A DNA stretch of 64,000 nt from Fragilaria crotonensis (Eukaryota; Bacillariophyta; Fragilariophyceae; Fragilariales; Fragilariaceae), in the NCBI GenBank assembly GCA_022925895.1, contig JAKSYS010000295.1:1-64000 (forward strand). The letters run 5' to 3'. A model generated the notes under the pieces. The model had not been told where the DNA came from, searched no databases, and saw nothing but the letters and a program-made list of their open reading frames with translations. A program made the position numbers and the translations under genes. Below are positions 1-64,000 of the stretch, one piece after another. How positions within the stretch are numbered: position 1 is the stretch's first letter; the number at the start of each line of letters is the position of its first letter.

Positions 1-1304
1 TACGCACAAGCTATTTGGACGAGGACGTCAGTGGAGAAATTGATTCGTGACAACTGGACTGGCATCAATCGATTCTCGGGGACCAAGGTTCAATCGAAAT
101 GGCGCATGAGTTTCAATTTCAAATTGGACCGTCGAAATTAGATGGTTCTCCATCCCTTAAGCATGATTATGCTCCTTTCATCAATTCATATTGTCACCAT
201 GGGCAGTATGAAGGATGAATTGCGGTGGGTCAAATGCACCTCTGGAAAAGTCATGATCGGTATTGGGTATTTTGGTTGGTCCGGCGGTGTGCTGAATTCG
301 TCTCCTTCTTGCTCTACAAATTATCCTGAGCACCGAGATGACATGGCAGTCGAGGGTGCTCCACTTTTCGAATGATAGTGAGGTATTTGGATGGAGCATT
401 CGCCTGGGTTTCAAACTCCGTTCGGCGTCTAAGTTTCCACTAGCGTGGAAGAGCTTGGCCCTTCGCCTCTACAACTCCGTTCCACGATCATAACTCTCTC
501 GAACTCACCGACGATATCACGAAGGCTAACTCATTTCCAATAATGTTGCCACCACAGTGCTTCCTTCGTTCTCTGTCCAGCTGCCTCTTGTTCGTAATCT
601 GCTCGGTTTTCTTCCTCGAAGAGTACGTTCAAGTAAGAATCTTTAATCAGAAGAACCCCAACATAAATCTCGAACCACGTCATCATCTAGTGCCAAAGAG
701 AAGGCCGTAGAATGAATTCTGCAATTCCAAAGTATCGCTCCATCGCATTGAGACACTGACTTCATCAAACCGCTGTTGTTTAATGGTTTCCCTGGTATAT
801 AACTTAGAGCGAAACATCAACACTAAACAAATTGAAAGCTACTGCTTTTTATAATCCGTACTACGTACAGTATTAGCAACATTTGGTGTTTTACTGGTCT
901 AACAATACCATACTGACACGCGACCGTCGGGCCCGTGCAAGCAGAAGTCGGACAACGAGTCCCCTATTCCACGAAGACTGTTGTGAACTGTGGACCTCCC
1001 CATTGTGAGCATTCCGTCCGCAGTCTTCAGACCTCAGAAACTATTCTCCTCCATCAATAGGATATATCCCTGAGCTTTGAGTACTTCAAGCTTCGAAGCT
1101 TCAAGTACTGGTACTAGTACTGTCGTTAACGTAGATCTTTGAAGTTCAAGTTCTGAGTTCCCACTGTAAAAGTGTAGCACATAGGGAACATTCCTGAGAA
1201 AAATTGCACAAAATCCAACTGTGAATTGCGACAACTCGACGAACAATATTGGAATACGAAAGGTCGAATTTTGTGATACACTGTGTGTTGTCTTTTAGGA
1301 CCAC
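1..1304. other. unassigned left edge, no confident gene
   Basis: A frame is open on the plus strand from base 1 to a stop near 138 and could be the 3' end of a gene outside the window. A following stretch to about 350 also reads as ordinary protein for some 60 codons in two frames. I recognise no family in either. From about 400 to 1300 I see no supported coding sequence; near 1075-1150 there is a run of short 'cttcaag/cttgaag' and GTAC words. The stretch may hold the promoter of the transporter gene that follows. Confidence 0.3.
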
Positions 1305-2279
1305 GATGATCGCTTGTCGCAATCAGCAGCCGCGAGTCATTTCACGAAGAGTCCGTTCACTCAACCGAATCACAACAACGCCCCATTGGTCCAACCCCAA
1401 GCGACAACACGCATCGAAACCACCTTCGAACCAAACGACCAAACAACAATCACCCAACAGCAGCAACACCAGTGGCCGAAACTGCCGGAGATGTACCTTA
1501 CCAACTTCCCAAAGCCTTTTGCGTCGGTGCATTTGCTGGTATCGGATCCTCGCTGGCATGGGTGGAGGATTCGTCATGATCCCGCTCATGACATCATCTC
1601 TCTGAAACTTACTCAACATCAGGCGCACGGGACGTCCTTGTTCGCAGTTGCCGCTACTGGTGTGGCCGGAGCCTTGGGCTACAGTGGACAGGTGGATGTC
1701 GAGGCTGCCGTCGCAATTAGTGTGTCCGGAATGATTATGGCACGAGCAGGAGCGGGCATGACGGCAACCATGTCCGAACGATCGTTGAAACGTGCACTGG
1801 GTGTCTTTATGCTCCTCATCGCCCACTGGTGGTGCCAAGGCGTACTTTATGCAAGTACAAGATGAGACAAAGAAAAATATCGAGAATATCGAACAGTAAT
1901 AATGAATTGTTGGGAAAGGATTTCTCCAACGGATAGGTCCTCCTGCAGTGATTGGTCTCGGTTCTGGGTTTCTGGCTGGTCTCTTTGGTGTCGGCGGCGG
2001 TGCAATTGTGGTTCCGGCCTTGACCCTGTGTACGGATATGACACACTACCAAGCTCTGGGTACGAGCTTATGCGCTGGCACTACCCGCCATGGTTGGAAC
2101 GAGTACACATTTCAGTAAAGGGAATGTTGCCATAACGATAGCACCGACCCTGGCGCTGGGTTCTTTTGTCGGTGCCTACCTTGGGGTAACCTGGGACTCC
2201 AAACAGATGAGACCACACTGCGTTGGGGTTTTCCAGTCTCATGTTGTTCCTAGGACGAACCCTCCTAGTGAAAGCCTAG
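1305..2279 (+). CDS. TauE/SafE family membrane transporter, frame-broken
   Basis: This reads as a sulfite/anion exporter of the TauE/SafE (DUF81) family, a multi-pass membrane carrier. Conserved pieces appear in order but in changing frames: AGMGGGFVMIPLM (about 1552-1593), LKLTQHQAHGTSLFAVAATG (about 1602-1660), SGMIMARAGAGMTATMSE, then the second half of the internal repeat, GLGSGFLAGLFGVGGGAIVV (about 1950-2015), and HFSKGNVAITIAPTLALGSF (about 2105-2165). About ten frame changes fall within 1 kb, and most fit loss of a single base, yet the amino-acid sense is well kept. The terminal stop is taken at 2277-2279; the start at ATG 1305 is uncertain because the N-terminus is not conserved. It may be an intact gene with sequence errors, or a recent pseudogene. 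Confidence 0.7.
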
Positions 2280-3745
2280 TGCTGTCATCAGTACTGCAGT
2301 ATTCACAGTAGACGGTAATTGTACATAGCAAACACTCGGATTGCAATTATAGTACGCCTTGTCAATATCTGCCGCAATCTTTTCAATGGACCAAGTTGGA
2401 TTGCTTCAATCATTTGGTTTATGGGATGCATTATTATTCTCTTGTGTCATAATTCATAGCTTGAATCAAGAACAACCAATTCTGCGTGCCCTTCCTCAGT
2501 CCATTCATACTTCCGTTTCCTTCAGATGCACATTTTCGTGCTCTCGACAATGATTAGTATGGCTAGGCACGCGTGTGATGAATGAATAGTTAAGTCTTTT
2601 GAAGTCCCCCAGCACCAGTGTGGACGGCTGTGCATTTTCATTTTCATAATATACTAGTAGTGGGTTCCTCACAACTGGATCGGAGCATACTACTGGAGTA
2701 CAGGATAAGAGGACCACACACAGTACTCCAAACTGGTCATACTCGGTAGCATCAGACCTACTGGAGTACTACAATAACATACATTTTTTGTTCTACAGTA
2801 TGCAGTAACCTGGTACCAACGTAAGCTACTACATGACGTACAGTACACAGTACCTGGTACCCCCAGAGTTGTGCTCATTCCCAGTACTGGAGTTCATCGC
2901 AGGGTATGTTTAACAGTAGCATTTGTGAAGCAACCTGGTTACAGCAAATTCAATGAGTATTCCATCCAGTAACTTTGAATAGCTACAGTATCGTACTTCA
3001 GTAACCTAACACTGTCGTTTCTTCATAAATTACCATCGATCAATGTACTGTAGACCTGTAGTACGTGTAATCGTGTAATCCACGTACATGTAACAGTACG
3101 ACAGTACCCCAGAGTGGTCATACTCCGTAACAAACACACACACACACAAACCAAATTAAAAGTACTCCGAGTATGTCATAGGATATGATATGGTAAATGA
3201 TACTCCTATAACCTATAACCTATAACCCATACTCTGCTACCGTAGACCTACAGGTAGCGGTAGTCAATATCGAAAAGGTGTTACAGTAATCTCGAAACAA
3301 GCCAGTAAATTGTGTTACCGTAGTGCTCGTAGAGTATAACTTTGAAAAGCAAAAGCGCTTCATCGTAAAAGTGGCAACAAAGCCGTGCTTTGATAACTTC
3401 CCGAGCAAATATACTTGTATAGTGGATATCACAAATCGGGATATCCCCATTGTGGTTATAGCCCAAGGACCTCCAAGGACTGCACCCTGCACCTCCACCG
3501 TCCAGTTGTGTGCATATGTACTCCGAGTTCTATGTACTAATAGTAGCTACCGGTAGTAATATGATAGTACGTTGGACGTTGGACGTTGACCTGGTAAATG
3601 GAAGGCCCGGCATACTACAATGTCATGAGGTGATGCACCTCTGCTTGGCATTAAATATAAGTACGGGTAGAAGCATGGAGCAAAAGCAAGAAATCTGTGT
3701 TTTATGATTGAGAGAATTACCGAACCTGGTGCTGGTATGCATGTT
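2280..3745. other. intergenic region with dispersed repeat and GTAC-rich DNA
   Basis: No gene is supported here. The segments at 2648-2750 and 3045-3145 resemble sequence at 33288-33480, including a shared block containing 'ccccagagtggtcatactcc'. A short (CA)n run lies at about 3133-3147. GTAC-containing words are very frequent. Confidence 0.6.
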
Positions 3746-3748
3746 TTA
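3746..3748. repeat. TTA target-site duplication, left
   Basis: TTA directly abuts the left terminal repeat and matches the TTA at 8004-8006 at the other end. Confidence 0.9.
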
Positions 3749-4018
3749 GGCGGTGTGTATACAGCAAAAAAATACAAACTTGGATCCAAGTTTCCAAGTT
3801 TCCAACGGAATCTTAGAAACGAATTAGATTGTTAAATTTCGCCCTGGTGCAGTGGTATGTATACAGCAAATTGAAACTTTGAATCAAGTAGGAAACTCCC
3901 AAGTTTTCGTTTGAAGAAGACGAACGTGAGTAGCACTCCAGACGGATCTTTTCGTCCATAGATTTGTCATGCGTACTTGCCCACTGCAATGTTATTAACT
4001 TATTGTCACAATGATAAC

Positions 4019-5418
4019 ATGGCTGCCACCAACAGCTACGTGCAGATGTCCCATGATGAGGGCTTAGAGAACTCCTTCAGGGTTTGTAGCGTCATTGCAA
4101 ATATTGCAGCTGTCCTTGTTGATCGTCATGCGAGGAAAGTTCAACGTCGTCGTATTCGAACGCGTAAGAGAACAAGGTCTTGTCGCACTAGACATTTTCG
4201 AGTACGCAAGAGGAGGACCGTAGAGGACATCTATAATGAACTTGGGCCCATGTATTTCAGAAGGGCATATCGAATGCATTACAGTACCTTCAAGGCTCTT
4301 GCGGACGAGCTTCGTCCCTATATAATTCTTGCATGTGATCTTAAAGGAGGACCAAAACGATTCATTCCAAATGGTCCAATCTCTTCAGACGTCCGGCTTG
4401 CTTGTGCAATTAGATGGTTTTCTGGTGGATCAGCATACGATCTTATGACAACGTATGGTATCGGTCATTCAGATACAATCAAAAGTTACTGGTATGTTGT
4501 AGACGCTATCAATTCCCACCCGAACTTTAAGATTGAATACCCAAATGACCACGAGGATCAAAGACAAATTGCGCGTGGTTTTCAAAATGTGTCAAAGGCA
4601 GGCTTCAAGTGTTGTGCTGGGGCAATTGATGGCATCCTCATATGGATACATAAACCTCCAAGAAAGACTGCATGGACGTTGGTTGTAATGATGGTAAGTT
4701 CATGTGCACTCGAAAAGTAAGTTTGGACTAAATTGTCAGGCAGTCTGTGACGTTCGGGGTAGGATCCTTGACATTTCCATCATGTATCCTGGATCTACTT
4801 CCGATTGTCTTGCTTTTGAGGGCATGTCACTCTTTCATCGATTAGAGAATGGGCTTCTAGCTCCTGGTCTATGCATTTTCGGGGACAATGCATACTTGAA
4901 TACGCCTTACGGCAACTCCATACCCGGCTGTGTCCGGTGGGACAAAGGATGACTACAACTTTTATCATTCGCAGCTGCGAATCCGGATAGAATGTGCCTT
5001 CGGAATTTTGACACATCGATGGTCAATACTTAGGAGCGCAATCCCTGTGAACATCAGAATTACGAAGACTGTTGCATTGGTAATGGCTCTAGCCAAGCTA
5101 CACAACTACTGTATCGATGCGAATGACAATGACATTTCCCCAAATACTGCGAGGGACGAATGGACATCTGAAATCAATGGTGCTGTCCCCTTGGTTCCAG
5201 TTGAAGGTTATGATGAGGGCTTAGAGTTGCGACTCAACGATGTCATTCCCGAACAATTACTACATGGCGGTGAGCACTTCGACGACATCGGTCGTGCAGG
5301 TCGTCGACGTAGACAGCGCCATTACGAATTGGTGAACAATACACCACTTCCGAGAGAGCAACTGCATTCATACATTGCAGCAATTGGTGTCACACGACCC
5401 AGTCCACAACGTCCGTGA
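4019..5418 (+). CDS. Harbinger DDE transposase, frame-broken
   Basis: This is a nuclease of the PIF/Harbinger (DDE_Tnp_4) family, which cuts and joins the transposon ends. The start ATG at 4019 opens MAATNSYVQMSH. The family fold follows: an N-terminal helical region with 'FRRAYRMHYSTFKALADEL', the first catalytic Asp in CAGAIDGILIWIHKP (about 4615-4655), the second in YPGSTSDCLAFEG (about 4788-4825), and the catalytic Glu in RIRIECAFGILTHRW (about 4982-5025). Three frame changes lie near 4665, 4718 and 4925; the first two sit in short A runs and fit loss of one A each. With those aside the protein would be about 465 aa, normal for the family. It converges on the partner gene, 90 bp apart. 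Confidence 0.88.
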
Positions 5419-5508
5419 GCAAGACAACCTACTAGTAAACATACTAGTACTAGATATTACTTGTTACTACCCTCTTGATAGGAACGACAACACGTATTCT
5501 ACCAGCTA

Positions 5509-7717
5509 CTACTTATCATTGTTGTCATCCAATTGTCGAATCTCTTCCTCCATTTTTGAAAGTTCAGATGTGTAGAATTGCAGCATGCGGCGACTGCGGT
5601 CATCATCAACACAGCTGAATTCAGCAATTTTCATTCGATACATGCGAGTCTCATCAACCAAAAAGGAGCGACGATCAAAACGTCGTTTCCGAGTGTTCTC
5701 ACGCTCCTGATGTTCACGATCGAGCGCACGATCTGAAAGCAAACGTCGCTGAGAATCTACAAGGTCTTGAAGAGACTGCACCAATGGATTTTCAGCTGAA
5801 GTAGTATTTGTCATCTCGTCGTCATCTGTTTCTTCGTCAGCGTTTTGACTGCGACCGCCACGACTGCCACTGCGACTGCTTCCACCACTGCTTGTGATAT
5901 TGCTCCTGGATGATGTCGTCCCACCTCTCCTTGACACAAGAGCAACTGACGACGCGTCGCTTGCGTTCGCATGGTTACTAAGTCGTTGCAGGCACGATGA
6001 CAACAACTGTTGACTCTCAGCCACTTCCCAGTAGTAGAGGATGTACGAAGGCATTCCTCTCAGGAAGGCAGCACGGTTGTCGAGGGCTCTTGCTGGTCTC
6101 TGCCTCAGACTTACAAATGCTTGTGCCATCGAGGAGGTTTCATTGTTATCATCCTCTTCATCTCCTCCATCCTGCTGCCCTCGGTCCAACCCACCATAAT
6201 CGTCAAGCACCTGCTCATCGCCTTCTCCATCCTGCTCTCGGTCCATACCGCCATCGCCTTGGCCGCTTGCTTCCCAATTCCTTATAATCGTCAATAGCTT
6301 GCATCTCATGGAAGTGAAGATATCTGCAATTTTGACGGCCGTCGCTGCAGAAAGACCAACAACGGCAGCATGGGAGCAATCGATTTCCGAGACGAAGTCC
6401 GAATGGCATCGTGATGGAGGTGCTTTTGGATTGAAATCAGAGCTATTCCAAAGCTCGGCAATAAGTTCATAACAAGTCTTTGGTCTGCGACGCAAAGACA
6501 AAGAGAACAGACGAGACAGAACCCACGAGAGATCAAGAACAAGACAAGACGAGAACGAAACGCAAACGAAACGAGATCAAGGAGACGAGAACGAGATGGG
6601 AACGAGACGAGAACGAGACAAGAACAAGAATGAGAACGAGGAGATGAGAAGAATAAATTGGGTAGGAGACAAGAACAAGAGCGAGGAGACGGGAACAACG
6701 AGACAGGAACGAAAACGTGGAGACGAGAACAAATGAGAGTGAGAACGAGGAGACGAAACGAGACAAGACAAGAACGAAAATGAGAACAAAGCGAGAACGA
6801 AGCGAGATCGAAACGAGAACAAGTAATTGAGACGCGACGAGATGAAACGAGATGAAACGAGACGAAACGAGACGAGATGAGACGAGATGAGACGAGATGA
6901 GACGAAGCGACAAGATGACAAGACCAAGGCAGGAGAGCAAGAACCACCAGAGAGAGCACGAAAGAAAGTTAGTTTTCTTTTGTTTGCTTGCACACATGCA
7001 TCATTTCATTTGACACGACCGCAGCACACTCACCTATTATCTGAATTACGGCCATCTAATTGTGTTCGCGAGCAATTTCTCGAGAGAGAAACAACGATTT
7101 GACATCGTCACGTGTCAGAGTCATGATGACTCGCAAGTAGGGAACGCAACCACGCCAATTACCACCTCTCATTACTGCACCTGAAATTCCCTCCATAGTT
7201 AAAAATTGTTGTCGCTCCTGTTGCATCCTGCGGCTAATTTCTTGTAACCTCAGCACTTCAAATGTAAGGAATTGTACATCCATGGAATCAGATACAGGAT
7301 GTTCTTCAAGCCACTCAATAATTTGATTTCGTGTCCAGTTGCTGGGTCGCGGAACCGACCTCATATTCGAAGCAGTCGCTCGTCGTTTGACTTCTTTCAC
7401 AAGGTCAGAGTTCTTGGGCGGGCGGAGTGCGTTCTTTGAAAGGGTCGACCACGGTTCCTGTTCAAGGGAAAAAAGAGGTTCACTGTCATGCTCGAGACCA
7501 ATTGACAACACGTACAAAATTGTCTTGTCATTACCGGAATCAACGTAGAGTTTTTGCATTCACTACTGCTATGAGTCGACACGAATTCTGGCTGCGTTGA
7601 CATTCCTCCTCCTGTTGCTGCCTCAACGCCATCAGCAGTACTGCCAACAGCACAAATGCCGCTATCATCAGGTGGCTGCTGATGAGGAGCACCGGGTGGT
7701 GTGGTGTTATTGCTCAT
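5509..7717 (-). CDS. Harbinger partner protein (Myb-like slot), spliced
   Basis: This is the second gene of the transposon, in the place of the Myb/SANT-like DNA-binding protein that PIF/Harbinger elements need. Three exons are proposed: 7717-7535, 7457-7034 and 6484-5509, joined by GT-AG introns of 77 and 549 bp. The protein has a Ser/Gly-rich N-terminus, a conserved 'NWTRNQIIEWLEEHPVSDS' segment, a helical region with many Arg/Gln, an acidic Asp/Glu-rich linker, and a C-terminal coiled coil ending EEEIRQLDDNNDK. Exon 2 has one frame change near its 3' end; beyond it the frame reads QLDGRNSDNR and splices onto PKTCYELIAELW. The family placement rests on position and remembered similarity to diatom Harbinger-associated proteins. 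The long intron is made of a simple repeat. Confidence 0.7.
6485..7033 (-). repeat. pyrimidine-rich simple-repeat array filling an intron
   Basis: On the minus strand this stretch is a degenerate array of TCTCGT/TTCGTC/CTCATC words; on the plus strand it reads as runs of 'gagacgagaacgag'. It has a good GT donor at 7033 (gtgagtgtgc) and an AG acceptor at 6485-6486, so the array lies inside the second intron of the transposon partner gene. Long open frames across it on the minus strand (Ser/Arg/Leu/Phe repeats) are products of the repeat and not genes. Confidence 0.75.
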
Positions 7718-8003
7718 CGTCAAAATGGGGGACGACGAGGACAACAATGAATGCACTCGACACTATTGAGTGAAGCACGAAGAATATCCATGCGCGAATA
7801 GAGCGCATGCGAAACTTGGATAACCAAACTTGGCTAAAAAAATGTGGGCAACTTGGACATCCTAGTGGATCAAAGTTGAGTCTTACTAACTCGGAAATCC
7901 AAGTTAAGTCACGAATTAGGGAATCTATTTTGTTTTTTGGAGGTGAGATTCCGTTGGAAACTTGGATCCAAGTTCGGAAAATTTTTGCTGTATACACACC
8001 ACC

Positions 8004-8006
8004 TTA
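8004..8006. repeat. TTA target-site duplication, right
   Basis: TTA directly abuts the right terminal repeat and matches 3746-3748. Confidence 0.9.
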
Positions 8007-9051
8007 CTGTCCGCTTATTCGAAAGACGCCAGAATAGATGTCCCCTGTCGAGCACAGGTCAAAACAAGTGTACGTGGTAATCGACGTATACTTCATACTT
8101 CATACTACCGCACGGCAGAAAAAGACATCTGGAAACTCCCATACAACGTGATGTAAATTTTACACAAATTAAATCTCGATCGGCTCGAAAAGGGGACATA
8201 GCCCGGCTCCCCTATGAACATGTAACATGTGTGTGAAGTGTGAACATGTCCACATGTCCACATACAATTCGCGAGCTCTATGCAGTTTTTCTACGTGACT
8301 CGCGCCTAGAGTCATGGACCAGCCGCCTATGACTTCATTGGACGTTTTGGAAGACACAACAGTTTTTCAGGATAGAATACTCCGAGTATTCTACTCCGTA
8401 TTCTAGTATGCCAGTGCCAGTTACAAAGTAAACTGTCATACTATACAAATGTCGTAAAAGGCACTCTGCTGCAATCGGTGCATGGTGCGTTGGAACACCG
8501 GATGCAAATCTATCATCCATTCTACGCCGCTTTTCTACTGGTATACGAGTACAAAAAGTAGTGTGTCCAAGGTCCAGGGACACGGAGAGTGGCAATCGGA
8601 AATCGCTCGCTTTTCCCTCCGAAGGTCGCTATCGTAGCCTCAAAAGCGTAAAAGTGTTCAAAGCCAAGCCAACAGCAGTCAGTAGTTAGTCAGCAGTCGA
8701 CTTGTTGCGGATCACTCTTGCTTCTCTCAAAAGGCTTAAGGAGCCTCGAACTTTGCTATTTCCCAACGTTGTGGGATCTAGTAGTGGGTCCATTGCGCTT
8801 GATACTCGCAGTACAGTAGTGCAAGGGAGTCCTCGAGTACTGGATACCGACGGATTTCTCGCCTCTTTCGTCAGTACTCAGACTACCAGGCACTAGAGTA
8901 CTGATAAAGTGCCACGAGGTGGACACAGCCTTTCTTCGGCACCTCTTTTTATTCCCACCTTCGGTTTTGCCTGTTGTCTCATTGACGCTGTTTGCTGTAC
9001 TGTGTGCACCTCGCTCTTTCGACATTCACAATTCGAAATCCTTGAGGAATA
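8007..9051. other. intergenic, no gene seen
   Basis: There is no supported coding sequence. GTAC and 'actccgagta' words cluster near 8380-8410 and 8810-8905. The last 200 bases probably include the promoter and 5' UTR of the gene starting at 9052. Confidence 0.5.
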
Positions 9052-12000
9052 ATGAAAGGCCTTAAGCGTTTGATACCTCAACGAAAGAAGAAGAATGCCA
9101 GCAGCGACAGTAACGACAATATCACTGAGGCACTATTTCTCAACGAGGATGACCCTTCTGCGCATCGTCGCCACAATGTCACGGAAACGAATATGGAACC
9201 AGCTGCGCCCTCTCCTGATTCAGAACCTGTTAGTCGATACACTACGGTGGACGAAGATTACGATCCTTCGCTGGCATTCTTGGCACGCGGCAACGATGAG
9301 ACTACGTCATTCGGTGAACAAGCACACGAACTGTCCTCATGGCCAGAGGACCCGATAAGTATTCCAGAACAATCGTTTTCGACTCAACTCAACGGGGCCA
9401 AAAGGAAACTTTCCACTGGGAGTACGCAAAGTGATGCAACGTTTGCGAATGCCTTCGATAGCGCTTCACTCGTCATCCAATCCTATGCAGATGTCCCCCT
9501 CTTGGAGCAAACCAAACTACCTCGCGGTGGTGTCAGTATGGAAACGAAAGCTGTGGGAAGAGTGCAGGTACGCGGCGGATGCTGTCCACAGGATTGCATT
9601 ATTATTCTTGCTGCTTTACTCAACCATCTCTTCGCGCTACATCATGCCTCATTCTTTTTTCACAGTTTGGTATTCCGCCTGAAACTATCAAAGACAGCAT
9701 GCGCCTCGGATTGTCAGTCCCAGCGGTGTACATTGTTCCAGTGGAAAGATTTTGCCGAGAGATGGGGCCTGCGTTGGGCGTGAACCTCGCTGAATTCGAA
9801 TTCCTGCCTATTTCAACTTCTTCATTCACAAAAAGTTTGCACCCTAGTTGTGGATTCCGAAGACGCTGAACAAAACATTCGACGAGTCTTCAGTGAGACT
9901 CTTTTGGGTCCTGCACAATTTAGACGAGAGGTTAATCCCATTGCCTACGAAGAAGAAGATTTTGCTCCAGACTTTCCACGTGACGCTATTCCGAACTTTC
10001 AAAAGGAGCTAGAGTATTTCAGAATTATGCCTGATGGCAAGGAGCTCGTTCTCGAAACTCTCTTGAACTTTCGTCATTTTGAAATGCCAGGAGAGACCGG
10101 TGTTCATGAAAACCTAGGTGTCCCACCTCCTCTGGACTATTGGAACACGGGAGATCACCAACAAAGACCTGGCTCGGAATACGATGACGGAAAAGATACC
10201 GATGAGTTGGACATGAGCTTCAATCTAGATTCTTCGGAAGTAGATCAGTCAAAGGAGGTGTCGACAATGACCAAGATGCAATTAGGGCAAAAAGCACGTT
10301 GGAAGTATTCTCAGGCGCGTTGGATTGGTGAGTAGAGTGCGGAAGTTGATATGGCCTGTTTCGTGTGATGACCATATTCTCATAGAACTGTGTAGGTGAT
10401 GTTGCGACAGTGTGGCCATCTGACGCTACTCAACAACAAATCGCGGCACGGACATGCAAGCGCGTCGAGATTTTCAAGATGCCAGGAGGCACGGAGTACA
10501 TTCTGCACGATATCGACGAAAACAACCACATAGTGGGAAAAGCTAGGTTTTCTGGTCATGTCAAGGTTTCCGAGTCGATGGGAGTAGATGGTTTTGGGGC
10601 AACATCTGAAGTCGATGATACTGGAGATGAGGATGGGGATGACCAGGACACGGACGATGCTGATTCGGATACTTCAGAGCTGCCAGACATATTATTTGAA
10701 CGGAGGACACTTCCTCCAACGTTCAATCCTCCATCCTTTGGCGTTACCATTCTTGGAAATTCTCATGGTTTTGATAAGAGTGGATCAGTCTCTGGCTACG
10801 TTCTTTGGATCAACGGACGCGGTGTTATGATTGATCCACCACCATATTCGTCCGCCACCCTGGAACGTGAGGGGATTCGACCGAGAACAATTGTTGGTAT
10901 CATATTGACGCATTGCCACGCTGACCATGACGCAGGTGCCTTTCAAAAAGTCTTGACGGGCTCACCCGTGGTTGTCATCACCACGCCAACGATCTACAAA
11001 AGTTTTATACGAAAATATGCAGCTTTGTCGGCACTAAGCCCTGCTCTCCTGCGTCACAGTCATCGTCACAAGCCAGCAATCATCGGGAGTCCACTTCGGT
11101 TTCAGGGCGCCACGTTCCACTTTACCTACACTCTACACACTATTCCTTGCGTTGGGTTTCGTGTGGACTGGAGAGGGCGGTCAATGGTCTTCACCGGTGA
11201 TCACTTCAACTTCCCCCCAGCAATAGACAAGTTGCAAGCAAGTGTAAGTTTGACTAGCGTTGCGCTCCAGTAATGATGTTTTTCACTCAGCAGGTTTTTT
11301 TTTTCGCAGGGCGTGCTTTCCAAGGCACGAGCTGATGATTTGCGAAACCTTCCACTTCAGGACACTGACTTACTCCTTCACGAAGCTGGGGCTCCCCCTA
11401 TTCACACCCCACTCGATGTGCTACTCAAATTGCCCCAGCGTGTGAAAAGAAGAATGTATGTTGTCCACACGTCAGCTCTACCCGAGGGTTGTGAACTGCG
11501 GGTTGCGCCAACTGGAACGGCCGGGACGATTCGACTCGACCAGGTCCAAAAGGCATCTGGTGTCGAGCAGCGCGTCCATCATCGAGGCGGGGCAACATCA
11601 AGTATGCGAGAAAGCGTCGGTCGCGGGGATGATTCGTTTCCTGCCTCATGGGGAAGAGCCACTAACGAGTATGAGCCGATTTCCGAAGAAATGATTGCAG
11701 ACTTGAGCTCAAGCGATCCTAGACTCATGACATCATCTTTCGCTCATTTGGCTCTTGCAACTACCCCGACCAAGAACGCTCAGAAAGCTGCACGATCAAA
11801 CTCTTTGCTCGGTACAGATCTCGCGCCACCGCTAGTATCTCTCAGGCCAGCATCAAGCACAGATGCCTGGTTCATTCTCAATTTGTTGAGTGCTGTTCCG
11901 TTCTTGACAAGCCTGTCCTACGCCTCAACGATGGAAGTGCTCGAGACAGCGAGAGTCGATGCGTACTGTAAAGACGAAATAATCGTCCCTGCAGCACGAC

Positions 12001-13623
12001 GAAACCAAGTGCTTTGCGTTGTTTGGGAAGGCACGTGTCGAGCGAGCTAAAGGCACGACTCGAATTGGAACTGGCGGACGAAGAATCGCTCCTTTGCTTC
12101 CTGTCCCGGAAATGGATTGGCAAGGTATTAATGGTGCCGTGTGGCATGCTGGGGACTGGACTGGGCCAATCGCTCTGCAACCCGAAAAGCATCTTAGCGG
12201 TGACAGCAATTTCGGGACGTCGCATGATGTAGTTGCCATGTCGTCGGAAGGAGTTAAGGTGGGATTCCTAGGTTGCTCGTGTCGCTCGTTTTGTGTGTCA
12301 TGCTCTCACCAATATGCTTTGAACAGGCAATTTCTGTTGAATTCTCGAACTTACATGCGATCCTGAAGAGCGGATCAGCGCTATACCGCAAGTACCTAGA
12401 AAGGCGAAACCTCCAACGTAGGGCTACTGCGTCTCGGCCCTCTAACTTGAAACCAGATTCAACGGCTGGACTGTTAGATGATGCTATGCGGAACTTGAAT
12501 GCTTTGGAATTGCTAGATTGCAACTCTGCAATGCGCAAATTGAGCGCCGTTCAAAAGCGTCACCTTGAGAGTCTTGCAGAGGGGCCGGTATACTTCCAAC
12601 CTGGGGAGAGGCTATGGCGAGCTGGAGCCCCTGTCGATAAGGCATTCGTTGTGGTGTCTGGTACGGCGTCTTTTGTTCCTAGAAGGAGAAACGCTGGCTC
12701 TGTTGGCCTACCACCTTCAAGCATGGGGTCAACGACATCTCCAAGTAATGATTTTCCATCTAAAAGCCGTGATTCTGACGACACGAGCAAGCTTTCGCTT
12801 GGTGAAACGATGCAACGCGATGCTTTGGCTGCCGTTCGCGAATTAAGAATCCCAGATTCAGAGGTTCAAGACTGCGCCACTGAAGATGCGGGGAATGAGG
12901 CTAGTGCAAGGCACTTCCAGTTGGACTCCATCTTCACTCGGCCTGGTGCCGCAGGTCAAGAAAGCGTGCCTTCATCGTTGACGGATGCACATGATTATGC
13001 GAAACTAAGTCGAGGCTTGCAAAAACGCGCTGACATTCTGAACCGAGCTAAAGCCGGAAAGTGTTCGACCGATAAGCATGAGGAGCTTTCGGATGGGGTC
13101 GAAGACGATGATAGTGCGCAGAACCTGGAAAACGTTTTCTTGACCTGGAAACGGAGGACGTTGGACGACACAGTGATACACGGATCATCTTATGTCTCGT
13201 GCTCGACGACGATCGTCTCGAGCTCGATTCGCCAACAAAGTACTGGGACGGTTGTATAGCAGACGCCTTTACTGGAGGCCTTGTCTTTTCCGAGGACACT
13301 TCCTTGGTGATGTGTCAAAAATGGTTGCGCCCCTCCTGTCGATGGATGCTGATTCGGACCTCTTTCCGAACAAAGAAGTTGATGATGGACCGAATTATGG
13401 CTTCGGCGAGAAGATGGAAGGTACAAGGGATGCGTCACTTCGCAACCTCCAAACGGTACAAGAACAGAATGACAGTGAATTCGCGATTGTTCATAGTTCG
13501 ACGCTAACGGCGGGCAAGGATGGATGCGTTGTACTGGTTTTCCTCAAACCAAGTCTTATCCCCTTCCTCGATGAGTACCCTGGTCTGTTGCTTAGTCTTC
13601 TTGGAACTCAGGTCGTGGTGTAG
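9052..13623 (+). CDS. metallo-beta-lactamase fold plus cyclic-nucleotide-binding protein (GbpA/PdeD-like)
   Basis: This appears to be a phosphodiesterase-like protein combining a class II (metallo-beta-lactamase) hydrolase with a cyclic-nucleotide-binding region, the layout of Dictyostelium GbpA/PdeD. Exons are about 9052-9567, 9666-10327, 10396-11243, 11310-12258 and 12327-13623, all with GT-AG introns of 66-98 bp. The metal site HCHADH is at about 10911-10928, and a second ligand region FTGDHFNFPP at about 11190-11220. The binding-domain start (YFQPGERLWRAG, about 12590) and its phosphate-cassette-like part (HFLGDVSKMVA, about 13297) are separated by a long low-complexity insert. The cassette lacks the usual FGE...R signature, so ligand binding is unproven. 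Frame changes, most fitting single-base losses, occur near 9805, 9835, 12035, 13262 and 13292. Cytosolic location is inferred. Confidence 0.8.
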
Positions 13624-13794
13624 TTGATCACTTGCTCTAGATGAAGGTGAACATGTTGCTCATAATGAGTTAATCTAGTCCTACTCCTTCGCTCTCGTTT
13701 GCGGTTGATTCACTTCTAACTTCGTTTCCGATTAAGTAGTTCCGCCAGAACGAGTTGGACACCAATCGCAGGTGTGAGTGATACCTGCAACAGA
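13624..13794. other. short spacer between convergent genes
   Basis: 171 bp separate the stop of the plus-strand hydrolase gene from the stop of the minus-strand 222-aa gene. Both 3' ends must lie here; no separate feature is visible. Confidence 0.6.
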
Positions 13795-14688
13795 TCAGCC
13801 GAGGTGGCCAAACTTTGCCAACCCAATGTATTCCTTGTTTTCGTCTTTCAGTATGACAGGCAACTCCAAGTACTTTCGACAGCTCTCAATCAGTTCAAGG
13901 TGCCTATCTTTGTCAGCGGCGTCGCCACCTGCAAAATCCTTCCAAATCTCTATGCCTGGTTTGTTAAAGGCTAACATAGAATACATTTCCACGGCCGTCA
14001 ATCCGAATGTATTGTCTTCCTCAATGGCGACAGTAGAAAAATTTGTGGTTCGTTTAGTGACAAAATCCATTTCGGTCCCCATTAGGGGCATATCGGTGAC
14101 CTTACGTCGATCATCTTGTTCCATATCCCGCTGTTCCAATTTCTCGATAGCATGAAGGGACTTTCGGAGTCGTGGAGATGTGAGCTCTTGGTTGACTGAG
14201 CGTTTGAGTGGTCCAGCATCCTTGAGAAATTGGATCAAATCCTGTGTTAATACACCCACCGTATAGAGAAACCACCAGAAATGAAGGCCCAAGGACGAAT
14301 CATGATGTTGGCAGTTGACGTGAGTGGACATGAATATTGCATTGTTACAAAGAACTGGTGGAGTACTCGGGTACCGGAGCACTGACTGTCGCGCATGGGA
14401 AACATCATCACAAGCGATGATAACCTCTCATAACATTATAAGGAACGACGAACTGGAAACACTCACCGGTGGCATCTCGTTCTCTTGTCGTATTTTTTCT
14501 TCTTCCTCTGGGGTCGGCTGAACTATCACATCCATGCCTCTGGTGAAACCAATTGCAGCATTCGGATCGGAGAAGCCATACTTGTTTTTCTTTACACTGT
14601 TTTTCATTTCCTGATCCATTTGCATCTGCGCCCGTAACAACGCTTTGTCATACGCAGCACCCAATCGGCGAGACATTGCTTGGCCCAT
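13795..14688 (-). CDS. conserved-looking protein of unknown function, 222 aa
   Basis: Two exons, 14688-14467 and 14241-13795, are joined in phase 0 across a 225-bp GT-AG intron, giving 222 aa. The protein starts MGQAMSRRLGAAYDKALLR and so has Gly at position 2; N-myristoylation is possible but not shown. The middle is highly charged, with likely helices (EEEEKIRQENEMPP, then SLHAIEKLEQRDMEQDDRR). The C-terminal part, EDNTFGLTAVEMYSMLAFNK to YIGLAKFGHLG, looks like a small folded domain. There is no signal peptide or membrane segment. I do not recognise the family. The unbroken frame and clean intron argue that it is real. Confidence 0.75.
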
Positions 14689-17600
14689 GGTGTGCGTATT
14701 GATGTTGTTGTTGATGCTTTTTTATGTACTATGCCAGGTACCGATCCGACTTGATGGCACGGTAGCAGCCAATAAATCAATAACTCAAGAAGCCTTCGTT
14801 TTCTTATCGATGTCGCGTCTAACGAAATCGTGAAGGACGACGAGTAAGCGATCGAGTCAGCGAGTGACTTCAGTTTCGTCTTCATCAAAGGTGTTCCATT
14901 TCGATTTCGTTGCGTTACGCACTCTATGCACACATGATACACATGATACATACTTACATACCGCAGGACCGCAGGTGCCGACACATATGCACCCCTACAT
15001 TGTATGCATACTCAGTGTACCAGTACACAGTAGCATAGTCCGGATTCCGCACTCCGGGCCTGGACGACGGGGTTCCGGAACTTTGAATATGTCTCAGTAG
15101 ATTCTACACTTTTTTATTACGAGATGAAAGGAATTCCGGAACCTCACTCAGGAGAGAATATTAGTCCCAAGTCCCAAGTGCTACTGGTCGTACCGACGTC
15201 TGTCCACCTTGTCGGGTTCCGTGGAACAGTAGGACTGTACTGTCTGTACTACGTCCTACACGAACGTGGAACTACCAACCTAAACTCATTGGGAATGAAC
15301 GGGTCATAGAAGCTACTGAGTTTGTTGCCCCGAGGCCAAGGCCTGTCCTATATCATAGCCTTCGTTATTGCCTTGAGCATTGAGCGACATGAGCGAGGCC
15401 TTGGAAAGAACCATCCTAACTCCCGCGCTTCCGACTGGCCTGCAACATATGCGTGATGATGCGCTTGGTGCCTCTAGACACATTGCCACCAGCTGTACAT
15501 TTAGCTACATCGATCATGATACTGCTTTGAATTGAATTATGCTTGGAATTTGTAGCACAAGTGACAGATGGCAGGTTTCATATCAGATTTCCTCAGCATA
15601 GCTAAGACTATTTACTACAAGAATGCAGCCAGCAAGAGAAAGAATTAAGGTATGTGATGTCAGCAATGGAAAGTTGTATTGTGTTGGACGCAATCATTCC
15701 ACAGTGAGATTGCAGGACACCCTTTGCAACTGTTGTATTCATCTGGCTGAAACAAATACAGAACCAACACTTGCCTTCAATAAACTCCCAGGTACTGCTC
15801 TATCAAGCTGGGATGGGTTGTTCACCTCCATCATGTCCAACATGAGAAATTCACAACATTGTGACCAGTTCAGTTGTGCTGATTTGTTACAACACAGCAC
15901 ACCAACCTCAGTTGATGAATTCTTGGCTCCCTGCTACAGAAAGATGGTTGGAAGCACAACATTTTAAGGTCAAATTCATTTGGACCTGTGATGTTGTCCA
16001 GATTTGACAGATCAGACCAAAATAGAATGCCTGTTTGGTTTTGGCACCGACACAACTATTATTAACTTGAGATGTAAAACAGGTGGCAAAGGCACCTGAG
16101 ACTATCGCTGGAGATGATACTCTAATCATAGAAATCAGTACGCAGTACTGTACAAAAAATACTTTAGGGAAGGTTTCACAAATAGTATGTTCAGAGAATT
16201 ATAAGCTACAACAGTACGTCAAGCTAGTATATACTGTTTGGCATCTCAATCGTGCGAAAGACAAACTGGTTAAACGTGCAAAAACCGACAATTGGGAGTA
16301 TCATTTTCCCGCATGAAATTTGACAGTTCTTGCAAAATTAATTACAGACCTGTTTCTGATTTCCGTGGATGATCTCAAAGTAGTAGCACAGTAGAGGGCC
16401 GATGGAATCGTACTCCAAAGCAGCGTAGGTTCAGTTAAGACAAATGCTTTTGTTGCTGCAAATGAAATGATGATTACTTCAACCCATACATGACCATCTG
16501 CTGATTCTTCATTCTTAGTGACTCAGCTGGACAAAGCTTCTGCAGAAATTGTGGTACTTGTACCACTGAACAACACAATTTTGACGACTTGGAGCAGTCG
16601 TCGCAATGAACTCATGAGAAGAGGACTGACCTTCCCATGAGCAGCATCAGTTGTAAACTACAAGCACGCCATCTACTACTTTGACCAAGTCAATGTGCTG
16701 GCAGCATTGTCCATGGCCAGGATTGTGTCACAAGCAAGAATATGCAATAAAAGTCGGGGGGCACTAGTATGTGATCATTGGTTGGAATATTGAGCTGAAT
16801 CATGCCACCAGCACGCTACTTTGATTTGTATCAAGCATATCAACTTGCACAACCCCATATGAATGGTAGAATGTTGCTAGGAGGCTTGTTTTGTGCTCAA
16901 CCGTCTTTCAGATAACTTGCTACATGACTGACACAGCATTGAAAATGTTGTATTGACAGACAGACTCAAGGCATTCTGCACCAAATTCCTTACGTACAAC
17001 GCCGGACGTAACCATTGCAACATCGACACAAGTTTCCTGATGCAAAAGATTAAATCATTCGACATGCAATCAAGAACCTTGTCAAGCTAATGGTAGAAAG
17101 AGTCCACAATTTCATTGCCTCAAAAGTGATTCCAACACTTTTACCCAGATAGAAGGAGAAGCTTCAAATCTAATGCTTCCTCAATTCCATCAGCAGCCCC
17201 CACAACCTAGGACCTTGACTGCAATGCTGATTTGCTTGATAAGTCTTTTTCTGAACTCTCATGATTGTCATGGACTGGAATCCTGAAACATTTGTTAGGT
17301 TTTCGTTGTGACAGGAGCAGTAAGAACTTCATGTGGAACGTCACAAAGGTGAGGATGTTGAAAGGTCGATCTTAGATTATCTTACTGGATGTGAACCGTA
17401 CTGCCACTGCTCTGTGCGAGTGTCGATAGAGAATGCTGCAGCAACGAAGGATCTCAACATGGGCTTCGGGTATCACTACAAAGATATAGTGGCCAGTGGT
17501 CACTGCTTTATTTATCGCGTTCCATGTCGGATACTGGAATCCTTTCAAGGTATAAGAAGTTCCAGTGATCACCAGCACATGATAGGGTAGATTACAAAGT

Positions 17601-18401
17601 AGAGAAGCAACGATGAGCATCCGAGCACCATAGCTGGCGAACCCAATCATGACATAGGTTCGGACAAAAGTGGTCTTTTGCGAACCCTTCCTGGATCAAG
17701 AATATGGCTTTGGAAACTCCGAGTCGGGAGGTGATGGCTAAATGCTTTCTGCGTTCGATTTAAGGGAACTGGGATTTGAACATAGGTTGACAAGAGATGT
17801 GTTGACACAAACAAACGACGGCCCAAGATCTAATAGACAATTCAAAATGCTCCTCACAGGTCACCCTTGTTAAGTACTTATGCAGTGGAGCAGACGACAA
17901 GGGTCTAGGGAATAGCTTCCATATGAGACTTCAATTTGAATTTGACGTTCACTATCAGATGGAAATGCATCCCCCGAAGTTGAGTTCACTTTCCTCTGCC
18001 ATCACAGCCAGGACATGCATGACAGCACAATGGAGCTCTAAATGCGCTTCACAAGTCAAAGGACGATGGGGGAGCACAACAAACAACATTGTCTGACAAT
18101 GGCTTCCTAGGTCAGCACCCACCTGCGCAATTTGTGTGGGATGCAAACCTTCCCATCGAAGACTCCATCAAAATACAGAGCACATGTGACACCAAGACGT
18201 GGTACATGCGTGTGCAGCATCAAGACTCTGACCCGACCTGTTCACTCTGAAGTGCGGCGGTGGTTCAAGAAAGTATACCTCGAGCCGGAGGAACTTCGGT
18301 CAATCACTTCGAAGTCACGTGTAAGGTCGTCTCAAGGGGAGTGAGGGACCGCAGACCCCGTCGTCAAAAACGTATCACTATGAAAAGGTCCCGCGCACAA
18401 A
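14689..18401. other. intergenic, probably old transposon debris
   Basis: I find no intact gene in these 3.7 kb. At 14.7-15.3 kb there are GTAC-type words. From about 15.6 to 17.1 kb the composition changes, and short plus-strand pieces read like protein, for example DEFLAPCYRKMVG near 15915 and, around 16560-16720, WSSRRNELMRRGLTFP followed in another frame by YKHAIYYFDQVNVLAALSMA. The last faintly recalls the region just after the catalytic core of piggyBac-type transposases, but the match is too weak to name. 17.3-18.3 kb holds nothing I can assign. Confidence 0.35.
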
Positions 18402-21400
18402 CTAACACCGCGAACTTCTGTCAGATAACCCATTGACGAACTCTTCCACCGATAACGAGTGATACTCCTCATCTTGGTCATCAAGATCCTTCAAATGCTG
18501 CAGGCTGCTGCTGATCGTGCCGGACTGTGTATTGTTTTGTTCACTCCGAAAGGTAAAAATGTCTAGCAATCGGTCCGTTCCCAAACTGTACAAGGACGAG
18601 TTTTCGGTGTTCACAATGGCATTGCTCACTAGCACCTTTGATTTTTGCAGATCCATAATCTTTTCTTCGATTGTATCGGAGGTGACCAAGCGATACACGT
18701 TCACCGTTTTGGTTTGCCCAATTCGATGTGCTCGATCCATGGCTTGCAAGTCGGCAAAGGGTTGTAATCGTGCTCAAGAAATACCACCATACTGGCGCCG
18801 GTCAAGTTTAAACCGAGGCCACCAACTCGAGTGGTCAATAGAAGAACGTGAATGCTCGTATCATTGTTGAAGGCATCCACAATCTCTGTCCGACGTTCAT
18901 TCGGAACTCTACCATCTAAACGCAAGTACCGCAGTGATGGCATATGCGTTCGAAACAGGTACTCTTCAACCACGTCAAGCGAATGCATGAACTGAGCGAA
19001 GATGAGACATTTTGTGTTCGACGTGAAGGTTTCAAGCTCGAACTCAATACTGGAACGTCGTTGTTATCTTGCAGTGTCGACGAGAAGTCATCTTGCTCCT
19101 CTAACGTGGTATCGGAGTCGACATAGAAAGCAGATGTGTCGTTGTCTGCACCGGTCAATTCCTCAGGACCACGCCTGCTGTTCGGAGCAGCTCGTTCAAA
19201 GCTTGAGCTTGCCAGACCTTTGAAGCTGACTGAATGCAGCACAAGGACTCAACTTCACCCCGACAAGGAGCGGATGGGTACAGAGCAGGCGTAGGTAAAG
19301 GAGGGATTTAAGGACATTTGATCCCAGCTTTGCGGGGCTGTCCTCGTGCGACTGCACCACACTTTGCAATGCCGATACTGAACGTTGCACGTCGGGACCT
19401 TTACAGAATGACTTGTACAGTACAAGTTGTTCTTCAGTCATTGAGCAAGGAACATCGGTGAAAACCTTTGCTGGTAACTCTTTCAATACATGATCCTTCT
19501 CACGACGCAAGATGAACGGTAGGACTTGCTGATGGAGAAGCTTCAATTTTTCCATACTTACTCTGATTGGCTCAGCAGACGCTCCGGGATCTTGTCCCTT
19601 CCCAATGGGATTCGCAAATGTTTTCGAAAAATTCGCATGCGACCCAAGAAAATTAGGCATCAAAAAGTCGAAGGTCGCCCACAACTCACTGACGCGATTT
19701 TGCACCGGAGTGCCAGTGAGTACCAAGCGGTGCCGTGATTTGATCTCACGGGCGGCCCGAGCAGTCGCAGTCTTGGGGTTCTTTAATAAATGACCTTCAT
19801 CCAGAACACAATACTCCCAATTTGGCGTTCTCAGTTGCTCTAGGTCGCTTCGCAAAACGGAATAGCTGGTCACGACTATGCTAATGCCTTTCTCGCTGTC
19901 GCTCCAGGACTTAGACCTTTGTTTTGCATTTCCCATCAGCGATGTAGCTGGTAGGATATTGGGGAAAAACTTTTGAATCTCTGCAACCCAGTGACCTACG
20001 ACAGAGGACGGGCACACCACGATTGAAACTGGGGTCTTGCCACTCCTTTTTGAATCTTCGTGGGCGAGGGCGATTGCGACCAGTGCTTGCAATGTCTTAC
20101 CAAGTCCCATGCTGTCGCATAAAGCGCCGTGCAAACCAACTGTTTGGAGAAACCTTAGCCAAGCCACACCTTCAGCTTGGTAACCTCGAAGAATGGCACC
20201 CGTTATCGTCATTTCATTGGAGATAGATTCCGGGAAAATGCACCGCGGTAATGGCTTTCCAAGGATAAGGTGATCCATCACAGATTTCGCATGATCATCC
20301 ATGTCCAAAGACCAAGCAACGGAGGCCACTTCTTGCACCAAGGGTGCGACTCGAACCAACACTGCAAAAGTTTTCGATGCTTCTTTGGAACACTCGACCA
20401 CTGGGTCCGCCATGAGGGACATCGCCAGAGGGAGCAGGTACCGAACAAACGGACATACCTCGATATCGACTTCTTCAATGATGCTGTACATTACCTTACA
20501 CGCTCCCAGTCGAAAGGCGTCCACACCTTTCTCGCGTAGATGACCAGCGAGTAAGGGAATAGCTTTGTCGAGTGTCATGCTCGAATCGGCTTTCGCGAAA
20601 GCCTTGATACAACTTACGGCCGCGTTTCGACTTGCGGTATCAGCGCTCATGCATGACGTGAGTATCAGTGGATGAATCGTCAAAGAAATCAGATGCTTCA
20701 CCGCCCTACTGCGCGGGACCATTGCCTGCCCGACAGCGGTCAGAAGCCTCAGCGTCTCCTGTAGACGTCTATTGTCCACTGTTTCCAGATTCCCGTTTTC
20801 CAAGTATACAAGACGATGCCAAATTGGCGAGAAGATTTGGACTGTATCCCCTGCAGGAATATCGTGAATCATGCTCGCTACAATGCGTTCCGCAGCGGCC
20901 ACGGAAGTTGGAACATCCCCTTCCATCATAATGTTGCAAATATTATCGAGAATCTTATCATGGACGTTGACTCTACCTTCCGAAGACAGTAGTTTAAGCA
21001 GGTTGACGAGGTCATTACAAGTCAATTCAATGCGATCCGCATCGACTTCACTCTTGAGAGAAGTCATGAGAGCACGAACCAGGGGAGTAAGCGCCTGTGG
21101 AAGGTGAGAAGCACCGCTGGAAACGAGCGCTCCAGCTACCATAGCCGACAATCGCATCGCAGCAATTGATGCTGTGACAGTCATTCCAGACTGCATTGAG
21201 CTGGGATGCGCGTTCTCGGGCACGTGCGTGAACTGCCTTACGACTAAGTCACGATTTTCAAGCTTCCCTTCAAAGATTGAGAGCAGGGCAGCACGGTACA
21301 TAGTTCGAGTCGGCTCATCGACCATACTTTCGTCCACGTAAGCGGATATCGAAGATGAAGAGAGTAGAAGATCTTGAACCCTTGATCGGCACGCTTCAAC

Positions 21401-23488
21401 AAGGTCTCCAGATGCTCGGCAAAGCGATCGGTAGAGTACGGTGGCTACTTCGCAAAGATAAACCCAACGGGAGGAGAGCAGCACCATGATGCTGGCGAAT
21501 AGCAATGGCTCCACTGCAAAATTGGCGAAGAACTGTGCAGCGACACGACATGAGTCGCGAAGCTGTGATAAGGACGTGGCTTCCTTCCGAAGACTGCTTT
21601 GACGATCCAATCCAGTCAACCTGAGCATGATTCCCAAAGATATTTCCTTTCCAGAAACCAGTATCGTTGGGGCCAGAGCCGCGATTGCCTTCCAGGCACT
21701 TTCACGAGCGACGGACATTCGCGACATGGTCGGACAGTCATTGACGTACAGATTCGGCTCCGAGAAAGAATCAAAGACTCGAAAGACAAGTGCAGAATAA
21801 GTCTCTTGAGAAGGGAGTGATACCTTCTGAGATGTAGCCGCTTTCTCTAACAGACTGGGGAGAGCGCTTAGAGTTGAAATCTGAATTGCTGAGGACGGAA
21901 AGTCGAGAAACCGAAGCATTTGGTTCCAAATTTCACTAGTATTCACTGGCAGCTGTTGTCCACGTTGAAGTTCAAGAGGGAAGAGACGCACGAGAGGCAC
22001 CGCACTCGACGAGACCGACGAATCCACGCGCAAGAGTGCTTCTCCCAGGGGTTCTATACAAGATGGGAACGATGCACCCATTTGAGTGGCGACCAACAAT
22101 ACCTGTGCTGCAACCCCTACCACATCATCACATTGATCCTTCAGAGCGTTGGTGGCAGTTGTTGTAAATTCCAAGTTATTCTTCTCAACTACAACAAGGA
22201 ATTGCATTGCTAGCAAGCCACCATAGCGAACTTCCCAACTTGTCGCATGGGTCGCAAGAGTTACAAGAATCTTGCGACATGCCTGTTGGACACGATCCGG
22301 CGCTAGATCGTAGAGCAGAGCAACGACCTGAGCCGCGGCAAGTCGAACTGGCGCAGTGGCTGCCTCGGAACAAAAGTCGGCAAATCGATCCAACGCCAGA
22401 ACGCACAGGCAGCGCGCAAGAATATCTTGTGGCCATGCACCAAAGGATTTTTCGGTTTTCTCCTTGAGTTTCCACGCGCTCAATAAGCTGGAAATGCCAA
22501 GCAAGGAGCCATGTCTGACATGCCAATGTGGATCGAACATTCGATACAAAAGTTCCGTAGCCAACAACAGTTGTGGGTTCCGATGCGAGATTAAGGGGGT
22601 AGCATCCTGTTGTTTGACCTCTAGAACCAATAGGGCACGAATTGACTTGTCGTCATCCTTGGTATCCTTCACGACAGTTCTGACTTTAGATGAAGCATTA
22701 AGAGAAGAAGTTTTCGCGGGCGTGATAAAATCTTGGGTAGTGATGGTATCAGGCAGCCATTCGTCGACGTTTCCTGTCGCTTGGACTAACCCGCCGAGCC
22801 CCAATCGCTTGGCGAGAATACGTCGTTGCAATTGAATTCGTTGGTGCACGAAATCCGACGAAGATACATCGAGACCATCTAGTCGTGAGTCTTCATCATC
22901 GTCGTGGTCGTAATGTTGCTCTGGTGCAGCCAACAGGTGTCGTCCCCGCTGTAAGACTAGTTCAATGTCTAGGTCTTCCACGGTCAACCACAAATTGGTA
23001 TTCTCTTGCGACAGCAACACCGTATCACATGCCATAAACTCCTCTTGATTCGCTCTTGGCAGGAACTGTGCAACTCCCTGCATGGCCCACTGCGCATGTT
23101 GGCGACACGTCCACGTCTGCCGAATCAACAGGGATAAAAGTCTTCCCAACAAATCCCACAAAACCAGAGGAGACGCTCGTGCCGCCGTATCCTGCAGATG
23201 CGAGGCTGCCATTTGAGCATGAGATGCCGTTCCTTCTTCGATGAGCTTGAGCAAGCGTTTGGTGTGTGGTGTCAGTAGGATCGTTTCAGGATCGCATTCA
23301 GACCGAGATGACCCATTTTCTGTCTCATTAGTAGGTTTTCCGTCTGGATCGACAAAATCTGATTCGCATCGAGCGCGACAACATGGCGAGGCGGAGGCAG
23401 TAGTTGTGATTGTCAATTCGTTTTCACTTCCGTCGATACTATGCACATGCGGAGATCGTAAACGAGGTCTCTTGCGAGAGGACGACAT
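18402..23488 (-). CDS. BTAF1: MOT1/BTAF1-type TBP-removing ATPase, C-terminus frame-broken
   Basis: This is a Swi2/Snf2-family ATPase that strips TATA-binding protein from DNA, acting in the nucleus. The first 1430 codons from ATG 23488 are one unbroken exon: a charged N-terminus ([16 protein letters not shown]), a long HEAT-repeat region, then the ATPase core with Walker [13 protein letters not shown], the Walker B variant [12 protein letters not shown] and motif [23 protein letters not shown]. The helicase C lobe continues as [37 protein letters not shown] and motif [22 protein letters not shown]. Three frame changes lie near 19205, 19075 and 18755, each consistent with a single-base indel. 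With them set aside the protein is about 1690 aa, slightly shorter than human or yeast (about 1850). It shares a 0.7-kb divergent upstream region with the MinE gene. Confidence 0.93.
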
Positions 23489-24203
23489 AAATGCATGCGA
23501 GGTATAGTTGTGCAGAGTCCATCAGGGCATTTTCAGGTTTCAAGAACACAAGAACAGAGTGGCCTGAGTTGCTCTCTACCAGTAGTACATACTGTTGTAT
23601 GTGTTGTGTGTTGTATTGATACGTACTGTACTGTAGTGCTATATATAATGTATCATGTATCATACCACAATCCCGCTTCCGTCGTGTGTACCAGTACGCG
23701 GGAACTACGAACGGCATTCCGTTGGCAACGCGCACGATCCAGAATCTACAGTATCCAAACGACGACAGTAAATCGCCCGACAAGACGCTACACTTGTTTG
23801 ATGATGTAGATGGTGATTGGACGACTGCAAGTAAGAGAGCAAGGAGAGTTAAAAGAGGAGTTAAGATCATCTCCAACCAAGACAAGAGATCCCTGTCTGG
23901 GAAGGTTGGCAGGACTGATCTGAGAAAAGGAAGTAACTAAAGTAGTTACAATATTTGGAACCGGAATTTAGAGTCGGTAGTATTGTCAACTTTTCCACAG
24001 TAAGGTAGAGTTAGTACGTGCGAACGACTCTGGAGATATCTGGGATTCTCAACATATACTACCGGTAGTATGACATATGACATATGACACAGACTCGGCG
24101 TGCTCGAGTACAACTACTTGTACGAGTACTTCTACCGTCGTGTATTCATACATCTATTCGTCTTTCGTTGGGTAACACTGTTCAAACTTCAAACCCATCA
24201 TTG
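23489..24203. other. divergent intergenic region between MOT1/BTAF1 and MinE
   Basis: Both flanking genes are transcribed outward, so both promoters should lie in these 715 bp. Direct near-repeats 'atgacatatgacatatgac' at about 24070-24089 and many GTAC words are visible. No TATA box or other element can be assigned with confidence. Confidence 0.5.
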
Positions 24204-24792
24204 ATGCAACCACCGAGCAGTATCGGCACATTCATTAACAGGCGCGTATAGTGCTGCTTCGTTCGCCACAGAGGAGCTTCAACAACAATTGCATTGATCG
24301 CAATCAAATCACCATCAGCCAACCCACGGACAACTGGAGTGCCAGACACCCTCGTATTTCCTGGTACCGTTCTCAAACGCCCGCGTAACTGTGATTCCTC
24401 AAGATAGACTCAGAATGTCGTTTCTGGGAAAGATGGGCAAAATATTTGCTGGAGCTGCCGCTGCTCCAACCACCGCATCGTCAACAAGGTCCGTTGCTAA
24501 GGAGCGTCTGAGCGTCATTTTAGCTTCACAACGAGGGTCAGAACTTCTCGAAGGAGTCGATATGGACGCCCTCCAGAGAGACGTCATGCAAGTTGTCAAG
24601 GTAAGGCACTGGTTCCCTCTCTCAGATGAATTCCTTTGTTGTTCCATCTTAACGATCATTGCCCTTGTAGAAGCATATACAATCTGTCAAGAATGAAGGT
24701 CCTGTACAGATGAGTTTCAACTATGAAGGGAAGTTAGCTTGTTCGAAATGTCAGTGGAGTTGGACGCTCCGGTCCGCGCCGAACTCATGTAA
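24204..24792 (+). CDS. minE: MinE division-site factor, probably mitochondrial
   Basis: MinE drives Min-protein oscillation that places the division site in bacteria and is kept in some eukaryotic organelles. The conserved part starts at ATG 24415 (MSFLGKMGKIFAG) and contains the MinE core AKERLSVILASQRG, then ALQRDVMQVVK, a 70-bp intron (24601-24670), KHIQSVKNEGPVQMSFNYEG, and the terminal beta strand SLFEMSVELDAPVRAELM. Upstream, from ATG 24204, one or two frames give MQPPSSIGTFINRR and VLLRSPQRSFNNN, which resemble a mitochondrial presequence. Frame changes lie near 24255, 24385 and 24733. The stop is TAA at 24790; this also lies in a perfect donor (gtaagt), and splicing to the AG at about 24893 would give the same ELM end followed by TGA. 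A plastid location is possible. Confidence 0.82.
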
Positions 24793-24990
24793 GTACGACC
24801 AAAGCAGCCTGAGTAATTCTAGCAAGGTATACTAGATTATGCTATGAAAGAATTAGATCTCCTCGTCGTCGATTGCGTTCATTCCAATAGGTGACAATAT
24901 GGAGGAACTATTTCATATTCATAGCGAAAGGTTTTCGCAACGAAACATCCAGCGCCCACCATGCATGCCATCCATGTCCGAGACTCCACT
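24793..24990. other. spacer between convergent MinE and CxxC-module genes
   Basis: Holds the 3' ends of both genes. 'gtaagtacg' at about 24790 and an AG at about 24893 could define a 3' intron of the MinE transcript. Nothing else is visible. Confidence 0.4.
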
Positions 24991-27915
24991 CTATACCGCC
25001 TTGATCTTCTTCGAAGATTCGTCCGACAGAGATCCGTCGCTGGGATGGGTCGTCTTTCTCTTGCGACTTTCCAACGGAGTTACCGCCGTTTGCAAGAAGA
25101 CAGAGTCGCCGCTGTTCCGTTCCGTGTGCTCAGATGCAATCTTGGATCCTTGCGTTGATACAGTGTCATTAAACGAAAAAGCGGAAGCAGCGCTCGAGCC
25201 CAATGGCACAGACTCTCCTCCGGAACGAATCCCATCAGGCGTGTCGTGCATACCCAGGGCCTTGGCTGCCAAAACATAAAACTTCCGGAGAACCGAGCTG
25301 AGCGAGGCCGAGCCCTTGAAACCGGCCAGCTTCGCCTTGGTAGCTTCAGGACTATGGGGACAAGTTTCCAAATGTAGGCGTTGAAACTCGCGAACTGACT
25401 CGTAAATTCCATTAATCGAGTAGGAAATGCCACTGCTGTTCCCTGGCAGCGTCCTCTCCTTTGCCATCGCACAATGCAAGCAACGGATTCCAACCTGTCC
25501 AATGTGGATGGGGTACTTACGATCCTCTCGCGCTATCTCCACGTCAGCAGGTGTGGCACAAAACTTCCAGATTCCGCCGAATGAAGCAGTCCATGTCGGA
25601 CAACCACTCCTTGTCTTCGGAAATGGCTAGAAGAACACGAGAAGATGGCGACGCCGGTGATGCTAGGTTCGAAGAATCAGCGAGTGCTTTAGCGGCATCC
25701 ATGGTGGATCGCTCAATCACAAGCGTGCCTTCGTCTGGGTCGCATGGTTCAGTCTGTCCACTGTCATCCGTCTGGTGTTGCCCCTTCCGGGACTCTTCGA
25801 TTTTGGAGCAGCATTCTCGTCGTTGGCGCTTCTGCCGCCTTCGTCAGTGCTCAGGGATTCACTGAGAAGTTCCGCGTCTCGTCGTGGAGGCGCCTCCACA
25901 TCCTTCGAAAGAACACTTTTTGCGAACCTCGAGGTAAGCGTGCCATTTGCTCAGGGTGTCTGCGTTTAAGCTCCATGAGTGCGTTTTTAATTGGAACCGG
26001 ACACCGTCTACATTTCAGGACGTGGCCGGGAATCTCGGCGAAACTATTGGCCAGACGATCGACATTGCTCCAGAAGAACTTCCGAGAATTAGGAGCTTCG
26101 GAACAGTGCACACACTGCAGTCCTCCGTAGCCCACCTTGATATTCTCACGTTTCCCCCCTCTCGTCTTGCGATCAGCTTCTGAGAATCGACAAAGTCGGA
26201 GCTGCCTCATCAAGTGATAGAAGTAGTCTGTCAATAGTAGCTTGTCCTCGTCAAGTACAAGCGATCCTCTCGATTCGCGTTCAGTGGGGGTGGATCCGAA
26301 ACGCTGTTTGTCTGAAGCTACCAGCGCATCCACGGCCTTGATTATTTCGAGATCGTGGGCCTCTGATAGCATGCCTGCAGCTGGAGGGCGAGGTGGGGGC
26401 CGAGTCGCACGATGCGGCATTGGCTCCCTTTCCATGAGTGGATGAGGGGGGTACATCGTATTTGATTGATCAGCCGACGGCGGTGGTGGTGGCATGTAAG
26501 GAGGATATGCACCTTCGGGATGGGGGAAAGGAGGCGCATGCCCAGATGCACTCCACCCAGGAGGTGGAGGACCCGGTGGATACTGAGGACCAGGAGGATA
26601 GCCGTAAGGAGGCAGCGGCGGTGGCCCATCATAGTAGCCAGGGGGTGGTGGCTGATTGTAGGACCTACAGATGCTCAGATGCTGATCGATGAACTGGCCG
26701 TGCGGAGGTGAGTGACTGGGAGATGACCAAGAGGCACCTGGCTCACGGTATTGTGGATGTACGTGGATGCAATACCGGCAGGCCCAGGATCCATTCATCT
26801 CTTGAAAGTAGGGAAAGTCAGGTGGTGGCATCTCATACGGAGAATGAGGTACGGGCGGATAGCTGTGCGGCGAATCCTGGTGCTGGGCTTGAGGAGTGGG
26901 CGGTTGTTGGGGATCTGGTTGTTGTGCCATTCCTGGAGTGCGAGAATCCTGCGGCGCATCTTGGGCATAATAGCCCCGAAGGGCACTACCATGGGGCTGA
27001 AAGGCAGCGTAGCCTCCTTCTCTCTCCCCTATGGGCGGGTAATTCCGATCGGCGCTCTGCGGCATGAAACTTGCCGGCGGATAGTCGCCTCCGTGGTGTT
27101 TGTTACGCCTCGCAAGAGGCGTGGCAGCAATATCAGCCATCATTTGGCCAACTCTTGGTGGAGGAGCTTGGAACGGAATAGACGCATGTGGAGGACCTCG
27201 AGGTGGCAGCGGTTGGGCATCCATCGGTCGATAGCCACTTTCTCCAACAACAACCCCAGTTTTTGGAGGATACTTGTCAACGAGGCCGATGTTGTCGGCA
27301 AAGTATCTGCAGTGGTCAAGCAATGCCATTTGGCAGCGTTCTTCCTCGCTGGGCTGTCTTCGCTGTTCATGATCTCTTTGCCTCCTGACGGCAGTCGACT
27401 CGCAAACTTCTCTGACCCGAGCGGGTGCGGAGGAGCATTCTGAGAGATGGCGGTCTGACAGCATTTGGATACAAGTGGCCAGGTTTTCCGTGACTTGCGG
27501 ATATAATGTACTGTATGCAGTCCCCGGCAAACAGTGGATGCATCGTATGCCCAACTGGCCCAACGTAATAGATTCCCAGCAGATGCAACGGCGTCTGCAA
27601 CATTTTGATGATCTGCTTCAAACACCTCCAAACTCTGACATGCGGTAAGGTCGGTGATATCCATGCCTTCTCCTTCGCCAGGCTCTAACAATCGGTATCT
27701 TCTCATCTTGAGGGACTCGGCTGCTGAGGCGCGTAGGGAGGCATGATTCCGTAAGGAGGCGACGGTTGTGTCAATACAGCGTTTGGCCGTTGGCGTTTGC
27801 GACAGTCCAGTTCGTGTGCTTTGACTTGTTCAAAGGTTTGAAAGTCTTGCGCACCGCAACAGTCGCAGGACCAGAGTACTGATACAGACCCTGAGTCTCT
27901 AGCCTGCGTGGGCAT
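24991..27915 (-). CDS. multi-module CxxC/HxxxC protein, proline-rich, unknown function
   Basis: Starts at ATG 27915 (MPTQARDSGSVSV) with a C2HC finger-like CDCCGAQDFQTFEQVKAHEL...C. At least three related modules follow, each with a conserved lead (LEVF.A...DV), the signature G-Q-(L/V)-G-I-R-C-x-H-C, a YP/YS segment and a downstream H-x3-C: GQLGIRCIHC (about 27555), a divergent VGYGGLQCVHC (about 26120) and GQVGIRCLHC (about 25495). A fourth, looser CRYCIHVHP...HLSIC lies near 26770. Between them is a Pro/Gly/Tyr-rich tract (about 26350-27000). The C-terminus is basic (SRKRKTTHP, SSKKIKAV), suggesting a nuclear protein. Frame changes, all compatible with one-base losses, occur near 27713, 27577, 25880, 25725 and 25557. 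I know similar modules from diatom proteins but not their function; zinc binding is inferred. Confidence 0.7.
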
Positions 27916-29240
27916 GTCACTTCCCAGCAATAAGTTTCAAGAGTTGGCGATTTCACGAATAATCCCTTCTCATCCGCACTCGACAAAACCAAACTTGCAA
28001 CCAGGCGCTCGCAATGCCTGTTTGTGATGCAGTAATAGCCGTATGCAGATGTGCAGGTAACAGCTTGTGCAATAGTTAAGCTCAACAATTACTGTGCGGA
28101 AATAACCGTCAAGATCACCTGGGATCGGCAGCGACAGGGAATGCGTAGAAGTGATTCTCGTTGAATACGAATGATAGCCGTACTCAGTAATCAGTTGCGG
28201 CACTCGGAATTCGGCAAACAACGCTATCAACTCAGCTTTCGGCAATCAGCAATCGGCAATCAGGAAGCTCAGAGATGCTTGCTGGCGATGATCGAACGCT
28301 GCGTGTGGCTCTGGAGAAGCTATGTGCAATGTCGCTATACTCAGTACTTCGACTATGTCACAATGGAGGCCTTCGTATGTATTCACACGATGTGGACGAT
28401 CCACCCTTTGTGGAGGGTCAGTCGACGGCGGAGTTGGCACGCGACAATAATTTTGGGGTTACTACTTACAGTTCAACACTTTCATCTCAGTACAACCGCT
28501 ACGTAACGCAGGGCCGGCCATCAAAAGGCGACTGCGACAGTAATGGGATTGGGGGTGTCAATTCAACGCATGATTCTCATAGTATACGGAATTTAAATCC
28601 TTTCAGAGAATATATCATATACGTCCTATTGAATGATTTAATCGTGCAATATGTGCTTTCATACTCATCATATATAGATCTGAAACAATTTATGCAGTTT
28701 TATTCGGGAACCTTCGGGATTTAAGCTCTGCCACTCCTTTGTCGCCCCTCCTAGGCAACAGTCCCGTCATCACACAAACGATTTCACATATCATCTGAAC
28801 ACATGTTTCTAGGGTCGCTATGTATGAATATGGTGAAAACGTTCTCTCATACTCCAGTACAATTGTACTGCAGTACAACGCAGTACTATTAGTGTAACAA
28901 CTGGTACTCTACTCTAGAGGGCCAGTCTACGAGATGCCATGTATGACAATCCGATTAGAATGCCCCATGACCCATGACGCTATATGATGAATGATTACTG
29001 ATGACCGCGAGAATCCGGGGAGATGCGGGAAAGTACTCTTTGGAGGTAAACTACTAGACAGTAGACCGCAGTCTACTACGGTACACTATATTGTTAACGT
29101 ACCTTAACCACCCTTACAAATACATTGTACGAATGCGATGTAACTTGTGTCTAACGGTAGACCTTCATTCGACTTGCGAACGTGAATCAACCTTCAATAT
29201 CATACGCCGTGGTGGTACTTGTACTTGAACCTGTTACAAG
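27916..29240. other. intergenic, short repeats only
   Basis: No supported gene. A cluster of 'cggcaatcag' repeats lies at about 28236-28262 and GTAC palindromes at about 28853-28910. Part of the first 200 bases probably forms the promoter of the minus-strand CxxC-module gene. Confidence 0.5.
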
Positions 29241-29242
29241 TA

Positions 29243-29965
29243 CCAGTTAAAAATGGCTTTGAGCCCTTAAAAAAAATTGAGCCACTAAATGGTGTAATTT
29301 TCACGACGTCTACAAAAAAGGTACTCAATATCATTTAAACTACTTCTTCACATACGGCAATGATGTTCCTTGCCATGTGGAGCTACGTTCCCTTGCAGTG
29401 CAAAACAGGCATTTTGGAAGCCGGGGTTTTGCTAACCGCACTGGACGATGGCACCGGAGATTTTGCACATCTCAAATTTTCCACCATTGAGCCGGGCCAC
29501 CAATTCAATGTAGACATACCACACAGTATTTTTAATGCTTAGAATATAGACAACAGCTTAACTGTAGTTTTCGCGCCATGTACTTTATGTGATGAATTAC
29601 ATCATGTTTTGGCGTGATACCTATGTGCGACGTAGAATCAATAGCAGTACAAAGAAATTGGTGAAGACGACAATGAAATTATGTTGAATGGAGTAAAAAA
29701 CTCAACGGACAGATATTGAAAATATTCAGGTATCGATATAAACTAGTAAATTGCTTAGAGCCATTAAACCGAGAACGACGCTTGTAAAAGCATCAATATC
29801 TTCATGAATTCTTTGTCCAGTATAGAAATGATTCAACCATGTGGTAGCATAAAGCATGATCGACATGTGTGGCACTTGAAGTTAATTGCATTGCATCGGA
29901 TTGTCATTGAGAACTTTTTAGTCCAACATGGTGTTTTTTAATGACTCAAAGCCATTTTTAACTGG
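29243..29965. mobile_element. MITE-like element with TA flanks (Tc1/mariner-like ends)
   Basis: A 723-bp segment is bounded by inverted repeats beginning CCAGTTAAAAATGGCTTTGAG at both ends (21 bases identical, then 3 mismatches, then about 8 more matching bases). A TA dinucleotide directly flanks each end (29241-29242 and 29966-29967), the target duplication of Tc1/mariner-type elements. The interior encodes no recognisable transposase; the longest plus-strand frame (about 29360-29542) is 60 codons and unassigned. I infer a non-autonomous element; the superfamily rests only on the TA flanks. Confidence 0.65.
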
Positions 29966-30595
29966 TACTCCGTGTGGACGAAGCGGATATAGGATATATC
30001 CGTACACGAGTATTCTATGTTCTATGTGGTATGTGGTATGTGGTAAAAGTACCAGGTACCAGTACTCCTTACCTGTGCCGACAACGTACATATGTTGATC
30101 TGTGCTCTGTTAATTGGTGAATGCATAGTACGTTGGATGTATGAAATATGAACAACTGCATAGAGAGTATTGAATTGTGCAGTACCGTACTGTACCATTG
30201 CAGTGGAATACACGAGTGTTGGTAATCGGCACGCGGGATGCTGCAAGCTGTTTGATGGGATTGGAGCAGCCATTTTCATGCCACGGTTATTTTCATACAG
30301 TGCTCGAACTCCACCATAATACTAGTAGACACTACTACCGCTATGTAGCTCCAGCAGAGAATATAGAGAGGTCTCTACTAATTGAGTTTTGTGGATTACT
30401 GGTGCCGGTGTATTTGGTGGCATATTTTAATACTCGAGTACATGGGGAAGGCCTTTATGATGCTTCGTCTTTAGCCAGTGGTGTGCTAGTAGTAGTACAC
30501 TACTACCAGGCACCATACCATACCATACAAAACCACTTGTCTTAATAGTAGAACGTGATCTATGTGTTCACCAGGGCTCCTTCCTCGAATCACGA

Positions 30596-30828
30596 GTGAC
30601 GGACGAAACGGATCAGATATCGGGTCAGATATCTGTCAGATGTTGTACCAGGCGGCTCTCGTAGAAAACATCACCTCGTCCACCAGATCTGATCAGATGT
30701 CGGTCAGATGATCTGTTCAGATCTGCATATATTTACGACCTCGCATGATATTTTTGTACCACGAGCGTCGTAGAAAAAACAGATATCTGTCCACGATCTG
30801 GCAGATATCTGATCTGTTTCGTCCGTCA
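30596..30828. repeat. inverted-repeat element rich in CAGATCTG/CAGATATCTG words
   Basis: The left end reads TGACGGACGAAACGGATCAG and the right end, on the opposite strand, TGACGGACGAAACAGATCAG. The interior is crowded with the palindromic words cagatctg, cagatatctg and tgatca. Size is 233 bp. No coding capacity is seen. It may be a small fold-back element; no target duplication could be confirmed. Confidence 0.55.
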
Positions 30829-30842
30829 AGCATAACATTGTT

Positions 30843-31172
30843 TTGCCAAACTTTGAGAGCCCATAACTTTGCCAATAATGGCACCAAAGTAGATATTGAA
30901 ACAGATTCGGAAAGCGCGAGATGTGAACTTTCCGAATCTGTCCTTCATTTTATAATGACCTTCTTCGTTCAATTGTTATATCCCGACAAATGTTGTCGAT
31001 TTTGTTGTTTTCGGGAAAAAGTGCTTTCTGATGAGCCTCTAACTCTTCAACGAAGTGAGATACAAGATAAAGTAGTGCAGATTTGGAAAGCTGCTTCATA
31101 GGGCTTTTGATATCTGTTTCAATATCTATGTTGCTGCCATTATTGGCGAAGTTATGGGCTCACAAAGTTTGC
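30843..31172. repeat. inverted repeat, about 60-bp arms
   Basis: The left arm (30843-30906, 'gagcccataactttgccaat') is matched on the opposite strand by the right arm (31112-31172) with few mismatches. Just inside the left arm a perfect 13-bp hairpin, cagattcggaaag...ctttccgaatctg, spans about 30902-30940. The structure adjoins the CAGATCTG-rich repeat to its left, and similar words recur to about 31345, so both may be parts of one larger decayed fold-back element. Confidence 0.55.
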
Positions 31173-33972
31173 CTGAAGGCAAATAACAATGGAATGCGCA
31201 CCGTCTTGCCACCGGGACTGACAGATCTGAAAAACAGATCTGTGTCAGATGTTCTCGAGACATCCGTTTTCTTCTACGGCACTCGTGGTACAAACACTCC
31301 TCGGGACCTCGAACAGATGTCGCATCTGAACGGATACGTGCCACGTTGTACCTCATCAGATCTGTCGGCAAGACGGTTGCGGCTCGTGACTAGCATCATG
31401 TTTTCTACATGCAAAGTCCATTGCGACTACGACATACGAATAAACTGTATATACATAGATAGAGATACGAAGATTGTTCACGCGAGTACTTGTCATCCAC
31501 CTACTACAAGTACCGGTTGGACCATTCCAACCAGACTTGACTGCACGATACGCGATGTCGATTGCATACACTGGGTAATAGTGCCCATATCACGCATACC
31601 TGCAAACTACTGTAGAATCAAAACATACTGGTGTACTGGAGTATCATACAATACAGATCCTCGGACTGAAGTCTGTGCCCTTTCATGATAGCAAGGAAAA
31701 GCTCGCCTGGAGTAGTACAAGTACTCCAGTACGTCCTCGACAGTAAAATCATCCGTACTGGTACTGGTACTACGGACTCACAAAGAGATATGGTATTCAG
31801 TATACAGTATGAATATTGTGCCAGTAGCATGCGTTCGCGTATTGAGATTGAGTGCACATAGCGCAGTGCACACAAGGAAGACGAGAGTGAAATCAATACG
31901 CTCCGAGTATCGTACTTGTACTCTGCATGTGTATGCACACAACCCTATTATTGGTATGATAAAAGTACACGAATTGCAGTACGAGTACCTACGACGGCAC
32001 AGATTACGATCATCGAGTCTGTTTTATTTCGCAGCGTCCGCAGCTAAAACCTAAACCTATTTTACATACAGTACGTAATCTTTTTTGGTAGCACGTGATC
32101 GTTGATACTCTTAGTATTTGTACTGTAGTTGATGATAGTAGTCCGAGTAATGGGAGTGCTACAGTTCTACTCTAGTAGAGAGTAGTAGTACAAGGACCAG
32201 GTACAACGAAGCAGAATCTTGCACTCTCCGGGAAAAATTTGGACTTTCCCGCATCTCCCGGAAGATATGCATACAGAAATTTACCGATACGCTGTACGCT
32301 GGACTCCTACTGTTGTTTGGACCGGTATGGTACTCCGGTACTAATAGAACCTCTGGGTAGTGGCGTACTGTAGTACACCATTGTAATGGAGTATTGTACT
32401 GGAGTTCGCCAGTAAATAGTACGAGTACCTGTTTATCACGTGCACTGTGTATTGCGTGTATGCATTTGCATATACTACAAGTACTTGCAGGTCCTATGCG
32501 TACATAACGAGCAAAAACAGACGAAGATTCGTCTTGGAGTGTATGCATACAGGGGGACCGGGGGTTGTCAGTCACTGCGCACATACGTCTCCTGACTGAT
32601 GTGGCCCTTCACCCCGTGACAGAAACCACATGAAAGATTTGGGTTTGAACTTTGAATGCCCTTTTGATTCATCATCGATCATCGATCATCGATAATCATC
32701 GTCACTCGCCGAGCAATAGTCGTGCCAAATCAGCAAAATCTGAATCACGGGGAAGTTGCTCTTAATTGATGCTCAAGTCGTGATTCCACATATCTATGCA
32801 TCATTTCCTCATCAAAGTCTACTATCGGTATTATGGGTACCTGGTACCAGTACTCTGAATGACATATATGATATATGACATATGGCATACCCTACTACCG
32901 GTAGCTACTCTAGTGAGACAGTGAGACCATTCCTCATCGACTTATCGACCTCTGTGATTTTACAGAAACGAAAACGAAAACGAAATTGATTCTCATTTCC
33001 GTTTGTATGGAAAGCCGCCAAGAATCTTTATGAGAATAGTGCAAACATATACGACAATTGAACAATACCACCAGGTAATACCGTAGCTAGTAGTATAGTG
33101 TCTAGTCTACAGTAGTAAACAAAACGACTACTAGAGACTACACTCCGGACTCCGGAGTCCTGAGTACGAACCAAGACGTTGTTGTAAGGGGTGCATGCTA
33201 TTGTTCTGTATGTTTAATTGGTGTTTAATACAAGCTGTTTAATACAGCTGTATTAAACAGCCCTCGCCCAATTTGTATTTTATAATTGTACTAGTGGGTA
33301 CCTCACATTTGATCGGAGTGTCTACTACAGGAAACTGGACGTACAGTACCCCCAACCGGGTCGTACTGGTCGTTTATGTACTGTAGACCTGTAGTACATG
33401 TAATCCACGTAACAGTGCAACAGTACCCCAGAGTGGTCATACTCCGTAACAGACGGACGGACGGACACACGCACGCACACAATTAATTTATAATATAGTA
33501 GTATAATTGAAAATCACGTTAGGGATAAGGTTAAACTACAGTGTATACAGTATACAGTGTAGTCGCAAAATGCCGCACTACTCCCAGTTTAGTAGTCTCG
33601 ATCTCTTATTTAATGGTACTAGTATTGTACCAGTAAGCTGCATTCATCTCGTTGTTCATCATTCTCACGAGTACACGTACTTGCTGTCAGACTCTGCTCG
33701 GACTCCGGCGGAGTCTGCTTAAATGCAAGTAGTCCTCCGAGTACTCAGTACACAGAGACTGTCCATTCGCTGTTGAGAAATGATGGTCGTTAGAGCATCA
33801 TGGACGGTCGATAGCGGTACAATGTACTCTAGGGAAGAAATTGAACGTTAACAGAAGGAAGTAATCGAACGAATCTTCGCACAGTAATACGGTCGTGCCG
33901 TACTGTCCACCACCGTAGCATGGCCACATTTAATCACTGTCCAATGCTGTTTGTCGGTGCATGAACCACTGT

Positions 33973-34101
33973 AATCTGTGCTACTGTATGGTGCTATTGT
34001 TGATAGCATATACCTACTGTACAAAGTACAAAGTACAACTAATCTGTGCTACTGTATGGTGCTATTGTTGATAGTATATACCTACTGTACAAACTACAAC
34101 T
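33973..34101. repeat. tandem duplication, two units of 61-68 bp
   Basis: Units 33973-34040 and 34041-34101 both begin AATCTGTGCTACTGTATGGT and differ by very few substitutions plus a 7-base 'caaagta'-type length difference. No function is apparent. Confidence 0.85.
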
Positions 34102-37100
34102 AACTACCCAGATTCAAATATACTGACAACTACACATTACACATGCAGAAATAGTAGTATTTGCAGGATGCATAAACGTTAACTATGAAATCCAGGGTGC
34201 AGTCCTAAATGATCTAACTGCACGTAGTTCCTACCGGTAGTAGAGTATGAAGTTATTAAGTTTGGAGGCCTGCGTAGGGGTACAAGTACTCTACTAGTAG
34301 CTACTTGTACTAGCTATTTGTTTATGTTTAAAGCTTAATAAAGTGTATAGTAACTTCACCGTGCGCCCTGCCTCGGAGTATTGGTGTAGGGCGTACTCCA
34401 GTAGGGCCCTAACAGCCCTAAGCCCAAGGTTACACACGCACGGTGAGGCATAGAAATCAGTATACAGTACTACTGTCACGAGTGCTTGCAAGCTTCTCCT
34501 ACTGAGTCACCCAGTACCAGTACTGTGTATTAAACAAATATGTATAATACAGTAAAATACAGTATTAAACAAAAATAAAAACACGAATTGTTTTAAACAA
34601 AACAATAGTGCATGCTCATCTTTTATAGGCATTTACGGAGCTGCGTCAATATCCCCCATTTTCTGTTGCGGATCTGGAACAATCACATACACAAGGAAGT
34701 CAGCAGCATTCTCACATTGGACAGGAAACAAGGATGTCAAATCTTTTTCTCAAAGTTCTGTATCTTGTAGGAGGCGAGTGTGGGTGTCTGGCAACAAGTT
34801 TGGCAATGGTAGGGCAATATGGGAGGACATGTGTGTCTATGGAGGAACTTTCAAGCTGACCATTGCCATGGGCAAGGTATCTTGCAAGGGGATTGGAAGG
34901 ACTCATAAGCTATGATGGCTAGTGGTTGAGTCAGGACAACCAAACAAGGATGTGGAATCCAATAGTTTCTGTCAGCAAATGACAAGACTTTGAGCTTGCA
35001 GAATAAAGAATAAAGAAGCTTGAACTACCGGTAGTCAAACACAGAATATAGCGTTTCTGTACATGTAGTTTATTCTTTATTCATTTAGATTCTTGCTTGT
35101 TGTAGATTGTGTAGTGCTCATTTGCAGACGGAAATCTTTCTGATTTCCATTGGAAGAGCGAGATTCCAAGCGTCCGACAAGAATTTTTTAATTTCTGTTG
35201 GAGATCTTTGTCCGGTAAGGAGTGGTCCACCAATGGCATTTATCACATTGACAAATCAGTGGAGAGTATTGCAGGCTCCACTCCAGACTTTGCTTGTTTG
35301 TTCAAGCCAGGTTCAGATAGCTTGTACGCTTTGACGCAATTTCTGTGTTGATTTGGACTAAACAATCACAGTATTCAATGGTTGATTCAGGCATACCAGA
35401 TAGTTCCATACTTCCACTTAGAAGGCCTTTCTTCCCATAGCAGCAGAACCATATATGTAGGCCATCCTGGGAACTAGTCTGACATGGGATAATGCAGAGT
35501 GAGTGGACATGAAGGAATGAGGAGACCTTGCTATTCTTAATTTAATGGCAGAAAATGAATAGCATGCAATTGGATTGATGTAGTACATTTGAAAATAAGG
35601 AGCGGCAATGAATTTGCTTTGTACTATTCTAGTAGCCTTTGCAAGTAGAGACTTTTTGAACCAGCACCAGCACCGCTCAATGTCCTGAAAATCAAAGACC
35701 GGTTGCACGGGTTTGTCTTAACTTTTTTGAATTTTCCTCATGTGTTGTCCCATCATTTCCCTTTAGGCAGATCTGGACTCTTGTGCTTTTTTACCTCTGT
35801 TCTCTTGATCTGCAGCATTTCCTGCATCACCTTCCGTACTGAGGAAAGGTACAACTGACTTGCGAGTAAATTCTCCTGTTTTTGTGCTGCAAAAACTGTT
35901 TCTTCCCAATGGCCTCTGTCACTATGAGTTGACTTTCCATTAGTTCCACCTTCTTTTCCTGTTTTTCTTTCATTTGTCATGTCACCAACGTGGTGGTGCT
36001 TGATTGATTCATAGTACCACCATAGTTGTCTCCTCACTTTCACGGTTGAGAGACACCATCGTTTGGAAGTCAGCATCATACGTCTGCTTCATGTTTGTTT
36101 ATCTTTTTTCCCATTCCATGATGGAAAACGCTCTCATCAAGATGAGGAAGGAATGCCAGAAAATACATGTGTTGTCTCCTCAAGTCATCAATGGTACTAG
36201 TACAACAAGGGATGACACTCAACCTACTGATGGGAGTCACCATGACACTCAGAAGCGTGATTGTCTTGGCCCAGGACAGTGTATCAATCATGTTCAACAT
36301 AGTAACTCAAAAGTTGGTTTACTTTTTCAACATCAATTATCATTTCAGAAGTGAATCCACACCTAATGGGACGATGAAATTGATGGCATCAATCTCAAGT
36401 GAGGTGTCCAGATACATTATTAGGCGCGTGTCATTGGTTCCCTTGTTCAGAAATTGTAATGAGTCTATTAGCTCTTGAATTGATGGAGCTGTGGGCTGTG
36501 CCTATACTCGTTCTCTCGATGCAATTATGTTCTTCAAACCACAGCTTCATAGCGCGGAAATTGTATGTACCATCTTTGGTAACAACTGAGGGTGCTGCAC
36601 CTTTTGTCATATTCGTACCAGTGAGAATTCCCTTTTGACCTTCAGCTTGAATGCAAGCTATTAACATCGACCTTGCTTCACGAGGAGTGGGAGGTTGTGT
36701 TGTTACTAGTTGAAGTGGTTGCAGTCCATGGAGCAAGAGGAGGTGGCATTTTGGTGTCAGCAAAAACGTTGGCATCACCAGCTAGCGTTGTTGTTGGCTG
36801 TACCAGTAGGGATGACAAGAGATTCGTTATCTCTCAAGACTGCGTACACTCAACAACAAGGAGGATTTTTCTCCTCTCACAAAACAATGCCTCTCGTTCT
36901 TGACCTTGTTACACAACGACCAGAGATGCAATATTTGTATATCGATTGTTTTGGTAGTGGAGGTGTCCCAGCGATCATGTTGGACATGAAGGCAGCGTGG
37001 TGCTACTGAAGGTGAGGTAAGAAACTCTATTCTGCATAGTCCGTTTGTGTTTGGTGAAAACTTCGCAGTTTCAGTACTCGATAAGTCTTAGGGTGGTGTT

Positions 37101-37122
37101 AGAGTGCTTCTCGCTTGTCGCG

Positions 37123-38605
37123 CTACAATCGGCAGACATAGGAATTGCTTTGAGTCACGTATCTCACCCAACGATAAGGTGTGTAGCCAGGCATATTCTC
37201 CGCAATTCTGAGGTACCGGACTTGAAGATTGGAAACATTGTACATAGGTATCTCGAATCCCATATTGATGGGTCCAATTTCTCGTCGGATCTGCGTCGTA
37301 CATGCTGAGGAAAGCGTAATCTTTGCTTTGAGAGTCTGCTCCGTCAAACCAGGGAATTTCTTAATTGACCAAACAATCTTCGAGTCTTTTTGGACCCATT
37401 CGGCGCTGTTGGGAGAGGAACCCGGACTGGCGATAACGTTACACGACGCCGCTGCAGTGCATCGTGGAATAGGGATTTCGACCGTTACGTTGGCACCAAA
37501 GTGATTGTTGGGAATCTCAGCTCGAATCATGACCGATAGCTCCAACTTGTCTGGCGCGACTTCTTCTATCGCAGGAAAGATCCTAAAAGGCACTTTGAAT
37601 TCTCCGGTCATGCGGTAGTTGAGAACTACGAATTCGCCATCGGGTGGCACAAATGATATCGTTCGCGCGGAATCAAACTCGATCAAGTTGACGCAGTTGT
37701 TGAAGATGATGTCATCTACCGTAACGGATCCATACTGACCGCTGCCACGTCCGACGACGATCTTCGTTCAAAGCGAGTCGCAATTCTGGGTTTCCGCCAG
37801 GTATGACTTCATTTGGATACATCCATCAATTGTGCTATTGAGGATGTACCCGTTATTCGAAAAAACAATGTTCAGCTTTTCAAGAATATCGACGAAGATT
37901 TCATTCTTCTGGTTGCTGTTGAGATTGTTCTTCCTCCCGTTCGCATTAACGGACGAAATGACTGGTTTGTGAACAGCATTTGCGGAAGCGGTCTTTGGGT
38001 TGACCAAGTTCCCGGTGTTCGTCACAGTTTCGATGACGATAGGCTCATTGTATATGAACGCCTTGAGATTTTCTGTCTCAGTGACTTGCGGATACCCGAA
38101 GTCCATCATCTCATCGAGCAGCTCATACAAGAGGATGAAGTTCTTTCGAATGGCCTCTTCCGATAGTGTACCGCAATAATCCTTGAAAACTTTGGCAATC
38201 GTCGACAAAAGCTTCGGCAGGCAAGAGACGTAAAAAAACAGTTAGGAATGAACAAGTATATAATGGAATTTTCATATTCAACTGAACACCTACCTGAACA
38301 ACTGTAGTTGGGCTAACATTGCGGGCTGTCGAACAGCCGAAGATTAGCCCATTCCTTTGCACGTGAAAGTAACTCAATCCATCTGGCATTATAAAAACAG
38401 GAGGTGCATTTGCTTTTCTCTTTCCTTCTTCCTTTTCTTTAGGGTGGAGATCGTCCCCGTCGACGCCGCCGTAGAATTTAATCTTGCGAAAGAAAGCTTC
38501 CGTGTGACTTCTCTCGTGCGCTCCCACGTCACCACGATCACTGCGATAGTCCTTGGCGATGATTGTATCTCCACGAGGGGAGATAACGAAGAAATTGGAG
38601 ATCAT
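37123..38605 (-). CDS. AP4M1: AP-4 adaptor complex mu subunit
   Basis: The medium subunit of the AP-4 adaptor reads tyrosine-type sorting signals on cargo leaving the trans-Golgi network. Exon 1 is 38605-38294 (start MISNFFVISPRGDTIIAKDY), the intron 38293-38212, and exon 2 38211-37123. The N-terminal longin-like domain includes FFRKIKFYGG and NVSPTTVVQ|LLSTIAKVFKDYCG; the mu-homology domain includes EIFVDILEKLNIVFSNNGYI, then IQMKSYLAGNPELRLALNED and FDSARTISFVPPDGEFVVLN. The end, PYRWVRYVTQSNSYVCRL, matches AP-4 mu rather than AP-1 or AP-2 mu from memory. Two frame changes in exon 2, near 37782 and 37757, fit small indels. The corrected length is about 467 aa, normal for the family. Confidence 0.9.
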
Positions 38606-39132
38606 CTTGGAAGATGGAAGACTATGATAATGATACACGCAAAGTATCACGATGTTGTAATACACTTCGTGCGACGAGTGTACTGGAGTATGTCTATTAC
38701 TGGAGATTAAATTAGAGCCAGAAGTCATTGGAGGATCATTCCAGACTCCAGACTCCTCACTAAAATATGCATATGCATACATGAACGGATGTACACTGTA
38801 CGACTAGTATGTACAACAAGTAGCTTCCAGTGTAGTACTCCGTAGTACAGTAGTAGAGTACTTAGTAACTACTACAGTACTTGTACGTAGTCACCACACT
38901 CTGAGTTTTCCACAACGGTTGCGAAGTACTCCGAGTACTTGTATGTCGGACGCCGGGTACAGTAGGCGGTATGCAACTTGCGCCAACTAATGCATGACAT
39001 ACAACATACAATGCCAAAGTGCATACTATCCCATTTCCTTAATCAGAGTCGTTGTTGGCATCAAACCCTCGCCTTTTTGAACGCTGGATCGGCGTCTGTT
39101 CAAGCTGTGCACACCCTGACATCCGCTCCAAA
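38606..39132. other. divergent promoter region, GTAC-saturated
   Basis: This lies between the outward-facing AP-4 mu and MBD-DDT-WHIM genes. I count 11 GTAC words between 38785 and 38965. No standard promoter element can be assigned. Confidence 0.5.
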
Positions 39133-42100
39133 ATGGCAGACAAGGCAGTCGCAGATGATAAAGAAGTCAAGCGACGGAAGCAAGTCAAGAAAATGACTAA
39201 GATTTTGTCCCGTGCTTGGGACTTGCCTAACAGCGATCCCTTTCAAGAATGTGCCAAGAAGTCCACTGCTGAAGATGTCTTTGACCTGGCTTCTCTGGGG
39301 GAAAACTTAGATACAGGGATCTACAAATACGGTCGGTCGGGATGGGAAAAGTTTGCAAGAGATATCGGTGGTGTTTACAATCGACACATCGAGAGGTAAG
39401 GGTTTGAATTGGAAAGGCTGCAACGTTCGATCAACAACGACTTCCATCCTGTTGTGCGAACCAAGACGAACCCAGGTGCAAAAACACATATGTTACTTTA
39501 CCTGACTTGAATCTTGTTCTATCCTTTATAGAAAAACGAAGTTCGCACCCATTGCAAGAACACACCGCAATGAAGTTTGCGACATGCTGGGCAAGATTGA
39601 TGAATCTCTAGCCAAACAAGCTACGCAGCATTGCCCTTTCGGGGATGACAGCAAAAAGCGGAAGTCCAATTCTGTTGATGACACCAATCGCCGTCCATCC
39701 AAGAAAGCCGACACCAAAAATGGTGCAGACATGACTGTGGTCGAGCGCGAAGCCAAGGCCATGTCGGATCTTGCCAATTACATTGAAGAGGTTGGAGGTA
39801 AGCGTTTTACAAGTAATCTTTTTGTAACGAACATTGATGCATCTAAGTTTCTGTTCCACGAAAGGGAGGCGCTCGCAGCTTGCTGCCTTCAGTTCACGTG
39901 TCACGAAGAAGAGCGATGGTCGATACGATGTCAATTTTTTCTGTGACAATAGACGATATCGATCTATGGTGGAAGTGGCCCGCTTCCTCAACCTTGCGGC
40001 GCAGAAAGACCAAACAGGGAGAAAGTTGGCCACCAATAAGATCCGTCCATCAAGCTCACGAGATGCGGAAGCGGAAAAGCGAAAACTTCGTAAGGAACTA
40101 GACAAATTCATGAAGTCGCACGAAAAGGCAACAAAAGCCCTTGACGACTTTCGGAACGAGCAACTGGAGAAGCAGTATCCCGTAGATGATGACGTCCTCA
40201 ACGAAGAACTTGCCGAGAAGAGCTCGGAGGATCGTACCATCTCGCCGGCGACCTGCCCAGCTGCTCGAACCCCTGATTTAGAAGGATTCCCAGGTATACC
40301 GGACCACTGCATTGCTGATCTGCTGATGGTGTGGGACTTTCTTTGTACATTTAGTAGAGCGCTCAGTCTTCATCCAATTCAGTTGGATGATTTTGTTGCA
40401 GCCTTGACATTCCGTCCGCCCGAACTTGATGCAACTCAACAACCTCCAGTGTACTCGCAGAAGCCCACCTCGCTCTGTTGAAGCTTCTGCTGTCTGATGT
40501 ATCGAGTGACGACTGGTGGTGGAGCATTCTTGATGCTGATGAGCCGAATCAGAGAGAAGAAGGAGACGTCGCTAGCGCCAACGTTGACCCTTTGATGCCG
40601 GTAATTAGGTTGATTTTGGGCGTTATTGTCCGTCGACGAAGACCCGTTGCTCACATCGAGCTGGTTGCAAGCGCTGGAGGAAGTTCGTGCCATTCACGTT
40701 AGCAATGGCAGACAAATCAAGCAGGTGATCAAGACAGCCTCATCGATAGCGGCGAATCGTTGGGTAAAGGCGTATCTCAAGAAGGCCCTGACTGATTGGA
40801 AACCAGACTTCGCGATGTTCGCCAAACGAGCGGCCGTCTGGTTGATGGATAGAGTTAGGGAGGCAAGACCAGAGTTGTACGGCAGGAAAGTCAACACTAA
40901 GTCCGTAGTGCAACAGCGTACAGCAACTATTGACAGGATTGCGATCCTTATGGCGAAGATGGATGACTCTGGAGACGTTGTCGCAGTCGCCGACCTGGAC
41001 TCAGATGATGAGGATGATTCAGATGATGAGTCTGACGACGAAGACGGGGACACTGGTGATTCGAAGAATGATTCTGGAAAGGCAGAAGTGGACGAAAATG
41101 AAGAGCCTGTGAAGACCGCCATTCCTGAAAAGCCGGTCCCGACACTTGTCGACTTGTTGTTGCCTCCTTCGAAGCCACTTCCTGCCTCAGATCTTGTGAA
41201 TTCATTTGCATGGCCTCAGCTTGCTGGTGCTGCTGTCTGCAGAATCCTTCACGGTTACAAGCATATGAGGAACCTGGTCGATGACAAACTTAGGGATTCA
41301 AAGGGGTTGCCACCCATGTCAGTAGGCGAGCGCAAGAAGAGGGAGTCGGAAGCGTCATGCAGAGTTTCGACAGAGTGCACCGCCGTATTTGACTTCGTAT
41401 GTCCAGCTGAAAGTGCATCGGATCGTTTGACCAGAGGCGGCTGGTATCTCGAGCTCTCAACGGTTGAGAAATTGTGTATCCTCAAAATCTTGGTTGATGC
41501 TGCATACGATACAGTGAAAGTCCATGAAGTCGTTGACTGAACTACAAGCAAAGGCATAGTGCAGTAAAGCCCTTGACGCCGAAGAGCGTCGGGCAAAACG
41601 AGAGGCGCGTGAGGAAGCCGCAGCCGCAGATCAAGCAGCTCGTGAGGCTCTGGCTGCTGAAGCGCGAGAGCAGTTTTTAATCAGAAGAGGAACGAATTGC
41701 GAAAGCTCAATCAAAGAACGAACGAATACTCCTATGCGGTTATCGACGAACTGACTGAAGAAGACATCATTGAATCGACGAGGATAGTAAGGCTGAATAT
41801 GCGGCACTCCCTACGCCTCAAAGCTACAACAAAACTGAGGTAAATGTGATGGTGACGAAGATGCAGGAGCAAGCTGCTTTTGATACTCATTCCGTGGTCG
41901 TGATTAGTATGGAAGAGATCGGCGACAGAGATGACGAAGAGCTCCGCGTGAAGGAAAATGAGCTCAAAACGTTTGACGGTGTTGATGTATTCGAGCTTGG
42001 TAGGGAAGCTTCCCGGAGACTTGATCGTTTGCGACGTGAGATTGAGCAGATCCGTGAATCTGAAGACACAATAGGCGAAGTTCGAGATAGCGCGTTGGAA

Positions 42101-43904
42101 CAATTAAGGGAGGCAATCGAGGATGGAACCGTGAAATCTCTCAAAGCTGCCATCCGGGTTGCCAAACAAGCGAAGCTGTGCGGACCAGACGAGTCTACTG
42201 GTGGCGTGTGGACGATCGGCCTTTGCGAGATGCCGCTCTAGAACTCAAGGCAGCTGAACGAAGAAAACGGGTCATAGAAGCAAGAAAGGACCTTGTTGCG
42301 AAAATGAATAAATGCTTCATCAGAACGGAACCCTCGGCCAAGACCGATTTAGAACTGCGTCTGGCATTTCGAGAACGATGGAGTGCCTGCGTGGGTCGAA
42401 GCACAATACCTGCTTGAGAATGGTTCTGGTCGGCTGAATCAACATGAAGGATACGTCGACTTGATGAAACCGTTGAACGAAATCATTCTCGGACAGAGGA
42501 AAAGGAAGTCGACCTGCTCGAGCTTGATACAGATTATGAGACCAAGAGCTCTTTCCTGAGTTTCTCGCGTAAAGAATTTCACAGGTCTGGCCAATCAAAA
42601 TGCCTTGTCAAGCGATACTGGGGCGGTCATGCAACTGAGAAAGCCCTCAAACGTCTTGCGAAAATCTGGACGATCGAGGTATTAGAGAGCGCTGCCTCAA
42701 AACCAATCTCAAAGAGGCCTTGGAGAATTCTGGACTTGCTCGGTCTGCCCCAGACGAAGAAGGTGGCGCTGATGGGGACACAGCGGAATCGTCGCATCGC
42801 CTGTGCTTGTACCTGAAGTAGAAAATCGCTGGAACAGCCATCCGACGCTGATGACGCAGACAACGATGAAGTGTCTCCGGACGAAAAGTTGTTCACAAGT
42901 GGGGACCAGGAGATGTTGACCATGGCAATCAAAGCTTGACTCAGATGAGTCGACAGTCGTATCTTTGAGTCTCGTGGAAGGCATGACAACAGCAATTGGG
43001 TCAAGAGTACGTGTCAGAATGGTTGTTGATCTCAACAAGCAACCTGCCGTGGCACATTATCATATCGGCGTTGTAGTTGGATGGAAGCAGTACGATGATA
43101 TAAATTCGCAGGAGGGTTCTTCAAATACTGGTGTTGTAACCTACCCTCTTTGGAAGACAGTTCTGGATCGCGGTGGAGGAGAGATCTTCCTGACTAGCAC
43201 AGAGTTGATTGAGAGCATCTGCCGCTACAAGAAGTGGAAGGACAACGACAAGGGTTATTTCGAACACGATGCCGCTTTCCTGAGCTACCGGAACTCGATA
43301 GGTCGTCACTGCGGGAAGGCCGCCGACGCGGGTCTGTCGGCTACCCCGATGTATCTTGCTCGCCTTATGGTCAGGCGTGAGCAAGAACTGTACAATCCAC
43401 TCAAGGCTCTGTGCTATGACAACAATTGGGGGGGAAAGAGTGGAGCACGGAATTTGTGGATAACATTTATGAGGGATGATTGCTACGACTTTCAGGGTGC
43501 GATGCGCGGCCTTCTGACCCTCGAGAGTGCTTTGCTTGAACTTACAGGTGGGTTCCCTGATACGATGGTCCCATCTAATCGAGATGCCGGCAGCATTCTA
43601 TCCGATCACAATGCTCGCTTCGATGTAGAATTGGAGTCTATCGACAAAGATGTGAAGACTTTGTGGAATTCACGGCAAAGTCGCGATATATTCCTCGAGA
43701 TAGTCAACACCTGCACAAGCACAGGGTCCTTGCCCTGCTCTCGATCTGCTGTGCCGAAACTGTTGGGCCTTTGTCGACGCAAGTACCACCAAGCAGAAAG
43801 GACGCAGCGACAGAGTTTCGGGCTATGAAGCAGGAGGTTCGAGCATGAGGACGACCTGAAGAATGAATGCTTGGCAACAGGCCAATCAGCATGACTGGTA
43901 CTAA
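39133..43904 (+). CDS. MBD/TAM-DDT-WHIM chromatin-remodelling subunit, frame-broken
   Basis: This looks like an accessory subunit of an ISWI-type remodeller (BAZ/WSTF-like group), nuclear. Exon 1 is 39133-39395 and exon 2 39532-39797; exon 3 starts at 39879 or 39893. Domains in order: a methyl-CpG-binding/TAM-like segment (RVTKKSDGRYDVNFFCDNRR, about 39900-39995), a coiled coil, a DDT domain (IPDHCIADLLMVWDFLCTFS then HLALLKLLLSD, about 40297-40505), WHIM-like segments with an acidic Asp/Glu run (about 41000-41110) and LSTVEKLCILKILVDAAYD, a coiled coil (about 41850-42330), and a C-terminal part NLWITFMRDDCYDFQGAMRG ending RMNAWQQANQHDWY at the TAA at 43902. Frame changes are frequent (near 39880, 40452, 40615, 41545, 41690, 42230, 42420-42960, 43730). 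Sense is kept throughout, so I favour sequence error over decay, but a pseudogene is possible. Confidence 0.72.
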
Positions 43905-46005
43905 GCGTATGAGATGTTAAGAAAATGGGCTACAAATCGGCGACCCTTAGATGTCTTACAATTTACGACTCTCAATTTTCCCTGCAAGTTGGCACTTACA
44001 ACTATGGCAAGCATTCATGTGCTCCACCTGAATCTGCAATCATGAATTCATGATGGCGGCAGCCTGGCACGTCTTTACGACAATCTCTCTCTGATCTCTC
44101 ACCTTCAAGCAAGATACCAGCAACACGACAGTGCATGGTGGTTACGCGAGTTTGGACCATAGAATACTTGTACAAAAGTACGGAAATTCCACCGAAGTGG
44201 TATTATGTAGGGGAGTGTAACGGGGGTCCCCGTATAATTTTACTGTACTCTAATTTTGGGGTGGGTATAATTTAGGTAATTTTTGTTGCACAAGTGGCGC
44301 TGAGAGTGGATTTTTTCCTTCGTAGAGCCTCCTATTAAAAATCCACTATTCCACTTGTACTGGATCTCAACATCCTACGCGCATTTTGTTCACAGTACTC
44401 CGATCATAAAGGATTATATTGGCACCACTGTCATCATCTGCATCATCACCCTCATTGTCATAAGCAACTGATCTTGTTGAATACAACAACCACCCTGTTG
44501 GGATGTTTTTGGGATGCTGTTTAGTTTGATGGTGGCTGAGGTCATGATGAATTGCTGCCTTGGTTAGTAGATGGAATCCGAGTTAAGATGTTGGTCGGCA
44601 TCTATGTTGGTGCATGGGTTGCTTGAGGCAACTGCAGGCCTGTCAACAACATGTTTTGCGCTGTTTACGGAGGCTTCATTGGAGAAGTCATGGACGTACT
44701 GGTTTGTAAGAATGAAGTGGTTTTCAGGCTGGTTGGTCCATTGGTTGCATTGGAAGCATTGAGCAAGATGTTGGCTGGCGGCATCAAAGTTGGTGCAACC
44801 AATCCGCCGCCCACAAACCAGCAGCTCACGTATGCAGTCTCAACAACATACCCAACAACAAGAAGCAAGTATTGATGGAGATGCCAGGTAAATGGTGGAC
44901 TTCTCTGTCAGAGCAACCGTGGATTGCTGGTTGTTGTGATGGCAAAGGCATCAGTAATTTGGAATTGGTTGTACGGCTGTTCTCCGAAGTTTTGTTGGTA
45001 TGTTATCATTGCTGGGCATACTGTCAGGACTGCATAGGACTGGTTTACAGGCATGCTGGTTGGTGATGTTGTTGGAATGCCATCAAGGAGATGGGGCGTC
45101 ATCACAAGCTGCAAACTTGAATTGCCATGGCTACCCTGCCTAAGGACTGCAATTGAGTGAAATGGCCACATCTAGAGATGTTTAGTTGCTACTTGTTGGG
45201 TTGTGGTGAGCAATCATCAAAGGTAAAGGTAAACTGCAATGTAAGCTAATTGATAACAACATCTATCCGGATAGTCAGCGTTCAGAGTCCGCCATAGATT
45301 TCGTTTTATTCTTCACGTTAAAAATACTGTACTGGAGTATGTACTTAGAACTCCGTAGCCGTAGCACAGTAGGCAATAAACCGTACGACCTGTAATCGAG
45401 CAACACTTGAATGCACGACATCACGACCCCTTATCACGTGGTGGTACTGAGAGTGGAATTAAAAAGGACTACTATCACAGTACAAGTACCTTTCTTTTGT
45501 ATGTATCATATGCATAGGCCAAGGGTACGACGTACACGTAACATGTACGGTATGCATACCTGTACTCCGAGTACGAGTACGAGGGCTTGCCGATTGCCGA
45601 GTGCCAATGCATCCGGAATCCTGAGACCGGACCTCACAGTCTACAGTCTACAAAAACCACCGGCATCACTACTAGCCTATAATACCGGACGTACAAATAC
45701 TATGCGAGATGTGAGTGCATGTTCTGTGTGGCGTTCAGTGTAGCTTGGTACTCCGAGAACAATGATTCCATACCAGTATCATATTCGCTAGAGTACTACG
45801 GTACTATGTGCCCTACACGGTTGATTTATTCTTGCTTCATGAAAATTATAAGTACAGTACGTTGTATACCTTGTACTCCAGTACTCCAGTACATGTCTGT
45901 ATAGATAAATAAAACTCTATCCCTACCATTACTACCGGTAGTAGTAGTACTGTAGAGTGCCATTCCTCTCCAGTTTCGCAGCCTATTTCACTCGAAGTTA
46001 GCGGG
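43905..46005. other. intergenic, no gene seen
   Basis: From 44.2 to 45.2 kb the sequence has a smoother, protein-like composition in several frames without a recognisable product, as in other probable repeat debris here. 45.3-46.0 kb is GTAC-rich. The end contains the upstream region of the DPM1 gene. Confidence 0.45.
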
Positions 46006-46800
46006 ATGCAGGATACTGTACCAGTCGCAGGTCGCAGGTCGCAGTTCGCAGTTCACAGCTGTCCACACGATCCTTGCAAACGGTCGACGATGCTGTATTC
46101 TGTTATCCTTCCGACGTACAACGAACGCGAGAACTTGCCCATTATCTTCTACTTAATCGACAAGTATCTATGCCAAGCTTCTTTGAAGTATGAAGTGGTC
46201 ATAGTCGACGACTCCAGTCCAGATGGGACCTTGGCCGTGGCGCAAGCCATTCAGAAGTCCTTTGGCGAAGAAAAGGTTGCTATTGTATCTCGCAAGGGCA
46301 AGCTTGGCCTTGGTACGGCGTACTCTGCTGGCCTCAAAGTTGCAAAAGGAGATCGCATCATTCTCATGGATGCTGATCTGTCTCATCATCCCAAGTTTAT
46401 CCCAGAGATGGTCAAGAAGATGGACGCTGACAAGGTTGACATTGTGACAGGAACGAGGTACATTCAGGGCGGAGGCGTGTATGGGTGGGATTTGTTTCGA
46501 AAGTTAACGTCAAGAACGGCAAACTTTTTGGCCGACTTTTTGCTGAACCCTAAAGTGTCAGACCTGACTGGCAGCTTCCGATTGTATCGTCGGCAGGCGC
46601 TAGAGGAGATCTTGCCTAGGATTACTTGCACGGGCTATGCCTTTCAGATGGAAATTGCTGTCAGGGCAAGAAAAGATAATATGACAATTGCGGAGGTTCC
46701 CATAACCTTCGTCGATCGGATCTATGGCGAGAGCAAACTCGGTCCAAAAGAGATCATGCTGTACCTCAAGGGACTCGTTAAATTGTTTTTCACTACGTAG
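46006..46800 (+). CDS. DPM1: dolichol-phosphate mannosyltransferase catalytic subunit
   Basis: This GT2-family enzyme transfers mannose from GDP-mannose to dolichol phosphate at the cytosolic face of the ER, feeding N-glycans, GPI anchors and O-mannose. The single exon encodes the full family core: [20 protein letters not shown], the nucleotide-binding [34 protein letters not shown], the metal-binding [14 protein letters not shown] (DAD), [19 protein letters not shown], and [18 protein letters not shown]. It ends [18 protein letters not shown] without a C-terminal membrane helix, so it is the human-type short form, which needs partner subunits for membrane anchoring. The long frame opens at ATG 46006, but the conserved part starts at ATG 46090; between them lies a tandem 'gcaggtc' repeat, so 46090 (236 aa) is the likelier start. 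The frame is unbroken. Confidence 0.95.
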
Positions 46801-48765
46801 AGCAGGTACAAGTACATTGTCATGTTAAGATACACATAGGTATACATCGTCCTCGCACCTACAAGTAGGGATATTCAAGTGTCGTGACTAAGTTTGTGGT
46901 GCCGCTATAAAATCACGTAAACGAGAAATAATCGTATATGTTTGCCCGAGTTTTCGACTCCTTGGACAAGAACCCATCCGCCACTTCCCATCCTCAAATA
47001 AGCCCCACCTCCGTGTGCTTGTCAAGCTTGACAATTCTGTCACCAATTCTAACTCTTTCATCAATACACATACCTGACGTGTCCAAGTGGTCTACAAGCT
47101 CAAGTTCAAGAGATGTAATTCCGTTCCAATTGTCACTGTTAGGTACCGAATCGTAATCTTTGATCAAATCACCCCACAAAGCCTCCACATGGTGAAGAAA
47201 CTTGATGTCTGAGGAACCAAGGCGCCGTTGCATGGTTTCAATCTGTTGTTATTGTAATTCGGCAAGCCAGCTACAAAACTCCTTTGCGAGACCTGAATGA
47301 AGGGGGGATTGAATGACACCGATTGAACCAATCGATGCCTTTGCGAGCGTCATTCCCATGTCATTTCGCAATCGACACCACTGTCTGTGTACCTTCGAAT
47401 GGAGCCGAAAGGTCACTTCAAGCCTTCGTGGCATATTGTTCTAATAGTATGCGCGGTCTCGATGTGAGCAGATAAGAAATACCACGGCTTCCCGAACCAA
47501 CATTGTCGTGCCTCCAGCGCAGGGAAGAAAGGACCAACTCGGAGGGTCAGCACAACGGCAGTGGAAGGTTCATGCAACTGACGCTTCCATCGCTATCGCT
47601 AGCGCCGTTTAGAGCGGCATCTTCTGTTAGGATGGAACTCGCTGTTTTGTGTTTATTGATCGCATCCCAATCGAGGTTTCTGCACATGTGACGACGTCTT
47701 ACGAGCCATGCACTTTCACAACCTTAATGTGTTGGTCTTGTCGCCTCTGGGGTGGCATTTAGTTTGATATGTATCTTATGCATAGGCACGAGCTGCTGCG
47801 TCCTTACAGTGGTATCCACGTACATGATTGAATTTGGGACCAGCGTTCCAGAGACGGCTGTTCCTTGACAACATAGACGACGCAGAAACAATCAGCAATG
47901 ATCGAAAACGCTGAAACACAAGCGTATCCACTCGGCTCAAATATGTAATGCTGTTCAACACCAGAAATTCTGGGTAGATCTGTTGTCCCGCTTTTGCTGC
48001 GGCGAATTTCGCTTGGAAGGGAGAGGTACGACGGTACGACATTCACTACTGAGAACGGGAAAGGCTCATGCAAATATGCCAACTGGAAAACGAGAAGGAA
48101 TCCAAGAAAGCAGCCCCAACAATGATGAATCAACGAACGTCGTTGCGGACCTTACAAACGATGTAGGAGAAGATCTGAAAGGCTGGAATCATATCTCCAT
48201 GAATATCACGGTCATTCGGTGATGCAAAGAAACAACCTTTGGAATGACGGTGGAATGTGAATGAGATGAGACGAGTCCATCGTACGAATCAGTAGTGTGA
48301 ACAGCGAACGACAGAAGGCATCAATTATACATAGCCGATCATGGGTTAAGGGAGTTGGATCCTTGTCGGGTGATTATCATCATGATAGACAAGGACTTGG
48401 TGGTTTCGATTTTTTATTTTGAAGTTGAGCGCTAAACGCTAAACTACTGCAGCGGTACTCTAGTACTTGTACCTGGTATTGTACTCTCTTTCGGTAGTAC
48501 TGGTGTGTTCGAATGAGAAACACTTGAGTACTTGTACTCGAGGTAGAGATAGATGTACTTGTACCAGGTACCAGGTACATACTGTGTGTCTTGCAGATAA
48601 GACTCTAGAGTAGTATATCATATCTAATTTCGGGAATGCCACGCAGAAACACCTTTCTAATATATTCATATGTATATGATACAATCGGTGTTCTCGAGAC
48701 TCGAGTGCCCAGAGTATACCAATCATATTGCATCGTATGTCCATGTCGTATTGTTCCACGTATGT
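46801..48765. other. intergenic, mostly unassigned
   Basis: Apart from the doubtful minus-strand frame listed at 46994-47434, I see no gene. Several 60-100 codon frames overlap at 47.5-48.2 kb on both strands without a recognisable product. GTAC and 'ggtaccaggtac' words cluster at 48450-48580. Confidence 0.45.
46994..47434 (-). pseudogene. possible small gene interrupted by one in-frame stop
   Basis: From ATG 47434 a minus-strand frame runs 147 codons to a stop at 46994, interrupted only by TAA at 47251-47249. Before it the frame reads MPRRLEVTFRLHSKVHRQWC and FCSWLAELQ; after it QQIETMQRRLGSSDIKFLHH and LELELVDHLDTSGMC. Composition is protein-like and hydrophilic. I recognise no family. It could be a decayed gene, a gene with a sequence error at the stop, or chance. 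Confidence 0.3.
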
Positions 48766-48985
48766 CAATAGCGACCTAAGGAATTATGACCGACGATGAC
48801 CGAAAATTAGGAACGGCCCTAGTTTTGCACCCAGCCGAGTTAACTGTTAACCCGTGTAATGGTGGCTTCCTATAGGCTATACGAAGCCACCATTACACGG
48901 GTTAACAGTTAACTCGGCTGGGTGCAAAACTAGGCCGTTTCCAATTTTCGGTCATCCTCGGTCATAATTCCTTTGGTCGCTATTG
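48766..48985. repeat. near-perfect 220-bp hairpin (fold-back MITE-like)
   Basis: Two arms of about 105 bases form an inverted repeat around a loop of roughly 10 bases ('ctataggctat'). Both ends read CAATAGCGACC inward. The inner 55 bases of each arm, including cacccagccgagttaactgt and taacccgtgtaatggtggct, are identical; the outer half has about six differences. No reading frame is plausible and no clear target duplication flanks it. It lies 310 bp upstream of the acetate-transporter start. Confidence 0.85.
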
Positions 48986-49001
48986 TACTGCTCAATCGAC
49001 A

Positions 49002-49165
49002 GGCAATGCGAACTTTAAGAACTCAAAACATGAACATCGAAACTATGGGGGGAGACGTATGGCACAGGAATGCTCGTTAAAGGTGGCAATGCGAACTTCA
49101 AGAAGAACTCAAAACATAACCATCGAAACAATGGGAGAGATGGAGCACAGGAATGCTCGTTAACA
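49002..49165 (+). repeat. imperfect tandem duplication, about 82-bp units
   Basis: Units beginning GGCAATGCGAACTT at 49002 and 49085 both run through 'actcaaaacat', 'catcgaaac' and end 'cacaggaatgctcgttaa'. A third, partial start (gaatgcgaac) follows at about 49171. The array lies just upstream of the acetate-transporter gene and is probably in its promoter or 5' UTR. Confidence 0.75.
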
Positions 49166-49294
49166 GGCACCGAATGCGAACTATTGGAGGGGTTCGCATT
49201 TCGAAAGTTCTCCCATGTCGAGAGATGGAGCGGGGGCAAAAAAGTAAAACATAAAATTCATCATACAACAAACTCACTTCAAAAGCAGTTGATC

Positions 49295-50262
49295 ATGACA
49301 GGTGATATTCCTGAAACGCATTTTGAACAACCCACGAACGGTACGACGAAGCGCTGCCTGGCAGGTCCTGAGGAACACAGGCCCATAAGTCGCCTCGCAG
49401 ACAATGTGAAGGACTTGGCGGAACACTTGCATCCCCCTGTACCCAACCCAGCTCCTCTTGGATTGATCGCATTCGGCTTGACAACTGCTCTCTTGATGAT
49501 CAAGCACACTCGGATCAGCGGGGAGGAGGATGCAGATTTGGAAGGCGTGGACACGGTAGGGATGGGCTTCGCTCTTTTCTTCGGTGGATTGGTGCAGGTA
49601 CGTCAACTTGTGCACTGCGTTTTCGATCAACTTGATGGTACCAAACTCTGAACGTCGTTCTGTTTGCCGAATCGACACCGTCTACACAGTTGATTGCGGG
49701 GCTTTGCGAGATACGAAGGAACAACATCTTCGGGTACACAGCGTTTTGCCTGTACGGTGGCTTCTGGATGTCCATTGGTACGGTGCAGATTGTTTCTCTG
49801 CTGTCCAACGGAGCTGCTACTCCAGCAAACCACAAGGCCATACAGGCAATGTTTTTTCTGGTAGCTTTGTTTACGGTCATGCTTTGGGTGCTGACTTTCA
49901 AGATGAACAAAACTATCTGTTGTTTGTTCTTCCTCCTCACAACGACCCTCGTACTGCTTTGCGCTGGCGTCGATAACAAGACAGTAGATCAAGTCGGAGG
50001 GTACGTCGGAATACTCACGTCTGCAAACGCCTTTTGGTTGGCCTTCGTCGAACTATACAATGACGTCTTCGGTGAAGGGACTGATCGTATCCCTCTCGGA
50101 CATTGGACTTCCAACAAATTCCCGTTGGTCGGTGGTGCCCATTCGCCAGGTTGGATCAACGGTCACTGGCCATTCCTTGTGAAGCGCCGAGGCAAGCCTG
50201 CACGCGATGAACAAAACCCCGACGACAATATATTGCCAACCCCCAATGAAGAGTATCCCTAG
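49295..50262 (+). CDS. GPR1/FUN34/YaaH acetate/succinate transporter
   Basis: This is a small six-helix carrier or channel for acetate and related acids (AceTr family: yeast Ato1-3, E. coli SatP). Exons 49295-49597 and 49690-50262 are joined in phase 0 by a 92-bp GT-AG intron, giving 291 aa. The family signature [20 protein letters not shown] lies in the first helix, followed by [32 protein letters not shown], which covers helix 2 and the start of helix 3, then [40 protein letters not shown] and [20 protein letters not shown]. The soluble N-terminus (about 45 aa) and C-terminal tail are hydrophilic. I chose ATG 49295 ([12 protein letters not shown]) over an in-frame ATG at 49070 because the upstream part is duplicated repeat sequence. 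The frame is intact. Confidence 0.93.
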
Positions 50263-50612
50263 GCCCCGCAGTCGCCTTGCCTAGAGTAGTCTTTAATTTA
50301 AGAACGCAATTATAGGCAACTCGCGAGTACTTCCTACCTCGAACGACTTCTTGCGGTCTCCGGTTTGATGTCTATGTACTACATAGCCTACATACAATAC
50401 CCAGGGTGCGGATGACAGTTGGTCGCACTTCCCTTGTCTATGTGCAGCACATGGACCTACCGGTAGTTTCTACGTTTCTACCGTATAAGTAATAAGTGTA
50501 TGATACGCGCACGTAATCTCTCACATCACCAATCGTTCTATACGTACACTGTACTTAAGTACTACAGTACCACATTATTACATACGCTCAGAGTACTTCT
50601 ACATTATCAAAA
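50263..50612. other. intergenic between transporter gene and second Harbinger element
   Basis: 350 bp with GTAC-type words and no gene. It contains the transporter 3' end. Confidence 0.5.
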
Positions 50613-50615
50613 CAG
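50613..50615. repeat. CAG target-site duplication, left, of second Harbinger
   Basis: CAG abuts the left terminal repeat and matches 57820-57822. Confidence 0.7.
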
Positions 50616-50809
50616 AGCATCCCCACCCGATGCGTTACTTTTTATGTCCATGGATACCTTTTTTTGCTTTAGAAACCAATTTAGGACATTTTGGTGGTAT
50701 CCTTTTCGCACCGGTTGAGGGGATCATTCGATCAGATGTATGACATTCACCCGGATGTTGTGATGACGCGCACGCAAATACTTCCGTGTCCAAGCCTTGG
50801 CGTGGCCAC

Positions 50810-51336
50810 TGTCGAGAGCTACAGTGCTACTGTCGAGGCTGGCGGTGTTACGGTTGAAGCGACCGGTGCGACTGTACCAGTGGCACCGTATACTGTGGAC
50901 GACGGTAGCAATAGCTTCTGTTCTGCTGCTCTCTCGGATGCTGACAAATGGACAGAAGTCACAAGGAAGGCCAAGACTAGGAAGGCTGGAAGACCTCCTG
51001 GCATGCAGGGATCTACTGAGGGATCCCAGGAGGCATCACCCGTGAAGGAATGAAGACTTCACAGGTGTAGAATCTACTGTGAAGTCTGATTTGGTGTCAG
51101 TTCTTCAAGATTAGATTTGTTGTGTGGAACCTACTGGATGAGGTCTTTTGTGGTCTGATTGGAGAGCTTTTCAAGCTCTCATCAGTGATTGAATGATGAC
51201 TTTAGAAGTAGTTTAACAACAGATTAAGCTCACAATTTACAGGAATAGAAAGTGAGTAGAGGATATCTACTGTCACATTTCAGACGAGTATTCATTCGAG
51301 GCTACTGTACGGTTACTACAGTACGGTGATTTAACA
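50810..51336 (+). repeat. 5' LTR of copia element
   Basis: 527 bp, starting TGTCGAGAGC and ending GATTTAACA; it differs from the 3' LTR at one base that I could find. Confidence 0.95.
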
Positions 51337-54300
51337 CGTTTATAAACGATCAGTTGAGTCGAAACCGAAAGTAAGACAAAATGGCTTCCGAGGATTCGGA
51401 ATCTAACTTTGGGACCACTGTTCGTGCGTTCGCCTTTAACGGCGATGAGACCAAGTTCCGTGCCTGGGAAGGCAAGACACTTGCACTCGCAGCATCTAAG
51501 GGATTTCTACTTGCCCTTACTATGGCCGAAAGAGAACCGGGACTTACGGTTGAAGAGTTCGAGTACTGTGAAGTCCAGGTGCCACGCGCACCACCTACCG
51601 GAGTACCAGCAGGTACGGGAGAGGCGGAGACGCGTGTCGTTGTAACTACAAGACCAACAACTACGGCGGAGAACCGTAAGTACTTGGCTCGAGCGGCCGC
51701 TTGGGCGTATTTGGTCGCGAGCTGTACCGAAAAGGCGTATTCCTTGATTGAGAGGGCAGAGGGTGATCCCTTCCTGGCATGGTCCATCTTACAAGAGAAA
51801 TATATGGCCACTGACGCAGAAGAGAACTTCCCTGATCTGTCTGACTCATTTGCGAACTGCAAGTTGAACGAAACAAAGAAGGATCCTGAGTTGTGGTTTA
51901 ACGACTTGGACCACTTCAATATGAGAATCGGTCGTATCAACAAGAAATACGAGAAGGATGACCTTCAGATGAAGAGTCACATCATGACATCGATGTCCAG
52001 TGGCTATGACTCTGTGGTGTTGAAGTACCGAGGCGAGCTGGCGACGACCCCGCTTGTGAAGTTGCGTAAGGAGATTACGTTGCAGTACAAGGCACTTGTC
52101 AAGGCCGGCTCTAAGAACAAATCGGAATCGGCAATGGTTGCAAATGTCAATAAACACCCGTTTAAGAAGTTCAAGGGCACATGCCGCAACTGTGGAAAGA
52201 TTGGACACAAGGCGGATGAGTGTCGTTCTGCAAAAACCGAAACGGCTGCGACTGTGGACAAAGCCCATGTTACTTGTTTCAATTGTCAAGAGAAAGGGCA
52301 TTATGCGAACAAGTGCACTAAACCTAAAAAGGATAAAACAGCAACAAACAATATGGCCATGTTCGTCGGATTTGCAGGAGTGGAGATCGGGACACCCATC
52401 GCTCAAGCTACAGGGAGCTCCAGTACTGCTTCACGAGGAACAATCATTGATACGTTCTTCGATGACTGGGCCGATGACTCTTGGGATGAGGAACACGGGT
52501 TCGACGATGTCGGAGAATTCCAGCCGTTCTACGCTGACGACACTATTACGGAGGATCCGGTATTTGTGGAACTCGAAGAACCTCCATACGCGGTTGCGGA
52601 GGAGCAGTCGGAGTCGGTCAACGTCATCACAATTGCGGAGGAATTCATTGGATCGGTCGGAGTAGACGGTCAAGAGAGCTGGCTTTTGGACTCGGGAGCT
52701 ACCTGTGGAGTCACGTATGACAAAAGCAACATGACAAATATGCGGGCATCAGACAAAATGATTACAATCGGCAATGGCGCTCAGGTTGCTACCCTTGGAC
52801 AAGGAACGGTATCACTTAAGGATGCAATTGGAAACCTGGTGACTTTGACTGATGTGTACTATGCACCCAAGTTTACTAAACACATCGTGAGCCTTCGGAA
52901 ACTGATCGACGATGATTGGAAGTTGGACAATGCGGATAAAGCTGAGTTTGTCTTGACGGATCCCAATACGACAACAACTGTGCACTTCGAAAGAAATAAT
53001 AATGACCAACTATACTATTTAAGCGGCATACGCGCGTCGGGCCACGACGTTGAAGAAGTACACAGTCTCACGACTAAGCCAGTGACGTTGGATATCAATA
53101 TTGCGCATGGGTTACTTGGCCATCCTGATACTCGCACGGTTAAGGCGATGGCTGCTCGCCAAAATTGGACGTTAACGGGTTCGGTTCTACCATGTGGGTC
53201 ATGTGCCTTAGCGAAAGCACGAGCCAAGGCGGTTCCGAAGACAACGTTGACAAAGGCTAAACATCCGGGAGAGCGACTTTTTCTGGATATTTCGGGGCCA
53301 TTCAGTGACTCGTTGAACTCGAATCGGTACTGGCTTCGCATTGTGGATGACCATACTCGATTCTGCTGGGACAGTTTCTTGCCACGTAAGAGCGGTATCC
53401 ATGTTCCATTGGAGGCGCTCCTAATTGCAAACAAGGCCGCAGGAAAGGCCTGTAAGTACCTGCGGTGTGACAATGCTGGCGAGAACGAATCATACGTCCA
53501 GAAGCTTTGCGCTGAACATGATGTGGTACTGGAAATGACCGCACCTAATACGCCCCAAATGAATGGCGTAGTGGAACGAAGTTTTGCTACGTGTAAAGAC
53601 CGGGCCTTTGCTACTATGTACTGCGCTCGGTTCACATTGGAATCCCAAGGTCTACTATGGCCCGAAGCCATTAACACTATGACAAAGCTTGGGAACACAT
53701 TACCACGTGCAGGAGATACCACGGATCCGTACACGGCATGGTTTGGCGAGGACGCAAAGCCAAACCGGATTTTAGATTACCTACAGCCCTTTGGACGAAT
53801 TGCGTATGTCACGGATCGGACTAAGATCAAGTCCAAGCAGGATGCGAAGGCTTCTAAGTGTGTTTTTGTCGGGTATGCGAATGATCATTCCGGCGACACG
53901 TACAAATTCTACAACCCTGCTACGAAGCATACGATTCTATCACGTGACGTCCATCAATGGATGGAATGGCATGGGCGCATAACGGCAACGGACGACCTGG
54001 CTCTTTTTTGACGAATTAAATAGATTAAAGACGGATTCGATCATAATCCCCTCCTCCCCGGTCATCCCCATCCTGTCTGATACTGACGTCGGCGTGGCCG
54101 ATGACCTTTGGGAGCTTCCAGTTCTGGCACCGCAACCGACTACGGAGGAACTGACTGAAGCACCTGCCAATGTCTTACGTCCTGCGCGGAGGAATCTGGC
54201 TCCTGAATTTGGATCGGGCGCAGTCACTCGAGCTCGTGCTCGTGCGACAACCGCTACCGTCGCCGTGGGTCACAGGAACGAAGACACTGCAAACATAGCG

Positions 54301-56010
54301 ACCGTGGACACTGACGACGTTTCAGAACTACTTGTCATGAATGCCTTGTTGCAGTCGGACCCCCAGGTGGGAGTACCAAAGAACTACAAAGAACTAATTA
54401 AACTTAACGATCCCTCATGGCAACAATCTTTGGATGACGAATTGGATAACTTTTCTGAAACGAGATGCATGGGAATTCATATCCCGGAAAGAGCTACCGG
54501 ACAATCGCAAGACGCTTCACTGCCGATGGATATTCAAGATGAAGACGAACGGATCAAAGAAGTCACGGAGTGTCATCCGAGGCTACGAACAGATACCAGG
54601 CGTAGACTATGTTGAGTCATTCTCCCCGCTTGCTACAAACACTACGATCAAGGTGACAGTGGCTATGACAATGGAACAAATGGTCATCCACAACGATTGG
54701 GTCATTGAAATGGTGGACGTTGAAGCGGCATTCCTGAACGCTCCAGTCGACACTGATGTCTATATTGAATTGCCCGAAGGCTTGAAGGAGCATCACCTCA
54801 AGAAGTACCAGCCCCTAATTAAGTTTGACATTCGGGAAACAATCATCAAGCTGAAGCGAGCCCAGTATGGCCTCGTACAAAGCCCACGACTTTGGATGTA
54901 CACATTTGCGAAGATCCTAACGAAACTCGGATTGGTCCAATGTAAGACAGACCCTTGCCTATTTACCCTTCATGACGAATCGGGCAACCTAATGGCTATA
55001 GTAGTGGTATACTGCGACGACAGCATTATTACAGGGTTCCGAACCGTTGTTGACCGACTCAAGAAAGGAATATCGGGTGCCGTGGCCATTTCGGATCTTG
55101 GAAAGCTGGTACGACATCTCGGCGTGGATTACGAGTTTGGTCGAGACGATTACGGAAATTACATTAAGTCAAGTATGACAGAATACATAGAGTCAATCGT
55201 TCGGGATTTCGAGAAAGACTTAGCGACGACGCTGAAGGACTACAAGACGCCAGGTGCTGCTGTGACTCCCCCTCTACGCTCTACACCAGAAGACGAAATT
55301 GTCCTACATGAGTTGTTTCGGTCGTATGTCGGTCGAGTGATGTTCGCCTGCGGGAAGTCGGAGCCAACGATCTCGAATGCGTGCCGCGAGCTCACCTGCC
55401 ACCTCAATGCTCCCAATGCCACACACTGGACTGCCTTAAAGAACCTCATCGGCTATTTGAAAGGCAAGAGCTTCCAGGGCCTGAAGATGAGAGCGCCAAA
55501 AGACAGGAGAGTGGTCGCCTTCGTGGATTCGGATTACGCATCCGACAGAGGCGACAGGAAGAGTATCTCTGGATACCTTGTCACCATTGGAGGGTGTTTG
55601 GTCTCCTGGCAGTCGAAAAAGCAGTCAGGCGTGACGCTTTCGTCGACTGAATCGGAGTTCGTGGCCATGAGCATGGCGGCGACCGAAATTAAGTTTGTCG
55701 TTTCTCTGTTGACTGAGATTTTTAGAGACCCGCCCATTCTCCCAAGTATTTTGAAGGAAGACAACACGGGAGCGATTTTCATGGCAAAGAACACGGCAAT
55801 CGGACAACGGACAAAACATGTGGACATTCGATATCGGTTTGTTAACGACATGATCCTATGTAAGGAGCTATCAGTGGAACACATCCGCAGCGGCGACAAT
55901 CCGAGTGACTCTATGACGAAAAACCTCCCATTGGCCTTATTTACGAAACATGCGGCGGTCATTTCGGCGGGAAATCTAGGGACATTGTACGATCCGCAGA
56001 ACACGGAGGA

Positions 56011-56537
56011 TGTCGAGAGCTACAGTGCTACTGTCGAGGCTGACGGTGTTACGGTTGAAGCGACCGGTGCGACTGTACCAGTGGCACCGTATACTGTGGA
56101 CGACGGTAGCAATAGCTTCTGTTCTGCTGCTCTCTCGGATGCTGACAAATGGACAGAAGTCACAAGGAAGGCCAAGACTAGGAAGGCTGGAAGACCTCCT
56201 GGCATGCAGGGATCTACTGAGGGATCCCAGGAGGCATCACCCGTGAAGGAATGAAGACTTCACAGGTGTAGAATCTACTGTGAAGTCTGATTTGGTGTCA
56301 GTTCTTCAAGATTAGATTTGTTGTGTGGAACCTACTGGATGAGGTCTTTTGTGGTCTGATTGGAGAGCTTTTCAAGCTCTCATCAGTGATTGAATGATGA
56401 CTTTAGAAGTAGTTTAACAACAGATTAAGCTCACAATTTACAGGAATAGAAAGTGAGTAGAGGATATCTACTGTCACATTTCAGACGAGTATTCATTCGA
56501 GGCTACTGTACGGTTACTACAGTACGGTGATTTAACA
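56011..56537 (+). repeat. 3' LTR of copia element
   Basis: 527 bp, the same ends as the 5' LTR. Its first 240 bases also serve as the 3' end of the element's coding region. Confidence 0.95.
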
Positions 56538-56669
56538 GGCCACCACCCACCACACCCCAATTGCACTTTTTTTCCATATCTCTGTTGTTTTCCCATACTG
56601 TTGTGGTTCTTGTTGTCCCTCCTTGTCGGCCCACATTGAACACCCTCATACTAGATACAATCATCATCA

Positions 56670-56941
56670 TGAATGGAGAGGAACAGTTGGTGGTGACAGC
56701 ACGACGTTCCAAGGGCGTTCCAAACTTCAAGACTGAAGAAGATGTCATACTGGCTACGGCGTACGCGCATATCTCGACCAACGCAGCCACCGGCACAGAC
56801 CAGGATGCCGCAACTTTCTGGGAGAAGATTCGTGTCGATTTTGTGAGACGAGGTGGGGTCAACACACGAAGTGGTGCATCTCTGCAGAACCGCTTCAACA
56901 AGGTTTTGCAGGCGGACGTCAACAAGTTCATTGGCTATTGA
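56670..56941 (+). pseudogene. SANT/Myb-like protein fragment of second Harbinger element
   Basis: From ATG 56670 (MNGEEQLVVTARRSKGVPNF) the frame encodes one SANT/trihelix-like domain: EEDVILATAYAHISTNAATG, TDQDAATFWEKIRVDF, and SGASLQNRFNKVLQADVNKF. The same pattern occurs in plant and algal PIF/Harbinger partner proteins. About 90 residues remain; the normal C-terminal half is missing, and the frame ends at the deletion point where it meets the opposing transposase fragment. Confidence 0.75.
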
Positions 56942-57485
56942 TATCTTCTATATTTGGATGTCGGAGTGCACTGACAGAGTACACAGAAACAACTGCATTG
57001 CAAAATCTTTTCATCGCTTCAAGCCCTGTTGATGCTGCCATTCGATACTTGTCATCGTGTTCTTGGGAGGAAACACCCGATGTGAGTTGGCGAACAGCTG
57101 AACAAATTTTTTGAAGGGGGGTCAATCCAATCCTTCCAGCAGCATCAATTTTTTGACGAAAATAGTCGTCATGGATAACAACCTTCTCCACAATTTCATC
57201 AAAGAGTCCAATGGGAAGCTTAAAGAATCTCCTGAAGTAATCAGACGAGTAAACTGGCGATTCTCCCCAGTAATCCTTGAAAAGCAGGTGTGAATAAAAA
57301 ACTCGTCGGCGGTCCACATTAGGTGCTTTTCCTTTGCGAGAACCACCACTGCTGGGTGGTCCAATTTCACGAGGCACCCCTTGGTCCTCAGCATTGCGTT
57401 GTCTGACCTCTCGTGCATCTGAGATAATGCCTAATAGTAGGTCAGCAAAGGCGTCCTCGTCATCGCCGTCGTTCCAAATATCCAT
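56928..57485 (-). pseudogene. N-terminal fragment of a Harbinger transposase
   Basis: From ATG 57485 (MDIWNDGDDEDAFADLLLGI) the frame reads VFYSHLLFKDYWGESPVYSS, DYFRRFFKLPIGLFDEIVEK and DAAGRIGLTPLQKICSAVRQ, the typical N-terminal region of PIF/Harbinger nucleases of the plant-like group. It stops after about 185 residues, before any catalytic Asp, so the fragment cannot be active. It converges with and slightly overlaps the SANT-like fragment. Confidence 0.8.
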
Positions 57486-57673
57486 CTCGCATAAACAAAA
57501 AAGAATTAACACGAAATTACTACGTAGTAAAAAGTGCTGGAGTACTCCAAGAGCGGAGTGCGAATCATGGGGTGAATGACGAGTGCGCAGCCAATCAGAT
57601 CAATTCATCTTGGAGTCGAATCGTTCGAATTGTGACATATTTGTCACCATAGAAAGTATGATATTCATACTAT

Positions 57674-57713
57674 TTCATACTTTGCGGAACAGATCTGTTC
57701 CGCAAAGTATGAA
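57674..57713. repeat. perfect 40-bp palindrome
   Basis: The sequence around AACAGATCTGTT is identical to its reverse complement over 40 bases. It lies inside the second Harbinger element, about 106 bp from its right end, and may be a subterminal site or a small fold-back insertion. Confidence 0.85.
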
Positions 57714-57819
57714 GTAGGGGTGTCAAATAACAGAAAGGCCCTACCGGTGTGGGATTTTCGGACATAATTGTCGAGCTATTTGACCATTTGGGAAAAGTAA
57801 CGCATCGGGTGGGGATGCT

Positions 57820-57822
57820 CAG
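57820..57822. repeat. CAG target-site duplication, right, of second Harbinger
   Basis: CAG abuts the right terminal repeat and matches 50613-50615. Confidence 0.7.
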
Positions 57823-58632
57823 ACGCTTATCATTGAATCCAAGGATGCGCATACCGTGCACTCAGAGTACTGGCGTACTCCCAGTACTGATTCAATGCTT
57901 GCCCGAGTCTCTGAATCTATACATATATATATATGCTTTTACTGGGTTGAGGATAGAGAGCTTCGGTAAATGACTGTTGAATTCAAGTGACCCCAGCTAA
58001 ACATCTCGAAGACTACGCCCAGGCCCGGGCACGCCAGTGGACATTTCAGTTGAAGTTGTTTTGTCCGGAAAATCCTGTGTTTAGAATTACTCGTTGCTTC
58101 AACGTCGCCCAAAAAGCCCACAGATGCGCGTTTCTCACACTACCTGTACCGGTAGACTACTGTAGCTAATAGCTATTGTATCATACGTGCATTGAACTGG
58201 TCCGAAGACGGTCTTGCAGTACCCACGTATTAGAACGGGGTACTGTACTACTACTGTATGCAACGTATCGTAGTTACCTACTTGTACGTTCATACTGTTC
58301 CCATTAGGACGTAGGTAGTACTCCAGTACTCAACAAAGTAGTACTATAGTAGAAGTAGAAATCTATGCATAAACGCTCCCCGCTCCTAACGCAGCCACAC
58401 TGTCACACCAAATACATCAACGAAACATGTGAACAAGGCTGCGGAATTCATTTGTGTCGATGTTCCATGTATCATTCATAGTTCATAGTCCTTGTAACTT
58501 GTAACTCCAGTACCAGGTACTAGTACTGTAGTACACAAATGAGATAGTCATCCGAGGAGAGGCATTTCACGGCCTGCTCCGCCACCGCCTATTGCAATAT
58601 TTCTGTGGGTGTGCATTACAATTTCGCTGATC
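57823..58632. other. intergenic upstream of the DUF6824-like gene
   Basis: No gene. It contains a (TA)n tract at about 57923-57934 and GTAC-rich DNA at 58220-58340 and 58505-58540. The promoter of the following gene should lie at its right end. Confidence 0.5.
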
Positions 58633-59996
58633 ATGGAAGGCCATCTCTACCAATACGACCAATCGCTTTACGCATTTGAAGGTCAGAGTCAGCAGAACCC
58701 TTACCTAGTGCCGTCGGGGTTGGCTACACCACAGAGGGAGGCAGGCGCCGAATACCCAATGCATGGCATCGAATACCCTGGGTTGAATGATGTTATGTGC
58801 GGAAGAGGTTCGTGACGTGCCGACGTTTCAGAATAACTAAATGCGATCATGACATGCCGAAAGTCTGACTCACTTGTTCTATGGTGCTTGCAACAGGCGG
58901 TGGGACCAACAACCACATCGGAAACATTCGTTTTCGTCAGCTAGTTAATGAGCACAAGTTCAGATACCTGGCAGCTTCAAAAGTCGACAAGCCAAGGGTT
59001 GCTATGGAGGTGGTGCACTTGTGGAGATCTCTTGACCCTCCGGGGCGCTACTTGACGAAGACTGATCCCGCTCAGGGTGATGATAGTCTGTGGCACGATG
59101 TCGGCGACAAGAAGGCTCGCGAGAAGGCATCCCAATGCCTACGTGAAAGGACTCCGGATGTCATTCCTTTCGTCAAGCAACTTCAGGAACAGGATAAAAA
59201 AAGGAAGGAAGAGGACAAAACGAAGGACGAAGATAAGCCTCAAAAGCCAGGGAAGAACAAGGCCAATGGCAAGAACAGTGTATCATCGGCCGACGCAGTC
59301 GTGTCTGGTAACGTTACAGACGCATCGGCTGCGAACACCCGTGCTTCAATGCCAGGATCCGCTTTAGCCACGCCCGATGTCACCCATTCAAGTAACTCAC
59401 AGCCTGAGGTTAATAAGTCCCAGAGGGCCAGAGATGTTGGTCGAACTCTTCCGACTGCTGCTGCGCTTATGGAGAATGTTTTCGACGATGAAGACTTTGA
59501 CGATGACGACGATGACACTCTTTCATACGCCACCTATCAAAGACAAATACAGGAGTACTTGGCGTCGGCTAATGCTGATGCTGAGGAGTATTCCATCACT
59601 GACCGATCGATTTTAATGGAAACTATGTCCACCACCTCAAGGGAATGGGTTCAATCATTCCAATCAATCCATAGTGGTCACGACAATGCAAGTGCCATGA
59701 TGATGAGCATCGGAAACTCGCTCCGCGATGTTGATGATAGTGCCGACATGCCCCCTCCCGACAACTTGCCACGATCCGGGTTGTCTTCACTTCGGTCGCA
59801 AAAGATGTCACATGCGGGAAACAACAGCATCTCCATGCTTTCTGACCTCACTGACTTCTCATCTGCTCGGAACAAGAGTTCAAGGTCAGCTAAGTTGCAA
59901 ACCTCAAAGGCACCGAGCAACTTTTCCATGATGTCGGAATTAACCGACTTGTCGGAGGGATTGAAAGATCTGGGACTTCAACGTGGAAACTCCTAG
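58633..59996 (+). CDS. DUF6824-like stramenopile protein
   Basis: Exons 58633-58807 and 58897-59996 are joined by an 89-bp GT-AG intron, giving 424 aa. The start is ATG 58633 (MEGHLYQYDQSLYAFEGQSQ). The conserved domain (about residues 50-150) spans the intron: NDVMCGRG|GGTNNHIGNIRF, then RQLVNEHKFRYLAASKVDKP, RVAMEVVHLWRSLDPPGRYL and ARQ-free basic helix KKAREKASQCLRER. From memory this matches DUF6824, a domain expanded in diatoms with unknown role; its basic, helical nature suggests DNA binding but that is inference. A Lys-rich stretch, an acidic run (FDDEDFDDDDDD) and a C-terminal short motif repeated as SMLSDLTDFS and SMMSELTDLS follow. The frame is intact. It converges with the OCRE/G-patch gene, 110 bp away. 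Confidence 0.88.
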
Positions 59997-60106
59997 ACAG
60001 CTGCCCAAAGGTCGACCAGATGGATTACGGTCAAAACGCCCTAGAAATTTATGTTGCTCAACAGCTTGGTCGATGCGACACCTAGTTAAGAAACGGTTTT
60101 ATAGAT

Positions 60107-61584
60107 CTACTTGTTACCTTGTTTGGCGAGCCGCTCGATCCGTTCCCAATCCTTTCGAAGAGAACCGTCGGAAACGGCCGTGCGAGAAGTCCGACCGAGG
60201 TTTGTTCCGGATATCCATCCAAGCTTTTGAAGCATTTGGTTACCAATGTTGCTTTCGTCGAGGATTTCTTGAGGGTCAACAGCAGCATCAGCAACATTGG
60301 GGCCGCTCAAGTTATGAAGCAAGCCACCTACAGTCAAATCAGAATCAGCCCCGTGAAGGACACGTCGTTCCAAGGCTCGGTCACGAGCGTACGCTGCGGC
60401 GGCCGTTTCTTCAATATTTTTCACTTGTTTTCCATAGATGGATTCGTTCTTCTTGTGCATCTCGGAGAGATCCTCGTGCCGCTCCAATTTCTGGAGGTCG
60501 GTAAATTTCCTTTTACAGAGGAGGCATACGGGTTGGCCAGCTTTGGTCCTGACAACTGGTCCTTTGCCTGCAACTTCACGTCCTCGTTCGGACCACCTGT
60601 CGATGTTAGAAGCATGCTGCTTCTTCACGCGTGAAACAGCCTGTGTAACTGGAACTTCCACCTTCTTGGTTTTCTCGCAGGTCTTCTCACTGCTGGCGAG
60701 GACCTTCGTCTTGAGAGAGATCGCAATAAGGGGCTTTTGCCCGGCCTTAGTTTCTTGCTCAACTTTCTCCGTATCGGTCGTCTGGGATTCAAACTCTCTA
60801 AAGTGGGGATGTTCATCCTTGCAGTGAACATAGTACTTCTGTTCCTTGTTGCCATAGTATAACTTGGTCTTAGGGTCGAAAAAAAACTGACTCGAAGCAT
60901 GGTAAAACATACCTGACCTCACGTCGAAGACATACGTAGAACTTCGCCGGTCAAATGGCGGTGGCCAACGAGGGCCAGCTGGCTTTGCAGAGGAGCCTTT
61001 CTTCCGACCGAACTCATCAAGCTCTTCCTCGTTGCAGTGACGAGTTTCTGCGCGACCCCGAGGACGTGGGACATCACAAACCTCGCAGTGAACACGCCGG
61101 ATATGATTCACACTTCGGCACTGGTAGCAAAGCAGCATGTCAGACAACATCATAAGAGTCGTTATGCCAAGTGGCTAATTCACAAATGATCATAGAAAAT
61201 CACCTCAGGGCAAGTCCAATCGTCCTGCATTTCAGCCGAGCGTTCAGGTCGTCGTTCTCTATCGTTGTCTCGGCGTTCCATAGGAGTATCTTTTGGGAAA
61301 GAACAAGTGACACATGTTAGAATCAACTTGAACACTTCGAGCTACGCAATGTAGTCCAAGGAGATGGCGAAATCACCTCTTCGTCTAGTCAATTCCATGG
61401 GACCCGAACTATCCATGCGATAACCTCGCCCGTCGCGCGACGGTGCACGCCGCACATCGTCGTGGACAATATCGGAGTAGCTGCGTCGCTTATTCACTCC
61501 ATCGAACGACGATTCGCGACTTCTCTTCGCTGCATGCTGTGTGCCTTTGCTTGGATGAGTGGTCATTGGTCCAGGCTCGCCCAT
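60107..61584 (-). CDS. RBM5/RBM10-type splicing factor (RanBP2 ZnF, OCRE, C2H2, G-patch)
   Basis: This is a nuclear pre-mRNA splicing regulator by domain set. Exons are 61584-61377, 61289-61204 and 61120-60107, with 87- and 83-bp GT-AG introns, giving 435 aa. The second intron splits the RanBP2 zinc finger, and splicing restores it as WTCPE|CRSVNHIRRVHCEVC. An OCRE domain follows (YVFDVRSGMFYHASSQFFFD and TKLYYGNKEQKYY), then a C2H2 finger (CLLCKRKFTDLQKLERHEDL..H) and a C-terminal G-patch (NQMLQKLGWISGTNLGR). No RRM is visible, unlike animal RBM5/RBM10. The N-terminus is Arg/Ser-rich (KRSRESSFDGVNKRRSYSD). I chose ATG 61584, the first in frame after a non-ATG open stretch. The frame is intact. 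Confidence 0.9.
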
Positions 61585-63565
61585 GATCAATTGATTGTTC
61601 AATTGGAATGTCCATCGATGTTCATCGATTCATGGCAATCGATTCATGGCAATCGATTCATAGACTGCGTATGTACTTTTCCTCGTAGAATCTTACCGGT
61701 ATTAGCATGTATGTACGTATGCATGGGTACATGAGACGCGCAGCCTCGGCAAGTATGAAATATGCATACAAGTTCCAGGTACGATTGTACTTGTACTTTG
61801 GTATACTGTCCTGCATACCAGTTAGAGCCAGGTACTAGTACCATAGTACTGTTATACCAGTATGAGACTGGAGACTGAAGTGCTCGGAGTACGTCTTGTC
61901 GTCGAACGTTGTACTTGCACTGTAGTATAGTAGTACCGCAGAAGTAGCTACCGTACACTGTGCTTGAGAAATCAACCGGTGCACTGTCACTCGTGATTGC
62001 TGTTGTAAGGGTTTGATACCAGCACCCGATTACATGCTCTGAACTCTGAACCCTGAACAAGTCGAAGAGTGAGTGAAAAGCAGATTAACATCTGAACATC
62101 AAGGCAGGCATGCCGGTTACAAGATAAGTTCTCATGTAGTTCAGAAGCATCAATTTCCATTTTTTGTTGTTGAATGATATAGGCATTTAAATTTCAATGT
62201 CAATGACCTTTTTTAGGTATTCTTTACATTCTTGGGTTTGTAAGACTTGATGGATATCCTTTCGCCTTCACTGTTCTTAAAATCTCTTATTTAGCGAGTA
62301 TTAAATGGGTAATTGCACCAGTACATGGTCTACCAAACTTAAGCAATTCTGGTCCATCAAATGCATGCCTCGTGATATGACAATGGCCAGGTCAAGAAAG
62401 GCCATAGTAGATTATCCCAATTGCCATGATGTATGTTGTACTAAACAATCAGCACCTCTCAAAGAGCACATCACAGGATAGTAGAAATCCTTTTTGTTGT
62501 ATTGAACAGTTGGTGTGTGCTTCATGGCTGAATGCACAATGAACCATATATCAACACCAATCATGTAACAATTGAATGCACAGCAGACCAATCCATCAAT
62601 GTATTGCCATTCTTCTCGATTAAAAGATCATCCTCATAAGTTAAGGCGTATATTGATTACTGTGAATGTAAAGCACTATTAGAGTTCCTCATTCTTGGGG
62701 TGCTGCTGCTTTTTTTTCAATTGATAATGCCACCTTTGGGGAGTGGCATTGGAGTTAAGTCCACATCTCGCCAATAGTTAGTGGTGTTTGTTGATTGGTG
62801 TGAATGCACTTCCTTCCTCTCGGAGGGTAAATGATGCAGTTGCTCATCTTCACGACAGCCGGCATTTAATACAACAAAACAACACCATTCGTTGTTCATA
62901 CAGTCGCTCAACGCTCCAAGAGAGCTAGTCCATCATATGCTGCCAATGTCATCATAGGAGCAACAAAATCACCATATCTTTCCAACTCTGACCTGAAGGC
63001 GAGGAGCCTCTGCCAAGTCATAAGGCATCATCTCTACAGCTCATAAGAAACAAGCATTCCCTTTGCGAACCTTTTGGACGGACCTGTTGTTGAGTCATCT
63101 CTATGTTGAGCTGCATCTAACATCAAGTTCTCACTCATGTCAATCCTCAATCGTTAGTGGTTGACCGCGTGACGGTAGTTCATCTAGTTTGGACATCTCT
63201 GAGTTCTTGTCTCGTCTGTAGTCCTTTCCTCCCCAAACACACCAATCCCAAATTGTCATAGAACAGGTTGCTAAAGTGGCTATATCGATTTCCAGTTTAG
63301 AATCTACCCCATGTGTGAGGATGCTCTTCACCTCATTTGCATCCTTCTGGTACCAGGCAGTTCTATAGTTCTACCAATTATAAGGTACTTAGGAATGAGA
63401 GTACTCCAGTGTTCATCCAGCGCTAGAAGTCGATAGCGAACGGTAATTAACCATGAAGGAATCCAGACAAGTATTCGCTCCATTACACACTATGTTGGCC
63501 GTAGGCCGAAGCACAATACACACGGCCTGGAGACCTTTGGATGACAAGCTTTGCCCTCTCGAAGT
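61585..63565. other. intergenic, no gene seen
   Basis: A tandem repeat of 'atcgattcatggca' units lies at about 61614-61663, just upstream of the OCRE/G-patch gene. GTAC words are dense at 61.75-61.95 kb. From 62.1 to 63.3 kb composition is smoother and no product is recognisable; it resembles other probable repeat debris in this window. Confidence 0.45.
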
Positions 63566-64000
63566 TCACTTGACAGGGCGACCAACTGTGCTGATATTGG
63601 CCGATCGCTGGTTCTTCGTGGCGGCACGACCCTTTTCTGTCATTCGTTTGCTCAAATTGCCACGATTATCCTTTTGCTGACCACCACGAACCATACGCTT
63701 GTCCTGAATATCACCAGTCTTGCTCTGAGGACGAACTGTAAAATCGAATCCAGTGCTGTAAGGCACACGAACACGGTTGGGGCCCTCCTTCTGAACGCCA
63801 GTCTTTCCCGTAGCAATGAGAGATTGCAGATTGTCCTTGTTGCCACGCCCATCCCCGGTAGAGCTGTCTGCCCTGGGAGGTGTCTTTCGCATGGAGGCTA
63901 TCGACGAGATGCCCTGCGGAGGTCGTCTCGTTGCGTGAGCGTGCTCGAGATCTTTCAGATTACCTGATTTCTGAAAGATGGGCCGACTCCACTGTTCAAT
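63566..64000 (-). CDS. IWS1: IWS1/SPN1 transcription elongation factor, C-terminal part
   Basis: A minus-strand frame enters at the right edge and ends at 63566. It begins IEQWSRPIFQKSGNLKDLEH, the WSRPIF end of the TFIIS-N/LW-type helical domain of IWS1/Spn1, continues through a Pro/Arg linker, and has the family's C-terminal tail: RVRVPYSTGFDFTVRPQSK and LSKRMTEKGRAATKNQRSAN followed by ISTVGRPVK. IWS1 binds SPT6 and travels with RNA polymerase II. About 144 residues are seen; the rest lies outside the window. The frame is intact here. Confidence 0.85.
   Translation of the reverse strand: MEQWSRPIFQKSGNLKDLEHAHATRRPPQGISSIASMRKTPPRADSSTGDGRGNKDNLQSLIATGKTGVQKEGPNRVRVPYSTGFDFTVRPQSKTGDIQDKRMVRGGQQKDNRGNLSKRMTEKGRAATKNQRSANISTVGRPVK

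Follow-up and report, generated by a model that had tools for sequence, protein, structure and literature searches.

A nuclear, intron-split MinE gene in the diatom Fragilaria crotonensis and its probable mitochondrial role

The window, a stretch of 64,000 nucleotides from the diatom Fragilaria crotonensis, carries a MinE gene on its forward strand at positions 24415-24792. Exon 1 (24415-24600) comprises 62 codons from ATG 24415 and encodes MSFLGKMGKIFAGAAAAPTTASSTRSVAKERLSVILASQRGSELLEGVDMDALQRDVMQVVK, which contains an N-terminal helix (MSFLGKMGKIF...) and the AKERL segment. A spliceosomal intron of 70 nt follows (24601-24670, GT-AG, phase 0, GTAAGG...TTGTAG), and exon 2 (24671-24792) ends with the stop codon TAA at 24790-24792. 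The first part of exon 2 (24671-24730) continues MinE in frame 0 as KHIQSVKNEGPVQMSFNYEG. At the GGG run in 24728-24730 the reading frame of MinE shifts by one base, and the second part (24730-24792) gives EVSLFEMSVELDAPVRAELM and then the stop. With the frame change allowed, the two exons together specify a MinE about 102 residues long.

We take 24415 as the start codon of this gene. It aligns with the start of many extracted bacterial MinEs (MSFL...), whose own start codons were assigned by script, and it has an A at position -3. The intron is present in the 14 best of 15,852 splice-only models, in which the start was fixed at 24415 and zero, one or two introns of 20-260 nt were allowed to run from GT or GC to AG. 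When it is removed, a bacterial MinE profile scores the sequence at 41.4 bits instead of 31.3. Together with the Pfam match of the spliced product, these models bear out the original prediction of a nuclear eukaryotic gene whose MinE core is split by a spliceosomal intron.

The window is eukaryotic. Divergent from the MinE gene and on the same contig lies a gene on the reverse strand (first in-frame ATG at 23488) with an SNF2 domain and DUF3535, which we take on the basis of these domains to be MOT1-like. The window also encodes an OCRE/G-patch protein and a family 2 glycosyltransferase whose sequence suggests a dolichol-phosphate mannose synthase. Further features on the forward strand are a metallo-beta-lactamase-fold protein and, after it, a weak cyclic-nucleotide-binding match that stays below the cut-off (10386-13259), perhaps one gene with introns; an ORF carrying the WHIM1 motif known from chromatin-remodelling proteins (40614-41540); a copia-type retrotransposon whose two ORFs encode gag-type zinc knuckles and the integrase and reverse transcriptase domains (51375-56254); and a DUF6824 protein (58869-59996; PF20710, E 1.8e-23). 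We take the DUF6824 family to be typical of diatoms, and its presence is consistent with diatom DNA; a text search of the literature found no paper naming it. On the reverse strand, two ORFs that overlap (24991-25626 and 25544-25843) resemble, on visual inspection, a single zinc-finger-like gene (24991-25843) with a frame break close to a T run. This break lies some 0.8 kb away from that of the MinE gene, and local homopolymer errors in the assembly may be responsible. Rfam and tRNA scans of the whole window gave no matches.

The gene belongs to the MinE family PF03776. The curated cut-off of 25 bits is passed both by the spliced product without the frame change (39.8 bits, E 4.5e-10) and by the product with it (44.5 bits, covering profile positions 1-67 of 68), so that the clear MinE core seen earlier is confirmed. 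No other place in the window is MinE-like: when the 1,981 six-frame ORFs with 20 residues or more were scanned with a profile built from 56 bacterial MinEs, the best ORF scored 30.3 bits and the next 5.3. The equivalog cut-offs of the NCBIfam MinE models were missed (48.1 of 58 bits for NF001422, the nearest model, 42.0 of 49.3 for TIGR01215, and 34.3 of 108), but these models are designed for bacterial and archaeal proteins, and the equivalog cut-off lies outside the Pfam definition.

In a four-row alignment of the window, Thioclava, Paracoccus and E. coli MinEs, residues A28, K29, E30, R31 and L32 as well as D56 and V60 are invariant. The AKERL segment is the anti-MinCD part of MinE in bacteria. 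D56 and V60 align with E. coli MinE D45 and V49, which we take to have a role in topological specificity. The diatom protein resembles bacterial MinE in its N-terminal helix, the AKERL segment, a helix, and a final strand with E at the LxExxVxL-like place. It differs in being encoded by a nuclear, intron-split gene, in falling below the equivalog cut-off, and in having 27 residues ahead of AKERL, compared to a median of 18 (2 of 87 bacterial MinEs are as long). It is also at most 40% identical to the 80 loci listed of at least 343 confirmed bacterial loci.

Several comparisons show that this MinE is of the proteobacterial type. It leans to NF001422 over TIGR01215 (48.1 vs 42.0) by 6.1 bits, and all ten proteobacterial MinEs scanned favour the same model, by 7.3 to 36.8 bits, so that the lean of the diatom protein is smaller than in any of them. 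TIGR01215 is favoured, by 17.6 to 43.6 bits, by 3 of 3 fusobacterial/clostridial MinEs and by one cyanobacterial-like consensus, which was written by hand and stands in for a real cyanobacterial or plastid MinE. Class profiles gave 49.2 bits (gamma), 47.6 (alpha), 40.6 (beta) and 18.3 (fusobacterial/clostridial); they were made from 41, 18, 26 and 3 sequences, respectively, with beta and gamma told apart by a sequence motif in the script rather than by taxonomy, and are not strictly comparable.

Searches of the bacterial collections point the same way, although the alignment query, which retrieved proteobacterial MinE (80 loci listed of at least 343), uses patterns that favour AKERL and is biased to Proteobacteria. 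In a pattern-free tblastn search of plasmid records (E <=1), 14 of 14 matching records were Paracoccus or Thioclava (Rhodobacterales), with weak E-values of 4e-3 to 0.9; the same plasmid collection also contains enterobacterial, rhizobial and fusobacterial MinE. The class search matched 14 of 142 genomes, 13 of them above the cut-off. One retrieved locus with a below-cut-off match lacks a MinE ORF and was left out. Close relatives were found neither in viral contigs (pattern scan) nor in genome contigs (single-protein query). A search of plasmids and viral contigs with a hand-written query brought up no real cyanobacterial MinE, either among the listed records (10 of 238) or in the scan.

In a tree of the window MinE and 47 of the 104 extracted bacterial MinEs (18 alpha, 10 beta, 16 gamma, 3 fusobacterial/clostridial), a branch supported at 100/98 sets the diatom protein on the side of the Proteobacteria, although its own end branch of 3.51 is so long that the tree program warned that its place is uncertain. 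In the NCBIfam comparison, the protein is nearer to proteobacterial than to fusobacterial/clostridial MinE. The 86 alignment columns leave the three proteobacterial classes unseparated (AU p 0.25 for alpha, 0.23 for beta and 0.21 for gamma), so alphaproteobacterial descent is not singled out. We favour mitochondrial descent as the most probable reading.

The MinE family and mitochondrial Min proteins in heterokonts are already known. Leger and co-workers reportedly described Min proteins in stramenopiles in PNAS in 2015. One precedent is Andalucia godoyi, with mitochondrial MinC, MinD and MinE (PMC7050145). In the heterokont Nannochloropsis, MinC and MinD are predicted to be mitochondrial and no MinE is reported (PMC3499364). 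Partners of the diatom MinE were not seen here. With these protist systems the gene shares its nuclear location and a Min protein of non-cyanobacterial type. Diatoms possess mitochondrial FtsZ genes (PMC4164004), and the genes minD and minE have been lost from ochrophyte plastids (PMC5462543). Table 1 of a survey (PMC4641359) has MinE as N/A for both Thalassiosira pseudonana and Phaeodactylum tricornutum, with MinD in T. pseudonana only. Among the matches listed from the Min literature, in a search largely confined to sources other than subscription journals, we found no report of a diatom MinE.

We consider it probable that the gene encodes a proteobacterial-type MinE that was inherited with the mitochondrion and acts in the mitochondrial matrix. 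With family identity, intron and proteobacterial-type sequence established, we infer the matrix location, the partners and the function. Because diatoms have mitochondrial FtsZ and a heterokont has MinC and MinD predicted to be mitochondrial, a mitochondrial MinE is the most economical reading. The N-terminus from 24415 is free of acidic residues and has a net charge of +3, which would fit import. As evidence for import it is weak, because 5 of 87 bacterial MinEs share these features and 28 of 87 are as amphipathic.

Plastid division is the main competing role, and we regard it as unlikely. In this case the nuclear gene would encode a plastid MinE imported by a signal plus transit peptide. The survey's Table 1 lists MinE for plants, for Guillardia theta (plastid-encoded) and, with a nuclear-looking accession, for the haptophyte Emiliania huxleyi (PMC4641359), and because of the latter a nuclear MinE in an alga with a red plastid is not unprecedented. 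Since chloroplast MinE need not resemble the cyanobacterial protein, as noted in PMC8227023, a sequence not of the cyanobacterial type is compatible with a plastid role. The protein also has a mildly hydrophobic N-terminal stretch (8-residue Kyte-Doolittle mean 1.99), but an equal or higher one occurs in 23 of 87 bacterial MinEs, and no ASAFAP-like motif was seen from the 24415 start by eye and hydropathy. The proteobacterial type of the sequence argues against the plastid, as does the statement in PMC8227023 that MinD and MinE are missing from red algae. The diatom protein shares its family with the plastid MinEs that Table 1 of PMC4641359 gives for plants, cryptophytes and perhaps haptophytes, and differs in that no bipartite plastid signal was seen in it.

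A second alternative concerns the frame break: if the one-base change is real, the gene could be a decaying or dead copy, which we think quite unlikely. Beyond the GGG run, frame 0 reads KLACSKCQW..., unlike MinE, and the last MinE strand is found in the other frame. No single reading frame in this assembly continues through the final beta strand, and no splice-only model yields a whole MinE from the DNA as assembled. With the frame change, in a model built with the intron already included, the bacterial MinE profile score rises to 50.6 bits. A second intron in exon 2 was considered in place of the frame change and dropped, as the best of 7,710 distinct splice-only products longer than 40 residues reached 43.2 bits; an indel, whether an assembly error or a real lesion, is preferred for this reason. 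The simplest account would be one base missing from a short G run.

When the tail beyond the break was replaced, its score was matched by 2 of 5,000 random 20-residue pieces without stops from elsewhere in the window (best 58.1), by 1 of 1,000 pieces in a first run, and by 1 of 1,000 shuffles of the tail itself. Codon usage over 20 codons leans to the shifted frame (+0.23 vs -0.19 bits per codon unshifted). This is a weak test; the 5-95% limits for 32-codon pieces are -0.07 to 0.22 in the MOT1-like gene, which belongs to the training set, and -0.16 to 0.11 in other stop-free stretches. Against a dead copy, the break stands alone at a short G run, MinE sequence is kept on both sides of it, and the stop is placed where MinE should end. 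An assembly indel in a working gene is most likely. The break bears on whether the gene works, and not on its family membership. The original prediction did not mention it: the terminal beta strand is indeed present, as EVSLFEMSVELDAPVRAELM, but lies out of frame with the first half of exon 2, so that the assembled DNA lacks one continuous MinE.

While the identification of 24415-24792 as MinE was correct, the leader in the original gene model was not supported. This leader, described as presequence-like and said to begin at 24204, had served as the ground for placing the protein in mitochondria. ATG 24204 meets an in-frame TAG after 15 codons and joins the MinE frame only through speculative introns, for which there are four GT-AG choices (one with its donor at 24220, three at 24246). 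RSPQRSFNNN, read as a piece of the same leader, begins at 24260 in yet another, third frame. That a spliced leader from 24204 provides a mitochondrial presequence is, in our view, very improbable: the four choices do connect it to MinE, but nothing supports any of them, and ATG 24204 has T at -3. All leader segments have negative codon scores (-0.18 bits per codon for 24204-24245, -0.11 for 24298-24414 and -0.09 for 24319-24414), a weak argument on its own as the first 26 codons from 24415 also fall below zero (-0.03). We rejected the leader as part of the protein on its frames, its speculative introns, its -3 base and its codon scores. It is also unnecessary, because the protein from 24415 already begins like many bacterial MinEs. 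A mitochondrial location is plausible because of the proteobacterial-type sequence and not because of the leader.

A bacterial contaminant or recent transfer can be dismissed as hardly credible, in agreement with the original prediction: although the only relatives found are bacterial, in bacterial comparison collections, the gene has a spliceosomal intron, lies on one contig with the MOT1-like gene and other eukaryotic neighbours, stays at or below 40% identity to the 80 listed loci, and has an end branch of 3.51 compared to a median of 0.3.

Returning to a mitochondrial MinE, a mechanism can be proposed by analogy. Bacterial MinE, which helps to position the division ring, uses its AKERL segment to bind MinD and drive ATP hydrolysis and its N-terminal helix to bind the membrane. 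AKERL, D56 and V60 are retained in the diatom protein. Its AKERL helix would bind membrane-bound MinD and stimulate the MinD ATPase, while the N-terminal amphipathic helix would contact the inner membrane. MinD, and MinC if present, would be cleared from the middle, where a mitochondrial FtsZ ring could then form. A bolder version, to which we give little credence, is that an alga whose plastid is of the red lineage has retained a whole Min oscillator in its mitochondria, with a MinE that has no added presequence and whose bacterial membrane-binding helix at the N-terminus would be both import signal and membrane anchor.

A MinE from a diatom would close a gap in the published survey, at least as its Table 1 stands (PMC4641359). 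We suggest that a small, intron-split and diverged MinE could escape BLAST. If confirmed, the gene would make an alga available for asking whether FtsZ placement in mitochondria still depends on a Min oscillator.
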